Assembly: GCA_944378225.1 (NCBI GenBank) | Contig: CALWGE010000012.1 | Coordinates: forward strand, 1-54,238 | Origin: an uncultured Merdimonas sp. | GTDB lineage: Bacteria; Bacillota; Clostridia; Lachnospirales; Lachnospiraceae | DNA: 54,238 nt | Direction of reading: 5' to 3' | Shown: positions 1 to 54,238 of the stretch, piece after piece | Layout of the letters: the number at the start of each line of letters is the position of its first letter | Position numbering within the stretch: the first letter of the stretch is position 1 | Program-made: the position numbers and the translations under genes | The notes under the pieces: generated by a model | Databases searched by the model: none | Told to the model about the DNA's origin: nothing | Seen by the model: only the letters and a program-made list of their open reading frames with translations

Positions 1-288
1 GGCAGTGAGCGGGCAGGTGGTGTCAGCGGCTGGGAAGACGGAGATAAGAAGAGCAGAACTCTGGCGGAAAATGTGCAGGCAAAGCTTGTGGAAGAAAGCG
101 GGGCGGCAGATCTGGGAGCAGTGTCCGGCGACTATACAATTCTCAATGAGACCACGATGCCGGGAGTATTGATTCAGCCTGGTTATTTAAGCAATCCTGA
201 AGAAGCAGAAAAACTGTCTGACGATCTCTATCAGAATGATGTGGCGAAAGGAATTGCATACGGAATTCTGGCAAGTCTGGACAGATAG
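1..288 (+). CDS. N-acetylmuramoyl-L-alanine amidase (Amidase_3), C-terminal part only
   Basis: The frame is open from base 1, so the gene starts upstream of the window and only the last 95 codons are present. The residues match the C-terminal end of zinc-dependent Amidase_3 hydrolases, which cut the bond between MurNAc and L-Ala of peptidoglycan outside the membrane: a TLAENVQ helix, then MPGVLIQPGYLSNPEEAEKL, then a final helix of the form ..DVAKGIAYGIL. In the family the corresponding strand usually reads V-P-x-V-L-V-E-x-G-F-x-S-N, where the Glu is catalytic. Here that position is Gln (codon CAG), so the enzyme may be weakened or inactive. The zinc ligands lie outside the window and cannot be judged. 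The gene ends with no clear terminator before the next small ORF. Confidence 0.8.
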   Translation, partial: GSERAGGVSGWEDGDKKSRTLAENVQAKLVEESGAADLGAVSGDYTILNETTMPGVLIQPGYLSNPEEAEKLSDDLYQNDVAKGIAYGILASLDR

Positions 289-310
289 ACACGAAAATGA
301 GGAGAATGTT

Positions 311-379
311 ATGCTTCGAGATCTGGTTATTTCCAAAACGAAGACTGGAAGATATTCTTCTGTAGATAGTGAATACTGA
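311..379 (+). other. Possible 22-codon ORF, maybe a nitroreductase remnant
   Basis: An ATG at 311 follows GAGGAGA with good spacing and opens 22 codons. The first residues, MLRDLV, resemble the usual beginning of small nitroreductases, and a nitroreductase gene follows at 460. This may be a decayed copy of that start, a leader peptide, or chance. The extended -10 promoter of the next gene begins just after it. Confidence 0.25.
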
Positions 380-407
380 AATTTATTTTCCTAAAATGCA
401 GGAATTG

Positions 408-416
408 TGCTATAAT
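408..416 (+). promoter_or_regulatory. Extended -10 promoter for the nitroreductase gene
   Basis: TGCTATAAT (TG at 408-409, TATAAT at 411-416) is a consensus extended -10 element; the -35 region is weak, as is common for this promoter type. Transcription would begin near 423. An ATG at 415 lies inside the -10 hexamer and so cannot be the start codon; this places the start at 460. Confidence 0.65.
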
Positions 417-459
417 GTCTAAGGATTATGGACAAACAGAGGAATGGAGAGAATTTTCG

Positions 460-981
460 ATGGGCGAGACATTGCAGATTATCAGAGAAAGACGAAGTGT
501 CAGAAGCTACAAGCCGGATATGGTTCCGGAAGAGCTCATACGTAAAGTCACAGAAGCAGGTACATGGGCACCCAGTGGCATGGGGAGACAGCCGGCGATC
601 ATACTGGCGGTTACGAATCGTGAACTGCGCGACAGACTTTCGCGCATGAATGCAGAAATCATGGGGACTGATACGGATCCTTTTTATGGTGCTCCGGTTG
701 TTCTGGTAGTACTGGCAGACAAAAATGTTCCTACCTATCTTTATGACGGAACATTAGTGATGGAAAATCTGATGCTGGCAGCTCAGGATCTGGGCCTTGG
801 AAGCTGTTGGATTCACCGGGCCAAAGAGGAATTTGAAAGTGCCGAGGGAAAAGAGATCCTCAGATCTCTGGGAATTGAAGGCGATTATGAAGGAATCGGA
901 CACTGTGTTCTCGGCTATCCGGATAAAGAACCGAAACAGGCTGCAGAGCGTAAGGCATCGTATGTGTACTTTGCAAAATAA
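460..981 (+). CDS. Nitroreductase family flavoprotein
   Basis: A 173-residue FMN-dependent oxidoreductase of the nitroreductase superfamily; the physiological electron acceptor cannot be told from sequence. Family signatures visible are RRSVRSYKPDMVPEE near the N-terminus (FMN phosphate binding), the WAPSGMGRQP loop, and the LGLGSCWIHRA segment with GIEGDYEGIGHCVLGYP toward the C-terminus. The start at 460 was preferred over the in-frame ATG at 415 because GGAGAG lies 9 bases upstream and because 415 overlaps the promoter -10 box. It appears monocistronic, with a weak hairpin after the stop near 985-1013. Confidence 0.85.
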   Translation: MGETLQIIRERRSVRSYKPDMVPEELIRKVTEAGTWAPSGMGRQPAIILAVTNRELRDRLSRMNAEIMGTDTDPFYGAPVVLVVLADKNVPTYLYDGTLVMENLMLAAQDLGLGSCWIHRAKEEFESAEGKEILRSLGIEGDYEGIGHCVLGYPDKEPKQAAERKASYVYFAK

Positions 982-1093
982 GCTGTCGTCCGTATCTGCA
1001 GTGCGGGACGTAAAAGTTTTAACTTCAGGTTTCTTTTTTTGAAATTTTGCTGTATAATATACACAAGAAATACTGGAAAGGAGACGGAAGTAT

Positions 1094-1732
1094 ATGGCGA
1101 ATAATACAATTATTACAATCGCCCGTCAGTATGGAAGCGGCGGACATGATATAGGGAAAAAGCTGGCAGAGGAACTGAAGATTCCTTTCTATGACAAAGA
1201 ACTTCTGGAGAGAGCTGCCAAGGACAGCGGCTTCTGTCAGGAGATATTTGAGAATTATGATGAGAAGCCTACCAACAGTTTCCTGTATTCTCTTGTAATG
1301 GATACCTATTCTATGGGATATTCGACAGCGGCTTTTGCAGAGATGCCACTGAATCACAAGATTTTTCTGGCACAGTTCAATGCCATTAAGGATATTGCCA
1401 AAGAAGGTCCCTGTGTGATAGTAGGCCGTTGTGCAGACTATGCTCTGGCCGAGGTCCCGAATGTGGTGAATGTGTATCTGTATGCTGATCTGCAGTCACG
1501 CATTGCCCGCATTGCGCGCCGCCATGATGTGACAGATGCCAAAGCCAAGGATCTGATCCTGAAGACAGACAAGAGTCGTGCCAGCTACTATAATTATTAT
1601 ACCAACAAGAAATGGGGAGAAGCTACAGGCTATGACTTGTGTCTGAATACCGCCAGCCTTGGCATTGACGGAACGATTCATATAATCCGGGAATTTGCAG
1701 CATACAAGGAAAGAGAGCATGAAAAAATCTGA
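1094..1732 (+). CDS. Cytidylate kinase-like family protein
   Basis: A 212-residue protein of the Cytidylate_kin2 type (AAA-like P-loop kinase fold), common in Lachnospiraceae and of unknown physiological substrate. The N-terminus ITIARQYGSGGHDIGKKLAEE is the family's glycine-rich nucleotide loop. FYDKELLERAAKDSG and CVIVGRCADYAL are further family blocks, and the basic IARIARRHDVT stretch resembles the kinase lid. The start follows GGAAAGGAG. A TATAAT at 1053-1058 gives a candidate -10 box, without a good -35. The gene is followed at 22 bases by dtd and then carB in the same direction, so the three are probably co-transcribed; a role in nucleotide metabolism would fit carB but is only an inference. 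Confidence 0.8.
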   Translation: MANNTIITIARQYGSGGHDIGKKLAEELKIPFYDKELLERAAKDSGFCQEIFENYDEKPTNSFLYSLVMDTYSMGYSTAAFAEMPLNHKIFLAQFNAIKDIAKEGPCVIVGRCADYALAEVPNVVNVYLYADLQSRIARIARRHDVTDAKAKDLILKTDKSRASYYNYYTNKKWGEATGYDLCLNTASLGIDGTIHIIREFAAYKEREHEKI

Positions 1733-1753
1733 CAGACAGCAAAGGATAAGCAA

Positions 1754-2212
1754 ATGAAGCTTGTAATACAGAGAGTTTCCCGCGCATCGGTAACGGTGCG
1801 CGGAGAAATAATAGGACGTATCGACCAGGGGTATCTGGTTCTGGTCGGCGTAGGACAGAATGATACGAAGGAAGACGCAGACCGTCTGGTGCGTAAAATG
1901 ATCGGCCTGCGTATTTTTTCGGACGAAAACGGAAAGATTAACAGATCTTTAAAAGATGTGGACGGGCAGCTTCTGCTGGTATCTCAGTTCACACTTTATG
2001 CGGACTGCCGCCATGGAAACCGCCCCGGATTTACGGAGGCAGGTGAACCGGCAAAGGCCAGGGAATTATATGAATATGTTATAGAAACCTGCCGCCGGGA
2101 AATTCCTGTGGTAGAGCAGGGAGAATTTGGTGCAGAAATGAAGGTAGAGCTGGTCAATGATGGCCCTTTTACCATATTGCTTGATTCAGAAATGTACAGG
2201 GAGAAAAAATAA
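1754..2212 (+). CDS. dtd: D-aminoacyl-tRNA deacylase
   Basis: A full-length Dtd of 152 residues. The cytosolic enzyme hydrolyses D-amino acids (and glycine) off mischarged tRNAs. The two family motifs are present: SQFTLYAD in the middle and NDGPFT near the C-terminus, the latter carrying the Gly-Pro pair that enforces chiral proofreading. The N-terminus MKLVIQRVSRASVTV is canonical. It lies 21 bases after the kinase-like gene and one base before carB, whose ribosome binding site (AGGGAGA) falls inside the last codons of dtd. Confidence 0.95.
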   Translation: MKLVIQRVSRASVTVRGEIIGRIDQGYLVLVGVGQNDTKEDADRLVRKMIGLRIFSDENGKINRSLKDVDGQLLLVSQFTLYADCRHGNRPGFTEAGEPAKARELYEYVIETCRREIPVVEQGEFGAEMKVELVNDGPFTILLDSEMYREKK

Positions 2213-2213
2213 C

Positions 2214-5200
2214 ATGAGCAAAAGACAGGATATTCACAAAGTACTGATTATTGGATCTGGTCCCATTATTATCGGACAGGCCTGCGAATTCGATTATTCC
2301 GGCACACAGGCATGTAAGGCTTTAAAGCAGCTGGGCTATGAAATTGTACTGGTAAACTCTAATCCGGCTACAATCATGACGGATCCGGGCACAGCTGATG
2401 TGACTTATATTGAGCCGCTGAACGTAGAAAGACTGACACAGATTATTGAGAAAGAGAGACCGGATGCACTGCTTCCGAATCTTGGAGGACAGTCCGGCCT
2501 CAATCTGTGTTCCGAACTTGCTCAGGCAGGTGTACTGGAAAAATACAACGTAAAGGTTATTGGCGTGCAGGTAGATGCCATTGAACGAGGTGAGGACCGT
2601 ATTGAATTCAAACATACTATGGACAGTCTCGGAATCGAGATGGCGCACAGTGAGGTTGCATACAGTGTAGATGAGGCGGTTGCGATCGCGGACAAACTGG
2701 GTTATCCCGTAGTGCTCCGGCCTGCTTATACCATGGGCGGCGCAGGCGGCGGACTGGTTTACAACGTAGAAGAACTGAGGACGGTTGCAGCCAGAGGTCT
2801 GCAGGCAAGTATTGTGGGACAGGTTCTTGTGGAGGAATCCATTCTCGGATGGGAAGAGCTGGAGCTGGAAGTAGTCCGCGACAGCAAGAATAATATTATC
2901 ACAGTCTGCTTTATTGAGAATATCGATCCGTTGGGTGTACATACAGGTGATTCTTTCTGTTCAGCACCTATGCTGACTATTTCAGAAGAGGTACAGAAAC
3001 GCCTGCAGGAGAAATCCTATAAAATAGTAGAGGCCATTCAGGTGATCGGCGGCACAAATGTTCAATGGGCTCATGACCCGGTAACGGATCGTGATATTGT
3101 CATTGAAATCAATCCCCGTACATCCAGATCTTCTGCTCTTGCTTCCAAGGCGACAGGATTCCCCATCGCTCTTGTATCAGCCATGCTGGCATCCGGTCTG
3201 ACACTGGACGAGATCCCCTGCGGCAAGTACGGAACACTGGATAAGTATGTTCCGGATGGAGATTATATCGTAATTAAATTTGCACGCTGGGCATTTGAAA
3301 AATTCAAAGGAGTGCAGGATAAGCTCGGCACACAGATGCGTGCGGTAGGCGAAGTTATGAGTATCGGAAAGACTTATAAGGAAGCTTTCCAGAAAGCCAT
3401 CCGCAGTCTGGAGATTGGTCGTTACGGGCTGGGATTCGCCAAGAATTTCCATGAAAAAAATAAGAAAGAGCTTCTGAAGATGCTGGATGTGGCTACCAGC
3501 GAACGGCAGTTTATTATGTACGAGGCTATTCGTAAAGGCGCTACCACAGAAGAACTTCACGAACTTACAAAAATTAAACCTTATTTTATCGAGCAGATGC
3601 GGGAGCTGGTTGAGGAAGAAGAGGAACTTCTGAAATTCAAGGGAAGCGTACCTCCTGCAGACGCTTTGACAAAGGCAAAAAAAGACGGTTTTTCCGATCG
3701 GTATCTGTCCCAGATTCTTGAGGTTCCGGAGGATGCCATTCGAAGCGCCAGAACGGATATCGGCGTGACAGAAGCCTGGGAAGGCGTACACGTAAGCGGA
3801 ACAAAAGACAGCGCTTATTATTATTCCACCTATAATGCCCCCGATAATAGCACTGTTCATACCGATCGGCAGAAGATAATGATTCTGGGCGGTGGTCCCA
3901 ACCGAATCGGACAGGGAATCGAGTTTGATTACTGCTGTGTTCATGCAGCAATAGCGCTGAAAAAACTTGGTTTTGAGACCATTATTGTAAACTGTAATCC
4001 GGAAACAGTTTCCACGGATTATGATACCTCAGACAAATTATATTTCGAGCCTCTGACTCTGGAAGATGTATTGAGCATTTATGAAAAAGAAAAGCCGGTA
4101 GGAGTCATTGCTCAGTTTGGAGGGCAGACACCGCTGAATCTGGCAGCTGATCTGCAGAAAAACGGCGTACGTATTCTGGGTACAAGTCCTGAAGTTATCG
4201 ATTTGGCAGAAGATCGTGATCAGTTCCGCGCCATTATGGAAAAACTGGAGATTCCCATGCCGGAAGCAGGTATGGCTGTAGATGTTGAGGAAGCTCTGGA
4301 GATTGCCGAGAAGATCGGTTATCCGGTTATGGTACGTCCTTCTTATGTACTGGGCGGACGCGGCATGGAGGTTGTACATGATCCGGAAAGCATGGCAGAA
4401 TATATGCGGGCAGCTGTAGGTGTGACTCCTGACAGACCGATTCTGATTGACCGTTTCCTGCACCATGCTATGGAATGTGAGGCAGACGCTATCTGTGACG
4501 GCACACATGCTTTTGTTCCGGCTGTGATGGAACATATTGAGCTGGCCGGCGTACATTCCGGAGATTCCGCCTGCATTCTTCCTTCACTGAATATTTCAGA
4601 GGAGAATGTGAAAACCATCAAGGAATATACCAAGAAAATCGCAGAGGAAATGCATGTCTGCGGTCTTATGAATATGCAGTATGCAATTGAAGACGGAAAA
4701 GTCTTTGTACTGGAAGCAAATCCGAGAGCTTCCCGTACGGTTCCTCTGGTATCCAAGGTCTGCGATATTCAGATGGTACAGCTGGCTACACAGGTTATCA
4801 CGGAAGATCTGACAGGAATCCCGTCCCCGGTACCGGCACTGAAGGAGAAAAAATTCCATCATTATGGTGTGAAGGAAGCAGTTTTCCCGTTCAACATGTT
4901 CCAGGAAGTGGATCCGCTGCTGGGACCGGAAATGCGTTCTACCGGCGAGGTTCTTGGACTTGCATCCAACTTTGGAGAAGCCTTCTACAAGGCTGAGGAA
5001 GCGACTCAGACACCGCTTCCGCTGGAAGGTACTGTTCTTATCAGTGTCAGCGATCGTGACAAGCCTGAAGTAGTGCAGGTGGCAAGAGGCTTCCATGAGG
5101 ATGGTTTCCGGATTATTGCCACAGGTCGTACCTGCGATTTAATCCGTGAGGCTGGAATTCCGGCTGATAAGGTGAAGAAAATGCAGGAAGGACGTCCCAA

Positions 5201-5441
5201 TGTATACGATGCGATTGCCAACGGAAAAGTGCAGCTGATTATCAACACACCGTCAGGCAAAGAAAGCCGTTTTGATGACAGCTATATCCGTAAAGCTGCA
5301 GTAAAGGGAAGAATTCCTTATATGACAACGATGGCTGCTGCCATCGCCACCACAGAGGGTATCCGCAAGGTGAAAGAAAAAGGCGGAAAGCTGGGCGTGA
5401 AGTCCCTGCAGCAGTTCCACAGTGAGATAGAAGAGGGATAG
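2214..5441 (+). CDS. carB: Carbamoyl-phosphate synthase large subunit
   Basis: A 1075-residue CarB of normal length, catalysing ATP-dependent carbamoyl phosphate synthesis from bicarbonate and glutamine-derived ammonia for pyrimidine and arginine synthesis. Two homologous ATP-grasp halves are visible, beginning with IIGSGPIIIGQACEFDYSG and ILGGGPNRIGQGIEFDYCC. Each is followed by the Gly-rich loop (RPAYTMGGAGGG; RPSYVLGGRGME) and the metal-binding EINPR/EANPR strands. The MGS-like regulatory domain is at the C-terminus (GTVLISVSDRDK onward). The start at 2214 was chosen over an in-frame ATG at 2157 because the latter lies inside dtd and would add a non-homologous leader. The small subunit gene carA is not in the window, so it must be encoded elsewhere. 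Confidence 0.97.
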   Translation: MSKRQDIHKVLIIGSGPIIIGQACEFDYSGTQACKALKQLGYEIVLVNSNPATIMTDPGTADVTYIEPLNVERLTQIIEKERPDALLPNLGGQSGLNLCSELAQAGVLEKYNVKVIGVQVDAIERGEDRIEFKHTMDSLGIEMAHSEVAYSVDEAVAIADKLGYPVVLRPAYTMGGAGGGLVYNVEELRTVAARGLQASIVGQVLVEESILGWEELELEVVRDSKNNIITVCFIENIDPLGVHTGDSFCSAPMLTISEEVQKRLQEKSYKIVEAIQVIGGTNVQWAHDPVTDRDIVIEINPRTSRSSALASKATGFPIALVSAMLASGLTLDEIPCGKYGTLDKYVPDGDYIVIKFARWAFEKFKGVQDKLGTQMRAVGEVMSIGKTYKEAFQKAIRSLEIGRYGLGFAKNFHEKNKKELLKMLDVATSERQFIMYEAIRKGATTEELHELTKIKPYFIEQMRELVEEEEELLKFKGSVPPADALTKAKKDGFSDRYLSQILEVPEDAIRSARTDIGVTEAWEGVHVSGTKDSAYYYSTYNAPDNSTVHTDRQKIMILGGGPNRIGQGIEFDYCCVHAAIALKKLGFETIIVNCNPETVSTDYDTSDKLYFEPLTLEDVLSIYEKEKPVGVIAQFGGQTPLNLAADLQKNGVRILGTSPEVIDLAEDRDQFRAIMEKLEIPMPEAGMAVDVEEALEIAEKIGYPVMVRPSYVLGGRGMEVVHDPESMAEYMRAAVGVTPDRPILIDRFLHHAMECEADAICDGTHAFVPAVMEHIELAGVHSGDSACILPSLNISEENVKTIKEYTKKIAEEMHVCGLMNMQYAIEDGKVFVLEANPRASRTVPLVSKVCDIQMVQLATQVITEDLTGIPSPVPALKEKKFHHYGVKEAVFPFNMFQEVDPLLGPEMRSTGEVLGLASNFGEAFYKAEEATQTPLPLEGTVLISVSDRDKPEVVQVARGFHEDGFRIIATGRTCDLIREAGIPADKVKKMQEGRPNVYDAIANGKVQLIINTPSGKESRFDDSYIRKAAVKGRIPYMTTMAAAIATTEGIRKVKEKGGKLGVKSLQQFHSEIEEG

Positions 5442-5496
5442 TGGAAAAGAGAATAGAAAAGCCTTCTGAAGGCATCTGACTGTCATACAGTACAGG

Positions 5497-5538
5497 AAAA
5501 AAGAAGAGCCGGGTATAATCGCCTGGCTCTTCTTTTTT
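5497..5538. terminator. Bidirectional intrinsic terminator between carB and ttcA-like gene
   Basis: A perfect 14-bp inverted repeat (AAAAAAGAAGAGCC at 5497-5510 with its complement at 5525-5538), extendable by three pairs into the loop, has A and T tracts on both sides, so it can terminate both convergent genes. Confidence 0.85.
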
Positions 5539-5556
5539 CAGAAAAATCAACGTTTT

Positions 5557-6309
5557 TCAGACTCGAGGATTTTTCAGATTATTTATAAAGTCCTGTTCTT
5601 TGTAAGGGCTGTATATTCCATCCGCTACAGCACGGAACATTCTTTCTTTCGCACCGGGGTTTTCATGACAAAGCTGCTGGAGAAGCTGTTTGGCATATTC
5701 ACGTTTCGTATGGCCGTCTGCGGGGCAGGGACTTTTACATACGGGAAGCTGATATTTATTCTGGAAACCGATGACATCTGCCTCACTTACGTACATCAGA
5801 GGGCGGATTACTGTCAGATCCATCCGATCCAGATAGGTTACGGGAGCAAAAGAATGGAAGCGTCCTTCAAAAATCAGGGAAAGCAGCATGGTTTCCACCA
5901 CATCGTCTTTATGATGAGCGTAAGCCACCTTATTGCAGCCGGTTTCCTTGATTGCCTGATTCAGAGCGCCTTTTCTCATTTTTGCGCAGAGGGCGCAGGG
6001 ATTGCTTTCTTTCCGGACATCAAATACAACCTCATAAATATCTGTTTTGACAACAGTATAATGAACGTTCATTTCCTCGCAGAGCGCACGTATAGGGCTC
6101 AGATCAAAATCCGGGAACCCAAGATCCACAGTAATCGCTTCGATCTCAAACGGCGCCGGGTAAAAGCGTCGGAGACCATGCAGGGCATAAAGCATGGTCA
6201 GGCTGTCTTTTCCTCCGGATATGCCCACGGCTATTTTGTCTCCTGCGTCTATCATGTGAAAATCATCCACGGCACGCCGCGTATAACTTAAAAGCTGCTG
6301 TAATTTCAT
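5557..6309 (-). CDS. TtcA-family tRNA 2-thiolation protein
   Basis: A 250-residue N-type PP-loop ATPase of the TtcA/TtuA group, which thiolates tRNA bases (2-thiocytidine-32 in the best-known members) through an adenylated intermediate and an Fe-S cluster. The PP-loop SGGKDS lies near residue 31, the CxxC pair in PCALCAKMRKG near 108, and a further cysteine pair in VCKSPCPADGHTKRE. AYAHHKDDVVETMLL is the conserved mid-domain block. The position modified and the exact paralogue are not certain. It is monocistronic, with its own promoter facing the cysK promoter and a shared terminator with carB. Confidence 0.85.
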   Translation of the reverse strand: MKLQQLLSYTRRAVDDFHMIDAGDKIAVGISGGKDSLTMLYALHGLRRFYPAPFEIEAITVDLGFPDFDLSPIRALCEEMNVHYTVVKTDIYEVVFDVRKESNPCALCAKMRKGALNQAIKETGCNKVAYAHHKDDVVETMLLSLIFEGRFHSFAPVTYLDRMDLTVIRPLMYVSEADVIGFQNKYQLPVCKSPCPADGHTKREYAKQLLQQLCHENPGAKERMFRAVADGIYSPYKEQDFINNLKNPRV

Positions 6310-6345
6310 TGTGCAGAATTCCTTTCCTGGTCAGATTTCTAATCC

Positions 6346-6375
6346 ATTATACCCGCAAAAAACGGCATCTGGCAA
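6346..6375 (-). promoter_or_regulatory. Promoter of the ttcA-like gene
   Basis: On the minus strand TTGCCA (6375-6370) and TATAAT (6351-6346) are 18 bp apart, about 37 bases upstream of the start codon at 6309. Confidence 0.65.
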
Positions 6376-6400
6376 GCATAATATATCCAGAAGAGAATCA

Positions 6401-6429
6401 TTGACTTTTTTATTCTGTCGGAGTAAGAT
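6401..6429 (+). promoter_or_regulatory. Promoter of cysK
   Basis: TTGACT (6401-6406) and TAAGAT (6424-6429) with a 17-bp spacer, followed by a short leader and AGGAGG ahead of the ATG at 6478. No T-box or riboswitch is visible in the leader. Confidence 0.75.
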
Positions 6430-6477
6430 ACCTTTAATCAAAGAGTCTGCATTTTATGCAGAAAAAGGAGGAACCGT

Positions 6478-7413
6478 ATGGCAGCAATCTATAATAATAT
6501 GACAGAATTTATCGGCAGTACACCCCTGATGGAAGTAAAAAAGCTTGAGCAGGAGCTGAAACTGTCCGCCCGTGTACTTGTAAAACTGGAATATCTGAAT
6601 CCTGCAGGCAGCGTTAAGGACCGTGCTGCCAAATCCATGATTGAGGATGCAGAAGCAAAAGGACTTTTACATGAAGGTTCTGTTATCATCGAACCTACTT
6701 CCGGAAATACAGGAATTGGCCTTGCAGCCATAGCGGCTGTAAAAGGATACCGCATGATTCTGACCATGCCGGATACCATGAGTGAGGAACGGCGCAATAT
6801 ACTAAAAGCTTATGGAGCGGAAATTGTACTGACACCAGGGGCCCAGGGAATGTCCGGAGCAGTGAAAAAAGCGGAGGAACTGGCAAAAGAACTTCCCGGC
6901 AGCTTCATTCCCGGTCAGTTTGAAAATCAGGCCAACGCGCAGGCTCACAGAACATCTACCGGCCCGGAAATCTGGAATGATACGGATGGTCAGGTGGATA
7001 TTTTTGTGGCAGGCGTAGGTACCGGCGGCACCGTGACAGGAGTGGGAGAGTACCTGAAATCCAGGAAACCATCTGTAAAAATCGTAGCTGTGGATCCGGC
7101 TGACTCTCCTCTGCTGTCCAGTGGAACTTTTGGCCCGCATAAACTGCAGGGAATCGGCGCCAATTTTGTTCCGGCGCTGCTTAATACGGAGATTTACGAT
7201 GAAATCATTCCTGTAGAAAGTGAGGATGCATTTTCTACAGGAAGGCTGCTGGCAAAAAAGGAAGGCCTGCTGACAGGAATTACTTCAGGAGCTGCTCTCT
7301 GGGCTGCTCTGGAGCTGGCGAAAAGACCTGAGAATACAGGAAAAATAATCGTGGCTCTTCTTCCTGATTCCGGAGACAGATATTATTCCACACCTCTGTT
7401 TACAGAAGAGTAA
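6478..7413 (+). CDS. cysK: Cysteine synthase A (O-acetylserine sulfhydrylase)
   Basis: A 311-residue PLP enzyme that forms L-cysteine from O-acetylserine and sulfide. The Schiff-base lysine is K47 in NPAGSVKDRAA. PTSGNTGIGLA binds the substrate carboxylate, GVGTGGTVTGVG cradles the PLP phosphate, and LLPDSGDRYYST is the C-terminal PLP ring-binding motif. Length and all motifs match CysK rather than cystathionine beta-synthase. AGGAGG precedes the ATG. It is expressed from its own sigma-A promoter; no neighbouring cysE was seen. Confidence 0.95.
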   Translation: MAAIYNNMTEFIGSTPLMEVKKLEQELKLSARVLVKLEYLNPAGSVKDRAAKSMIEDAEAKGLLHEGSVIIEPTSGNTGIGLAAIAAVKGYRMILTMPDTMSEERRNILKAYGAEIVLTPGAQGMSGAVKKAEELAKELPGSFIPGQFENQANAQAHRTSTGPEIWNDTDGQVDIFVAGVGTGGTVTGVGEYLKSRKPSVKIVAVDPADSPLLSSGTFGPHKLQGIGANFVPALLNTEIYDEIIPVESEDAFSTGRLLAKKEGLLTGITSGAALWAALELAKRPENTGKIIVALLPDSGDRYYSTPLFTEE

Positions 7414-7470
7414 GTGTATCACAGACAGCGTATTTCTGCTTTTGTTTTCTTGAATAGATAAGCCAAAATT

Positions 7471-7548
7471 CGAACATATTTTCCGAACATATGTATTGAC
7501 AAACGCATGTTCGTATCTTATAATACAAACATAAAGAACAACTGTTCG
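7471..7548 (+). promoter_or_regulatory. Cluster of four LexA (SOS) box matches
   Basis: Compared by eye with the Gram-positive LexA consensus CGAACRNRYGTTYG, 7471-7484, 7484-7497 and 7535-7548 each match 12 of 14 positions. The box at 7500-7513 matches 14 of 14 when read on the minus strand (CGAACATGCGTTTG). The perfect box lies between the -35 and -10 hexamers of the LysM-protein promoter, where bound LexA would block RNA polymerase. The lexA gene itself lies 3 kb downstream. Confidence 0.85.
7496..7524 (+). promoter_or_regulatory. Consensus sigma-A promoter of the LysM protein gene
   Basis: TTGACA (7496-7501), a 17-bp spacer and TATAAT (7519-7524): a perfect consensus promoter, as expected for a strong SOS gene held silent by LexA bound in the spacer. 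Confidence 0.9.
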
Positions 7549-7600
7549 ATAACTGTTCAGCAGCATGTTTGGAGAGCATGTCCGGGGGGAGGCACATCTT

Positions 7601-7969
7601 ATGTACGAAAGCAAAAGAACTTATACAAAAAATACGAGAAGAAGACACGGAAAGAGACAAAAGAATCTGGCGATTTTTATTTCATCCCTTTGCCTTGCTT
7701 TGGCAATAGCGATCTTTTTCGGAAGCTTTCTGTCTGAAGCTGAGGCAAAGGAGCCGGAAGTTACCTATTACAAATATTATACCAATGTAGAGATTCAGCC
7801 TGGCGATACGATTTGGGATTTGGCTGAAGATTATATGGATGTAAATTATGAATCCCGGGAGGATTATATTCGTGAAGTCAAAGAGCTGAATTCCCTGTCG
7901 GATACAGATGCCATTATATCAGGTCAATATCTGATTCTTCCATATTACTCTACAGAATATAAATTATAA
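7601..7969 (+). CDS. SOS-regulated LysM membrane protein, YneA-like division inhibitor
   Basis: A 122-residue protein with a basic N-terminus, one membrane segment at about residues 24-42 and a single LysM domain (QPGDTIWDLAEDY to GQYLILPYY) that would bind peptidoglycan outside the cell. This architecture and size match YneA of Bacillus and its analogues, which halt cell division during DNA damage. The start at 7601 follows a strong GGGGGGAGG; an upstream ATG at 7565 is in frame but lacks a ribosome site. The consensus promoter carries a perfect LexA box in its spacer. The following recombinase gene and the nearby lexA gene recall the lexA/yneA/yneB neighbourhood of Bacillus. The inhibitor function is inferred from architecture and regulation, not from sequence identity. 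Confidence 0.75.
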   Translation: MYESKRTYTKNTRRRHGKRQKNLAIFISSLCLALAIAIFFGSFLSEAEAKEPEVTYYKYYTNVEIQPGDTIWDLAEDYMDVNYESREDYIREVKELNSLSDTDAIISGQYLILPYYSTEYKL

Positions 7970-8004
7970 ATGATACTTTTTTATAAATAATTAAAGTTGT
8001 AAAC

Positions 8005-8056
8005 AAATCCCCATACAGATTCGCAGAAGAGAAATACTGTATGGGGATTTTTATAT
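8005..8056 (+). terminator. Intrinsic terminator after the LysM protein gene
   Basis: A perfect 14-bp stem (8005-8018 with 8037-8050) followed by a T-rich stretch ends the LysM-protein transcript before the recombinase promoter. Confidence 0.8.
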
Positions 8057-8113
8057 AGGATTTTATAGATTACATTTTGACTGCTGACTGGAATTTTTGC
8101 ATTAATGCCACAG

Positions 8114-8142
8114 GATCTCTGTATGAGATAGATGCAGAGATC
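8114..8142. repeat. Inverted repeat in the 383-bp gap before the recombinase gene
   Basis: GATCTCTG at 8114-8121 and CAGAGATC at 8135-8142 form an 8-bp inverted repeat with a 13-base centre. It has no T tract and lies upstream of the recombinase promoter. It could be an operator or a recombination site. Apart from this, the terminator and the promoter, nothing else was recognised between 7970 and 8352. Confidence 0.4.
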
Positions 8143-8172
8143 TATGCGACAAATCCTTGTTTTTCTCATAGA

Positions 8173-8201
8173 TTGACAGGAAAGGCCTGAAATGTTATAC
8201 T
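8173..8201 (+). promoter_or_regulatory. Promoter of the XerS-like recombinase gene
   Basis: TTGACA (8173-8178), 17-bp spacer, TATACT (8196-8201), with an added TG one base before the -10. It implies an AT-rich leader of about 145 bases. Confidence 0.75.
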
Positions 8202-8352
8202 GATACCAGCTGAAATCATCAAAATAACGATCCTTAATTTACCATATATTTTACTGTTAATACTTTAATACTTCTCTTTACTGCGGGATTCCTAAATAAT
8301 CTTAAATAATATAAATATAAAAATTACAGGAAAGGAACGGTTATATATACGT

Positions 8353-9438
8353 ATGGAATATAAAAGTTATCATGAACAGACAGATATGGCCAATATTCAG
8401 AAGCTAAGGGAGATTCTCAAAACACTTCCGCCTTTTGCCCGGGACTATTTTCGTGCAGTGGAACCAACGACATCTACCCGTACACGCATTTCTTATGCAT
8501 ATGATATCCGGGTATTTTTCCGCTTTCTCACAGAGGAAAATCCTTCCTATAAAAACTACAGCACTTCTGATTTTACGGTCTCTGATTTGGATAAGCTGCA
8601 GGCCGTGGATATTGAGGAATACGAAGAATATCTGAAATTGTATCAGCGGGATGAGGAAGACGGCGGAACTGTTTCTGTAACAAACGGCGAAAAGGGACTG
8701 AAACGGAAAATGTCTGCACTCCGCAGTTTTTATGCCTATTATTATAAACGCCAGATGATATCTACAAATCCCACAGTATTTGTAGATATGCCTAAACTTC
8801 ATGAAAAGGCTATTATCCGGCTGGATCCGGACGAGACTGCCCGTCTTCTGGATTTTATCGAACATGGCGGGGATTGTCTGACCGGACAAAAGAAAGTTTA
8901 TTATGAAAAAACAAAGGAGCGGGATCTGGCGATTGTGACATTATTGCTGGGTACAGGAATCCGCGTTTCCGAATGCGTAGGACTTGATATCACAGACATA
9001 GATTTTCACAACAATGGAATTAAGGTAACACGCAAAGGCGGCTCTGAAATGATTGTTTATTTTGGCGAAGAGGTAGAGCAGGCTCTGAAAAATTATATTG
9101 AGGGAAGCCGGAAACTGGTCATTCCCCAGAATGGTCATGAACGCGCTCTCTTCTACTCTACGCAATGCCGCCGCATCAGCATAAGTGCAGTAGAAAATCT
9201 GGTAAAGAAATATTCCCGCCAGGTAACGCCGCTGAAAAAGATCACTCCGCATAAGCTTCGCAGTACATATGGTACAACACTTTATCAGGAAACCGGCGAC
9301 ATCTATCTGGTAGCAGATGTTCTGGGACACAAGGATGTAAATACTACAAGAAAGCATTATGCGGCACAGGATGACGCACGCAGGCGGAGGGCAGCCAAAG
9401 CAGTACGGCTTAGAGAAACTCCCGGCGGTGATTCATAA
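8353..9438 (+). CDS. Tyrosine recombinase, XerS-like
   Basis: A 361-residue site-specific recombinase. The N-terminal SAM-like core-binding domain spans about residues 15-140 and the catalytic domain about 150-345. All catalytic residues are in place: R204 (GTGIRVSE), K228 (TRKGG), H300 and R303 (TPHKLRSTYG), H326 (LGHKDVNTT) and the nucleophile Y336 (RKHYA). The length and the N-terminal LPPFARDYFRAVE...TRTRISYAYD resemble XerS, the single-recombinase dimer-resolution enzyme of some Firmicutes, more than XerC or XerD. The gene has its own promoter and terminator and no phage genes around it, so a housekeeping chromosome-segregation role is more likely than an integrase. The ribosome site (AAGGAA) is unusually far, about 15 bases, from the ATG used. 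Confidence 0.85.
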   Translation: MEYKSYHEQTDMANIQKLREILKTLPPFARDYFRAVEPTTSTRTRISYAYDIRVFFRFLTEENPSYKNYSTSDFTVSDLDKLQAVDIEEYEEYLKLYQRDEEDGGTVSVTNGEKGLKRKMSALRSFYAYYYKRQMISTNPTVFVDMPKLHEKAIIRLDPDETARLLDFIEHGGDCLTGQKKVYYEKTKERDLAIVTLLLGTGIRVSECVGLDITDIDFHNNGIKVTRKGGSEMIVYFGEEVEQALKNYIEGSRKLVIPQNGHERALFYSTQCRRISISAVENLVKKYSRQVTPLKKITPHKLRSTYGTTLYQETGDIYLVADVLGHKDVNTTRKHYAAQDDARRRRAAKAVRLRETPGGDS

Positions 9439-9464
9439 AAATCCTCAAATCAAAGGATACACAT

Positions 9465-9521
9465 AAAGAACCGCAGATGGTATGAAAACATGTTAACTGT
9501 TTTAGCCATCTGCGGTTCTTT
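9465..9521. terminator. Bidirectional terminator between recombinase and DUF3048 genes
   Basis: A perfect 16-bp inverted repeat, 9465-9480 with 9506-9521, bounded by AAA and TTT. It sits between two convergent genes and can serve both. Confidence 0.85.
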
Positions 9522-9568
9522 GTCAAAGGTGAGTACCTTTCTTTATTTTGCCTGTAAATATCTGTCGG

Positions 9569-10693
9569 TTATTCAACTACCAACTGATCCCATACTTCGT
9601 CAGCAACAAAGGCAATGTAGGTCTTTCCGGTATTGATTGTAATTTCATCGCCGGTCATATCATAATAAATGGTGCGATCCGTATCAGAAACCTTGCTCCA
9701 GGTAATGGGAATTGCCTGTCCATTTGTGATATAGTAGCCATCCATTCCTGTCGCCAGACAGTTCCATACCATATATCCGTTGCTGTCCAGCTCGTTGTAG
9801 CTCATTTTCTGAAGAATTACATTCTTAAATGCAAGCTGCTTATTTCCATTGCCCGGATCCAGATGAGCAGAACCGTATTCGGAATACAGATAGGTTCCGG
9901 AAGCCTCATCATAATTCAGCTCAGAATTGTTATGCGGGAATGGAAGATCTACCAGTGTGCAGCTGCTGCTTCCGGCTTCTGTGGAAAGGTCGACAGGATT
10001 GCTCTCAGATGCAAACTCAAAATGCGGCTCTGTAGGCGCATATTCGTTATACTCCCGATCAACACTGGAATTTTTGAAATTCTTGTCCATATCTCCCGGC
10101 AGCATGTATTCCGTGAACTCTCTGGGTTTTCCATTGTTCACACGGGAGAAGGTTCCGCTGAAATGATCTACATACGGATTCTGAAGGAAGCTGTTAATAT
10201 AGAAGGGGCCTCCGTCATGACATACAATGGCATTCCACTCCGGCGCAATCATAAAATTCGTAGGACGGACACTGCGGATGCTTCCCAGCTGATCAATACT
10301 GTCGTAATCTTTTACCATAACCATGAAGCGGGTAATCTGACCATTTTTTGTACTGTTCATCATCTCATAAACAATATCTGCCTGTGTAAGACCGTAATGA
10401 GGAAGTGCTGTCTTTTCGTTGTCAACCATAACTGCAAGCGGCCGCTGATTCTTCAGATCTTCGCTGATCCATTCATTTGTCAGCTCGCTGCGGTACATTC
10501 CTTCGGGAGCTACTTCCTCTTCCACTTCTGCTTCTTCTTCCGTCTCTTCTGTGCCCTCTGCAAGAATTTCATCTTCTGTGGAAAAGGTTTCTGATGTTGC
10601 GGCTTGTTCATCTTCTTTGCCTCCGCAGCCCGCAGCTCCCGTAATACATACGAGACTCAGGGCAAGCAGAAGCCATTTTACGTGCTTTTTCAT
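9569..10693 (-). CDS. DUF3048 domain lipoprotein (YerB-like)
   Basis: A 374-residue predicted lipoprotein. The signal peptide ends in a lipobox (TGAAGC, cysteine 23), followed by an acidic, Glu/Thr-rich linker at about residues 26-65. DUF3048 then begins with NQRPLAVMVDNEKTALPHYG and continues with QADIVYEMM and RSVRPTNFMIAPEWNA. The YerB domain at the C-terminus contains AFKNVILQ and ITINTGKTYIAFV. Proteins of this family sit on the outer face of the membrane; the biochemical role is unknown. The ribosome site is AGGAAGGAA. A LexA-box match at 10814-10827 lies upstream, so SOS control is possible but unproven. Confidence 0.85.
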   Translation of the reverse strand: MKKHVKWLLLALSLVCITGAAGCGGKEDEQAATSETFSTEDEILAEGTEETEEEAEVEEEVAPEGMYRSELTNEWISEDLKNQRPLAVMVDNEKTALPHYGLTQADIVYEMMNSTKNGQITRFMVMVKDYDSIDQLGSIRSVRPTNFMIAPEWNAIVCHDGGPFYINSFLQNPYVDHFSGTFSRVNNGKPREFTEYMLPGDMDKNFKNSSVDREYNEYAPTEPHFEFASESNPVDLSTEAGSSSCTLVDLPFPHNNSELNYDEASGTYLYSEYGSAHLDPGNGNKQLAFKNVILQKMSYNELDSNGYMVWNCLATGMDGYYITNGQAIPITWSKVSDTDRTIYYDMTGDEITINTGKTYIAFVADEVWDQLVVE

Positions 10694-10813
10694 CTTCTGG
10701 TTCCTTCCTGTGATGTGATTTTCTCCAGCATAAAAGAACGGTAACCGTACGCTGAAGGTGTAATAATTTAGTAATAATTATATCACAAAACAAAACAGGA
10801 AACCAGACAAAAA

Positions 10814-10919
10814 TAAACATTTGTTCAAAAAGTTCTGATAACCTCCGGAATCAAAAGAGGTAACATAAAAATATTATGTAAACACATAAAACAGAACAAA
10901 TTTTCTAAACATTTGTTTG
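10814..10919 (+). promoter_or_regulatory. Two LexA boxes upstream of lexA
   Basis: Boxes at 10814-10827 and 10906-10919 share the core TAAACATTTGTT and, read on the minus strand, each match 12 of 14 positions of CGAACRNRYGTTYG. The downstream box abuts and overlaps the lexA -35 hexamer, fitting autorepression. The upstream box is closer to the divergent DUF3048 gene. Confidence 0.7.
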
Positions 10920-10945
10920 CATCTGCCTATATCCTGTGCTATACT
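10917..10945 (+). promoter_or_regulatory. Promoter of lexA
   Basis: TTGCAT (10917-10922), 17-bp spacer, TATACT (10940-10945), about 29 bases before the start codon; the -35 overlaps a LexA box. Confidence 0.7.
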
Positions 10946-10973
10946 AGTTCATATACAAAGGAGGATACAAAAT

Positions 10974-11591
10974 ATGGCATATGGGAAAATTTCCAAAAAG
11001 CAGTCGGAAATTCTTGAATATATAAAATCTCAGATTATCAACAAAGGATATCCCCCTTCGGTTCGTGACATTTGTGAAGCTGTGGAACTGAAGTCAACTT
11101 CTTCTGTTCATTCTCATCTGGAAACATTGGAGAAGAATGGTTACATTCGCAGAGATCCCACGAAACCCAGGGCTATTGAAATTATTGATGATAATTTTAA
11201 TCTGTCCCGCAGAGAGGTTGTCAATGTTCCTATTGTCGGCAAGGTGGCGGCCGGACAGCCGATTCTTGCTGTGGAAAATATCGATTCTTATTTTCCTGTT
11301 CCCATGGAGTTCATGCCGAATGAACAGTGTTTCATGCTTAAAGTACAGGGTAATTCCATGATCAACGCAGGTATTTTTGATGGTGACACCATCCTTGTGG
11401 AACAGAGCCAGACTGCCCGGAACGGCGATATGGTTGTTGCCCTTGTGGATGACTCGGCTACAGTAAAGACCTTTTATCGCGAAGCAGATCATATTCGTCT
11501 GCAGCCGGAGAATGACTCCATGGAACCTATCATTGTAACAGACTGTCAGATTCTTGGCAAAGTGTTTGGTGTATTCCGCTTTTTCCGATAG
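10974..11591 (+). CDS. lexA: LexA repressor of the SOS response
   Basis: A 205-residue LexA. The N-terminal winged helix binds SOS boxes ([33 protein letters not shown]). The C-terminal S24 peptidase domain cleaves itself when RecA is activated. The scissile bond is A93-G94 (KVAAGQP), with catalytic S128 ([10 protein letters not shown]) and K165 (ATVKTFYR). The start at 10974 is set by AGGAGG 9 bases upstream; an in-frame ATG at 10917 lies within the -35 promoter hexamer. Local targets visible here are the LysM protein gene at 7601, lexA itself and possibly the DUF3048 gene. Confidence 0.97.
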
Positions 11592-11611
11592 ATCACATAG
11601 ATAAACAGATA

Positions 11612-11672
11612 AAAAGAAAGGACATCCCGAAAAGTTCCCCATTTCAAAACGGGTTTTTCGTATGCCCTTTTT
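11612..11672. terminator. Probable terminator between lexA and the TPR gene
   Basis: An imperfect hairpin (AAAAAGAAAGG..CAT..CGAAAA pairing with TTTTCG.ATG.CCCTTTTT) lies between the convergent lexA and TPR genes, with T-rich sequence on its right side. It was folded by eye only. Confidence 0.5.
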
Positions 11673-11694
11673 ATTTTACAGTTAAATTCAAATT

Positions 11695-12135
11695 CTACCA
11701 GATACGCTCTGAAAGAGACAAATAAGGAACATTCTGCTTCAGACTGCGTTTTTTGGCTGCCTGTGTACGACAGTAATCTAACAGGTCTGCTGCATCAGCC
11801 CAGAACTCCTGCGTTTCCGGATCAGATGAAATTAAAGAGAAAATTTTCTCGAAAAAAGGAACTGCCTCCTCTTCTCTGTCCAGCCAATAAAGGGCGAATC
11901 CCATACGGAAATTCCAGTTGGCATCCTCCTCTTCCATGGCACTTTGCAGCAGTTCTATAGCGTGTTCATGATATTCCGGATACTCAGCGCCGTTTGCTGC
12001 ATTTTCATATGCACGGGCCAGAAGACCTGTCAGTTCATGGCTCCGCTCAGAAGAAGGTATTTTCTCCAGTTCTTCGATAATATGCTCATATTCCTGATTC
12101 TGGTGCCAGAATTCCAGCTTTTCTTCCAGTGTCAT
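11695..12135 (-). CDS. TPR-like helical repeat protein
   Basis: A 146-residue, acidic, all-helical protein with tetratricopeptide-like repeats, for example LTGLLARAYENAANG and FRMGFALYWLDREEEAVPFFEKI. TPR units bind partner proteins; no partner is evident. The start at 12135 follows TGGAGG, and its ATG overlaps the stop of the Nudix gene (ATGA), so the two are translationally coupled. An in-frame upstream start at 12210 lies inside the Nudix gene and was discarded. It is the last gene of the long rplU-to-tpr cluster. Confidence 0.65.
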   Translation of the reverse strand: MTLEEKLEFWHQNQEYEHIIEELEKIPSSERSHELTGLLARAYENAANGAEYPEYHEHAIELLQSAMEEEDANWNFRMGFALYWLDREEEAVPFFEKIFSLISSDPETQEFWADAADLLDYCRTQAAKKRSLKQNVPYLSLSERIW

Positions 12136-12755
12136 GACTGTTTTACCTCCAGAAAGGCAAATGGATTTAACGGATCTGCATGCAGAAAATGCATCATCAT
12201 ATAAGCACACATCAAAGATACATGTTCTTCCCGGAGAATTCTGCGGATTTCCTCTCTGTCAGCAAGTACAACTTCTATTTCCTCACTGTCCTCCAGTCCT
12301 TCTCTAGAAACAGTTCCGTCAGCTGTGCCATATACAGCTGCACAGGACTCATCCGTCATACCAATGGTGGTAAAATAAGGTCTGGAATAAATGGAATCCA
12401 CATTGAGAGGATGAAAGTCGAGTCCTGTCTCTTCTTTCAGTTCCCGGACACCGGCTGCATGAAAATCTTCTCCTTCGTCTACAAGACCGGCAGGAAACTC
12501 GTAAATATAATCTCCGATACTGTAACGATACTGCCGGATTAAAACGACCCGGCTCTTATCTTCTCCGTACAGAGCGTAAATAATAACACCATCCGCCCGA
12601 TTGACTCTTGTACTGAGCTTAAGCTCTTCTGTACTGCGCGCACGTGATGCCACATGATAAAGTCCGGGATCACCGTTTCGATGGGTGACGTCCAGATCAT
12701 ACATATTCAGAAAACGATTGTGAGTAATCTGCGTTACTTTTCGGATGCTGCTCAT
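12132..12755 (-). CDS. Nudix hydrolase, ADP-ribose pyrophosphatase-like
   Basis: A 207-residue Nudix enzyme. The box Gx5Ex7REUxEExGU is intact (GLVDEGEDFHAAG followed by VRELKEETGLDF), preceded by YIYEFPAG, which is usual in ADP-ribose and related nucleoside-diphosphate-sugar hydrolases. The substrate is inferred from this resemblance only. The C-terminal AYMMMHFLHADPLNPFAF extends past the domain. AAAGGAA precedes the ATG. It lies 63 bases after rsfS and overlaps the TPR gene by 4 bases. Confidence 0.85.
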   Translation of the reverse strand: MSSIRKVTQITHNRFLNMYDLDVTHRNGDPGLYHVASRARSTEELKLSTRVNRADGVIIYALYGEDKSRVVLIRQYRYSIGDYIYEFPAGLVDEGEDFHAAGVRELKEETGLDFHPLNVDSIYSRPYFTTIGMTDESCAAVYGTADGTVSREGLEDSEEIEVVLADREEIRRILREEHVSLMCAYMMMHFLHADPLNPFAFLEVKQS

Positions 12756-12818
12756 AAATTCCCAGTTCCTTTCTCAGACAGGGTGGAGCCGGTGCGTGGA
12801 ATCCGTATTATCACCGAC

Positions 12819-13184
12819 TCAGGCTTCTTCCAGGGCTTCCGGTGAAATAACGGCTCCGTCTCTCCAGATACGTTCCAGATCGTAGAAAAGCCGGTTTTCT
12901 TCGTCGAAAATGTGAATGATAATATCACCATAATCCAGAAGAATCCAGTTGGCAGACTGATAACCCTCTATCTGACGGGGGGAAAATCCCGCTTTGTGAA
13001 GTTCTTCCTGTACATTGTCCACCATAGCCTGTACCTGATTTTTATTGGAACCGCTGGCAATCAGAAAATAATCTGCCAGAACAGAAATTTCTGAAATATC
13101 CAGAATGCGGATATCGCTGGCTTTTTTGTCATCCAGAGCTGCATAGGCTAAACGGGCCATTTCTTTGGACTGTTTTTGTGTCAT
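12819..13184 (-). CDS. rsfS: Ribosome silencing factor RsfS
   Basis: A 121-residue member of the RsfS/Iojap family, which binds protein L14 on the large ribosomal subunit and blocks subunit joining under nutrient limitation. The block DIRILDISEISVLADYFLIASG and the closing DYGDIIIHIF are diagnostic. The ATG overlaps the yqeK stop codon (ATGA). The nadD-yqeK-rsfS order is conserved in Firmicutes. Confidence 0.95.
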   Translation of the reverse strand: MTQKQSKEMARLAYAALDDKKASDIRILDISEISVLADYFLIASGSNKNQVQAMVDNVQEELHKAGFSPRQIEGYQSANWILLDYGDIIIHIFDEENRLFYDLERIWRDGAVISPEALEEA

Positions 13185-13795
13185 AGAGTTTCCTCCTTTT
13201 CTGTTCCCTTTCCTTCGTGTTCCCTTTGCATTTTATAATAATTATAGGCTTTCAGAGTCATTTCATCAATCTCTCCCGAACCTTCGTCCAGATACTCCAG
13301 AGTATCCGAAAGAATCCGGTAGAGAGCATCGTCCAGATTCAGAAAAGCCAGTTTTCTTACTTCTGTCAGGTTTGGGGCCTTATTCCGCCGGGGCTCAATA
13401 TAGTCTGCCACGTAAACAATTTTATCAAGCAGCGACATGTTCGGTTTGCCTGTAGTATGGTTAAGAATGGCACTGACTACTTCTTTATCCGTAATGCCAT
13501 ACTGGTGCATGGCAAGGAAAGCTCCCAGCTTTGCATGAAGCAGAAAGGGATTGCGTTTTTCTACTTCTGTAATCTGAATATTGTGTTTTTCACAAAGCTT
13601 CAGCTTTTTCCCATTGGGAATACATTTAGCACAGTCGTGAAGGAGGCCCGCCAGCTGCGCTTTCTGAATGTCATACTCATAGCGCATGGCCAGCGCCGCA
13701 CAGGTATACATGACACCCAGTGTATGCTGGTAACGTCCGTCATCCATCTCGTGCTTGATTTTTTTCTGGTAGGCTTTCATATCATAATTCTTCAT
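13181..13795 (-). CDS. yqeK: HD-domain diadenosine tetraphosphatase YqeK
   Basis: A 204-residue HD-superfamily hydrolase. YqeK enzymes cut Ap4A symmetrically to two ADP. The metal ligands are visible as H in RYQHTLGV, HD in GLLHDCAK, H in FLLHAKLGA, H in ILNHTTGKP and D in VADYIEP. It overlaps nadD by 14 bases and rsfS by 4, so translation of the three is coupled. The ribosome site is GGGAAGG. Confidence 0.93.
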   Translation of the reverse strand: MKNYDMKAYQKKIKHEMDDGRYQHTLGVMYTCAALAMRYEYDIQKAQLAGLLHDCAKCIPNGKKLKLCEKHNIQITEVEKRNPFLLHAKLGAFLAMHQYGITDKEVVSAILNHTTGKPNMSLLDKIVYVADYIEPRRNKAPNLTEVRKLAFLNLDDALYRILSDTLEYLDEGSGEIDEMTLKAYNYYKMQREHEGKGTEKEETL

Positions 13796-14435
13796 AAGGC
13801 CTTCCCTCTCCTTCCGCTGTCAGATAGAGCTGCTCCGCATGAATGTATGCTTCTACCGAAGCAGGTACATAGTACCGGATACTGCGGCGGTTCTGCACTT
13901 TTTCACGTATCATGTTTGAGGAAATATCAATATTTGTAGTAGAAAGAGGATAAATCCGGGCTCCGTATTTTTTGCTGAGAGCCTCTATCCAACTCTCCAG
14001 TTCCAGGGGCCGCATACCATCGCGGACTGCAGCCAGAATGGCGCACTGATCACAGATCCTCTGCGGCTCTTTCCAGGTGTGGAGCATCATCAGAGAATCA
14101 GCGCCAACAATAAAATAATAATCTGTATCCGGGTTCTGATCCGACAGAAATTCCAGGGTTTCATACGTATAATGATAATCCTGCGGGGTTTTTTCAAAAT
14201 CAGATACCCGAAGGTGTGGATTATCTGCCACGGCAAGCTCTGCCATTCTGGTGCGCTGCGCCATAGTGGCGTGTACCTGTCCCGCTTTATGCGGCGGATT
14301 CCCATTTGGCATAATCAGGACATAATCCAGAGAAAAGGCCTCACAGGCTTCCTCTGCCAGAATGAGATGTCCGGTATGAATTGGATCAAAGGTTCCCCCA
14401 AGAATTCCTACTTTCTTTCTTTTTTTCCTCTCCAT
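13782..14435 (-). CDS. nadD: Nicotinate-nucleotide adenylyltransferase
   Basis: A 217-residue NadD, which adenylates nicotinate mononucleotide to deamido-NAD. The nucleotidyltransferase signature GGTFDPIHTGH starts at about residue 12, and the second motif reads ISSNMIREKV where many relatives have ISSTxIR. MPNGNPPHK is the family substrate loop. The ATG at 14435 was chosen, with GGAAG upstream; a GTG two codons earlier (14441) is also possible. Confidence 0.95.
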   Translation of the reverse strand: MERKKRKKVGILGGTFDPIHTGHLILAEEACEAFSLDYVLIMPNGNPPHKAGQVHATMAQRTRMAELAVADNPHLRVSDFEKTPQDYHYTYETLEFLSDQNPDTDYYFIVGADSLMMLHTWKEPQRICDQCAILAAVRDGMRPLELESWIEALSKKYGARIYPLSTTNIDISSNMIREKVQNRRSIRYYVPASVEAYIHAEQLYLTAEGEGRPYEEL

Positions 14436-14473
14436 AAGCACTTCCGGTCCTTATACCGGTTATTCAGTCACAG

Positions 14474-14776
14474 TTATACAGGAAGCAGAATTTTCTTTTT
14501 CCCGTTTTTTTCATCTTTGTTTTCACGATAGAGAACAATTTTCTTTCCGATGACCTGAACCACCTGTGAACGGGTACGATCGGCGATCAGTTCCGCAATC
14601 TCACGGGGATCATCGGCACAGTTCTGCAGCACACTGAGTTTAATCAGCTCCCGGGCCGCAAGCGCTTCTTCAATAGCCTTTGTAAGTTCCGGAGTGACAG
14701 AAGATTTTCCGACCTGGAAAATAGGTTCCATCGTCATGGCCAGACTTTTCAGATAAGCCCGCTGTTTACTTGTCAT
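14474..14776 (-). CDS. yhbY: YhbY/CRM-domain RNA-binding protein
   Basis: A 100-residue single CRM domain, thought to act in large-subunit ribosome assembly. It begins MTSKQRAYLKSLA and contains the GxxG-type loop in QVGKSSVT and the ELIKLSVLQNC strand. The start follows GAAGGAG; an in-frame upstream ATG at 14806 lacks a ribosome site. It lies between obgE and nadD in the standard order; the C-terminal tail is Lys-rich. Confidence 0.93.
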   Translation of the reverse strand: MTSKQRAYLKSLAMTMEPIFQVGKSSVTPELTKAIEEALAARELIKLSVLQNCADDPREIAELIADRTRSQVVQVIGKKIVLYRENKDEKNGKKKILLPV

Positions 14777-14863
14777 AGTTTCTCCTTCTATTCTATGACG
14801 CAGCATGAATTCCCAAGGCAGTTTACGTCTGTCGGTCTCTGCTGCGGTTTATTTTTTCGGTTA

Positions 14864-16219
<1,356 letters not shown>

Positions 16220-16229
16220 AAAAACCAAC

Positions 16230-16517
16230 TTATTCTGCTGCTACCGGGACGATAGAAACCTGTTTCTTATCTCTTCCCTTTCTCTCGAATCTGACTACAC
16301 CGTCAGTCAGAGCGAACAGGGTATCATCTCCGCCGCGTCCTACGTTCACACCCGGGTGAATCTTGGTTCCGCGCTGTCTGTAAAGAATGTTTCCAGCCTT
16401 TACAAACTGTCCGTCAGCTCTCTTGGCGCCAAGTCTCTTGGACTCGGAATCGCGGCCGTTCTTTGTGGAACCTACTCCTTTTTTATGAGCGAACAGCTGA
16501 AGGTTCATCTGTAACAT
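16230..16517 (-). CDS. rpmA: Ribosomal protein L27 with cleavable N-terminal extension
   Basis: A 95-residue L27 precursor. The start at 16517 gives [17 protein letters not shown], the Firmicutes extension that must be cut after the ..LQLFA motif so that mature L27 begins near the peptidyl-transferase centre. The cutting enzyme Prp is encoded directly upstream. The remainder ([31 protein letters not shown]) is canonical. A longer in-frame start at 16562 would lie within prp and was rejected. Confidence 0.97.
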
Positions 16518-16521
16518 AATC

Positions 16522-16842
16522 TTACACCTCCTTGAATGTAATCCTGATGTATGATTCTCCATAGCTTTTTTGAATGTCTGTCAGTCCAAGTACCATGGAA
16601 TCCAGCAAAAGTACAGCTTTCTCAGATAAAGGCTCCGGAAACCGGCAGCTCAGAAAACCATCCTTTTCCTCTCCGGAAAACCGATCTTCTGTAAAGGCTT
16701 CTATGGAATTCAGCGTATTCAGTGACAGAACACTGATTGCTGCGCACACAATATCCTCGCCTTCTTCTGCGTACCCGGCATGTCCTTCCAGGGTAAAGCC
16801 TGTATATTGTCCGGATTTCTTATATATGGTAACGGCTGTCAT
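16522..16842 (-). CDS. prp: Ribosomal-processing cysteine protease Prp
   Basis: A 106-residue Prp (YsxB) that removes the N-terminal extension of L27. The catalytic dyad is H21 ([12 protein letters not shown]) and C33 (IVCAAISVL). It lies between rplU and rpmA, 6 and 4 bases from each, as in Firmicutes whose L27 carries the extension; L27 here does carry the cleavage motif. No strong ribosome site precedes the ATG, so its translation is probably coupled to rplU. Confidence 0.95.
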
Positions 16843-16848
16843 GACAAA

Positions 16849-17160
16849 TTACTGAACAGAGATCTTTTCGATCTTTACTGCTGTGTACTGCTGTCTGTGG
16901 CCGTTTTTCTTGTGATATCCAGATTTTCTCTTGTACTTGTAAACGATGACTTTCTTAGCCTTACCGTCACCGATCACAGATGCAGTTACCGTAGCGCCGG
17001 CTACTGTCGGGGTTCCTACGGTCAGAGTCTCTCCGCCGACTGCCAGAACCTGGTCGAAGTTATAGGTTTCACCAGCTTCTACACCAAGCTTCTCTACCTT
17101 GATGACATCGCCTTCGGATACTTTGTACTGTTTACCACCTGTTGCAATGATTGCGTACAT
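16849..17160 (-). CDS. rplU: Ribosomal protein L21
   Basis: A 103-residue L21 of normal length, a 23S rRNA-binding protein. [18 protein letters not shown] at the N-terminus and [20 protein letters not shown] near the C-terminus are diagnostic. It is the first gene of the rplU-prp-rpmA(-obgE...) operon, preceded by AGGAGGTG, a structured leader and a consensus promoter. Confidence 0.97.
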
Positions 17161-17264
17161 GCTGTGGCACCTCCTGATTATTTACTCGCCAATTTTGGTG
17201 ATGCGCTTTTCTTATGATCCTGTTAAAGAAAAATGTGCATACTTATACCTCGTTGTGCGGCATC
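17161..17264 (-). promoter_or_regulatory. rplU 5' leader, candidate L21 autoregulatory leader
   Basis: A leader of about 104 bases precedes rplU. On the minus strand it contains AAAAGCGCATCACC-AAAATT-GGCGAG shortly before the Shine-Dalgarno sequence, a short stem-loop like those of the L21 leader family described in Firmicutes. I recognise the layout and the GCGCATCxCC..GGCGAG hairpin but could not run a covariance search. Confidence 0.5.
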
Positions 17265-17270
17265 CGTAAT

Positions 17271-17299
17271 ATAATAGCATGACAGGGAGCGCCTGTCAA
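17271..17299 (-). promoter_or_regulatory. Promoter of the rplU operon
   Basis: On the minus strand TTGACA (17299-17294) and TATTAT (17276-17271) are 17 bp apart. A palindrome GACAGG..CCTGTC (17281-17297) overlaps the -35 and spacer. Confidence 0.8.
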
Positions 17300-17395
17300 G
17301 AGGTGGAGAAAAATTTTATTCATGGAGACACGTCGGGTGGAACCGCAGCACAATTTCACTTCCGAAACACGCTTGCGCAGCGTTCTCCACAAGAA

Positions 17396-18619
17396 TTATA
17401 CGAATACATATGTTTTCAGACGACAGAAAGCTTCCTCTACCAGGCTGTGAGGCAAAGCGAGGTTCATACGGATATGGCAGTCTCCGTGAAAGGGACGGCC
17501 GTCCTGCCAGACGACTCCCACCTCAATACCTGCCTTCTGTAATGCCCCAATGTCTGTATGATGTGTCCCGCACCATTCTGTGCAGTCCAGAAAAAGCATG
17601 TAGGTACCCTGTGGGCAGGTAGTTTTCACACCAGGGAAATTTGTTCTGATAAAAGTTACTGCGTAATCAATGTTTTCTTTCAGAATCTGGCGAAGTTCAT
17701 CAAGCCATTCCTGTCCTTCCGGGCTGTAGGCGGCAATTAATGCGTGCATGGAAAGCATATTCATGGAATTATAATGGGTTGCGCTGCCTGCTCTTGTAAT
17801 CCGGTCACGTAAAACAGGATTGTAAATAATATGATAGGAGCCCACCAGACCGGCCAGATTGAAAGTCTTGGATGGCGCGTACATGGCAATGGTGCGCATG
17901 CGGGCATCTTCAGATATCATCTGGGTAGGAATATGGCGAATCCCCGGCATGGTCAGATCTGCCCAGATTTCATCAGAAATAACGATCACATCATATTTCT
18001 GATAGAGTTCCATAAGTTTTCGGATTTCCCATTCTTCCCAGACTCGTCCCATAGGATTGTGGGGCGAACAGAAAACAGCCGTGTGGATGTGATGGTTTCT
18101 TATCTTTTCCTCCAGGTCATCGTAATCAATCCGCCAGACGCCTTCTGCATCCTGTATCAGGGGATTCAGGACCAGATTCCATCCGTTGTCTTCCGCGCAG
18201 TGGGTAAACCCAATATAGGTGGGCGACTGAAGCACAATGGAATCTCCGGGCTGACACAGAGTGCGGAGAGCGCTTACCACTCCACCCAGTACGCCATTTT
18301 CATAACCGATGCAGTCTGCGTGAAGTCCGGTTGTGCCATAACGCTCCTCATGCCAGCGGATAATGGAATTATAATATGCCTCTGCAGGCTCAAAGTATCC
18401 GTATGCAGGATGGGAGACCCGTTCTGCAAGGGCTTTGGGGACAGTGGGAACTGTTGCGAAATTCATGTCCGCAACCCACATGGGAATTACAGAAAACCCT
18501 TCCTGAACTTTGGCATCTGCGAAGAAATTCGCTCCCCCTCCGGAAGCAGGAAGATCTACTGCGATGGCATCCTTTCCCAGCCGTTCAAGAATGGTTGTAA
18601 AATCATACTTTGTATTCAT
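17396..18619 (-). CDS. PatB/MalY-type PLP-dependent C-S lyase
   Basis: A 407-residue fold-type I PLP enzyme of the MalY/PatB group, which typically cleaves cystathionine or cysteine-like substrates by beta-elimination to pyruvate, ammonia and a thiol. Visible features are the VIPMWVADMNF N-terminal motif, VLQSPTYIGF, the CSPHNPMGRVW loop, ISDEIWADL, and the PLP lysine in YAPSKTFNLAGL. HIRMNLALP is the C-terminal carboxylate-binding region. The start at 18619 follows GAAAGGGAAAG; an upstream in-frame start at 18640 is weaker. It lies between rng and rplU, where relatives usually have nothing or only the leader, so it looks like an insertion into the housekeeping block. A T-box-like core, on the opposite strand, lies just past its 3' end. 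Confidence 0.85.
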   Translation of the reverse strand: MNTKYDFTTILERLGKDAIAVDLPASGGGANFFADAKVQEGFSVIPMWVADMNFATVPTVPKALAERVSHPAYGYFEPAEAYYNSIIRWHEERYGTTGLHADCIGYENGVLGGVVSALRTLCQPGDSIVLQSPTYIGFTHCAEDNGWNLVLNPLIQDAEGVWRIDYDDLEEKIRNHHIHTAVFCSPHNPMGRVWEEWEIRKLMELYQKYDVIVISDEIWADLTMPGIRHIPTQMISEDARMRTIAMYAPSKTFNLAGLVGSYHIIYNPVLRDRITRAGSATHYNSMNMLSMHALIAAYSPEGQEWLDELRQILKENIDYAVTFIRTNFPGVKTTCPQGTYMLFLDCTEWCGTHHTDIGALQKAGIEVGVVWQDGRPFHGDCHIRMNLALPHSLVEEAFCRLKTYVFV

Positions 18620-18681
18620 GTCACTTTCCCTTTCTTTCACATGGTGATTAGGGGTACCTTTTTCTTTTTAAAACCGGAATT

Positions 18682-19884
18682 TCATACAGTACCGGTCTGC
18701 TCACGAAATGTTTTCTGCGTTTTCTGCCGGGTAATTTCTACAAGCCCCAGGGCTGTCATATCTACCAGTGTTGTTTTTATCGGATCGCGTTTCAGTTCTC
18801 CTGCAAGAAAATCCATCAGCATTTTCTGCTTTTCCTGTGATTCCAGATCAATAAAATCCACAATTATGATGCCGGACAGATTGCGCAGACGCAGCTGCCG
18901 CGCCGTTTCTTTTGCAGCTTCCAGATTAATCTTAAGAAAAGTATCCTGCTGCTTTTTATGTCCCTGATATTTCCCGGTATTCACATCAATGACCGTCAGT
19001 GCCTCTGTAGGCTGAATAATCAGGTAGCCCCCGGATTTCAGCCATACGCGCTCGTTCAGCGCCTCGTCAATAGCTTTTGCAATACCATAGACACTGTTCA
19101 GAGACGGGGATGTCTGATCGTAAAAGGAAAGCTTTTCTGCATCCTCCGGCTGGTGGGAAAGAAGAAAGGCAGACAGTTCCTCATAAAGCAGAGGATCGTC
19201 TGTCAGAATCCGGGAGAGACGATTTTCGGGCAGACTTCGAAGACGCGCCATATAGGCAGGCGGTTCCCGGTACACAAGAGAAAAACAGGTCTGGTTTCGT
19301 CCCGTTTCCAGAGTTCTCCTGCAAAGAGCAGTCAGACGTGAAAGTTCTTCCCGCAGTTCAGATTCCACTGCATTGGCTGCATTGGTGCGGACGATAATAC
19401 CAAAGTCATCAGACAGGAAGGGTTCGGCAAGTCTGCGCAGACGTTCCCTCTCCTCCGGTTTCAGTTTTGAGGAGATACCCAAGGTTTTTTTCCCGGTAGT
19501 CAGCACAAGATATTTGCCGGCAAAATTCAGATTGCTGGTAACTGTCGGCGCCTTGGTTTTTACCGCTTCACGGCTTACCTGAACCAGGAGCTCGTCCCCC
19601 GGCGCCAGACGGGATGTTTTTTTGGGTGAAGTGTAGAACGGAGTTCCTTTTTCTGCAAGGGAATAGTAACAAAGGATTCCGTCCGCAATTTCGATGAAAG
19701 CCGCGTTAATATTGGAAAGGATATTCTTGACCTTCCCTACATAAATATTTCCAAGTAAAGAAGCGGCCCCGGGCGGAGTACAGCAAAGCTCCGCCGCATG
19801 GCCGTCTTCATAATAAGCGCTTATAATCTGTTCTTTCCCCTGTACGGGAAATCTGGTTACAAGAAAGATTCCCTTCTCTTCCAC
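18682..19884 (-). CDS. rng: Ribonuclease G/E family endoribonuclease
   Basis: A 400-residue RNase G-type enzyme. An S1-like segment spans about residues 38-120 (GNIYVGKVKNILSNINAAF). The catalytic region carries TVIDVNTGKY and GIIIVDFIDL, the metal-binding aspartates of the family. The protein ends soon after the catalytic domain (DMTALGLVEITRQK), with none of the long C-terminal scaffold of E. coli RNase E. The start codon is GTG, preceded by GGAGAGGAG and 3 bases after the DUF2344 gene. Its role is rRNA processing and mRNA decay. Confidence 0.92.
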   Translation of the reverse strand: MEEKGIFLVTRFPVQGKEQIISAYYEDGHAAELCCTPPGAASLLGNIYVGKVKNILSNINAAFIEIADGILCYYSLAEKGTPFYTSPKKTSRLAPGDELLVQVSREAVKTKAPTVTSNLNFAGKYLVLTTGKKTLGISSKLKPEERERLRRLAEPFLSDDFGIIVRTNAANAVESELREELSRLTALCRRTLETGRNQTCFSLVYREPPAYMARLRSLPENRLSRILTDDPLLYEELSAFLLSHQPEDAEKLSFYDQTSPSLNSVYGIAKAIDEALNERVWLKSGGYLIIQPTEALTVIDVNTGKYQGHKKQQDTFLKINLEAAKETARQLRLRNLSGIIIVDFIDLESQEKQKMLMDFLAGELKRDPIKTTLVDMTALGLVEITRQKTQKTFREQTGTV

Positions 19885-19887
19885 CGT

Positions 19888-20607
19888 TTAAAACTCCTCT
19901 CCCAGATCTTCCAGACTTACAAAGCAGGGCTGCTCTGCGGACCCGGTATTGGCATACAGATCTTTTCTGTGAATCAAAAGAGCAAACTCCGGTATGGAAA
20001 AGCCCGCGAAAGCTGCAAAAGCTTCCAGTACAAGCTCCGGTTTCACATTATCAGCGCTTCCGGAGGAAAGGCGCAGGAAAATGCAGAAGCTTTCGTCCGG
20101 CTCCCGGCGCAGTTCTGCCTGATAGATGAGAGGTTTCAGATCAAGCTCTCGCTCCCCTTTTTTCGTCTTTTTTACGATAGAAATACTGTCCTGGGACAGA
20201 AAGGAATTCCAGTCGTTTTCCAATCCTTCCGGAATTGCAAAGCTGTCCCGAAACCGGACTTCATAGTCTGCAGCCGCCACCAGAGACATGGCATTTGAAG
20301 ATTTTTCCTCGGGGATCTTCCGGAAGGACAGAACCTCCACACCCTCTGCCATTACATGATTCAGGCGCTGTACCGCAGAGGCGGAGGAAAGCTCGTTTCC
20401 TATTTCAATGTCCAGATATTCTCCGTCACTGGTCAGTCCTACTCCCAGAGGAGAAGCGAAAGACATAATCATATGCGGGCTGAAACCGCTGGAATAGCAG
20501 ATATCAATGTCAGCCCTGCGTATGGCTTTCTGGAAATAACGCATGATATCCAGATGGCCGATAAACTTCATAATTCCGTATTTGCGAAAACGAATTCGGA
20601 TTTTCAT
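19888..20607 (-). CDS. DUF2344 (TIGR03936) protein
   Basis: A 239-residue protein of a family nearly always encoded next to, or fused with, the large radical SAM protein upstream; its function is unknown. The N-terminus IRIRFRKYGIMKFIGHLDIMRYFQ and SGFSPHMIMSFASPLGVGL are diagnostic. The ATG overlaps the radical SAM stop codon (ATGA) and rng follows 3 bases later, indicating a tightly coupled three-gene operon. A link to tRNA or rRNA metabolism is suggested by rng, but only by association. Confidence 0.9.
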   Translation of the reverse strand: MKIRIRFRKYGIMKFIGHLDIMRYFQKAIRRADIDICYSSGFSPHMIMSFASPLGVGLTSDGEYLDIEIGNELSSASAVQRLNHVMAEGVEVLSFRKIPEEKSSNAMSLVAAADYEVRFRDSFAIPEGLENDWNSFLSQDSISIVKKTKKGERELDLKPLIYQAELRREPDESFCIFLRLSSGSADNVKPELVLEAFAAFAGFSIPEFALLIHRKDLYANTGSAEQPCFVSLEDLGEEF

Positions 20608-22499
20608 GCCTCATTTTCTCCTTCCATAAGATTCAGGGAATCTGTTCCCGGACAGATGCCTGTGTGATAACGGGTTGCGCCGCAGCCCTGACACTGGGCC
20701 TTGCAGTTAGGAGTAACAGTCTCTTCCTGCGCACGCAGCCATTCGCGCTGCAGGAATTTCCGGGTAACTCCGATGTCAATAAAATCCCAGGGGAAGATTT
20801 CATCTGCTTCCCGCTTCCTTGTGGTGTAAAAGTCTGTATCAATTCCCGCTTCTTCAAAGGCATCCATCCAGAGGTCATTATGAAAATACTCCGACCAGGA
20901 ATCAAACAGGCAGCCTTTTTCATAGGCAAGGCGGAGAGCTTTCGCAGTCCTTCTGTCGCCCCGGGCAAAAATACCTTCCAGAACAGTGACATCTGCTTCG
21001 TGCCAGTTGTACCGGATACTCTTCCGGTTCAGCTGTTCCTTAATCTCGCTGTTTACTGTATGGGCCTTTTCCAGAAACTCTTCCCGGGTGCACATGGGCG
21101 CCCACTGGAAGGGAGTAAAAGGTTTGGGTACAAAGAAAGACGTGCTGACTGTAATCTGACATTTCCCGTTTCTCTGATCCTTAGGGATTTCATAATATCT
21201 GCGGGCAATTTTTTCTGCCAGATGGGCAATTCCTTTCTGATCCTCTTCTGTCTCAGTGGGCAGTCCCAGCATAAAGTACAGCTTTACCTTATTCCATCCG
21301 CCTTCAAAAGCCTGCCCGGCTCCATTCAGAATCACTTCCTCAGTCAGGCCTTTATTAATAACATCCCGCAGTCTCTGGGAACCGGCCTCCGGCGCAAAAG
21401 TCAGACTGCTTTTGCGCACATCCTGTACCTTTCCCATCACATCCAGAGAAAAGGCGTCAATGCGCAGAGAAGGAAGAGAAATGTTGACCCCTTTATTTCC
21501 AAAGGTATCAATCAGAAAAGTTACCAGTTCCTGCAGGTGAGAAAAATCACTGGAACTTAAGGAACTCAGGGAAATCTCTTCATGACCGGTGTTTTTCAGC
21601 ATTTCCAGAGCTGCTTCCTCCAGCATTTCCAGAGAACGCTCTCTGGCGGGCCGGTAAATCATGCCTGCCTGACAGAACCGGCAGCCGCGGGTGCAGCCTC
21701 TCTGAATTTCCAGAACCACGCGGTCCTGCGTCGCCTTGATAAAGGGAACCAGAGGTTTTTTGGGATAATATGTGTGCGTAAGATCTGTGACTACCTGCCT
21801 TTTTACTTTCCGTGGTGCGTGAGAATTCACAGGTTCCATGGAAGCAATAGTGCCGTCCTCATGGTAAGTAACCTCATAAAAGGAGGGAACATAGATGCCC
21901 GGAATCTCCGCAGCCCTCTCCAGAAATTCCTGACGGCTTCCGTTTTTCTTTTTCACGTCCTTGTAAGCGTCAATCAGGGCAAAGTAGGATGTTTCACCTT
22001 CACCGATGTAGAAGAGATCGAAAAATTCTGCCAGTGGTTCCGGATTCACCGCACAGGGTCCGCCTCCGATTACAACAGGATCATCCCAGGTACGTTCTGA
22101 GGCGTTTAAGGGAATCTGGCTCAGATCCAGAATCTGCAGAATATTGGTATAACACATTTCGTACTGCAGAGTAATTCCAAGGAAATCAAAACTGCGGACC
22201 GGGTCCTGAGACTCCAGGGCAAACAGGGGAATCTTCTGTTCCCGCATGACCTTGTCCAGGTCTGTCCAGGGAGAATATACCCGTTCACACCAGACATCTT
22301 CTCTCTGATTGAACATGTCATAAAGGATCTGAATACCCAGATGGGACATACCGATTTCGTAAACGTCCGGGAAGCACATGCAGAAGCGTACATCCACTGT
22401 ATCCGGGTTCTTCATCACGGCGTTGATTTCATTGCCCAGATAGCGGGCCGGTTTATCAATCTGTAATAAAATTTCATCATTTAATGCTAGCTTTTTCAC
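20604..22499 (-). CDS. TIGR03960-type radical SAM protein (B12-binding-like domain)
   Basis: A 631-residue radical SAM enzyme. The N-terminal part (about 30-200) resembles a B12-binding/UPF0004-like Rossmann region (CFPDVYEIGMSHLGIQILYD). The SAM cluster motif is C-x3-C-x2-C in QRGCTRGCRFCQAG. APEAGSQRLRDVINKG and the rest of the barrel follow. A C-terminal cysteine cluster (CKAQCQGCGATRYHTGIC) may hold a second Fe-S cluster. The start codon is GTG. It is the first gene of the operon with DUF2344 and rng, under a consensus promoter with a perfect palindrome at the start point. The reaction is unknown. Confidence 0.9.
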   Translation of the reverse strand: MKKLALNDEILLQIDKPARYLGNEINAVMKNPDTVDVRFCMCFPDVYEIGMSHLGIQILYDMFNQREDVWCERVYSPWTDLDKVMREQKIPLFALESQDPVRSFDFLGITLQYEMCYTNILQILDLSQIPLNASERTWDDPVVIGGGPCAVNPEPLAEFFDLFYIGEGETSYFALIDAYKDVKKKNGSRQEFLERAAEIPGIYVPSFYEVTYHEDGTIASMEPVNSHAPRKVKRQVVTDLTHTYYPKKPLVPFIKATQDRVVLEIQRGCTRGCRFCQAGMIYRPARERSLEMLEEAALEMLKNTGHEEISLSSLSSSDFSHLQELVTFLIDTFGNKGVNISLPSLRIDAFSLDVMGKVQDVRKSSLTFAPEAGSQRLRDVINKGLTEEVILNGAGQAFEGGWNKVKLYFMLGLPTETEEDQKGIAHLAEKIARRYYEIPKDQRNGKCQITVSTSFFVPKPFTPFQWAPMCTREEFLEKAHTVNSEIKEQLNRKSIRYNWHEADVTVLEGIFARGDRRTAKALRLAYEKGCLFDSWSEYFHNDLWMDAFEEAGIDTDFYTTRKREADEIFPWDFIDIGVTRKFLQREWLRAQEETVTPNCKAQCQGCGATRYHTGICPGTDSLNLMEGENEA

Positions 22500-22563
22500 G
22501 TTTAGGCACCTTACTTTTCGTTCTCTTTTTCAGTTTCATTTTCAAAAAAACAGATTATTCCTG

Positions 22564-22578
22564 TACGAATAATTCGTA
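22564..22578 (-). promoter_or_regulatory. Perfect 15-bp palindrome at the radical SAM operon start point
   Basis: TACGAATAATTCGTA is a perfect palindrome around a central A. It lies 4 bases downstream of the -10 box and covers the expected transcription start, a classical repressor position. No repressor can be assigned. Confidence 0.55.
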
Positions 22579-22582
22579 TAGC

Positions 22583-22611
22583 ATTGTACTATAGGTACTG
22601 GGGTATGTCAA
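22583..22611 (-). promoter_or_regulatory. Promoter of the radical SAM/DUF2344/rng operon
   Basis: On the minus strand TTGACA (22611-22606) and TACAAT (22588-22583) are separated by 17 bp. Confidence 0.8.
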
Positions 22612-22688
22612 AATATAATATAAATTCCCCTTCAAAAAGCAAACAGTGTCTGCTCTTACTTTTATATTCTAACATATCCGATTTCGTC

Positions 22689-22723
22689 TGAAAAGGAAAA
22701 ACACTGCCGGTTTTCTTTTCAGG
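22689..22723 (-). terminator. Terminator of the SLC13-type permease gene
   Basis: CTGAAAA..GAAAA and TTTTC..TTTTCAG form a long, partly interrupted hairpin that overlaps the stop codon of the permease gene. No long U tract is present, so the strength is uncertain. Confidence 0.45.
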
Positions 22724-23860
22724 AAAGTATGTAGGCTCCCATGGAAAGAAGCGCCAGAAAGCAGAGATTTGAGACTGTAAAATAGGCAAAATATTTCCCT
22801 TTATTCTGATTATAATCATGAACATAAAGCTTATAGGAAATCAGGCTTGCCATAGACGCAATCAGTGTTCCCAGACCGCCGATGTTTACCCCTATCAGCA
22901 GGCTTTTGTAATCAGAAGTAAATCCTGAAAGAAGAAGGGCTGCCGGCACATTACTGATAATCTGGCTGACTACGGTTCCCATGAGTACAGCTCTTCCGCT
23001 TACAGCGCTTTGCAGACACTGTTTTGCCAGATCCAGCTGCCCTATATTGCCGGTAAAAATGAAGAAAAAGCAAAATGTAAACAGCAGACTGTAATCAATA
23101 GTCTTTAATACCCGTCTATCCATGGCAAGAGTAATCAATACAACAAAAAACAGTACAATATAATAAGGAATTACTTTTACAACGGCAAGAATGCTGAGGA
23201 AAAACAGAAACATGTATGCGGCGTTCCGGAAAGCTTCTTTTCTGCCTCCGTTTTCTGTCTGAGCGGCGCCGGATTCCTGTTCTATGGAAATCCGTTCATT
23301 TTTATGACATATGGCCATAGTCCAGATGAAAAGACCGGACAGAGAAAGCAATGAATATGGAAGCATGATTTTGATAAAAGCAGACAGAGAAAAGCCCCCC
23401 AGATTGTACAGATACAGATTCTGCGGATTTCCCACCGGAGTCAGCATACTTCCGAGGTTTGCTGCAATTGTCTGAATGGCAATGACAGGAATTAATAAAT
23501 TTTCTTTTTGACTGGTCTTTAAAATCAGGATGGTAAAAGGCACAAAAGTAATCAGCGCCACATCATTTGTGATCAGCATGCTGAAAAAAAGCATAAAAAA
23601 ACAAGTACAAGGCAGAGCTCTCTCGTGCTCCGCGTTCTTTTCAGCAACACCCTTGCAATGGTATCAAACAGACCGTTTTTCTGAAAACCTGCCATAACAA
23701 TCATAAGACTCAGAAGTATCCCCAGTACCCGAAAGTCAATATATTCCACATATGCTGCCGAAGGTTTTACAATAAAGGCAGAAAGAAGTGCAAGAAATGC
23801 CGCTGCCGCCAGAACGGTTTCCTTTTTCATGAAATCAAAAATATTCTTTGCTATACGCAT
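22719..23860 (-). pseudogene. SLC13/ArsB-type permease, interrupted by a frameshift
   Basis: Two adjoining frames together encode one permease of about 380 residues. The upstream part starts at MRIAKNIFDF (23860, AAAGAGG upstream; an in-frame start at 23884 is weaker), covers the first membrane helices and stops at LVLVFLCFFSAC. The downstream part resumes as LFFSMLITNDVALITFVPF, the conserved hairpin motif of the ion-transporter superfamily, and continues with LTPVGNPQNLYLY and SQIISNVPAALLL. The break falls at two runs of seven T on the coding strand (23601-23595 and 23590-23584); one added T in either run restores the frame. It may be a sequencing or assembly error, a recent pseudogene, or slippage-controlled expression. 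The substrate (citrate, sulfate, arsenite or similar) is unknown. Confidence 0.8.
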
Positions 23861-23944
23861 ATCTGATAACCTCTTTAAGTACATAGATTTTGAACCTCAG
23901 CAATTCTAACACAGTTTTTTAGTTTCGGATAGATCTAATTTAAA

Positions 23945-24002
23945 AAAGACGCTGCTGTGTCGGAAGCCATAAAAAACCGGCTTCTGGCAAAGCAACGTCT
24001 TA
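23945..24002 (-). terminator. Terminator of the MerR-family gene
   Basis: On the minus strand AAGACG-TTGCT..AGAAGCC pairs with GGCTTC..AGCAG-CGTCTT, followed by TTTTTT, directly after the stop codon at 24019. Confidence 0.7.
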
Positions 24003-24018
24003 AAATGAATGCTGAGCA

Positions 24019-24861
24019 TCATGTTTCCGGCTTCCGGTTTATCTCCCAGAGTCCCAGAAACAGAAGAATGAGAAGAATTCCCGCATCTGCCGCAAGCAAT
24101 GGAAACACACCGCCTGATATCAGTCTGTGGGCCTGCAGAACCGAAAAAATTTCTACACTAACCCCTGTAAAACAGATGGCATTTACTGCATATTCGGATA
24201 TCAGACTTTTGTGGAGCCTGTTGCCAAGAGTAATATACAGCCAGGGAATCAGAATCAGTCTCCATACAATCAGGACAACCGGATACACAAAAATAGAGAT
24301 TCTGGCTCCTGTAGTAACCGCTTCTCCCCCATTCCACTGGATGGGAATTTCTGCAGGCAGTCCGGGATAGGAAAGAATGCTTATCATCAGACTCAAAATC
24401 CATAAAATTTTCCAGGTTCTCAGGCTGCTGAGACGATAAAGAAGTCCCGCAAAATCATAGCGCAGCAGGGCGCCCCGTCTGATGTTCCACTCTTCTGCGT
24501 CTGCATTTGTATATTTATCCGTATCCAGTTCTTCAAAAGAGACAGGGCCATCTTTTATGAGTCTTTCGCAAACCAGAATATACCCCTGTACATCTTTCAG
24601 ATTTTCCTGAAGCTTTCTGCTCTGACATTCCACAACCTGACACAGAGATAACTGCCCCTGTATAATTTTGCGGATTTCGTCCACAGAAATACCAAGGCTC
24701 CGCAGAAACACAATTTTGCGTATTGTTTCCACATCTTCTTCCGAGTAATTACGATAACCGTTTTTCCCGTCTCTTTTCGGTGAAAACAGCCCTTCTTTTT
24801 CATAAAACCGAATGTTGGACCGGGACAGTCCGGTCTTCTCTTCTGCTTCCTGAATTGTCAT
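24019..24861 (-). CDS. MerR-family regulator with C-terminal DUF1648-like membrane domain
   Basis: A 280-residue protein. The N-terminal 75 residues are a MerR DNA-binding domain (MTIQEAEEKTGLSRSNIRFYEKEGLF, then RDGKNGYRNYSEEDVETI). A coiled-coil dimer helix follows (about 80-120). The last 120 residues carry about four hydrophobic segments and the sequence LPAEIPIQWNGG, which resembles the PxxIPIHxNxxG motif of DUF1648/SdpI-type membrane proteins. It would therefore be a membrane-bound one-component sensor. The start at 24861 follows CAGGAGG; the longer frame starting at 24918 has no ribosome site and overlaps the promoter. The promoter has the 19-bp spacer typical of MerR-activated promoters, suggesting autoregulation. 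The adjacent permease and GT-C genes are possible targets. Confidence 0.75.
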   Translation of the reverse strand: MTIQEAEEKTGLSRSNIRFYEKEGLFSPKRDGKNGYRNYSEEDVETIRKIVFLRSLGISVDEIRKIIQGQLSLCQVVECQSRKLQENLKDVQGYILVCERLIKDGPVSFEELDTDKYTNADAEEWNIRRGALLRYDFAGLLYRLSSLRTWKILWILSLMISILSYPGLPAEIPIQWNGGEAVTTGARISIFVYPVVLIVWRLILIPWLYITLGNRLHKSLISEYAVNAICFTGVSVEIFSVLQAHRLISGGVFPLLAADAGILLILLFLGLWEINRKPET

Positions 24862-24913
24862 ATCTGAACCTCCTGCCTGGGACAGTCTTCGCTTTTTGTC
24901 CTTTTCTGCCTTT

Positions 24914-24944
24914 ATCATAGGGTATCAACCTGGTTCACAGTCAA
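24914..24944 (-). promoter_or_regulatory. MerR-type promoter with 19-bp spacer
   Basis: On the minus strand TTGACT (24944-24939) and TATGAT (24919-24914) are 19 bp apart, the over-long spacer that MerR proteins correct by DNA distortion. Within it lies the dyad TGAACC-A-GGTTGA. It directly precedes the MerR-family gene. Confidence 0.75.
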
Positions 24945-24971
24945 GAGATTTTCAATGTCAGGGGACAGATT

Positions 24972-26888
24972 TTACGGGAGTATCACCGTGTCCGGAACCA
25001 GATTCGGAATACCTACGTGCCAGAAGCAGTACAGGGAAAGTACACAGGTACACACCAGTATGGTTCGCAGCACTTTATCCTCCCATACATTTTCCACCCG
25101 GGATATCAGATAGGCGATAAAGAACAGAATCGGCAGCAGGTAGCGCCCCTGGGGCTGAAAATCAACAAACCAGGAGTTCCCTACGATCAGGACGTATTGA
25201 ATAAAGCAGGTGAATGCCACGGCCGCGATCTCCCAGCGGTAAATCGCTTTTTTCTGTTTCCAGAGCTTCTGAACAGTGTATCCTAACAGAGACAGATACA
25301 GAATTCCCATCACAATATAATACCAGTCTGCCTCGCCAAAAGCGTAGCTTCCAAAGAAACCGGCAAAGGTTCGGAACAGATTGGTGTGGAAGTCATACTG
25401 TGTCAGCAGTTCTCCCAGAGAGATTCCTTTTTCAAAGAAACGCATGGAATACGCGGCTTCCATAGCCGGTGTGGAAGGTCTGTAACCATACTCAGCCTTC
25501 TGTTCTGTCACATCCAGAATGACGCCCAGTTTGTCCAGCCCGTAATAGGGATAATCCGTGATCAGATAACGGATGACGAACAGTCCCAGCGTGATTCCCG
25601 CAAGAATCAGGTATTTGCGGAACAGAGGTCCCCTTTCTTTCTTTTCCTCAAACATCATGCGGATCAGAAGAATGAAAAACAGGAACATCAGCACCGTGTA
25701 GAAAGTAGCTTTTGCCCAGAAGACATGCAGGAACAGAACAGAAAGCGCCAGATAATACAAAATATGCCGCCTGTGGAATTTTTCCCTCAGCACCCGGTTC
25801 AGCATACTGTCTTTTTCAATCAGCTCATAGAGACACAGAAATCCCATGAAGAAATCCAGAGCGTCAGAAGTGGAATAACTGAAAATATACCATACCTGCG
25901 GAGTAAGAAGAAAGACAAAGAGCAGCGCATAGTTTTTCCGGATATTTTTAATGGTAAGCCCTGCCATGGCCCCGAAAATCAGCAGGCTGAACAGACGAAT
26001 CTGAACGGCTGCATCTGTAAAAAACTGTCCGATTTTTCCTGCGTAAAAATAGAACATATTGAATTCAAAATGGCGGGAAGTACCATATACCGGATAGCTG
26101 TCGTTGATAATATCGCTGCGGATATCCGGCGGCATAAAATGCGTGAAATAATAAAGAACTGCCGCTTTCACATCATACTCGTCCGGATTAAGCCAGAAAG
26201 GACTGCGAAGGCCTGTATAAATCACCATCAGCGCTGCCCCGAGAATTCCGGCAAGGAAAATCAGGCAGGTGATTCTTACCGGAAGCCGGCAGCCCTGTGC
26301 CTGTTTCCAGACCCAGCGGATCAACAGAGCAAGAAGTACCAGAAAAAGACCGGAACCCAGCCAGCCGATCAGAAATACCAGAAAAGAATTCTGTGTATAA
26401 AGAGCCTGGAATTCTGCCGTAGGAAGAAGCTGGGGATCTTCACCGGCAACAGTAAAGGTAAAGGAGCCGGAATCTGTCAGTACCGTCTGCTCATTTCCGC
26501 TCAGGTAATCACGAAGTTCTTCTCCTTTCAGAGAAATTGTAACAATGCCGTTTTTCCGGACAGTCAGGCTTTCTATTGTCAGAGCTCCCTCACTGTATGC
26601 GCGATCTACCGGATCGATCCGTTTCAGGGAACAGTGATTTCCGTATTGAATATCCAGCCAGGAAATGCGGGCTGTGCCGCTGTTTACCACGCGGCTTCTG
26701 GCGTCCCGGATCGACACATTTTCTCCCGGGCCCGCGAAGACAGTTGTAATTACTTCTCCACTGGGATCTTCCGCAAAATTCAGTGTAACCGTCGTGTAGA
26801 CAGGTGTTGCCAGAAGGCAGATGACGAGCCAGATAAGGGCAAAAGCAGCTGCCAGGGCCCAGGTTCGGTTTTTCATAGTCTTCAGCAT
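24972..26888 (-). CDS. Large polytopic membrane protein, GT-C/DUF2142-like
   Basis: A 638-residue membrane protein. An N-terminal helix (about 11-30) is followed by an exposed beta-rich region of about 150 residues, then roughly ten further hydrophobic segments. SPFWLNPDEYDVKAAVLYYF has the acidic D-E in the first loop after a helix, and FQPQGRYLLPILF near the C-terminus is shared with DUF2142 and related GT-C glycosyltransferases that use polyprenyl-linked sugars. Enzyme activity is inferred only from these motifs. The start at 26888 has GGAG 13 bases upstream; another ATG four codons later is possible. It lies 20 bases after azlD, so it may be read from the azl promoter, though the functions do not obviously match. 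Confidence 0.6.
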   Translation of the reverse strand: MLKTMKNRTWALAAAFALIWLVICLLATPVYTTVTLNFAEDPSGEVITTVFAGPGENVSIRDARSRVVNSGTARISWLDIQYGNHCSLKRIDPVDRAYSEGALTIESLTVRKNGIVTISLKGEELRDYLSGNEQTVLTDSGSFTFTVAGEDPQLLPTAEFQALYTQNSFLVFLIGWLGSGLFLVLLALLIRWVWKQAQGCRLPVRITCLIFLAGILGAALMVIYTGLRSPFWLNPDEYDVKAAVLYYFTHFMPPDIRSDIINDSYPVYGTSRHFEFNMFYFYAGKIGQFFTDAAVQIRLFSLLIFGAMAGLTIKNIRKNYALLFVFLLTPQVWYIFSYSTSDALDFFMGFLCLYELIEKDSMLNRVLREKFHRRHILYYLALSVLFLHVFWAKATFYTVLMFLFFILLIRMMFEEKKERGPLFRKYLILAGITLGLFVIRYLITDYPYYGLDKLGVILDVTEQKAEYGYRPSTPAMEAAYSMRFFEKGISLGELLTQYDFHTNLFRTFAGFFGSYAFGEADWYYIVMGILYLSLLGYTVQKLWKQKKAIYRWEIAAVAFTCFIQYVLIVGNSWFVDFQPQGRYLLPILFFIAYLISRVENVWEDKVLRTILVCTCVLSLYCFWHVGIPNLVPDTVILP

Positions 26889-26908
26889 AATTTCATTTCT
26901 CCAATTTC

Positions 26909-27235
26909 TTAAAATACAGACTGGACCAGAAACATATAGCATAAGGTTCCGGCCGCAATGCTTAAAAGTACATTCCGCTTCCAGATATGCAGAAGCGCTG
27001 TGACTGCTGCAGAGGCAAACTCGGGAATTCCATGGGAAGCCGAGAACAGATTGGCTCCCTTAAGACAGTAGACAACCAGAGTAGCCATGATAGCCGGGGG
27101 AAGGATTTGCCCCAGATAGCTGACAGCCAGAGGAACTTTTCGCTTTCCTCCAAACAGCACAAAGGGGATCAGTCTGGTAATCAGGGTACAGACTGCCACA
27201 ATCATGATAATAAGCAGCGCTCTTTCCCGGCTCAT
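26909..27235 (-). CDS. azlD: Branched-chain amino acid export subunit AzlD
   Basis: A 108-residue, four-helix membrane protein of the AzlD family, the small partner of AzlC in export of branched-chain amino acids or analogues. MIVAVCTLITRLIPFVLFGG and LPPAIMATLVVYCLKG are characteristic. Its ATG overlaps the azlC stop (ATGA), consistent with a 1:1 complex. Confidence 0.92.
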   Translation of the reverse strand: MSRERALLIIMIVAVCTLITRLIPFVLFGGKRKVPLAVSYLGQILPPAIMATLVVYCLKGANLFSASHGIPEFASAAVTALLHIWKRNVLLSIAAGTLCYMFLVQSVF

Positions 27236-27960
27236 ATCTTGTCCTCCTTTTCTTCCGGTGTTTCCTTTGCGACGGGCACCTGTGTCTCTTCCCCAAGATG
27301 ACCTTTCAGGGCAGTCAGAATTCCCACTGTAATAACCAGAGACGGCAGAATAAAATTACTGCCTCCAAAAATCAGAAGACAGATGACGGAGGAACACAGA
27401 CCTGTAACTGCCGGAATATGTGATTTTGCTTCACGCCACTGATCAATAAAAATTGTGATAAACAATGCTGTCATTGCGAAATCAATTCCCGTCATATCAA
27501 ACGGAAGGACTTGTCCCAAAGCAGCCCCCAGCACAGAGCCGAGTACCCAGTAGATCTGATCAAAAAACGCGATGAGAAACATGGCCTGCTTTTCTTCCAT
27601 ACCTGCCGGCGTTTTCAGAGAACAGAGCAGAGAATAGGTTTCATCTGTCAGAGAAAAAATCATGTAAGGGTATGTCTTCATCTTCCGGAATTTTTCCACA
27701 AAGCTCAGTCCATAAAAAGCATGGCGGCTGTTTATAAGAAGTGTCATGACTGCAACAGTCACAACCCCGGCGCCCCCGGACAGAAAATCCACAAGCACAA
27801 ACTGAATGGAGCCTGCATAGACGATTCCGCTTGCCAGCAGAGCCCACCAGAAACTGTAGCCTGCTTCCTGCAGAAGAAGTCCAAACGCAAGCCCCAGGAA
27901 AAGATATCCCAGAAGCACGGGAATGGTTTTATAAAAAGCAAATCTGATTGTCTGTTTCAT
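27232..27960 (-). CDS. azlC: Branched-chain amino acid exporter AzlC
   Basis: A 242-residue AzlC-family permease with about six membrane helices: GYLFLGLAFGLLLQEAGYSF, SGIVYAGSIQFV and LINSRHAFYGLSF are diagnostic. The C-terminus ends in a charged Glu/Lys tail. It lies 24 bases after the 96-residue membrane protein and close behind the his operon, so an amino-acid homeostasis unit is plausible. Confidence 0.92.
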   Translation of the reverse strand: MKQTIRFAFYKTIPVLLGYLFLGLAFGLLLQEAGYSFWWALLASGIVYAGSIQFVLVDFLSGGAGVVTVAVMTLLINSRHAFYGLSFVEKFRKMKTYPYMIFSLTDETYSLLCSLKTPAGMEEKQAMFLIAFFDQIYWVLGSVLGAALGQVLPFDMTGIDFAMTALFITIFIDQWREAKSHIPAVTGLCSSVICLLIFGGSNFILPSLVITVGILTALKGHLGEETQVPVAKETPEEKEDKI

Positions 27961-27984
27961 CTTTTGAAGTTCTCTTCTCTAATT

Positions 27985-28275
27985 TTATTCTCCGGATACA
28001 CGAACTGCCTCCACAGCCTGTGACCAGGCTTTCTGCAGATCAAAATTCTCAGTCATATTTCTCTCTATTTCAGCATAAATCCGGCTGCTGTCCACAGAGC
28101 CGACAGAGACTTTCGTGTAATCCAGAATTACATAGGCCGCAAAAAGGCAAAGACAGACATAAAACCGGATACGAAAAAAAATTCCTCCTGACGATTCTTC
28201 TTCCGGAATCATCTGTCCCTGCTGTTCCAGGAGCATTTTTCGATATTGCCCCCCTCGTCTCTCTGCCTTTGCCAT
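27985..28275 (-). CDS. Small single-pass membrane protein of unknown function
   Basis: A 96-residue protein not recognised as a named family. It has a basic, Gln-rich N-terminus, one hydrophobic segment at about residues 33-50 (IFFRIRFYVCLCLFAAYVIL) and an acidic soluble C-terminal domain (SSRIYAEIERNMTENFDLQKA). GGAG precedes the ATG. It lies between the his operon and azlC, separated from hisIE by a perfect inverted repeat. Real coding is supported by the ribosome site and tight spacing to azlC. Confidence 0.6.
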   Translation of the reverse strand: MAKAERRGGQYRKMLLEQQGQMIPEEESSGGIFFRIRFYVCLCLFAAYVILDYTKVSVGSVDSSRIYAEIERNMTENFDLQKAWSQAVEAVRVSGE

Positions 28276-28288
28276 ACTGTTTTCTCCG

Positions 28289-28334
28289 TATCATCCGCCT
28301 GTTTTACTTGATTGTATGAGACAGGCGGATGATA
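28289..28334. repeat. Perfect 14-bp inverted repeat between hisIE and the small membrane protein gene
   Basis: TATCATCCGCCTGT (28289-28302) and its exact complement (28321-28334) form a strong stem-loop with an 18-base loop. There is no U tract on the minus strand, so it is more likely an mRNA-stability or processing hairpin, or a factor-assisted terminator, than an intrinsic terminator. Confidence 0.6.
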
Positions 28335-28341
28335 TAGAACC

Positions 28342-29433
28342 TCAGCGATTTGCCAGTTCTGTCGTAATGTCTTCCCAGGTTACTCCACGTTCCACCATCA
28401 GAACCATGGCGTGATACAACAGATCTGACATCTCATATTTAATTTCTTCCGGATCCGGGTTTTTGGCTGCAATAACCAGTTCTGTAGCTTCTTCTCCCAC
28501 TTTTTTAAGGATTTTATCAATTCCCTTTTCAAACAGATAATTGGTATAAGAACCTTCCTTCGGATGTATTTTTCGGTCTGCAATCACCTTATAGACATTC
28601 TCAAATACATGAAGCGGGTTAGTATTCCGATATTCGGTCTTTGCAATCTCATGGAAGAAACAGGATTTATTTCCGGTATGGCAGGCAGCGCCGGTCTGGG
28701 AAACTTTTGCAAGAATCGTGTCCAGATCACAGTCCACCACCAGTTCCTTTACGTACTGGAAATGACCGCTGGTAAGTCCCTTGATCCAGAGCTCCTGCCG
28801 GCTTCTGCTCCAATACGTCATCTTTCCGGTTTCTATTGTTTTCTGAAACGCCTCTTCATTCATATAGCCAACCATCAGAACTTCATTTGTACGGCAGTCC
28901 TGTACAACAACAGGTACCAGACCATCCGGACCAAGCTTAAATTCGGACCATTCCATATTGCAGTTCAGAGGATTGATTTTCTCCTCAAAGGGCTTCAGCT
29001 CATTGATATAAATCAGCTCGCTTACATATTCTTCCACCAGGGCTGCAGGCGCACTGACCACATCCGAGCTGTCTACAGAAGCAGCGATTTTTTCTTTCCC
29101 GAAACGTTTGGACGCCTCTTCCGTCAGATCGATATTATCCTGTCTTGCATAATTGAGAATTGCTTTTTCACAACCGGCATAGAGATATTTTTTTACGTCT
29201 TCCAGTCTGCGGATATGTCCGCCGGCCTTTACCGGAACTTCAGATGCCCTGCAGATTTCTTTGACAGTTCCCACAGAATGCTCGTGTTCTTCATCTGTGT
29301 CTGAAAGATCAAAGACAAGAATTTCATCAGCTCCGTTATCACTGTAATATCTGGCAAGAACGGCCGCGTCCCGCTCCTCTCCTTTTACTTTTCCGGCCGT
29401 GAGCCGGATAACAGCTGTGTTTTTTCCACTCAT
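28342..29433 (-). CDS. hisIE: HisIE with an N-terminal HisF-like half barrel
   Basis: A 363-residue fusion. Residues 1-150 resemble the first half of HisF/His[12 protein letters not shown] for the second strand, [19 protein letters not shown] for the third, [22 protein letters not shown] for the fourth. The domain stops after (beta-alpha)4, the first catalytic Asp of HisF is absent (IRLTAGK) and D121 matches the second. HisI (phosphoribosyl-AMP cyclohydrolase) spans about 160-262, with metal-binding DCDLDTI and [12 protein letters not shown]. HisE (phosphoribosyl-ATP pyrophosphohydrolase) spans about 276-363, with [14 protein letters not shown]. The enzymes perform steps 2 and 3 of histidine synthesis; the half barrel may be structural or regulatory. 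The ATG at 29433 with AAAGGAAG upstream was preferred over a TTG at 29439. It lies 2 bases after hisB. Confidence 0.9.
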
Positions 29434-29435
29434 AT

Positions 29436-30023
29436 TCAAAGACTTCCTTTCGTCGATAATACGTCTGTAATTCTCGGGTCTTTAGCTGTAGCCATATCAA
29501 GAGCCTTGGCAAAGGCCTTGAACATTCCTTCCGCCATGTGATGACTGTTCCCTCCGGAAAGCATCTTAAAATGCAGATTCATGCCTGCGCTGTAAGAAAC
29601 CGCATAGAAAAATTCTTTGACCATCTCTGTGTCCATTTCCCCCACCCTTTCCGTAGGAAATTCCACATCGGATACATAATAGGGACGGCCGGACAGATCC
29701 AGAGAACAGAGAACCAGAGACTCGTCCATGGGAAGGATGCACGTTCCGTAGCGTACGATTCCTTTCTTATCTCCTGCTGCTTCACGAACAGCCTGTCCCA
29801 GGACAATTCCGGTGTCTTCAATCGTATGATGACAGTCCACTTCCAGATCGCCTTTCACCTGACAGTTTAAATCAAAAAGTCCATGGCGGGCAAAACCGTT
29901 CAGCATATGATCGAAAAATCCGATTCCTGTAGAAATATCAGCTTTTCCGCTTCCGTCCAGATTCAGACAAATCCGGACATCCGTTTCCTTTGTCGTTCTG
30001 ACAATTTCTGCGCAACGCTCCAT
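29436..30023 (-). CDS. hisB: Imidazoleglycerol-phosphate dehydratase
   Basis: A 195-residue monofunctional HisB, step 6 of histidine synthesis, Mn-dependent. The two histidine-rich metal motifs are clear: [16 protein letters not shown] and [11 protein letters not shown], repeated as [19 protein letters not shown] in the second half. The start at 30023 follows GAAGGGGTGA; an in-frame upstream codon at 30056 is weaker. It is located 57 bases after hisD. Confidence 0.96.
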
Positions 30024-30080
30024 ATCAGTCACCCCTTCTGTTTTACATTTCTTCACATACCGTTCTGTTACGGTACCGGT

Positions 30081-31376
30081 TCACGATTCTTCAAAACGAA
30101 CAGCAATGGAATTGGCATGAGCAGTCAGCTGCTCTGCTTTGGCAAAGGTTTCAATATCTTTATGTACGGCTTCAAGAGCTTCCCTTGAATAATATACAAT
30201 GCTGGATTTTTTAATAAAATCGTCTACACTCAGGGGAGAAAAGAATTTTGCCGTTCCGTTCGTTGGAAGCACATGATTGGGACCTGCAAAATAATCTCCC
30301 AGAGGTTCGCTGGCGTATTCACCGATAAAGATGGCTCCCGCGTTGCGGATTTTTGTCATTACCTGGAAAGGATCCTTTGTAACAATTTCCAGATGTTCAG
30401 AAGCAATTTCATTTGCTGCTCCAATTGCTTCGTCCAGAGATTCAGCAATCAGAATATATCCGTAATTCTCCAGTGATTTTTCCAGAATCGCCTTTCTGGA
30501 AAGCTTCTGAAGAAAACCTTCGATTTCAGTCTGAACTTTTTGCGCAAGCTCAGGACTGGTGGTTACCAGAATCGCAGAGGCCATCTCATCATGCTCTGCC
30601 TGACTCAAAAGATCAGCAGCCACGTAGCGGGGATTCGCCGTCTCATCTGCCAGAACCAGAATTTCACTGGGACCTGCTATGGAATCAATACTTACAAAAC
30701 CATAGACAGCTTTTTTGGCCAGCGCAACGTATATATTTCCCGGCCCTACAATCTTGTCTACCTTGGGTACGCTTTCTGTTCCATACGCCAGAGCAGCAAT
30801 GGCCTGGGCGCCTCCCACCTTATAAATTTCATCCGCACCGGCTTCACAGGCTGCCACCAGCGTATTGGCACAGACTTTTCCGTCCTTTCCGGGCGGAGTG
30901 GTCATGACAATGCGCTCCACGCCGGCCACCTTGGCGGGTACAATATTCATCAGCACCGAGGAAGGATATACTGCTTTCCCTCCCGGCACATAAACGCCGC
31001 AGGAAGAAAGAGCGCTGATTTTCTGTCCCAGCAATGTCCCGTCCGGCTTACTGTCAAACCAGCTGTAACGCTTCTGTTTTTCATGGTAGTTCCGGATATT
31101 AACCAGCGCTTTCCGGATGACATCCAGAAGCACAGGATCCACAAGACGATATGCTTCCTCTATTTCTTCTTTTGTAACACGGATATTTTCCGCGTTGATC
31201 CTGGCTCCGTCAAACCGTTCCGTATAAGAGAACAGAGCCTGATCCCCGTCTTTTTTTACGTCCTCTATAATCGCATTGACACGATCGGCGTATTCCCCGT
31301 AATGATTGGGGCTTCTTTTTAACAGTTCATCCAGAAGATTCTGTTTACTGTTTTCATCCAGTGTGATGACTTTCAT
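30081..31376 (-). CDS. hisD: Histidinol dehydrogenase
   Basis: A 431-residue zinc enzyme that oxidises histidinol to histidine with two NAD, the last pathway step. YVPGGKAVYPSSVLMN, KVGGAQAIAALAYG, KIVGPGNIYVALAKK, DSIAGPSEILVLAD, LLSQAEHDE and SEHLEI are all conserved, including the catalytic Glu-His and zinc ligands. Its ATG overlaps the acyltransferase stop codon (ATGA). Confidence 0.97.
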   Translation of the reverse strand: MKVITLDENSKQNLLDELLKRSPNHYGEYADRVNAIIEDVKKDGDQALFSYTERFDGARINAENIRVTKEEIEEAYRLVDPVLLDVIRKALVNIRNYHEKQKRYSWFDSKPDGTLLGQKISALSSCGVYVPGGKAVYPSSVLMNIVPAKVAGVERIVMTTPPGKDGKVCANTLVAACEAGADEIYKVGGAQAIAALAYGTESVPKVDKIVGPGNIYVALAKKAVYGFVSIDSIAGPSEILVLADETANPRYVAADLLSQAEHDEMASAILVTTSPELAQKVQTEIEGFLQKLSRKAILEKSLENYGYILIAESLDEAIGAANEIASEHLEIVTKDPFQVMTKIRNAGAIFIGEYASEPLGDYFAGPNHVLPTNGTAKFFSPLSVDDFIKKSSIVYYSREALEAVHKDIETFAKAEQLTAHANSIAVRFEES

Positions 31377-32413
31377 GATTTCCTCCCAAGCAGATATCCA
31401 AAATATCGGTTAAAGATAAAGACTACCGGAATTTCGGCCACACAGACAAGGACTGCCACGCCCAGGTTGAAAATGGGCTGAGGCAGAGGAATCCGGTTGT
31501 CAATAAAAAACATTCCCAATGATACATAGTATACCACGAAAAAGGCCGCATGTGTACACATAATCACAAGCGAATTTCTTCCCATCCAGGCAAGAACCCG
31601 GCTTTCCGGAAGAGATCTGAGCAGAAAGATGAGACCCGTACCCGACAAAAAAGCTGTCAGGTAGTGCAGGGGCTCCACATAAAGATAATGCAGATCAAAA
31701 ACCGGAGAGTAAAGCGCCATCACTCCGCCCGATATCAGAAGCAAAGAAAGAACCGCGCCCAGATACCGGCCTTTTGCGCCTTTGAGACTGCTTTCCAGCG
31801 CACCCAGATACCATCCCATAAGGAGAAAGGGAAGAGCCAGAATTCCACGGAGCACTGTAATCAGCAGATCCATACAGACAAAGCCGCCAAGTGTCAGATC
31901 CATGGAGGCGTACCGGTCAAGTCCAAAGATTACGGTAACAGCATAAGCCGCCGCTGCCATGGCCAGTACAGCAATATTCCGAACAGCAGGCTTAAATCCG
32001 CGGTTCAGTACCAGGAACAGTGCTCCGGCAATGAAATAAGCCGGAAGAAACCAGAGAATATGGATTCCGTATCCGGTCAGAACATCTGCATACTGACGCT
32101 GAAGCTGAGCTACAGTTACTGTTCCCGGATCAAGAAGACAGCTCACAGTATTCATAGTAAGAAGAATTACAGAAAATGCCGCATAGGGAATCAATATTCC
32201 CCGGGCTTTTCCTGCCAGAGCAGAAACCAGCGGCAGCTTTTCATCCCGTTTTGTATAAGCCAGGATACCGCCGACGAAAAAAAACAGCGGCATATGAAAA
32301 GAAGAAATCCATCGCAGGGTATCTTCCCGGATATATTCGATATGACCCAGAATTACAAGAAAAATTCCTACTCCCTTTGTCATATCCAGATATGTCAGTC
32401 GTTTCTGCTGCAT
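31373..32413 (-). CDS. Acyltransferase_3 family membrane O-acyltransferase
   Basis: A 346-residue integral membrane protein with about ten hydrophobic segments. It begins LTYLDMTKGVGIFLVILGHI and continues with SFHMPLFFFVGGILAY, the signature of fucose-4-O-acetylase-like acyltransferases, which O-acetylate surface glycans or lipids. The acyl-transfer His is in LGHI. It sits inside the his operon between hisZG and hisD, overlapping hisD by 4 bases, so it is co-translated with histidine enzymes although no link to histidine is known. CAGGAGAG precedes the start. Confidence 0.85.
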   Translation of the reverse strand: MQQKRLTYLDMTKGVGIFLVILGHIEYIREDTLRWISSFHMPLFFFVGGILAYTKRDEKLPLVSALAGKARGILIPYAAFSVILLTMNTVSCLLDPGTVTVAQLQRQYADVLTGYGIHILWFLPAYFIAGALFLVLNRGFKPAVRNIAVLAMAAAAYAVTVIFGLDRYASMDLTLGGFVCMDLLITVLRGILALPFLLMGWYLGALESSLKGAKGRYLGAVLSLLLISGGVMALYSPVFDLHYLYVEPLHYLTAFLSGTGLIFLLRSLPESRVLAWMGRNSLVIMCTHAAFFVVYYVSLGMFFIDNRIPLPQPIFNLGVAVLVCVAEIPVVFIFNRYFGYLLGRKS

Positions 32414-32470
32414 GAGTACTCTCCTGTCTGTTTCTGTAAACGATTTGTCTGCTCTCCGACGCTGTATGTT

Positions 32471-34126
32471 TTAAGAAAGGGCCGCTTTAAGATCCTGAAT
32501 CAGTCTGGTAATCCTGTCGGATTCCATTTTCATGCTTACCTGATTCACCACCATGCGCGCAGACAGCGGCATAATTTCTTCCAGAACTTCCAGTCCGTTT
32601 TCTTTCAGGGTGGAACCCGTCTCTACGATATCCACGATCACCTCTGAAAGACCAACCAGCGGAGCCAGCTCAATGGAACCGTTCAGCTTGATGATTTCCA
32701 CTGTCTGATGTTTCTGGTTATAGAAATAGTCTTTGGCAATATCAGGGTATTTAGTCGCCACACGAATCTGTTCCTGATGCGCCAGTTTTTCTTTTGCAGA
32801 AGCTGGTCCGCAGACACACATTCTGCATTTTCCAAAGCCCAGATCCAGAACTTCATACATCTTCCGGCCTTCTTCCACCAGGGTATCCTTCCCGACTACG
32901 CCGATATCAGCCGCACCGTATTCCACATAGGTAGGTACATCCGGTCCTTTGGCCAGGAAAAATTTAAGTCCCAGTTCTTCATTGACAAAAATCAGTCTGC
33001 GACTGTCAGGATCTTTCATTTCCTCACAGGTGATTCCCACTTTTTCCAGAAGTTCCAGTGTCTTCTTTGCCAGACGCCCCTTTGTAAGCGCAAATGTCAG
33101 ATAACGCTTTCCGTCCGGTCCGGCCGTTTCCTTTCGGACGCCTCCGCTTCGCAGCGCTCTCTGTAGCTGATCTACCACCACAGCGAAACCTACTGCCGGA
33201 AGTTCATGCCCAAAGTGAGAAAGCAGGGTATCATAGCGTCCTCCCTTGGCCACCGGTTCTCCGTATCCATAGGAATAAGCCTGGAATACAATGCCTGTAT
33301 AGTAATTATATTTACTGAGCATGCTCAGATCAAAGGTGATATATTTTTCACACCCTTTTTTCTTCAGTCCCTGATAGATTGCTTCCAGCCGGGACAAGGC
33401 CTCAAGAGCCTGAGAATTGGACGTAAGAGCTCTTGCCCGTTCAATCACCTCTGTGGTGCCGGAAAGTGTCGTTATCTCCAGAAATGTTTCCGTGAGCGCC
33501 GGAGAAAGCGCATAGTCTGCCAGAAGTTCCTCAGCTGCAAAACGATTTTTATCAGAAATCAGACGGCGCAGCTGTTCTTCTGCTTCACTGCCGATACCGG
33601 CTTCCTGAAGCAGAGCCTTGAAAAATTCCACCTGTCCCACACTGACCTGAAACTCTTCCAGCCCTGCAGTTTTAAGCGCTTCAATGAGAACAGAAAGAAT
33701 TTCCACATCACCTTCGATACTTTCCTCGCCCATAAGCTCTGCGCCAAGCTGGGTGGTTTCTTTTAATCGTCCCTGATACTTATCGTAGTTAATAAAAGTA
33801 TTTCCCATATAGCAGAGACGAATGGGTGTTTCGTCATGAAAATACTTTGATACGGCACGGGCGATAGATGGTGTCATATCAGGGCGCAGCGCCAGAGTAT
33901 TGCCCTCTTTGTCAAAGAATTTATAAAGTTCTCTGGACGGGACGGTTCCCACTTCCCTGGAAAAGACGTCGAAAAATTCGAAAGTAGGCGTTTCGATCCC
34001 CTGATATCCATGTCCGGCCAGTACATGGTAGAGAAGCTGCTGCAGTTCAAACTTCTGCGCAAACTCACTTCCGTAAATGTCCCTCACACCCTCTGGTGTA
34101 TGTAAGATCGGATTCTGATTTTTCAT
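32471..34126 (-). CDS. hisZG: HisZ-HisG fusion: ATP phosphoribosyltransferase
   Basis: A 551-residue fusion of two proteins that are usually separate. Residues 1-330 are HisZ, a catalytically inactive histidyl-tRNA-synthetase-like regulatory chain ([19 protein letters not shown] as motif 2; [19 protein letters not shown]). Residues from about 341 are the short-form HisG catalytic chain ([56 protein letters not shown]). Together they catalyse step 1, ATP plus PRPP to phosphoribosyl-ATP, with histidine feedback through HisZ. No stop or shift is seen in the joining segment ([13 protein letters not shown]). It is the first gene of the his operon, with GGGAGGAG ahead of the ATG. Confidence 0.93.
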
Positions 34127-34161
34127 AATAGCTCTGCTCCTCCCGGCAAAATATATTTAGT

Positions 34162-34172
34162 ATTGTAACACA
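34162..34172 (-). promoter_or_regulatory. Candidate extended -10 promoter of the his operon
   Basis: On the minus strand TGTTACAAT (TG plus one base, then TACAAT at 34167-34162) lies about 36 bases ahead of the hisZG start; the -35 region is a weak TTTACA with a 19-bp spacer. No T-box or other riboswitch is visible in the short leader, so control is probably by feedback on HisZ-HisG or by a protein. Confidence 0.5.
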
Positions 34173-34197
34173 TTAACAGGGCAGTGTGTAAAAAAGT

Positions 34198-34725
34198 TTA
34201 ATCATTTACCATTTTCTGAATTCCATCCAGATATGGAACCAGGTATCCTCCATGAGGATTCAGTACAAATTCGGGAGAAAGTTCCTCATGGCGGAAGCTT
34301 TTTCTCCCTCCGGCAGCAGCTCTGTCCCAGAATTCACGCATTCTCCGGTAAGAAAGATAATAGAGCTCGTTTCGGTGAGAAAAGAACAGGATCAGAAAAG
34401 CGATCCCTTCCTGACGCTCGAAGTCCTCCATGAATTTTACCTGATGCTCATGTATATTCTGAAGAGGGAAAGTATCGCTGTCACATTCTTTTGCATCAAA
34501 ACAGACAGGGATTCCCTGCACAGCTCCAATGTAGTCCACAGTACTCTTCTGGTCAAAGTAAGCCAGTGTAATATGCCGATGTTCTTTATCAATGCGGATA
34601 GGCGTAATCGGAGTAGGCACTTTCTGAATCAGAGCAAGTCCCTGTTCTCTGTATTTTTCATTCGTACGGTTAATCAGCTCCTCCAGGGTAGAACCCCGAA
34701 GACCTCTGGAATTCCATGTAGCCAT
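34198..34725 (-). CDS. recU: Holliday junction resolvase RecU
   Basis: A 175-residue RecU, the Firmicutes enzyme that cleaves Holliday junctions. The nuclease core is visible: STVDYIGAVQGIPVCFDAKE provides the metal-binding Asp and the E-x-K-like dyad (DAKE), followed by FPLQNIHEHQVKFM. The N-terminal WNSRGLRGSTLEELINRTNE is conserved. In many Firmicutes recU is next to pbp1; here it follows a MATE pump gene by 20 bases. AGAAAGGAG precedes the start. Confidence 0.93.
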   Translation of the reverse strand: MATWNSRGLRGSTLEELINRTNEKYREQGLALIQKVPTPITPIRIDKEHRHITLAYFDQKSTVDYIGAVQGIPVCFDAKECDSDTFPLQNIHEHQVKFMEDFERQEGIAFLILFFSHRNELYYLSYRRMREFWDRAAAGGRKSFRHEELSPEFVLNPHGGYLVPYLDGIQKMVND

Positions 34726-34745
34726 TTTATCTCCTTTCTGCTGCT

Positions 34746-36098
34746 TCAGGATGCCTTCATATTTCTCCAGTTTCCTTTCCAGGTATAGGCTGCCATCAGA
34801 ACCAGACCCACAGCCCAGGAAATCGGATACAGCATATAGATTCCGTCCAGAGTATCAAAAAACGGAAGCACTGTTTTAATCCATACAATCCGGAACAGGC
34901 ACAAGGATACCAGAAGTATAACCATAGGAGGAACTGTTTTTCCTGTGCCGCGTACTGTTCCGGCAAGTGAATGCATGATACTCAGCATAAAGTAGAAGGG
35001 GCAGAAATAACGCATGGCCAGTACCCCGCAGGCGATTACATCTGCATCCTTTGAAAAAAGTCCGATGACCTGATGACTGAAGGTAAGCAGCAGGATTCCC
35101 AGCAGAATGGTATATACAACACCCATGGCAAGAGTGACCCACATTCCTCTGCGCACCCGATCCATTCTGCCGGCTCCGTAATTCTGACCGGTAAATGTAG
35201 TGGCAGCCAGGCTGAAACTGGTGATGGGCATAATATTAAAACCATCTACTTTTATATATGCCCCGAAGCCGGCCATGGCATGAGAGCCAAACTGATTGAC
35301 ACTGGACTGCAGAAGAACATTGGAAAAAGAAATTACCATATTCTGAATTCCTGCAGGCAGACCGATCTGCACAATGCGCAGAATCATGTTTTTCTGAAGC
35401 TGCAGCTTTTTCAGACTGACATGATATTCCTCTTTCGTACGCATCAGAAAGGATACCGCCAGCACACTGGACAAAAGCTGACTGATGTCTGTGGCAATGG
35501 CTGTTCCGGCCACACCCATATGAAAACAGCGGATAAACACCAGGTCCAGAATAATATTTGTCACAGCAGCCACACCCAGGTACTGAAGAGAACGTCTGGA
35601 ATTTCCGGCCGCGTTCAGAATTCCGGCGGCCATATTATAAAGTACGTTGAAAAAGAGACCGTAAGAAAAGATTCGAAGATACAGCACTGCTTCTGCCATA
35701 ACGTCCGCAGGAGTATCCATCCATTTCAGAAACTGCGGCGTCAGCAGAACCCCTGCAGCAGTGAGAACAAGCCCAAGAACCATAGAAAGCGCCAGTGCGG
35801 TATGTACGGAAATTTCCAGATCCTTTCTGGCTCGTGCTCCGAGAAACTGAGACACAAGAACGCCTGCTCCCGTAGATGCTCCCATACTGAAAGCAATCAG
35901 CAGATTGATCAGAGATGTGCTGGAGCCTACGGCTGCCAGAGCGCTGCTTCCCACAAAATTTCCCACAATAATAGAATCTGCCGCATTATACGTCTGCTGA
36001 AGCAGGTTGCCCAGAATCAGAGGAATGGAAAACAAAAGAATCTGTTTCGTAATGCTTCCTTCTGTCATCAGCTTTGTTGTCGTCGTTTCAGTATCCAC
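34746..36098 (-). CDS. MATE family efflux transporter
   Basis: A 450-residue polytopic protein with about 12 membrane helices in two related halves. LFSIPLILGNLLQQTYNAADSIIVG and the second-half QIGLPAGIQNMVISFSNVLLQ are typical of the MATE family, which exports cationic drugs or metabolites in exchange for Na+ or H+. The substrate is unknown. The start codon is GTG with GAGGG upstream; an internal ATG at 36068 is possible. It is co-directional with recU. Confidence 0.9.
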   Translation of the reverse strand: MDTETTTTKLMTEGSITKQILLFSIPLILGNLLQQTYNAADSIIVGNFVGSSALAAVGSSTSLINLLIAFSMGASTGAGVLVSQFLGARARKDLEISVHTALALSMVLGLVLTAAGVLLTPQFLKWMDTPADVMAEAVLYLRIFSYGLFFNVLYNMAAGILNAAGNSRRSLQYLGVAAVTNIILDLVFIRCFHMGVAGTAIATDISQLLSSVLAVSFLMRTKEEYHVSLKKLQLQKNMILRIVQIGLPAGIQNMVISFSNVLLQSSVNQFGSHAMAGFGAYIKVDGFNIMPITSFSLAATTFTGQNYGAGRMDRVRRGMWVTLAMGVVYTILLGILLLTFSHQVIGLFSKDADVIACGVLAMRYFCPFYFMLSIMHSLAGTVRGTGKTVPPMVILLVSLCLFRIVWIKTVLPFFDTLDGIYMLYPISWAVGLVLMAAYTWKGNWRNMKAS

Positions 36099-36201
36099 GT
36101 CTTTTCCCTCTTTCGTCTCGTTACTTTTACAATCTGTTTCTCATTATACTTCCGACAAAGCAGAATGACAAGCCGCAGAATAAACAGATTCGGCTTCCAG
36201 T

Positions 36202-36240
36202 AAAAAAGGCAGATACATGGTGAACTGCCATGTGTCTGCC
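36202..36240 (-). terminator. Terminator of the beta-glucoside operon
   Basis: GGCAGATACATGG (36208-36220) and CCATGTGTCTGCC (36228-36240) pair with a single wobble; on the minus strand they are followed by TTTTTT. This lies after the licT-like gene. The remaining gap to the MATE gene shows nothing else. Confidence 0.85.
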
Positions 36241-36298
36241 TCTGTCTTACTGTTTCTCTCAGCCGATATCACAGTTATCAGCAAAAATATAATTTTTC

Positions 36299-37150
36299 TT
36301 ACTCTGGTATTTGCTCTTCTTCCAGCACCCGGTGAATATGAAGAGCCAGATACATCCGTTCCTGACTTGTAAGCTTCTGCCGGAACTTCTCCATCACATA
36401 GATCTGGATTTTATTAACACATTCAAACTCTTTTTCGCAGACTGCCAGAATCTGTTCATAGAGAAGATTTGATTTCTCATCCGGAAGCTGGTTCCGGCTT
36501 ACCAGACGTTGAACAAAGAGCTGTACATGTGTTACGTACCGGGAGTAAGAAGTACTGTCTTCATTATATGTAATACTGAAACTGTATTTTACGATATCCA
36601 GAATATCATTCACCGTACTGGCTATCAGAAGGTTCTGACTGTTGTAGGGGTGATCGTACTGAGCGTTGATGAAATGAAACGCAATATTTCCTGCTTCATC
36701 AAGCGGAACTTCCATGCCAAGCCGTTCACTCATCAGTCTGACCGCATATTCTCCTACCTGAAATTCATGAGGATTAAACTTTCTCATCTCCAGCGTGTAG
36801 AAATTCTGCAGAACAATTCCTTCTTTGATTCGGCGTGCCGCAAAAGAAAGATGATCTGTCAAAGAAAGATAGATATGGTCCATCAGACGCATGTCAAAAT
36901 TTTCAATGGCATAATCAATAACTGCTTTTGCAAGTTCAAAATAGACGGTATCTGTCTCCGCAGCAAGACGAATAATATTTCTGGAAATTTCCTTATCCTT
37001 AAGTACAAAAACCTTTTCAATCTCGCTTTCCTGAAACTGATAGCCTATGGATTTATGATAGCCGATTCCCTTTCCCATCAGGATGGTTTCCTTCCCCGCA
37101 TCATCCAGGGCCAGGACCAGAGAATTGTTCAGCACCTTTACTACGCGCAT
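36299..37150 (-). CDS. licT: LicT/BglG-family PRD antiterminator
   Basis: A 283-residue antiterminator. The N-terminal CAT domain (about 1-55, VVKVLNNSLVLALDD, then GKGIGYHKSIGYQ) binds RAT RNA. PRD1 (about 65-170) and PRD2 (about 175-283) carry conserved His residues (MDHIYLSLTDHLSFA; IAFHFINAQYDH; ALHIHRVL) that PTS proteins phosphorylate. In the absence of beta-glucosides it would be inactivated by the EII encoded in the same operon. A RAT-terminator pair is present ahead of the PTS gene. It is the last gene of the operon, 4 bases after the glucosidase, so it amplifies its own expression. Confidence 0.92.
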   Translation of the reverse strand: MRVVKVLNNSLVLALDDAGKETILMGKGIGYHKSIGYQFQESEIEKVFVLKDKEISRNIIRLAAETDTVYFELAKAVIDYAIENFDMRLMDHIYLSLTDHLSFAARRIKEGIVLQNFYTLEMRKFNPHEFQVGEYAVRLMSERLGMEVPLDEAGNIAFHFINAQYDHPYNSQNLLIASTVNDILDIVKYSFSITYNEDSTSYSRYVTHVQLFVQRLVSRNQLPDEKSNLLYEQILAVCEKEFECVNKIQIYVMEKFRQKLTSQERMYLALHIHRVLEEEQIPE

Positions 37151-37154
37151 GTGA

Positions 37155-38597
<1,443 letters not shown>

Positions 38598-38609
38598 TTA
38601 TACGGACAT

Positions 38610-38640
38610 CCGCGTATGAGAGCTTTTCTCCCATACGCGG
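38610..38640 (-). repeat. Intercistronic hairpin between PTS and glucosidase genes
   Basis: CCGCGTATG (38610-38618) and CATACGCGG (38632-38640), with further GAG/CTC pairing inside, form a strong stem without a U tract. It may stabilise the upstream message or cause partial termination. Confidence 0.6.
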
Positions 38641-38680
38641 GTTTTGCAAAGTCTATAAAGTAAAGTCTCTTTAATACAGT

Positions 38681-40618
38681 TTATTTTACAGCCTTGATAA
38701 CAATCTGTCCAAGATCTGCATGCTCAGCGGGAACACCGGTTACTTCAGCAAAATCGCCGGTATTGGAAATAATAACGCTGACAGTAGTATCATGACCGGC
38801 AGCCTTAATCTTATCAATGTCAAAGGATACAATCGGTGTGCCTTTTTTGATTGTGTCGCCTTCATTTACATGCTTTGTAAATCCATCTCCGTTCATGGAA
38901 ACGGTATCCATACCGATATGGATCAGAAGTTCTGTGCCATCAGAAAGTTTCAGGCCGATGGCGTGAAGCGTCGGATACAGAACAGAAACTGTACAGTCAG
39001 CCGGAGCCACTACTTCTCCTTTTGCAGGAAGAATGGCAATTCCTTTTCCAAGAGCACCGGATGCGAATACTTCATCCTGTACTTCATCAAGAGCATATGC
39101 CTTTCCTTCTACCGGAGCGGCAATCTCTACTTTTTCTCCGCTGTGAACCGGAGCAGATGCAGCGGAACCCATGTCCAGATCAGCATCCAGAGCCTTTGCG
39201 CCTGCCGGTGCGGCATCTACATCTTCAAAGCCTACAACATAAGTCAGAATTGCCGCGCCGAAGAATGCCACACAGATACCCAGAACATAAGCCATGAACT
39301 GACCAAAGCTTGTTCCCTCTCCGTAGTAAGACATAATAGTCAGAATACCATTGTTTGCAAAACCAGTGTTTACAGCATTTCCGATACCCATGATGGCACC
39401 GCCCGCAGCACCGGCGATGACAGCGCAGATCATCGGTTTCTTCAGACGAAGGTTACATCCGTAAATAGCGGGCTCCGTGATACCTACCAGCCATGCGGAA
39501 AGTGTAGCGGAAGCAGCTACCTGCTTTAATTCCTTGCTTCTTGTCTTCAGCATAACACCAAGAGCAGCGCCTGCCTGAGAGAAGTTTGCAGAACCTGCGA
39601 AGCACATCAGGGTATTTGTTCCGGTCATTGCCACATCGTTGAGACCGATGGGAAGCAGCGCTCTGTGCGCGCCGAAGATAACGCATACGCCCCAGAGACC
39701 GCCGACGATAATACCGCCGAGAATCGGACTGAAGCTGTAAAGAGCTGTATACAGCCACTGAATAATATAACCAACATAGATGCCGACGGGTCCGACTACA
39801 ACCAGCATAACCGGTACCATAATAATCAGGGAAAGTCCCGGTACCAGGATCAGCTGCAGAATCTCCGGAATGACTTTTTTAAGGAATTTTTCAAGGAAAT
39901 ACAGTACAATTACGCCAAGGATAATCGGAATAACCGATTCCGTATAGGCGAAAATTTTACTGGATTCTCCTACCGCGAATTCCATTTTAATAACCGGAAG
40001 TCCGAAAATCGTAGACTTGGTCGCTACATCCTGTACCAGAGCGTCAATGGTCGGATGACAGATGAAGGCACCAAGCATCATGGAAACAACTGTGCTGCAC
40101 TTCAGAGCTTTCGCTGTTGTATAGGCCAGGAAAATAGGCATAAAGTAGAAAATAACATTGCTGGCCGTGTTCATGATAACATAGGTACTGGTGGTGGAAT
40201 CAAATCCCGGAATTTTTGCAAACGCCGCAAGAAGACCTTTAATCAGACCTGCAGCTGCAATAGCCGGTACCAGAGGAGTGAAGATTTCGGTAATCTTCTG
40301 CAGAATCAGGTTGCCCAGACTCTGTTTTTCCTGGGGAATATCCACTTCTGTTCCGGAAGCGGCAGCTACCTGATCGCCCAGAATAGCTACGGCTGCGTCA
40401 TAAATCTTTGTTACTTTTGCTCCGCAGACTACCTGGAACTGTCCGCCGGAAACCACAACGGAGATTACGCCCTCCAGATGTTCCACTACTTCTTTTTTTG
40501 CCTTGCTGTCATCCTTCAGGATAAAGCGAAGACGTGTAAAACAGTGTGTAACCTGTTTGATATTTGCTTTTCCGCCCACATTATCAATAATATCCTGGGC
40601 AATTCTGTTGTAATCCAT
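38681..40618 (-). CDS. bglP: Beta-glucoside PTS transporter EIIBCA
   Basis: A 645-residue three-domain permease that imports and phosphorylates beta-glucosides. IIB is at residues 1-90 with the phospho-cysteine C26 (VTHCFTRLRF). The membrane IIC domain spans about 105-450 (PAIAAAGLIKGLLAAF, ITEPAIYGCNLRLK). An Ala/Glu linker leads to IIA at the C-terminus (about 500-640), whose phospho-His lies in LLIHIGMDTVSMNGDGF. The start at 40618 places IIB at the N-terminus; an in-frame extension to 40774 crosses the leader and has no ribosome site. It is controlled by a RAT/terminator in a leader of about 276 bases. The exact sugar is unknown. Confidence 0.93.
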   Translation of the reverse strand: MDYNRIAQDIIDNVGGKANIKQVTHCFTRLRFILKDDSKAKKEVVEHLEGVISVVVSGGQFQVVCGAKVTKIYDAAVAILGDQVAAASGTEVDIPQEKQSLGNLILQKITEIFTPLVPAIAAAGLIKGLLAAFAKIPGFDSTTSTYVIMNTASNVIFYFMPIFLAYTTAKALKCSTVVSMMLGAFICHPTIDALVQDVATKSTIFGLPVIKMEFAVGESSKIFAYTESVIPIILGVIVLYFLEKFLKKVIPEILQLILVPGLSLIIMVPVMLVVVGPVGIYVGYIIQWLYTALYSFSPILGGIIVGGLWGVCVIFGAHRALLPIGLNDVAMTGTNTLMCFAGSANFSQAGAALGVMLKTRSKELKQVAASATLSAWLVGITEPAIYGCNLRLKKPMICAVIAGAAGGAIMGIGNAVNTGFANNGILTIMSYYGEGTSFGQFMAYVLGICVAFFGAAILTYVVGFEDVDAAPAGAKALDADLDMGSAASAPVHSGEKVEIAAPVEGKAYALDEVQDEVFASGALGKGIAILPAKGEVVAPADCTVSVLYPTLHAIGLKLSDGTELLIHIGMDTVSMNGDGFTKHVNEGDTIKKGTPIVSFDIDKIKAAGHDTTVSVIISNTGDFAEVTGVPAEHADLGQIVIKAVK

Positions 40619-40756
40619 TACTGTTCTCTCTCCTTCTTCTATTCTGGATATGCGCTTCCGATATCCGCAGAAATGAAATGTAATAGGTCTTACATCCGGC
40701 CGGGATGTGGTTTGAAAGGCAGGAATCTGTAATTTGATTCGACAGTGTCTGACACG

Positions 40757-40834
40757 CAAAAAAAGATCCGACAAAAATGAATATAAACCAAGACTGACAG
40801 TTCAGTCTTCTCTTACTCATTTTCATCCGATCTT
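40757..40834 (-). terminator. LicT-controlled leader terminator of the bgl operon
   Basis: On the minus strand the arm at 40834-40817 pairs with that at 40780-40763 over 18 positions with one mismatch and two wobbles, followed by seven T (40764-40758). A second small hairpin (AGACTGA/TCAGTCT, 40791-40808) sits in the loop. The 5' arm overlaps the end of the RAT, so RAT formation excludes the terminator. Confidence 0.85.
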
Positions 40835-40854
40835 GCCTGCATTACCAGTAACAC
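40829..40854 (-). promoter_or_regulatory. RAT (ribonucleic antiterminator) site
   Basis: The minus strand reads GTGTTACTGGTAATGCAGGC followed by AAGATC, close to the LicT/SacT consensus with its TGTTACTG and GCAGGCAA blocks. It shares its last bases with the terminator stem. LicT bound here would let polymerase read into the PTS, glucosidase and licT genes. Confidence 0.88.
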
Positions 40855-40900
40855 GTCATTCGAAAAACGCTGTATGTATCTGTCTTTCAATCTGTAAAAT

Positions 40901-40929
40901 ACAATAACATAACAAACGGCAGGATGCAA
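40901..40929 (-). promoter_or_regulatory. Candidate promoter of the bgl operon
   Basis: On the minus strand TTGCAT (40929-40924) and TATTGT (40906-40901) are 17 bp apart, putting the start about 40 bases ahead of the RAT. No convincing catabolite-response element was found. The 409-bp gap 40619-41027 otherwise holds only the leader. Confidence 0.5.
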
Positions 40930-41027
40930 GGGTTTCTTAAATTTTTGTGAATTTTTTATAAATCCCGGTATATTCTTTTGTGCACTATGCTTTGCCTTTT
41001 CCTGAATTCTGCTTTGGCGAATCGTCA

Positions 41028-42032
41028 TCATCCGGATAATGAATCCGCTTTCTGCAGAATTCTTTCAAAAATCTGAGGGAGAGGCGCGGTGAATTTTTTC
41101 CCGGAAACATCCGAAAGCGCTCCGTCAAGTTCCGGAAACTCCAGGCGGTATGCATGAAGAAGCTGCCATTCCAGTCCGAAATTTTTCCGGAACATATCGT
41201 TATTCTGCCGCTCACCATATTTCGTATCTCCAATCAGAGGATGCCCCAGAGAAGCAAGATGAGCCCGAATCTGATGTGAACGTCCTGTAATCAGGTTGAT
41301 TTCCAGATAAGTATAGGGCCGCCCAGCCAGAGTAAAGGTCATAAGCGGACGGTATTCCGTACAGATCGGCAGTGCATCTCCTTTCTTTTCACGCAGAATA
41401 CGAACCTGATTGGTCCGTTCATCCTTGATAAGCCAGCCTTCTGCCCGGGTCAGTCCTGTAACAGTGCCCACTGCAATGCTTCGGTAAAATTTATGAAGAG
41501 TTCTTTCCCGGAAAAGAGCGTTCAGTTCCTGCAGTCCCTGGAGCGTTTTCCCGGCGGCGACCAGACCGCTGGTATTCCGATCAAGACGGCTGCAGATGCC
41601 GGGCCGGAAACTTCTCAGTTCCTGTCTGTCAATCTGGCCTGAATCCAGAAGATACTCTGTCAGGTACTCTACCAGAGAAACATCTTCCGCGCGGGCTTTC
41701 TGTGACAGCAGGCCGGCCGGCTTATTCAGAAGCAGTACATGTTTGTTTTCGTAGATAATTTCCGGTCTCAATGCCGGAGAAAACCTGACTTTGTCTGTAT
41801 CACAGCTGCTTCGGGACGAAAATCCATCTATTGTGTCATCCGCAAGAAAGAGACGTATCTCATCTCCATACGCAAGCCTTTCATTGCCCTGCGCCTTCTT
41901 CCCGTTCAGTGTAATATTTTTCTTCCGCAGCATTTTATAGAAAAAGCTTTTGGGAGCTTTGTCCATATATTTTTCCAGATAACGATCCAGCCGCTGACCG
42001 GCTTCATTTTCTCCAATTATCAGATGACGCAT
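41028..42032 (-). CDS. RluA-family pseudouridine synthase
   Basis: A 334-residue enzyme with an N-terminal S4 RNA-binding domain (RLDRYLEKYMDKAPKSFFYKML) and an RluA catalytic domain. The catalytic Asp is in CSRLDRNTSGLV, and INLITGRSHQIRAHLASLGHP is the second signature. It isomerises uridines in rRNA, most like RluC/RluD, but which positions are modified is not known. GAAAGGAG precedes the start. It is the last gene of a minus-strand group with two upstream genes 24 and 6 bases apart. Confidence 0.93.
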   Translation of the reverse strand: MRHLIIGENEAGQRLDRYLEKYMDKAPKSFFYKMLRKKNITLNGKKAQGNERLAYGDEIRLFLADDTIDGFSSRSSCDTDKVRFSPALRPEIIYENKHVLLLNKPAGLLSQKARAEDVSLVEYLTEYLLDSGQIDRQELRSFRPGICSRLDRNTSGLVAAGKTLQGLQELNALFRERTLHKFYRSIAVGTVTGLTRAEGWLIKDERTNQVRILREKKGDALPICTEYRPLMTFTLAGRPYTYLEINLITGRSHQIRAHLASLGHPLIGDTKYGERQNNDMFRKNFGLEWQLLHAYRLEFPELDGALSDVSGKKFTAPLPQIFERILQKADSLSG

Positions 42033-42056
42033 GCGTCGCTCCTTTCACAGCCGTAT

Positions 42057-42656
42057 CTACAGAGACAGCGTCAGAATAAGTCTCCGGATCAGTTCCTCAC
42101 GCCCGAGTCCGGGATATCTTTCGTCCGGTGTAAACGGTATTTCTTCAACATGTTTATCTGCAAGAACATCCACCCGTTCCAGATAAGTCTTCAGATCTGA
42201 AAAAATATGTACATGAATGCCGGAAATTCCGTTGCCTTTCAGATTTTTTACAATATGTTCCTGAAGGGGCTTCAAATCCGTATTTTTACATGTTGTGTAA
42301 CCCGCTATTTCATTTCCGCGAATTACAAGACTGTGAATGGGATAATTCCTTTCATAAGTGGTGAGCACCAGTTCATAAGCGCGCGTAAGTCTGGCTGCAT
42401 GCTTTTCAATCTCCTGATATAATTCTTCCGGCATAGAGCGCCTTTTCAGAAACATGATGACATTTACCATCTCTTTGCAGGCTGGAAGGCAGCCCACAAT
42501 GGCCAGAATCGTAAAGTAATTCCGTTTCGTGCCGGTTGTTGCATAGCCCACTGCAAAAATCGCAGCAGGAATCAGAAAAAAGAGGCAGGTTTTCAGAAGC
42601 TGCGCCTTTTTATGTGCATCAGTATATCCATGTTGTCCTTTATCCGGAATACGCAT
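42057..42656 (-). CDS. Two-helix membrane protein of unknown function
   Basis: A 199-residue protein, unrecognised. It has two hydrophobic segments near the N-terminus (LKTCLFFLIPAAIFAVGYA at about 21-39, and YFTILAIVGCLPACKEMVNV) and a soluble C-terminal domain (about 75-199) with IHSLVIRGNEIAGYTT, LKGNGISGIHVHIFSDL and VDVLADKHVEEIPFTPDERYPGLGREE. The C-terminal pattern suggests a conserved cytosolic domain. It lies 6 bases after the ArsC-like gene and 24 before the pseudouridine synthase gene. Confidence 0.6.
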   Translation of the reverse strand: MRIPDKGQHGYTDAHKKAQLLKTCLFFLIPAAIFAVGYATTGTKRNYFTILAIVGCLPACKEMVNVIMFLKRRSMPEELYQEIEKHAARLTRAYELVLTTYERNYPIHSLVIRGNEIAGYTTCKNTDLKPLQEHIVKNLKGNGISGIHVHIFSDLKTYLERVDVLADKHVEEIPFTPDERYPGLGREELIRRLILTLSL

Positions 42657-42662
42657 TTTAAT

Positions 42663-43037
42663 TCACCCTTTCTCTAATGATAACGTATCTAGTATCTCCC
42701 ACTCTGCTTCCCGGAAACCTACAAGCACCTGTGTGTCTGTTACCACAATCGGGCGTTTTACCAGCATACCGTCTTCGGCAAGCAGTGCATACTGTTCCTC
42801 CTCGCTCATGGAAGGCAGTTTCTCTTTCAGATTCATGCTTTTATAAAGCTGTCCGCTGGTATTGAAAAATTTCTTCAGTGGAAGTCCGCTTTTTTTGTGC
42901 CAGCTCTTCAGCTCCTCTGCAGAAGGATTCTGTTCTTTAATATGACGCGCCTCATAGGCAACTTTATGGCTGTCCAGCCATTTTTTTGCTTTCTGGCAGG
43001 TGGAACAGGGCGGATATTGTAAAAATAATATGCTCAT
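42663..43037 (-). CDS. ArsC/Spx family protein
   Basis: A 124-residue thioredoxin-fold protein with a CxxC pair near the N-terminus (CSTCQKA), the ARHIKEQNPSAEEL linker and the KRPIVVTD block shared by arsenate reductase ArsC and the regulator Spx. Length and the CxxC form match the YffB/Spx-like subgroup of Firmicutes; whether it reduces arsenate, acts on RNA polymerase or does neither is undecided. AAAAAGGAG precedes the ATG. Its promoter region is shared, divergently, with the cobalamin-riboswitch unit and contains a 14-bp palindrome. Confidence 0.8.
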   Translation of the reverse strand: MSILFLQYPPCSTCQKAKKWLDSHKVAYEARHIKEQNPSAEELKSWHKKSGLPLKKFFNTSGQLYKSMNLKEKLPSMSEEEQYALLAEDGMLVKRPIVVTDTQVLVGFREAEWEILDTLSLEKG

Positions 43038-43075
43038 AGATGTATTCTCCTTTTTTAATTTATAATTGTTTTAAA

Positions 43076-43104
43076 TTGACGCTTGCGTCATAAGTTGTTA
43101 TAAT
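43076..43104 (+). promoter_or_regulatory. Strong promoter of the cobalamin-riboswitch unit
   Basis: TTGACG (43076-43081), 17-bp spacer, TATAAT (43099-43104), with TG one base ahead of the -10. Transcription would start near 43111, 17 bases before the riboswitch P1 stem. Confidence 0.85.
43077..43090. promoter_or_regulatory. 14-bp palindrome overlapping the -35 box, candidate operator
   Basis: TGACGC-TT-GCGTCA has perfect six-base arms around a TT centre and covers the -35 box of the riboswitch promoter. It also lies upstream of the divergent ArsC-like gene, so a bound regulator could act on both. Confidence 0.6.
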
Positions 43105-43127
43105 AAACCCGTACAATTCCATAGTAA

Positions 43128-43308
43128 CGTATGAAGTGCCTGTCCGCTTTTCTGTTCGGACAGGAAAAGGGAATCAGGTGAAAATCCTGAGCGATCCGGT
43201 CACTGTAAGCAGGGAGTGTTTCCTTAAATGAATCCATTGTGCAGCAGAACTGCATGAGAAGGAAAAGAAAACACAGAGATCTGCAAGTCAGGAAACCTGC
43301 TTCATACG
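43128..43308 (+). ncRNA. Cobalamin (B12) riboswitch aptamer
   Basis: The conserved core is easily read: GGGAAtcaGGTGaAAaTCC (from 43170), then GAGCGATCCGGTCACTGTAA and the B12 box AAGTCAGGAAACCTGC near the 3' end. CGTATGAAG (43128-43136) and CTTCATACG (43300-43308) pair perfectly over nine bases as the closing P1 stem. It binds adenosyl- or other cobalamins and normally represses B12 synthesis, transport or B12-independent enzyme genes. Here no such gene follows: the unit ends at a terminator about 230 bases later. The expression platform is not resolved; two copies of AGGAAAC (within the B12 box and at 43343-43349) could compete for GTTTCCT at 43358-43364. Confidence 0.93.
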
Positions 43309-43324
43309 AGAGGAGAGACTTCCG

Positions 43325-43477
43325 ATGAAAGTTCAGTTCCTGAGGAAACCGTTTGCTGTTTCCTTCATGTCTGCTTTTTCGGGGCAGGCATTTTTATTTA
43401 TGGAATGCTCGATGTGGAACCGTACAAAAGCTGATTCTGAGAACCAGGGTAAACTGTCAGGTTCTGGCTGGCTGTGA
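43325..43477 (+). CDS. 50-codon ORF directly behind the cobalamin riboswitch
   Basis: An ATG at 43325 follows AGAGGAGAG with 7-base spacing, directly after the riboswitch P1 stem, and opens 50 codons to a TGA at 43475-43477. The product would be small, with a basic start (MKVQFLRKPF), a moderately hydrophobic stretch (AVSFMSAFSGQAFLF) and a polar end rich in Gly and Ser. No family is recognised. It could be a B12-regulated small protein, a leader peptide, or a chance frame in a non-coding RNA; the strong ribosome site is the main evidence for translation. Confidence 0.4.
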   Translation: MKVQFLRKPFAVSFMSAFSGQAFLFMECSMWNRTKADSENQGKLSGSGWL

Positions 43478-43528
43478 CGGCATTCAGTCAGCCACGCCCT
43501 GAATCATTGCCGGGGGATCTCCAGCCAG
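43464..43528 (+). ncRNA. Structured RNA segment downstream of the riboswitch
   Basis: CTGGCTGG (43464-43471) pairs exactly with CCAGCCAG (43521-43528). Inside, ATTCAG (43482-43487) pairs with CTGAAT (43499-43504), with extra GGC/GCC pairing outside it. An alternative pairing TGAC/GTCA (43475-43478 with 43487-43490) competes. Such nested stems with no long reading frame suggest a functional non-coding RNA in the riboswitch unit. The 602-bp gap 43038-43639 holds only this unit. Confidence 0.5.
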
Positions 43529-43534
43529 CTTATA

Positions 43535-43571
43535 AAAGCATCTGTCTTCAGACGCTTTCCGTTTTTTTCTT
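43535..43571 (+). terminator. Terminator of the cobalamin-riboswitch unit
   Basis: AAAGC-A-TCTG-TCTT-CAGA-C-GCTTT (43535-43558) forms a 9-bp stem with one mismatch, followed by CCG and a run of seven T and more Ts. It closes the transcript about 460 bases after the promoter. Confidence 0.8.
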
Positions 43572-43594
43572 TTCTGTTTTCTCCATAACAGAAA

Positions 43595-43613
43595 TAAAAA
43601 GAGCGGATGCTCT
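43595..43613 (-). terminator. Terminator of the Lrp-family gene
   Basis: On the minus strand AGAGC-ATCC-GCTCT (43613-43600) is followed by TTTTTATTT. The GCGGATGCT sequence is repeated nearby in the same region. Confidence 0.6.
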
Positions 43614-43639
43614 GTTGCGGATGCTTTTTTAGTTTTTCC

Positions 43640-44098
43640 TTACAGCCTGAGTCCTTTGATATCTTTAATCCGGGAAAGGATCACATGCTGTGTGCATTCC
43701 ACAATGCCGGGAAGCTGATCCATGGTTTCATACATCAGTTTTTCCAGCTCTTCATTGGAAGAGGCTATTGCATGTACATGAAGCCTGCTGTTCCCGGTCA
43801 CCCGGTAAACCTGTGTAACAGTCCCGTTCTTTTTCAGAAGTTCAGCAACTTCCATGAGAGATTCCGGTTTCGTTTCTATTTCAAAATAACAGGATACAGC
43901 ACCGCTGATTTTCTGAGGATTGATAATTGTTGTATACTCTTCTATCACGCCTTTTTGTTCCAGAGCCTGAACCCGCATCTTCACAGCCACTCTGGAGATT
44001 CCGATTTTCTGACCGATTTCCGAATAGGACATTCTCGCATTCTCAATCAGAAGACTGACGATTTTCTGATCGAGCTCATCCAGACCATCTAAAAACAT
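43640..44098 (-). CDS. Lrp/AsnC family transcriptional regulator
   Basis: A 152-residue regulator. An N-terminal winged helix (LDELDQKIVSLLIENARMSYSEIGQKIGISRVAVKMRV, about 5-60) is joined to an AsnC/RAM ligand-binding domain (SCYFEIETKPESLMEVAELL, VYRVTGNSRLHVHAIA). Such proteins sense amino acids and act as octamers. The start at 44098 follows AAAGGAGG; an in-frame ATG at 44134 is weaker. It is convergent with the riboswitch unit and divergent from the MATE gene, whose promoter lies about 95 bases away, making that pump a candidate target. Confidence 0.9.
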   Translation of the reverse strand: MFLDGLDELDQKIVSLLIENARMSYSEIGQKIGISRVAVKMRVQALEQKGVIEEYTTIINPQKISGAVSCYFEIETKPESLMEVAELLKKNGTVTQVYRVTGNSRLHVHAIASSNEELEKLMYETMDQLPGIVECTQHVILSRIKDIKGLRL

Positions 44099-44192
44099 AG
44101 AGCCTCCTTTCATGGCAAAACCGTTTTCCTGCACGTGTTCTCATTATATAATGGTCCTTTAAGGAAAGTCAAGAAAATGCAACAGGGATGAA

Positions 44193-44221
44193 TTGACACT
44201 GTGAATGATATTTTTTATAAT
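44193..44221 (+). promoter_or_regulatory. Promoter of the second MATE gene
   Basis: TTGACA (44193-44198), 17-bp spacer, TATAAT (44216-44221): a perfect consensus. Confidence 0.88.
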
Positions 44222-44274
44222 AGATTACGATTGTTAATTATTTTATTACAAATAGAAAGTTTCGGGTGATAGAA

Positions 44275-45624
44275 ATGGAAAATGAACTGACAAAAGGTCC
44301 TGTAATGCAGACTATGCTGCGTTTTGCTATTCCCATGATTGTCGGAGATCTGCTGCAGCAATGCTATAATATTGCAGACACCCTGATTGTGGGACGCTGC
44401 CTGGGGGAGAATGCGCTTGCCGCTGTAGGCTCCGCTTTTTCACTGATGACTTTTCTGACGTCCATTTTGCTTGGACTTGCCATGGGAAGCGGGACTGTCT
44501 TTTCTGTCCGTTTCGGGCAAAAGGATGAAAAGGGACTGAAAGAAGGGATTCTTGCCTCCTTTGTTTTGCTCGGTATGGTAACTCTCCTTCTCAATCTTTG
44601 CGTATTTGCAGGTATCGACTGGATTATACGCTTTCTGCGGATTCCGGAGGAACTCATTACTATGATGCATGAATACCTGCTGATTATCTTTGCGGGTCTG
44701 ACCGGCATTTTCCTTTACAATTTTTTTGCTTCTCTTCTGCGTTCTCTGGGAAACTCTGTAATTCCTCTTCTGTTTCTGGCTGTATCCGTCTGTCTGAATA
44801 TCGGTCTGGATCTCTGGTTTGTAATCGGACTTGAAAGAGGTGTGGCCGGAGCTGCAGAGGCAACCGTTCTGTCTCAGTACATATCCGGTTTCGGAATTGC
44901 CGTTTATACCTGTATGAAATTCCCTCACCTCTTTTTCCGTGACAAAAATGTCCGGCTGCGTGCAGAACGTATGAAAGAAATTGCCGGCTTTTCGGCCCTG
45001 ACCTGCATGCAGCAGTCCATTATGAATCTGGGAATTCTGGCTGTTCAGGGACTTGTCAACAGTTTCGGCACTACTGTTATGGCTGCATTTGCAGCAGCCG
45101 TAAAAATCGATGCTTTTGCCTATCTTCCGGTGCAGGATTTTGGCAATGCCTTTTCTATCTTTATCGCTCAGAACTACGGAGCGAAGAAACCCGATCGCAT
45201 CAAAAAAGGCATCCGGACCGCTGCATTGACTGCAGTGTCCTTCAGCCTTTTGATTTCTCTGTGCGTCTGTCTTTGGGCAGCTCCGCTGATGTCCTTTTTC
45301 ATAGATGCTTCCGAAACTGCCGTCATCACGGAAGGGGTCCGTTATCTGCAGATCGAAGGCGCCTTTTATGCTCTGATCGGAATCCTCTTTCTGCTTTACG
45401 GCTTGTACCGGGCGCTTGGCCGCCCGGGTATATCCGTTGTACTTACGGCCGTTTCTCTGGGTACCCGCGTTATGCTGGCCTACATCCTCTCTGCAGTTCC
45501 TTCTGTAGGAGTAGCAGGTATCTGGTGGTCTGTGCCCATCGGATGGTTTCTGGCAGACACGCTGGGAATTTTGTATTATCTGCTGAATCGAAAACGGCTG
45601 CTTTATTTTCCGCAGTTACCATGA
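44275..45624 (+). CDS. MATE family efflux transporter
   Basis: A 449-residue, 12-helix MATE transporter, a distant paralogue of the one at 34746. LRFAIPMIVGDLLQQCYNIADTLIVG and the second-half FSALTCMQQSIMNLGILAVQ are diagnostic. The start at 44275 was chosen for the ATG; a GTG three codons earlier is in frame, and the ribosome site is weak for both. Its 3' end overlaps the convergent DUF134-NifX gene by 22 bases, so the last codons are antisense to that gene's His-rich tail. Substrate unknown. Confidence 0.9.
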   Translation: MENELTKGPVMQTMLRFAIPMIVGDLLQQCYNIADTLIVGRCLGENALAAVGSAFSLMTFLTSILLGLAMGSGTVFSVRFGQKDEKGLKEGILASFVLLGMVTLLLNLCVFAGIDWIIRFLRIPEELITMMHEYLLIIFAGLTGIFLYNFFASLLRSLGNSVIPLLFLAVSVCLNIGLDLWFVIGLERGVAGAAEATVLSQYISGFGIAVYTCMKFPHLFFRDKNVRLRAERMKEIAGFSALTCMQQSIMNLGILAVQGLVNSFGTTVMAAFAAAVKIDAFAYLPVQDFGNAFSIFIAQNYGAKKPDRIKKGIRTAALTAVSFSLLISLCVCLWAAPLMSFFIDASETAVITEGVRYLQIEGAFYALIGILFLLYGLYRALGRPGISVVLTAVSLGTRVMLAYILSAVPSVGVAGIWWSVPIGWFLADTLGILYYLLNRKRLLYFPQLP

Positions 45625-46415
45625 CGGCACTCATGGCCTTCCCCATGGCTGTGGCTATGACCATGTCCGTGTCCGCAGCTGTGACCCTCTCCGTGACCAT
45701 GTTCATGTCCGTGATGGTCACAGTGCACATCCGGGTTATAGGCAAGCTTCCCTGCCGCCAGTGCTTTCACAGCCTCATCTGCACTGCCGGACACACCACC
45801 GTAAAGTCTGATGCCTGCTTCTGCCAGCGCATTCTGTGCTCCGGCGCCGATGCCGCCGCAGATCAGTGCATCTACCTGCATGTCACTGAGAAAGCCTGCC
45901 AGTGCACCGTGGCCGCTTCCATTTGTATCCACAATCTGTTCCTTTATAATCTTTCCATCTTCCACGTCAAAGATCTTAAACTGCTCCGTATGTCCGAAAT
46001 GCTGAAATATTTCTCCGTTTTCATAAGTAACCGCTACTCTCATCTCATTCTCTCCTTTCACAGGAAGCCGTCCGGCTTCTGCCTGATTTCTGCGACATGT
46101 TTTCTGACAGAAACGGGCGGCGGAGCCGTCACAGAACCGGTAATCCCCTCCCATAATCAGGAGTGATTTTCCATTTACAATACAGTCGGCTATTTTTCTC
46201 CGGGCTTCCTCGTAAATTTCCGTTACGGTCGTTCTGGAGATATCCATCTGCGCAGCGCAATGCTCATGAGTAAATTTTTCCAGATCAATAAGCCGAATTG
46301 CCTCATATTCATCCAGCGTCAGAACCACCTGGCTTCCGCTGGAAATTCCCTCCGGCACAAAGCTGTCGTAGGCAGGCTCTGTACAGATTCTTCTGCAGCG
46401 TCTGGGACGCGCCAT
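45603..46415 (-). CDS. DUF134-NifX/DUF4405-like fusion with His-rich tail
   Basis: A 270-residue three-part protein. Residues 1-95 are a DUF134 HTH domain (MARPRRCRRI, LTLDEYEAIRLIDLE, SRTTVTEIYEEARRKIAD). A cysteine-containing linker (CDGSAARFCQKTCRR) leads to a dinitrogenase iron-molybdenum cofactor domain (about 125-230, MRVAVTYENGEIFQHFGHTEQFKIFDV, ALICGGIGAGAQNALAEAGI). The last 40 residues are extremely rich in His, Gly and Cys (for example HGHEHGHGEGHSCGHGHGHS). In the family such proteins bind metal or Fe-S precursors; the HTH suggests a metal-sensing regulator. GGAGG precedes the start. It overlaps the convergent MATE gene. No nitrogenase genes are present. Confidence 0.85.
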   Translation of the reverse strand: MARPRRCRRICTEPAYDSFVPEGISSGSQVVLTLDEYEAIRLIDLEKFTHEHCAAQMDISRTTVTEIYEEARRKIADCIVNGKSLLIMGGDYRFCDGSAARFCQKTCRRNQAEAGRLPVKGENEMRVAVTYENGEIFQHFGHTEQFKIFDVEDGKIIKEQIVDTNGSGHGALAGFLSDMQVDALICGGIGAGAQNALAEAGIRLYGGVSGSADEAVKALAAGKLAYNPDVHCDHHGHEHGHGEGHSCGHGHGHSHSHGEGHECRHGNCGK

Positions 46416-46505
46416 GGTATCACCTCCAATAACCAAAAAGCGTTTCCGTCATATGTCGAAAACAGTATAGCATGATGCACCCGGAATTGCAAGAGCTAAG
46501 ATTTT

Positions 46506-47309
46506 TTACCTTACCTTTATCATAATTGTGGCTGTATACCAGCCATTCTCATACTTTGCCTGATAATTTCCGTCATAATTCTGAGAAATATATTCCAGGA
46601 TCCAGGTTCCGTATCCATGACCCTTTCGGCGCTTTCGGAAGGCATGCTCTTTTGTCGCTGTATTCTTTACCCGGACAAACAAGTATGCTCCCTTTATTTC
46701 TGCATGCATTTCGAAACTTCTCTGTTCCGGCGGAAGTTCAGACAGCGCTTCCAGTGCATTGTCCAGAAGATTTGAAAAAATACTGCACAGATGAAGGGGA
46801 TCTATTTCGAGACCCCGCGGAACCTTAAGGTCTATTTCTGTTTTTGTTCTCAGATCATGCAGCTTTTTCTTCTTTTCATGAACAACAGCGTTCACAATGG
46901 CATTACTGCAATAGGTAACAGGTCTGGTTTTATCAAGGCACTCCTGAAACTCATCCATTTCTCTTTGAGCCGTCTCCTGTTCTCCCTGTCTGAGACTTTC
47001 CCGAATTTCATCCAGACGTTTTTCCAAATCTGAACGCATAAGGAGCAGCTTCTGCTGTTTTTCTTCCAGTATTTCATTCTGCATGTGTTCTGTTTCCTGG
47101 AGATAGGTAAGTTCCTGCAGCTTTCTCTGCAGTCTTTCCCTTCCGGAACTTCGAAACAGAATGTACAGAAGCAGGATATCTGCCGCTATACTGAAAATCA
47201 GACCTGCATATCCCCAGAAATTAAACGGACGTTTTTCCAGGATAGGTTCCAGCACCATCAGAATCTGGCTGAGAGGAATTACGAGAAAAAACAGATTTTC
47301 TTTTTTCAT
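46506..47309 (-). CDS. GHKL histidine-kinase-like protein lacking the phospho-His
   Basis: A 267-residue protein with two N-terminal membrane helices (about 5-22 and 34-53), a long coiled coil, and a GHKL ATPase domain: N box SNLLDNALEAL (179-189) and G box RKGHGYGTWIL. Where AgrC-type kinases have RHDxxNHL, it has MRSDLEKRLDE, so S93 replaces the phospho-accepting His. The ATPase part looks intact. Its start overlaps the stop of the upstream kinase by 4 bases. The likely role is to supply the kinase activity that phosphorylates the His of its neighbour, or to act as a phosphatase or inhibitor; this is inference. Confidence 0.8.
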   Translation of the reverse strand: MKKENLFFLVIPLSQILMVLEPILEKRPFNFWGYAGLIFSIAADILLLYILFRSSGRERLQRKLQELTYLQETEHMQNEILEEKQQKLLLMRSDLEKRLDEIRESLRQGEQETAQREMDEFQECLDKTRPVTYCSNAIVNAVVHEKKKKLHDLRTKTEIDLKVPRGLEIDPLHLCSIFSNLLDNALEALSELPPEQRSFEMHAEIKGAYLFVRVKNTATKEHAFRKRRKGHGYGTWILEYISQNYDGNYQAKYENGWYTATIMIKVR

Positions 47310-48151
47310 GTTTTTTTCTCTCCCTTCTCAGACTCTTCCCGTTGGGAAAGAGAACGAAGTGTCAGAAGATAATTTTGAAAATCATGCCGTAAACGCGACG
47401 TTTCATCCAGGGATTCCCGAAACTTTTCATAACGGAGCTGTTCCATTTCAAGCAGATGTTTCTGAAGACGAACCTCGTCTTCCATCTCTTCCTGTTTCTG
47501 CATTTGATCAAAGATGAAATACATGTAGGCATCTGCTCCAAGTCCAAGAAAGATCCCCATGAATACAGAAACCGGAGGTGTTTTCATTTCCATTGCATAC
47601 ATTCCATTCAGATACCACAGAAGAAAAGTCTGACTGAGAGGAAGAATTGCGCAAAGCCATTGACGGTTTCCCCGGATCCAGGAAGATTTCTGCAGCAGGT
47701 TCCAGATTTGAAAAGCGGAATAATAAGCCAGTATCGCCAGTGGACGCATCAGCAAAAGACCAAAAGCCGTATATACAGAGCCGGCTTCAATCGCTTTATT
47801 TCCTGTTCCTATAATATTTCCGGCAATCATAACTGTCGCAAACTCTGCTGTTCCAAGAGTCGCAACCAGAAGCAGAAAAGCAAGCATCTTTTTTGCAAAG
47901 GAAGAACAATAGAAAAAATGAAGATATACAAACATAAGCAGACACTGTATAACCATGAGAACATTCGTACTGAAACTGTCTGTCCGATACAGCAGAGGCA
48001 GCTTCACAGCGCAGAGCAGCAGACACCACCCCGCGGCTCCCAAAGCTGTCGTTTTCAAGGAATAACGTCTTCCCAGGGTCTGGGAGTAATAGAGCATGAC
48101 CATCAGAGCATCATGGGCATATACCAGGATATTCAGAACTACCACATACAT
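47306..48151 (-). CDS. Membrane sensor with phospho-acceptor His but no ATPase domain
   Basis: A 281-residue protein with about six N-terminal membrane helices (1-215), a coiled coil (about 215-252) and the H box TSRLRHDFQNYLLTLRSLS with H256. It ends 25 residues later, so the whole catalytic ATP-binding domain is missing, although the layout otherwise matches AgrC/HPK10 kinases. No frameshift links it to the next gene: that gene has its own membrane helices and start. It is encoded between the LytTR response regulator and the ATPase-bearing partner, overlapping the latter by 4 bases. No AgrD- or AgrB-like gene was seen, so the signal is unknown. Confidence 0.8.
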   Translation of the reverse strand: MYVVVLNILVYAHDALMVMLYYSQTLGRRYSLKTTALGAAGWCLLLCAVKLPLLYRTDSFSTNVLMVIQCLLMFVYLHFFYCSSFAKKMLAFLLLVATLGTAEFATVMIAGNIIGTGNKAIEAGSVYTAFGLLLMRPLAILAYYSAFQIWNLLQKSSWIRGNRQWLCAILPLSQTFLLWYLNGMYAMEMKTPPVSVFMGIFLGLGADAYMYFIFDQMQKQEEMEDEVRLQKHLLEMEQLRYEKFRESLDETSRLRHDFQNYLLTLRSLSQREESEKGEKKT

Positions 48152-48170
48152 GACATATCACACCCCGCTT

Positions 48171-48878
48171 TTACAGTTTGCCGGAAACATATGTAAAGAA
48201 ATTCTCTTTGGCATTCTTTATCCGCGCTTTGCTTACAGGTATCACACGCTCATCTTCAAGGATCAGCTCTCTTCCGTGAAATTCCCGGATGTAATCCATA
48301 TTTGCCACATAGCTCTTATGACAGCTCAAAAAACGCTCGTCCAGCTGTTCTTTCAGGATTTCCAGTCTTTCATTACACAGGTATTCTGTTTTTTCCAGCA
48401 CAATACAGGTTTTATGAAGTCTGCTTTCCAGATACCGGATATCGCCCAAAGGGATAGCCATATAGCCTCCCTGGCAATAAATCAGAAGTTTCCCTGAACT
48501 CTGCAATTTTTCCCTGCGTATTTTTTCCAGGCTCTGCAGGAGTTGTTCCTCCTTTACCGGTTTCATAAGAATCCCGCCCAGATTGGCATCCCTCAGAAAA
48601 ATTTCTTCCACATATTCCAGCGCATGTGCTGTTACGTAAATGATCTTTGTATAGGGGCAAAACTGCGCCAGCTGCTCTGCAAAGTCGATGCCGTTTCTGC
48701 TCTGTTCCCAGTCTATATCCATAAAAACTACATCAAAATACTCTCCTTGCTGAAGTTCTGTCCAGAATGCATTTATTTCACTGTAAGTATGTATTTTTTT
48801 CACAAACGGGATCCGGGACAACTTCGTCTTCAACTCTTCCAGCACTTCAGGCTGGTCGTCGCAAATAGCCGTTTTCAT
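48171..48878 (-). CDS. LytTR-family response regulator
   Basis: A 235-residue regulator. The REC domain (1-120) has acidic D7/D8, phospho-Asp D54 (VVFMDIDWEQ), a Thr in VTAHA and the Lys in MKPVKEE. The LytTR DNA-binding domain (about 130-235) contains GGYMAIPLGDIRYLES and FLSCHKSYVANMDYI. The start at 48878 follows CAGGAG; an in-frame start at 48983 would cover the promoter. It is first in a three-gene operon with two partial kinases, the Agr/Lyt-like arrangement. Confidence 0.92.
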   Translation of the reverse strand: MKTAICDDQPEVLEELKTKLSRIPFVKKIHTYSEINAFWTELQQGEYFDVVFMDIDWEQSRNGIDFAEQLAQFCPYTKIIYVTAHALEYVEEIFLRDANLGGILMKPVKEEQLLQSLEKIRREKLQSSGKLLIYCQGGYMAIPLGDIRYLESRLHKTCIVLEKTEYLCNERLEILKEQLDERFLSCHKSYVANMDYIREFHGRELILEDERVIPVSKARIKNAKENFFTYVSGKL

Positions 48879-48912
48879 AGCACTTTTTTCTCCTGTTGTA
48901 AACGTACACACA

Positions 48913-48941
48913 TGCATAGGATAACATGCATGAAAATGCAA
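48913..48941 (-). promoter_or_regulatory. Candidate promoter of the LytTR operon
   Basis: On the minus strand TTGCAT (48941-48936) and TATGCA (48918-48913) are 17 bp apart. A direct repeat ATGCATGT...ATGCATGT with a 14-base period lies across the spacer and -10 and could be a regulator site. Confidence 0.45.
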
Positions 48942-49006
48942 AATCAATATCCTTTTTGGTATATTTCTTACAGGATTTATCATTATCCGGATATTTTCTT
49001 ATCAGG

Positions 49007-49522
49007 TCATATGCCTGCTGTTTTCAGAAATTCCTTCCATTCCAGCCGCTTTCCGTCCAGAATACACTCTTCAAGCCTGTCTCCGTCATAAGATAATTTT
49101 AAAGAAAAAAAGGGATAATCTTCCCGCAGAAGCTTGAAAAACACTCTGTCGCCGGGCCAAAGTTCCAGATCATCAACCCGATCCTTTTCCACCCATTCCA
49201 GAACGCCTTCCGGACAGTTATAGTCAAGTTCCCCTTCCCAGCCCACAGCAGTATAAAGGCACATGTACTGTGTTTCCACACCCTTCAGCGCAAATGTCAC
49301 AATTCCCCTGAAACGGTAATCCGTAAGTGTCAGACCGGTCTCTTCCTGCACTTCTCTGATAAGACAATCCTCCGGACTTTCATATGCGAGTGCATGACCT
49401 CCCACGCCAATCCATTTATCCTGATTCACATCATGTTTCTTTTTTACTCTGTGAAGCATCAGAAACTTATCATTCTGTTCCAGATAGCAAAGCGTTGTCA
49501 GTGTGCCAGTCATATGTTCCAT
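49007..49522 (-). CDS. Nudix hydrolase, MutT/8-oxo-dGTP-diphosphatase-like
   Basis: A 171-residue Nudix protein. The box is GHALAYESPEDCLIREVQEETGL, fitting Gx5Ex7REUxEExGU, although the usual K-V/P-x-G-E turn is replaced by HALAYE. MTGTLTTLCYLE and KKKHDVNQDKWIGVGG are typical of the MutT-like 8-oxo-dGTP group; LEWVEKDRV and the C-terminal DGDRLEE also fit. The substrate is inferred. The start at 49522 follows AAAGGGG; a longer in-frame version to 49561 is unlikely. Confidence 0.85.
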   Translation of the reverse strand: MEHMTGTLTTLCYLEQNDKFLMLHRVKKKHDVNQDKWIGVGGHALAYESPEDCLIREVQEETGLTLTDYRFRGIVTFALKGVETQYMCLYTAVGWEGELDYNCPEGVLEWVEKDRVDDLELWPGDRVFFKLLREDYPFFSLKLSYDGDRLEECILDGKRLEWKEFLKTAGI

Positions 49523-49610
49523 AAATATCATTCCCCTTTTTCTGTAAATACTGTTTTTCAACTGTCGCCTTCAGGAACAGGAAAAATCCTTTTCCTCTCC
49601 GGATAAAACG

Positions 49611-49641
49611 AAAAAAGACCCTGACAGCAGCTGTCAGAGCC
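49611..49641 (-). terminator. Terminator overlapping the CmpB-type gene stop codon
   Basis: CTGACAG (49621-49627) and CTGTCAG (49631-49637), extended by further pairs, form a hairpin followed on the minus strand by TTTTTT. The stem includes the stop codon of the gene ending at 49634. Confidence 0.8.
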
Positions 49642-50173
49642 AGTTTTTCACAATCAGATAAATACAGTCGCAAACGATGACTGCCAGGCAAATCAGCGCT
49701 GTCGTTTTCTGCATTTTCATGCTGGTCCGTTCTGTAAATCGTCTGGCCAGCGGCTGAAGCAGATATAAAATTATCATACCGCCAATACCAAACCGAATGC
49801 TGGGATTTGGAGCGATTCGTCCCTGAAAATCAAACGCGAACCGGGTATAATCCCACTGCCATCCACCCATGGTAAATTCCATAATATAGCTGGCAATCAG
49901 TTCAATGACTGTAGTAATCGCCACAATACCGATAAATACCAGAACAGGCGTAATGTTTACCGGTCCGCACGGAATCTTTTTTTTCATCAGCCCGGAGAGA
50001 GTCAGAAGCAGAATCACAGCCCCGAACCCATAAACTACACAGTAAGGACCCGTAAGCACACCTCTGTTGGAAAATCCCCAGCGATACACCACGACTTCCA
50101 GAAAAACTTCGTAAATCCATCCAATAATGGAATAAAACATAAAATAGAGAAAATAGTCCTGTATTTTTTTCAT
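49634..50173 (-). CDS. CmpB-type (ABC transporter type IV family) membrane protein
   Basis: A 179-residue protein with about four membrane helices, belonging to the family labelled putative ABC transporter type IV or CmpB. LYFMFYSIIGWIYEVFLE, NRGVLTGPYCVVYGFGAV and the block ELIASYIMEFTMGGWQWDYT are characteristic. It carries no ATPase domain and its transport role is only a database label. The start at 50173 follows GGAGGAGG. It is monocistronic. Confidence 0.8.
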   Translation of the reverse strand: MKKIQDYFLYFMFYSIIGWIYEVFLEVVVYRWGFSNRGVLTGPYCVVYGFGAVILLLTLSGLMKKKIPCGPVNITPVLVFIGIVAITTVIELIASYIMEFTMGGWQWDYTRFAFDFQGRIAPNPSIRFGIGGMIILYLLQPLARRFTERTSMKMQKTTALICLAVIVCDCIYLIVKNWL

Positions 50174-50254
50174 CTGCCTCCTCCGGTTCTGCTTCTTATC
50201 GATTCCCTTTGACCTGTTAAGTGTACGATAATGTGAAAGTTTTGTCAATAAAAA

Positions 50255-50289
50255 CAGGAAAGGGCTGCGCACAAAATGATGCGCAGCCC
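50255..50289 (-). terminator. Terminator of the dpp/ridA/PLP/YheO operon
   Basis: GGGCTGCGCA (50262-50271) and its exact complement (50280-50289) form a 10-bp stem, followed on the minus strand by TTTCCTGTTTTTATT. It lies 40 bases after the last gene. Confidence 0.8.
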
Positions 50290-50329
50290 CGTTATTTCCT
50301 CTTCTGCCGTTTTGGCTGTTTTTTCAGCT

Positions 50330-50998
50330 TCATCGCCTGGAGGAACGGATTTCTTTCAGATAATTGTATATCGTATAGTTGGATACGCCAAGCTTTTCCG
50401 CCACGTATTCCACAGCACCCTTGACATCAAAGATTCCTTTGTTTTCCATTCTCTGAACCACGGCCAGCTTGTCCTCTTTCTGCATATAAGCTACCGGTTT
50501 CTGAAGAATTTCCAGTTCAGTACGAACCATATCTTCCATTACATCGCCGATATCATGAGCAAAAAACTCTCCTGCAGGATCCTCTTCCGGCGAAGGTTTC
50601 TGAAAAGCTGTCAGTTCCTGCATAAGTTTCGATGCCACAATAAAATCAGTCTGATCCTGATTAATACACAGACTGCCGATGATATGATTATTTTCATCGC
50701 GAATAAAAATAGTGGAAGAACGTAAGACTCTGCCGTCAGGCAGAACATTCCGGTAATTCAGACTGTTCGGTGCCTCGTCTCCATAGGTCTTCAGCAGCTG
50801 AAGCAGATAGTTGGTTGCAGGTCCGCCTACTTTTCGGTTTGTTACATTCCCGTAGATAGCTACAATGGAAGTCTCCACATGACTCAGATCATGCAGAATT
50901 ACTTCATAGCGGCTTCCCAGCATCACAGAGAGTCCCTCCGCACTTTGCAGAACTGCCTGCAGATATGGATGCATCTCTTTATTATTTCTCCCTTCCAT
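50330..50998 (-). CDS. YheO/DauR-type transcriptional regulator (PAS plus HTH)
   Basis: A 222-residue regulator. The N-terminal YheO-like PAS domain (about 8-125, LGSRYEVILHDLSHVETSIVAI, VLRSSTIFIRDENNHIIGSLCIN) senses an unknown ligand. The C-terminal DUF2180-like HTH (about 165-222, GIFDVKGAVEYVAEKLGVSNYTIYNYLKEI) binds DNA. Relatives include DauR, which controls D-arginine catabolism. It closes the operon behind the PLP enzyme gene by 19 bases, so it probably controls these genes in response to a substrate imported or degraded by them. Confidence 0.88.
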   Translation of the reverse strand: MEGRNNKEMHPYLQAVLQSAEGLSVMLGSRYEVILHDLSHVETSIVAIYGNVTNRKVGGPATNYLLQLLKTYGDEAPNSLNYRNVLPDGRVLRSSTIFIRDENNHIIGSLCINQDQTDFIVASKLMQELTAFQKPSPEEDPAGEFFAHDIGDVMEDMVRTELEILQKPVAYMQKEDKLAVVQRMENKGIFDVKGAVEYVAEKLGVSNYTIYNYLKEIRSSRR

Positions 50999-51017
50999 AA
51001 GATACCTCTTCTGTTAT

Positions 51018-52214
51018 TTACGCCAGATGTTTCTCCTGTACCAGCATCTGAATTCCCTGTTCCAGGCGATTCAGTCCTTCTTCCAGAATCTCACGGCTGG
51101 TCGCAAAACAGATGCGGATATATCCTTCCGATCCTTTTCCGAAGAATTTCTCTCCTCCGGAAACTACAGCCAGCTTTACGTGTTTCTTCATGTATTCTAC
51201 AAATTCCTCGCTCAGCATACCGAAGGCTTTGATATCCACATAAAGCAGATAGGTGGCGTGCGGCTGATAGGCTTTGATGAACGGCATTTTGTTCAGACGT
51301 TCCACGGCATAATCCCGGTTTTTCTTCAGATGCTCCAGGAACTCATCCACCCAGTAGTAAGCCTTATCCATACAGGCCTGACCAGCCACCTGAGAAATAG
51401 ACGCAATGCCGCCTGCTGTGGTCATAACATCGGAATTTTCTACGATCTTTTCAAAAAGCTCTTCATTTGTGGTGTAAACACAGCCGATACGAAGTCCGGC
51501 AAGTCCAAAGCTCTTGGAAAAACCGAATACAGACATAACTCTGCGGCAGCGTTCATTTCCAAGTGTATAAATACTGCGGTAGGGTTCTTCCGGGAATACG
51601 ATATCTGACCAGATTTCGTCATTCATAATGTAAAGATCGTACTTTTCACACAAAGCCATAATATGTTCCAGATCCTCCGGACGATAGAGAACCCCGTAAG
51701 GGTTATGCGGGTTGCAAAGACCAATCATACGGGTCCTGGGGGTAATATAGCTTTCCAGATCTGACAGATCAATATATCCGTCCTTCAGTCTGGCAGGGAA
51801 GTATACCGGTGTTCCGCCTGCAGCCAGACAGGATTCACGGAACAGATAATCAACGGGGTCGAAGACAATCATCTCGTCTCCCGGCTTCAATACGCTTTCG
51901 GCAATGACATACATGCCGCGGGCCGCACTGTCGATAGGCAGAATAAGTTCCGGACGGATGTCTTCTCCCTTTCTTGCCTTCAAAGCCCTGGAGATACTTT
52001 CGCAGAATTCCGGATAGCCCAGTTTCGGCGTATAGGAGAAATAACCGTCATTGATATAATCAATCATAGCCTGCTGAATCTCAGGCGCCGCAGGGTAATC
52101 CGGATCTGCCGCTGTCAGAGGGATGACTCCCTCATCTACCTCTGCCCAGCGGTAATTATATGCACGCTTCTTTAAGACGTCCAGTTTAATCTCGTTATTG
52201 CTGAAAGATGCCAT
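51018..52214 (-). CDS. PLP-dependent aminotransferase/C-S lyase, class I/II
   Basis: A 398-residue fold-type I PLP enzyme. Features are VIPLTAADPDYPAAPEIQQA near the N-terminus, LCNPHNPYGVLY, MNDEIWSDI, and the PLP lysine in FGFSKSFGLAGLRIG. GYIRICFA at the C-terminus has the carboxylate-binding Arg. It groups with aspartate-aminotransferase-like and PatB-like enzymes; transaminase and beta-lyase cannot be told apart by eye. It lies 3 bases after ridA; RidA removes reactive enamines such as 2-aminoacrylate released by PLP enzymes, which favours a beta-eliminating activity. Confidence 0.82.
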   Translation of the reverse strand: MASFSNNEIKLDVLKKRAYNYRWAEVDEGVIPLTAADPDYPAAPEIQQAMIDYINDGYFSYTPKLGYPEFCESISRALKARKGEDIRPELILPIDSAARGMYVIAESVLKPGDEMIVFDPVDYLFRESCLAAGGTPVYFPARLKDGYIDLSDLESYITPRTRMIGLCNPHNPYGVLYRPEDLEHIMALCEKYDLYIMNDEIWSDIVFPEEPYRSIYTLGNERCRRVMSVFGFSKSFGLAGLRIGCVYTTNEELFEKIVENSDVMTTAGGIASISQVAGQACMDKAYYWVDEFLEHLKKNRDYAVERLNKMPFIKAYQPHATYLLYVDIKAFGMLSEEFVEYMKKHVKLAVVSGGEKFFGKGSEGYIRICFATSREILEEGLNRLEQGIQMLVQEKHLA

Positions 52215-52217
52215 GGA

Positions 52218-52598
52218 TTACTCCTCCTCCAGATATGCGATCGCCTCGATTTCACAAAGAACTCCCTTGGGAAGAGCCTTTACTGCCACACAGGAACGGG
52301 CAGGGCAGCTTACGAAATATTTTTCATAAACGCTGTTAAATACCGGGAAATCTGCCATATCCGCAAGGAAACAGGTGGTTTTTACGACTTTTTCCATAGA
52401 AGAACCGCCAGCTTTCAGTACTTCGCTCACGTTCTTGCAGGACTGTTCGGCCTGTTCCGTAATGGAAGAACCGACAATCTCACCCGTTTTGGGATCCACC
52501 GGAATCTGTCCTGATGAAAATACCAGGTTTCCAAGAATCATTCCCTGAGAGTAGGGACCGATTGCTGCAGGAGCGTTTGTAGTTGAAATCTTCTTCAT
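52218..52598 (-). CDS. ridA: RidA family reactive enamine/imine deaminase
   Basis: A 126-residue RidA (YjgF/UK114). It hydrolyses 2-aminoacrylate and related imines to keto acids and ammonia. IGPYSQGMILGNLVFSSGQIPVDPKTGEIV and the conserved Arg in CPARSCVAVKALPKG are diagnostic. TTTGGAGG precedes the ATG. It sits between the dipeptide transporter and a PLP enzyme, fitting its role in detoxifying PLP-enzyme intermediates. Confidence 0.95.
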   Translation of the reverse strand: MKKISTTNAPAAIGPYSQGMILGNLVFSSGQIPVDPKTGEIVGSSITEQAEQSCKNVSEVLKAGGSSMEKVVKTTCFLADMADFPVFNSVYEKYFVSCPARSCVAVKALPKGVLCEIEAIAYLEEE

Positions 52599-52649
52599 GT
52601 TCTTATACCTCCAAATGTTTCTGATATTAATTATACATTATTTTTCATA

Positions 52650-53609
52650 TTATTCCATATCTAAATGACAGGCAACCTGTGTTCCGTCCTTCAGTGTGCG
52701 CAGAGCAGGTTTTTCCTTTTTGCAGATCTCCATACAGCTGGTGCAGCGCGGATGGAACGGACAGCCGGAAGGCGGATTTACAGGACTGGGAATATCGCCG
52801 GTAAGGAGAATTCTCTGATGTCCTTCTTCATTGCGGATATCAGGAATCGCAGAAAGCAGCGCTTTTGTATAGGGGTGGCGCCTTTTTTCATAAATCGCCT
52901 CTCTGGTACCCAGTTCCACAATATTTCCCAGATACATAACCATGACCCGATCACAGAAATGCTTAATAATACGAAGATCATGGGAAATAAACATGTACGT
53001 AAGATTAAATTCTTTTTTGATGTCCTGCATCAGATTAATAACCTGTGCCTGAATGGAAACGTCCAGAGCACTGACCGGCTCGTCGCACACCACAAACTCC
53101 GGATTCAGCGCAATCGCACGGGCAATTCCCACACGCTGACGCTGTCCGCCGGAAAATTCATGAGGATAACGGTAGATGTGTTCAGGCCGCAGTCCCACAC
53201 AATCAATCAACCGGGTAACCTGTTCATAAATCTCTTCCCTGCTCATTTCAGGATGGTGAATCTGATAAGGCTCTGCCAGAATCTGCATGACCGTTTTTCT
53301 GGGGTCCAGAGACGCATACGGATCCTGAAAAATAATCTGCATTTCCTTGCGCAGAGAACGCATTTGTTTTCTCTTCAACTGGCTTAAATCCTGCCCTTTG
53401 AAGGTTATGGTTCCTGAGGTAGGCGTAAGAAGATTTAAAACCAGACGGCCGGTAGTGGACTTTCCACAGCCGGACTCTCCTACTACCCCCAGAGTTTCTC
53501 CTTTAAATATCTGAAAACTGATATCGTCCACTGCTTTTACGACTTTATCCTTCTCGCTGGTAGGGAAATATTTTTTCAGATTTTTAACATCTGTAAGCAC
53601 TTCACTCAT
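52650..53609 (-). CDS. dppF: Oligopeptide/dipeptide ABC transporter ATP-binding protein (DppF-type)
   Basis: A 319-residue ATPase with Walker A GVVGESGCGKST, Q loop, signature LSGGQ-like FSGGQRQRVGIARAI, Walker B FVVCDEPVSALD and the H-loop ISHD. The C-terminal oligo_HPY extension carries PPSGCPFHPRCTSCMEIC, whose four cysteines bind an Fe-S cluster in relatives. It pairs with the DppD gene upstream, which overlaps it by 4 bases. The substrate-binding protein and permeases lie outside the window. Confidence 0.95.
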   Translation of the reverse strand: MSEVLTDVKNLKKYFPTSEKDKVVKAVDDISFQIFKGETLGVVGESGCGKSTTGRLVLNLLTPTSGTITFKGQDLSQLKRKQMRSLRKEMQIIFQDPYASLDPRKTVMQILAEPYQIHHPEMSREEIYEQVTRLIDCVGLRPEHIYRYPHEFSGGQRQRVGIARAIALNPEFVVCDEPVSALDVSIQAQVINLMQDIKKEFNLTYMFISHDLRIIKHFCDRVMVMYLGNIVELGTREAIYEKRRHPYTKALLSAIPDIRNEEGHQRILLTGDIPSPVNPPSGCPFHPRCTSCMEICKKEKPALRTLKDGTQVACHLDME

Positions 53610-54238
53610 TTCTCATACCTCCTGCATCTGATCTGTCTTCCGCCTTCCAGATTTGTAAGCGGAATTTTTTCCTGCTCACATTCCGGGCAGGCATACTGAC
53701 ACCTGGGCGCGAAATGACAGCCCTTCGGCATATCATACAGACTGGGTACAAGACCCTCCAGCGTTTTCAGACGATCTACTTTCTCATTGATATCCGGGAT
53801 GGAGTTCATAAGTCCGATTGTATAGGGATGCTTGGGATCATCAAAAAGTTCCCGAGTGGCAGCCTTCTCTACAATCTCGCCAGCATACATAACTGCAACC
53901 TCATCTGCCATTTCAGCAATTACTCCCAAATCATGCGTGATAAAAATAATTGACATGTGAAGCTTTTCCTGAAGTTCTTTCAGCAGATCAAGAATCTGCG
54001 CCTGAATTGTCACATCCAGGGCCGTGGTAGGCTCATCCGCAATCAGGAGTTCCGGATCCCCTGCCAGGGCCATGGCAATCATCACTCGCTGCCGCATACC
54101 TCCTGACAACTGATGGGGATATTCATCCACGCGTTTTCCTGCTTCGGGAATTCCTACCAGTTCCAGAAGCTCTATGGCCCGCTCTCTGGCAGCTTTTCTT
54201 TCCATTTCTTTATGAAGCATCAATGACTCTTCTATCTG
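53606..54238 (-). CDS. dppD: Oligopeptide/dipeptide ABC transporter ATP-binding protein (DppD-type), 5' end outside window
   Basis: The frame is open to the right edge, so the gene starts outside; 210 codons remain and the Walker A loop is missing only for this reason. The signature [20 protein letters not shown], Walker [17 protein letters not shown], the H loop [16 protein letters not shown] and the C-terminal oligo_HPY cysteines ([18 protein letters not shown]) are clear. It is the partner of DppF in a peptide importer and starts the visible part of the dpp-ridA-PLP-YheO operon. Confidence 0.95.

Follow-up and report, generated by a model that had tools for sequence, protein, structure and literature searches.

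A candidate noncoding RNA with a built-in cobalamin riboswitch and a covarying domain behind its terminator in gut Lachnospiraceae

The segment from 43111 to 43630 of the DNA analysed here (one stretch of 54,238 nt, hereafter the window) is likely to encode a structured noncoding RNA whose 5' half contains a cobalamin riboswitch. This RNA would be made in a short and a long form, the long form acting as an effector in trans. The initial annotation had suggested a unit at this place that makes either a B12-regulated small RNA or a 50-residue peptide, with a decayed gene as a further possibility. Our results favour the small RNA: 19 genomes keep the parts of this RNA and a hairpin located behind the terminator covaries, and the RNA would presumably respond to B12. 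The proposed parts of the unit, in window coordinates, are as follows.

43076..43104, + strand: promoter, with -35 TTGACG at 43076-43081, a 17-base spacer and -10 TATAAT at 43099-43104 (11 of 12 consensus matches)
43111..43124, + strand: 5' end block of the RNA, GTACAATTCCATAG, able to pair with 43399-43425
43117..43318, + strand: cobalamin riboswitch aptamer (RF00174, 105.2 bits, cut-off 31.5, model positions 1-189 of 189)
43311..43342, + strand: conserved segment of the expression platform (D1), AGGAGAGACTTCCGATGAAAGTTCAGTTCCTG, nearly invariant among relatives
43325..43477, + strand: 50-codon ORF, a mechanical call with no Pfam match
43367..43395, + strand: intrinsic terminator 1, the proposed B12-dependent stop, an 11-pair stem followed by a T-rich tail
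43399..43425, + strand: 5' block of domain D2, TATGGAATGCTC...GTGGAACCGTAC, conserved in 17 aligned copies and a possible partner of the RNA 5' end
43458..43501, + strand: D2 hairpin of 15 pairs, 12 of them with two-sided changes, with the near-invariant loop UGUGACGGCAUUC at 43473-43485
43534..43630, + strand: D3 and final terminator, a long hairpin AAAAGCATCTG...GGATGC followed by TTTTTT (predicted fold)

When the 565 bases from 43076 to 43640 were compared with 61 genomes, some match was found in 21 of them, and in 14 of the 15 remaining members of the genus, as well as in G028 from a second genus, the match continued past the aptamer end (query position 243), reaching positions 266-426. 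With a covariance model of D2 (R1), one copy each was recovered in 15 of the 16 genomes of the window's genus and in all four of the second genus, 19 in total; the single miss within the genus was G002, a genome that is 85% complete. Among 397 sampled genomes of the family, strong matches were confined to the two genera (four genomes sampled), accompanied by two weak ones (E 0.056, at a second place in G010, and E 0.09), and among 295 genomes of the order the model found, besides the window's genome, a single match (E 0.006); both searches used stricter filters and may therefore miss divergent copies. The weak matches (L091, L092 and L093, E 0.006 to 0.09) were taken as chance. A pattern scan of named genomes gave 15 hits, 13 of them copies of the unit, with Lachnoclostridium sp. 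An131 and An138, bacterium 1XD21-13 and a Merdimonas sp. MAG as carriers; hits in a Bacteroidetes MAG and in Methylobacterium are probably due to chance. A mobile or viral origin was considered and rejected: the D2 pattern did not occur in viral contigs, 43396-43640 had no match among plasmid records, and one phage record matches within the aptamer only. This unannotated record from human faeces (MT835545.1, positions 19744-19876) is 79% identical to part of the aptamer, which suggests that a phage may carry a cobalamin riboswitch.

The aptamer is the sole match at gathering level in an Rfam covariance search of the whole window and spans the full length of the RF00174 model, confirming the complete B12 riboswitch that had been recognised here from the sequence alone. 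The same model scores above its cut-off upstream of D2 in the 18 other copies. With gaps scored as differences, the 19 copies share a mean pairwise identity of 0.74 over the aptamer part and 0.55 over D2, as compared with 0.22 in the flank upstream of the promoter and 0.18 in the flank downstream. The near-consensus promoter described earlier is no better than chance as a single site, one match being found where 1.0 is expected in shuffled sequence, but it is borne out by the relatives, as all 19 copies have a -10 hexamer TATAAT, TATACT or TACAAT at this position and 16 have a -35 element starting with TTGAC. The first RNA base is predicted at ~43111. Three further cobalamin riboswitches are present in the window's genome, each followed by a gene (apparently for cobalt uptake, for uptake through a substrate-binding protein and for cobalamin synthesis, from translations read by eye), which makes the riboswitch at 43117-43318 the odd one out.

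Applied to 17 of the 19 copies, RNAalifold recovers one D2 hairpin of 15 pairs, with two-sided changes in 12. In this alignment, which was not fitted to the structure, yet from which the structure was itself derived, 96.1% of 254 cells are paired and 49 are two-sided; the pairing, the two-sided cells and the covariation score were each reached by 0 of 500 shuffles, and the number of pair types by 5 of 500. Controls in which the partner was slid by one to three columns gave 17.5-45.2% paired cells. The loop UGUGACGGCAUUC is identical in 19 of 19 copies except for one base in L010, and the conserved loop comprises 10 bases in the consensus fold. The nested stem-loop region noted in the initial annotation (43464-43528) is therefore real, in the form of the covarying hairpin at 43458-43501, and D2, judged from the pattern of its sequence changes, is a structured RNA domain. 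A pseudoknot within D2 (GAAUGC/GCAUUC), read by eye, has one pair broken in the second genus and in L014 and is not claimed.

Compared across relatives for covariation as against codon conservation, the unit shows covariation in the D2 hairpin and no conserved ORF in the 19 copies, whether translated from the ORF position or from an ATG in D2. This bears directly on the proposal that the unit encodes a short regulated peptide, either from the 50-codon ORF or from the D2 ATG. The ATG at 43325 is preceded by a purine-rich stretch, and the ORF had been described as having a strong ribosome site; the frame does exist mechanically, but only one of the 19 copies begins it with a start codon (14 have AAG) and the frame closes at many different places across the copies. 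The GGAGAG taken for the ribosome site belongs to a conserved segment, GGAGAGACTTCCG (GGAGAAACTTCCG in one copy), which the 18 copies lacking a start codon at this position have as well, and terminator 1 lies inside the ORF. We conclude from these comparisons that the 50-codon ORF is a chance ORF. As for D2, the domain opens with an ATG in all 19 copies (GTG in one), and part of the product is common to near relatives, just as the RNA itself is; the products range from 2 codons in L016 and 4 in L010 to frames that stay open to the end of the stretch in others, no consistent ribosome site was seen by eye ahead of this ATG in the 19 copies, and the changes in the D2 hairpin follow base pairing. 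A regulated peptide is therefore a very improbable product of this unit.

A second alternative is that the unit is what remains of a riboswitch-gene pair after decay, or that its riboswitch serves a gene lying further downstream. The neighbours in the window, an AsnC-family regulator in antisense followed by a MATE gene, look unrelated to B12, as would be expected of such a remnant, and the next larger downstream ORF lies in sense in four relatives (L050, L051, L052 and L054). This ORF is in antisense in 14 of 19 copies, however, and no sense gene behind the riboswitch is common to more than two of the 19 neighbourhoods. Decay would moreover have to be reconciled with the fact that both sequence and structure behind the terminator are kept in two genera, and we regard this alternative, in either of its versions, as most unlikely. 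An RNA gene with its own conserved domain is the reading that we follow below.

Between the aptamer and D2, within the 50-codon ORF, lies terminator 1, which had been missed at first and is the only terminator-like site on the + strand found by a consensus scan of 43000-43700. Its stem is kept in the 17 aligned copies through invariant positions or one-sided changes, with no two-sided changes among them, and its T-tract is interrupted in four copies (L010, L012, L013 and L014). A predicted pairing of the B12 box with the 3' arm of this terminator, at -7.5 kcal/mol or lower in 18 of 19 copies, is suggestive of a possible antiterminator. Five copies (L006, L008, L009, L011 and L016) have an extra ~25-90 bases between terminator 1 and D2, located at about 1808-1895 in L006, which indicates that this joint tolerates insertions.

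The expression platform resembles those of some other cobalamin riboswitches. A related segment, GGCTTCCGAGAAAAGCAGTTCC, is found behind riboswitch L034 of the window's own genome, and of the other cobalamin riboswitches (14 loci taken, 13 usable) seven carry a related GGCTTCCG..AAAAGC.GTTC, L034 being one of these and L027 having one change in it; a terminator-like stretch then follows. L034 resembles the riboswitch at 43117-43318 in its aptamer core (80% identity over 94 query bases) and in having a related platform before a terminator, and platforms similar to that of L034 occur in L022-L027. The two differ in what they precede: ThiF-like and precorrin methyltransferase-like genes, read by eye as a cobalamin-synthesis operon, in the case of L034, and D2 in the case of the unit. 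A platform hairpin ACUU/AAGU (GCUU/AAGC in L034) was read by eye only, and RNAalifold on the 17 aligned copies preferred GGAG/CUUC and did not recover it. In this class of cobalamin riboswitches a regulatory hairpin contacts the aptamer, and we infer that the D1 hairpin is this hairpin and that the switch at 43117-43318 is related to that of L034.

Another pairing, overlooked in the initial annotation, may connect the 5' end of the RNA with the start of D2. The first 13 bases, GTACAATTCCATA, do not differ among the 19 copies, and for every copy a duplex of this 5' end with the start of D2 is predicted, at -9.5 to -13.6 kcal/mol. Of 1000 partner shuffles each, 1, 4, 1 and 34 matched this duplex in the four copies tested, in which no other stretch of the same RNA pairs as well with the 5' end. 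Since the 5' block is invariant and only the D2 side varies, the pairing is without covariation support. The predicted helix would exist in the long form alone, would hide the 5' end of the RNA and may thereby stabilise it.

Regarding the 3' end, the segment 43530-43640 folds as a single hairpin of -45.6 kcal/mol with TTTTTT at 43625-43630, and the T-run at 43571, at which an intrinsic terminator had been placed, is internal to this longer hairpin. The RNA therefore probably ends near 43630, and not at 43571, if this predicted fold is correct; the consensus terminator scan of 43000-43700 detected neither end. D3 differs by clade. In local folding, a hairpin with a CCTGCAGCT-like (CTGCAG-like) loop, counted when at least five of the six motif bases are unpaired, occurs at the D3 position in 9 of 19 copies, while L037 and L089 have the motif in less clear folds; such a hairpin is absent from L010 and L012-L015, and the window likewise lacks a loop of this kind. 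L002 and L005 have long closing stems like those of the window's D3, by eye only.

Together, these parts suggest the following mechanism. A housekeeping promoter would transcribe the unit constantly. With adenosylcobalamin bound, the aptamer would close, terminator 1 would form and an RNA of ~285 bases, ending near 43395, would be released. When cobalamin is scarce, readthrough to ~43630 would produce a long RNA containing D2 and D3, in which the 5' end may pair with D2 and its covarying hairpin, the long terminator hairpin coming last. That the ligand would turn the long form off, and not on, is deduced from the order of aptamer, terminator and D2 and from the usual behaviour of the class; cobalamin riboswitches are termed off switches in PMC11477304. 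The long form would be the effector, acting in trans through D2 on an RNA or a protein, which is the least certain step of the scheme, the simplest assumption being that the D2 loop has a protein or an RNA as its partner.

In a search for complements of the D2 loop, the exact 11-mer GAATGCCGTCA had 62 matches in 16 genomes, 14 of which are the RNA itself and 48 lie elsewhere; this count exceeds that of the reversed control pattern, which had 27. Forty-seven of the 48 fall within mechanically called ORFs; the remaining one is intergenic, and no gene in sense orientation lies within 300 bases of it. Recurrence was greatest for antisense matches within one coding region, seen in four genomes, and for a group of four matches in ABC-type proteins, of which two occupy the same position in sense. 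No recurring mRNA target or gene start for the D2 loop emerged among exact complements in these 16 genomes; as ORFs were called as the longest frame, a leader could have been concealed.

The closest known way of working is that of EutX from Enterococcus faecalis and Rli55 from Listeria, for which PMC5821096 describes a constitutive promoter and an adenosylcobalamin riboswitch that gives a short form with ligand and a long form without it, the 3' domain of the latter acting as an effector in trans. The unit has the same order of elements on one strand, namely promoter, cobalamin aptamer, terminator and a further conserved 3' RNA domain. Its 3' domain is different, however, and the aptamer scores as RF00174, whereas eut riboswitches are described as class IIb (PMC11477304). 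The most direct version of this likeness would be that the long RNA sequesters an ANTAR-domain antiterminator, as a counterpart of the eut RNA, and ANTAR proteins are indeed encoded in 15 of the 16 genomes of the genus. An ANTAR site is a dual hairpin, in which neighbouring hairpins have A..G.. hexaloops. Such paired hexaloop hairpins within 30 bases of each other were found in 0 of 19 copies (330 bases from D2 on), single A..G.. candidates occur in 8 of 19, and the conserved D2 loop has 10 bases, not 6. No eut gene was recognised beside the unit, among neighbours of which the XerS-like, YneA-like, LexA, ArsC and AsnC proteins were named by models and the rest were judged by eye or left unnamed. 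Because dual hexaloops are missing from all 19 copies, membership in the EutX/Rli55 group fails on the effector site tested, and an ANTAR sponge becomes improbable although ANTAR proteins are widespread in the genus; the analogy with the eut-linked RNA drawn in the initial annotation is apt as a way of working but does not extend to membership.

Other precedents concern riboswitches that precede RNA genes. In Listeria, a B12 riboswitch controls an antisense RNA to pocR, and the unit is similar in that a cobalamin riboswitch would control an RNA rather than a protein gene. The antisense neighbour of the unit differs between genomes, which makes a fixed antisense target, as in the pocR case, unlikely. 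In Clostridioides difficile, c-di-GMP riboswitches lie before the antisense RNAs RCd11 and RCd12, together with an orphan riboswitch (PMC11477304); these cases are alike in that a riboswitch precedes a noncoding RNA or nothing known, and differ in ligand and output.

The genomic place of the unit in its relatives involves two further features of the window.

8138..8172, no strand: dif-like palindrome of the window's chromosome (pattern search)
8353..9438, + strand: gene for a XerS-like tyrosine recombinase of 361 aa (Pfam Phage_integrase, 1e-32)

The best NCBIfam model for the recombinase is XerS, at 199.8 bits and thus below the cut-off of 267. In the XerS/difSL module, as outlined in PMC5357621, a single recombinase of ~356 aa adjoins its site; in the window the protein has 361 aa and the palindrome lies near its gene. 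Every one of the 16 genomes of the genus has a palindrome like AGATCTATGCGAAAAACATGTGTTTGTCGCATAGATCT, with a single place in 14 of them and two in the other 2; by analogy with the XerS/difSL module it is taken here for the dif site. In the window, the palindrome and the XerS-like gene are part of a block (7565-11591) that also contains a YneA-like LysM protein (7565-7969) and LexA (10917-11591), an arrangement suggesting that the window probably covers the chromosome terminus region.

The XerS-like gene lies upstream of the unit and divergent from it in 16 of 19 carriers, its start being 63-333 bases from the RNA start in 15 of these and 1.8 kb away in G679. A dif-like site follows the RNA start by 0.54-0.76 kb in 12 of 19 carriers (at most 5 of 34 mismatches) and by 5.3-6.1 kb in three, and the best place in G028 has 10 mismatches. 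In the window the XerS-like gene is 34 kb from the RNA unit, and in the window's genome, G008 and G015 the unit occupies three other neighbourhoods. In these three genomes and G002, the XerS-like gene starts ~0.1-0.2 kb from the palindrome, and the four form one clade in the recombinase tree with moderate support (85/84). An ancestral position beside xerS is probable for the unit, which would have left it once or more and been kept in three of the four genomes of this clade.

Several neighbourhoods show rearrangements of their own. Approximately 5 kb of other genes, one of them response-regulator-like by eye, separate the unit from the dif-like site in L003, L004 and L006 (wide loci L051, L052 and L054), as if inserted near dif. 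L037, from G679, alone has two ORFs between the XerS-like gene and the unit; by eye, one is lipoprotein-like and the other begins like a helix-turn-helix protein. In L002 (G008:C22, a Merdimonas-like genome), on the minus strand, the RNA unit stands directly before a second cobalamin riboswitch (matches at 1685-1889 and 1076-1272), and ABC-transporter-like genes, by eye, lie further downstream.

Given this common position, a tie in cis might exist between the RNA and either the XerS-like recombinase or the dif-like site, through transcription towards dif, for instance, or a shared divergent promoter region. The divergent arrangement at short distance and the dif-like sites behind the RNA start, as detailed above, speak for such a tie. 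Against this, the common position may reflect plain descent, and in the window's genome, G008 and G015, the clade shared with G002 (in which no copy was detected), the unit lies elsewhere and is nevertheless conserved. That the unit has moved in one clade and remained conserved suggests a function independent of location, and we therefore give the cis tie little credence as compared with an RNA that acts in trans.

D2 and D3 do not correspond to any family of Rfam 15 at gathering level, either in the window or in the loci of the 18 relatives. At E values up to 10 over 43020-43660, all matches other than the aptamer were below their gathering scores; examples such as Phe_leader (minus strand, 30.9 bits as compared with 55) were taken as chance. 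A literature search covering titles and abstract openings found no description of this RNA, an absence that is weak evidence. It is about an even call, in our judgement, whether the unit represents an undescribed family of B12-responsive effector RNAs of gut Lachnospiraceae, in which a constitutively started RNA would extend, at low adenosylcobalamin alone, into a domain closed by pairing between 5' and 3' parts and bearing a near-invariant loop, and would act in trans by neither ANTAR sequestration nor antisense overlap. Such a family may have originated once a duplicate of a cobalamin-operon riboswitch had come to stand next to the XerS-like gene and the dif-like site, and may later have become free of that place.

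A cobalamin riboswitch is commonly taken to switch the gene that follows it, and here the riboswitch is followed by RNA with its own covarying domain in two genera and 19 species-level genomes. The case illustrates that a riboswitch without a gene can be distinguished from decay by covariation beyond the terminator. As the RNA is single-copy and carried by named isolates, it is directly testable. If the proposed reading is true, B12 shortage would send out a trans-acting RNA signal in these bacteria, outside the known eut and pocR cases.
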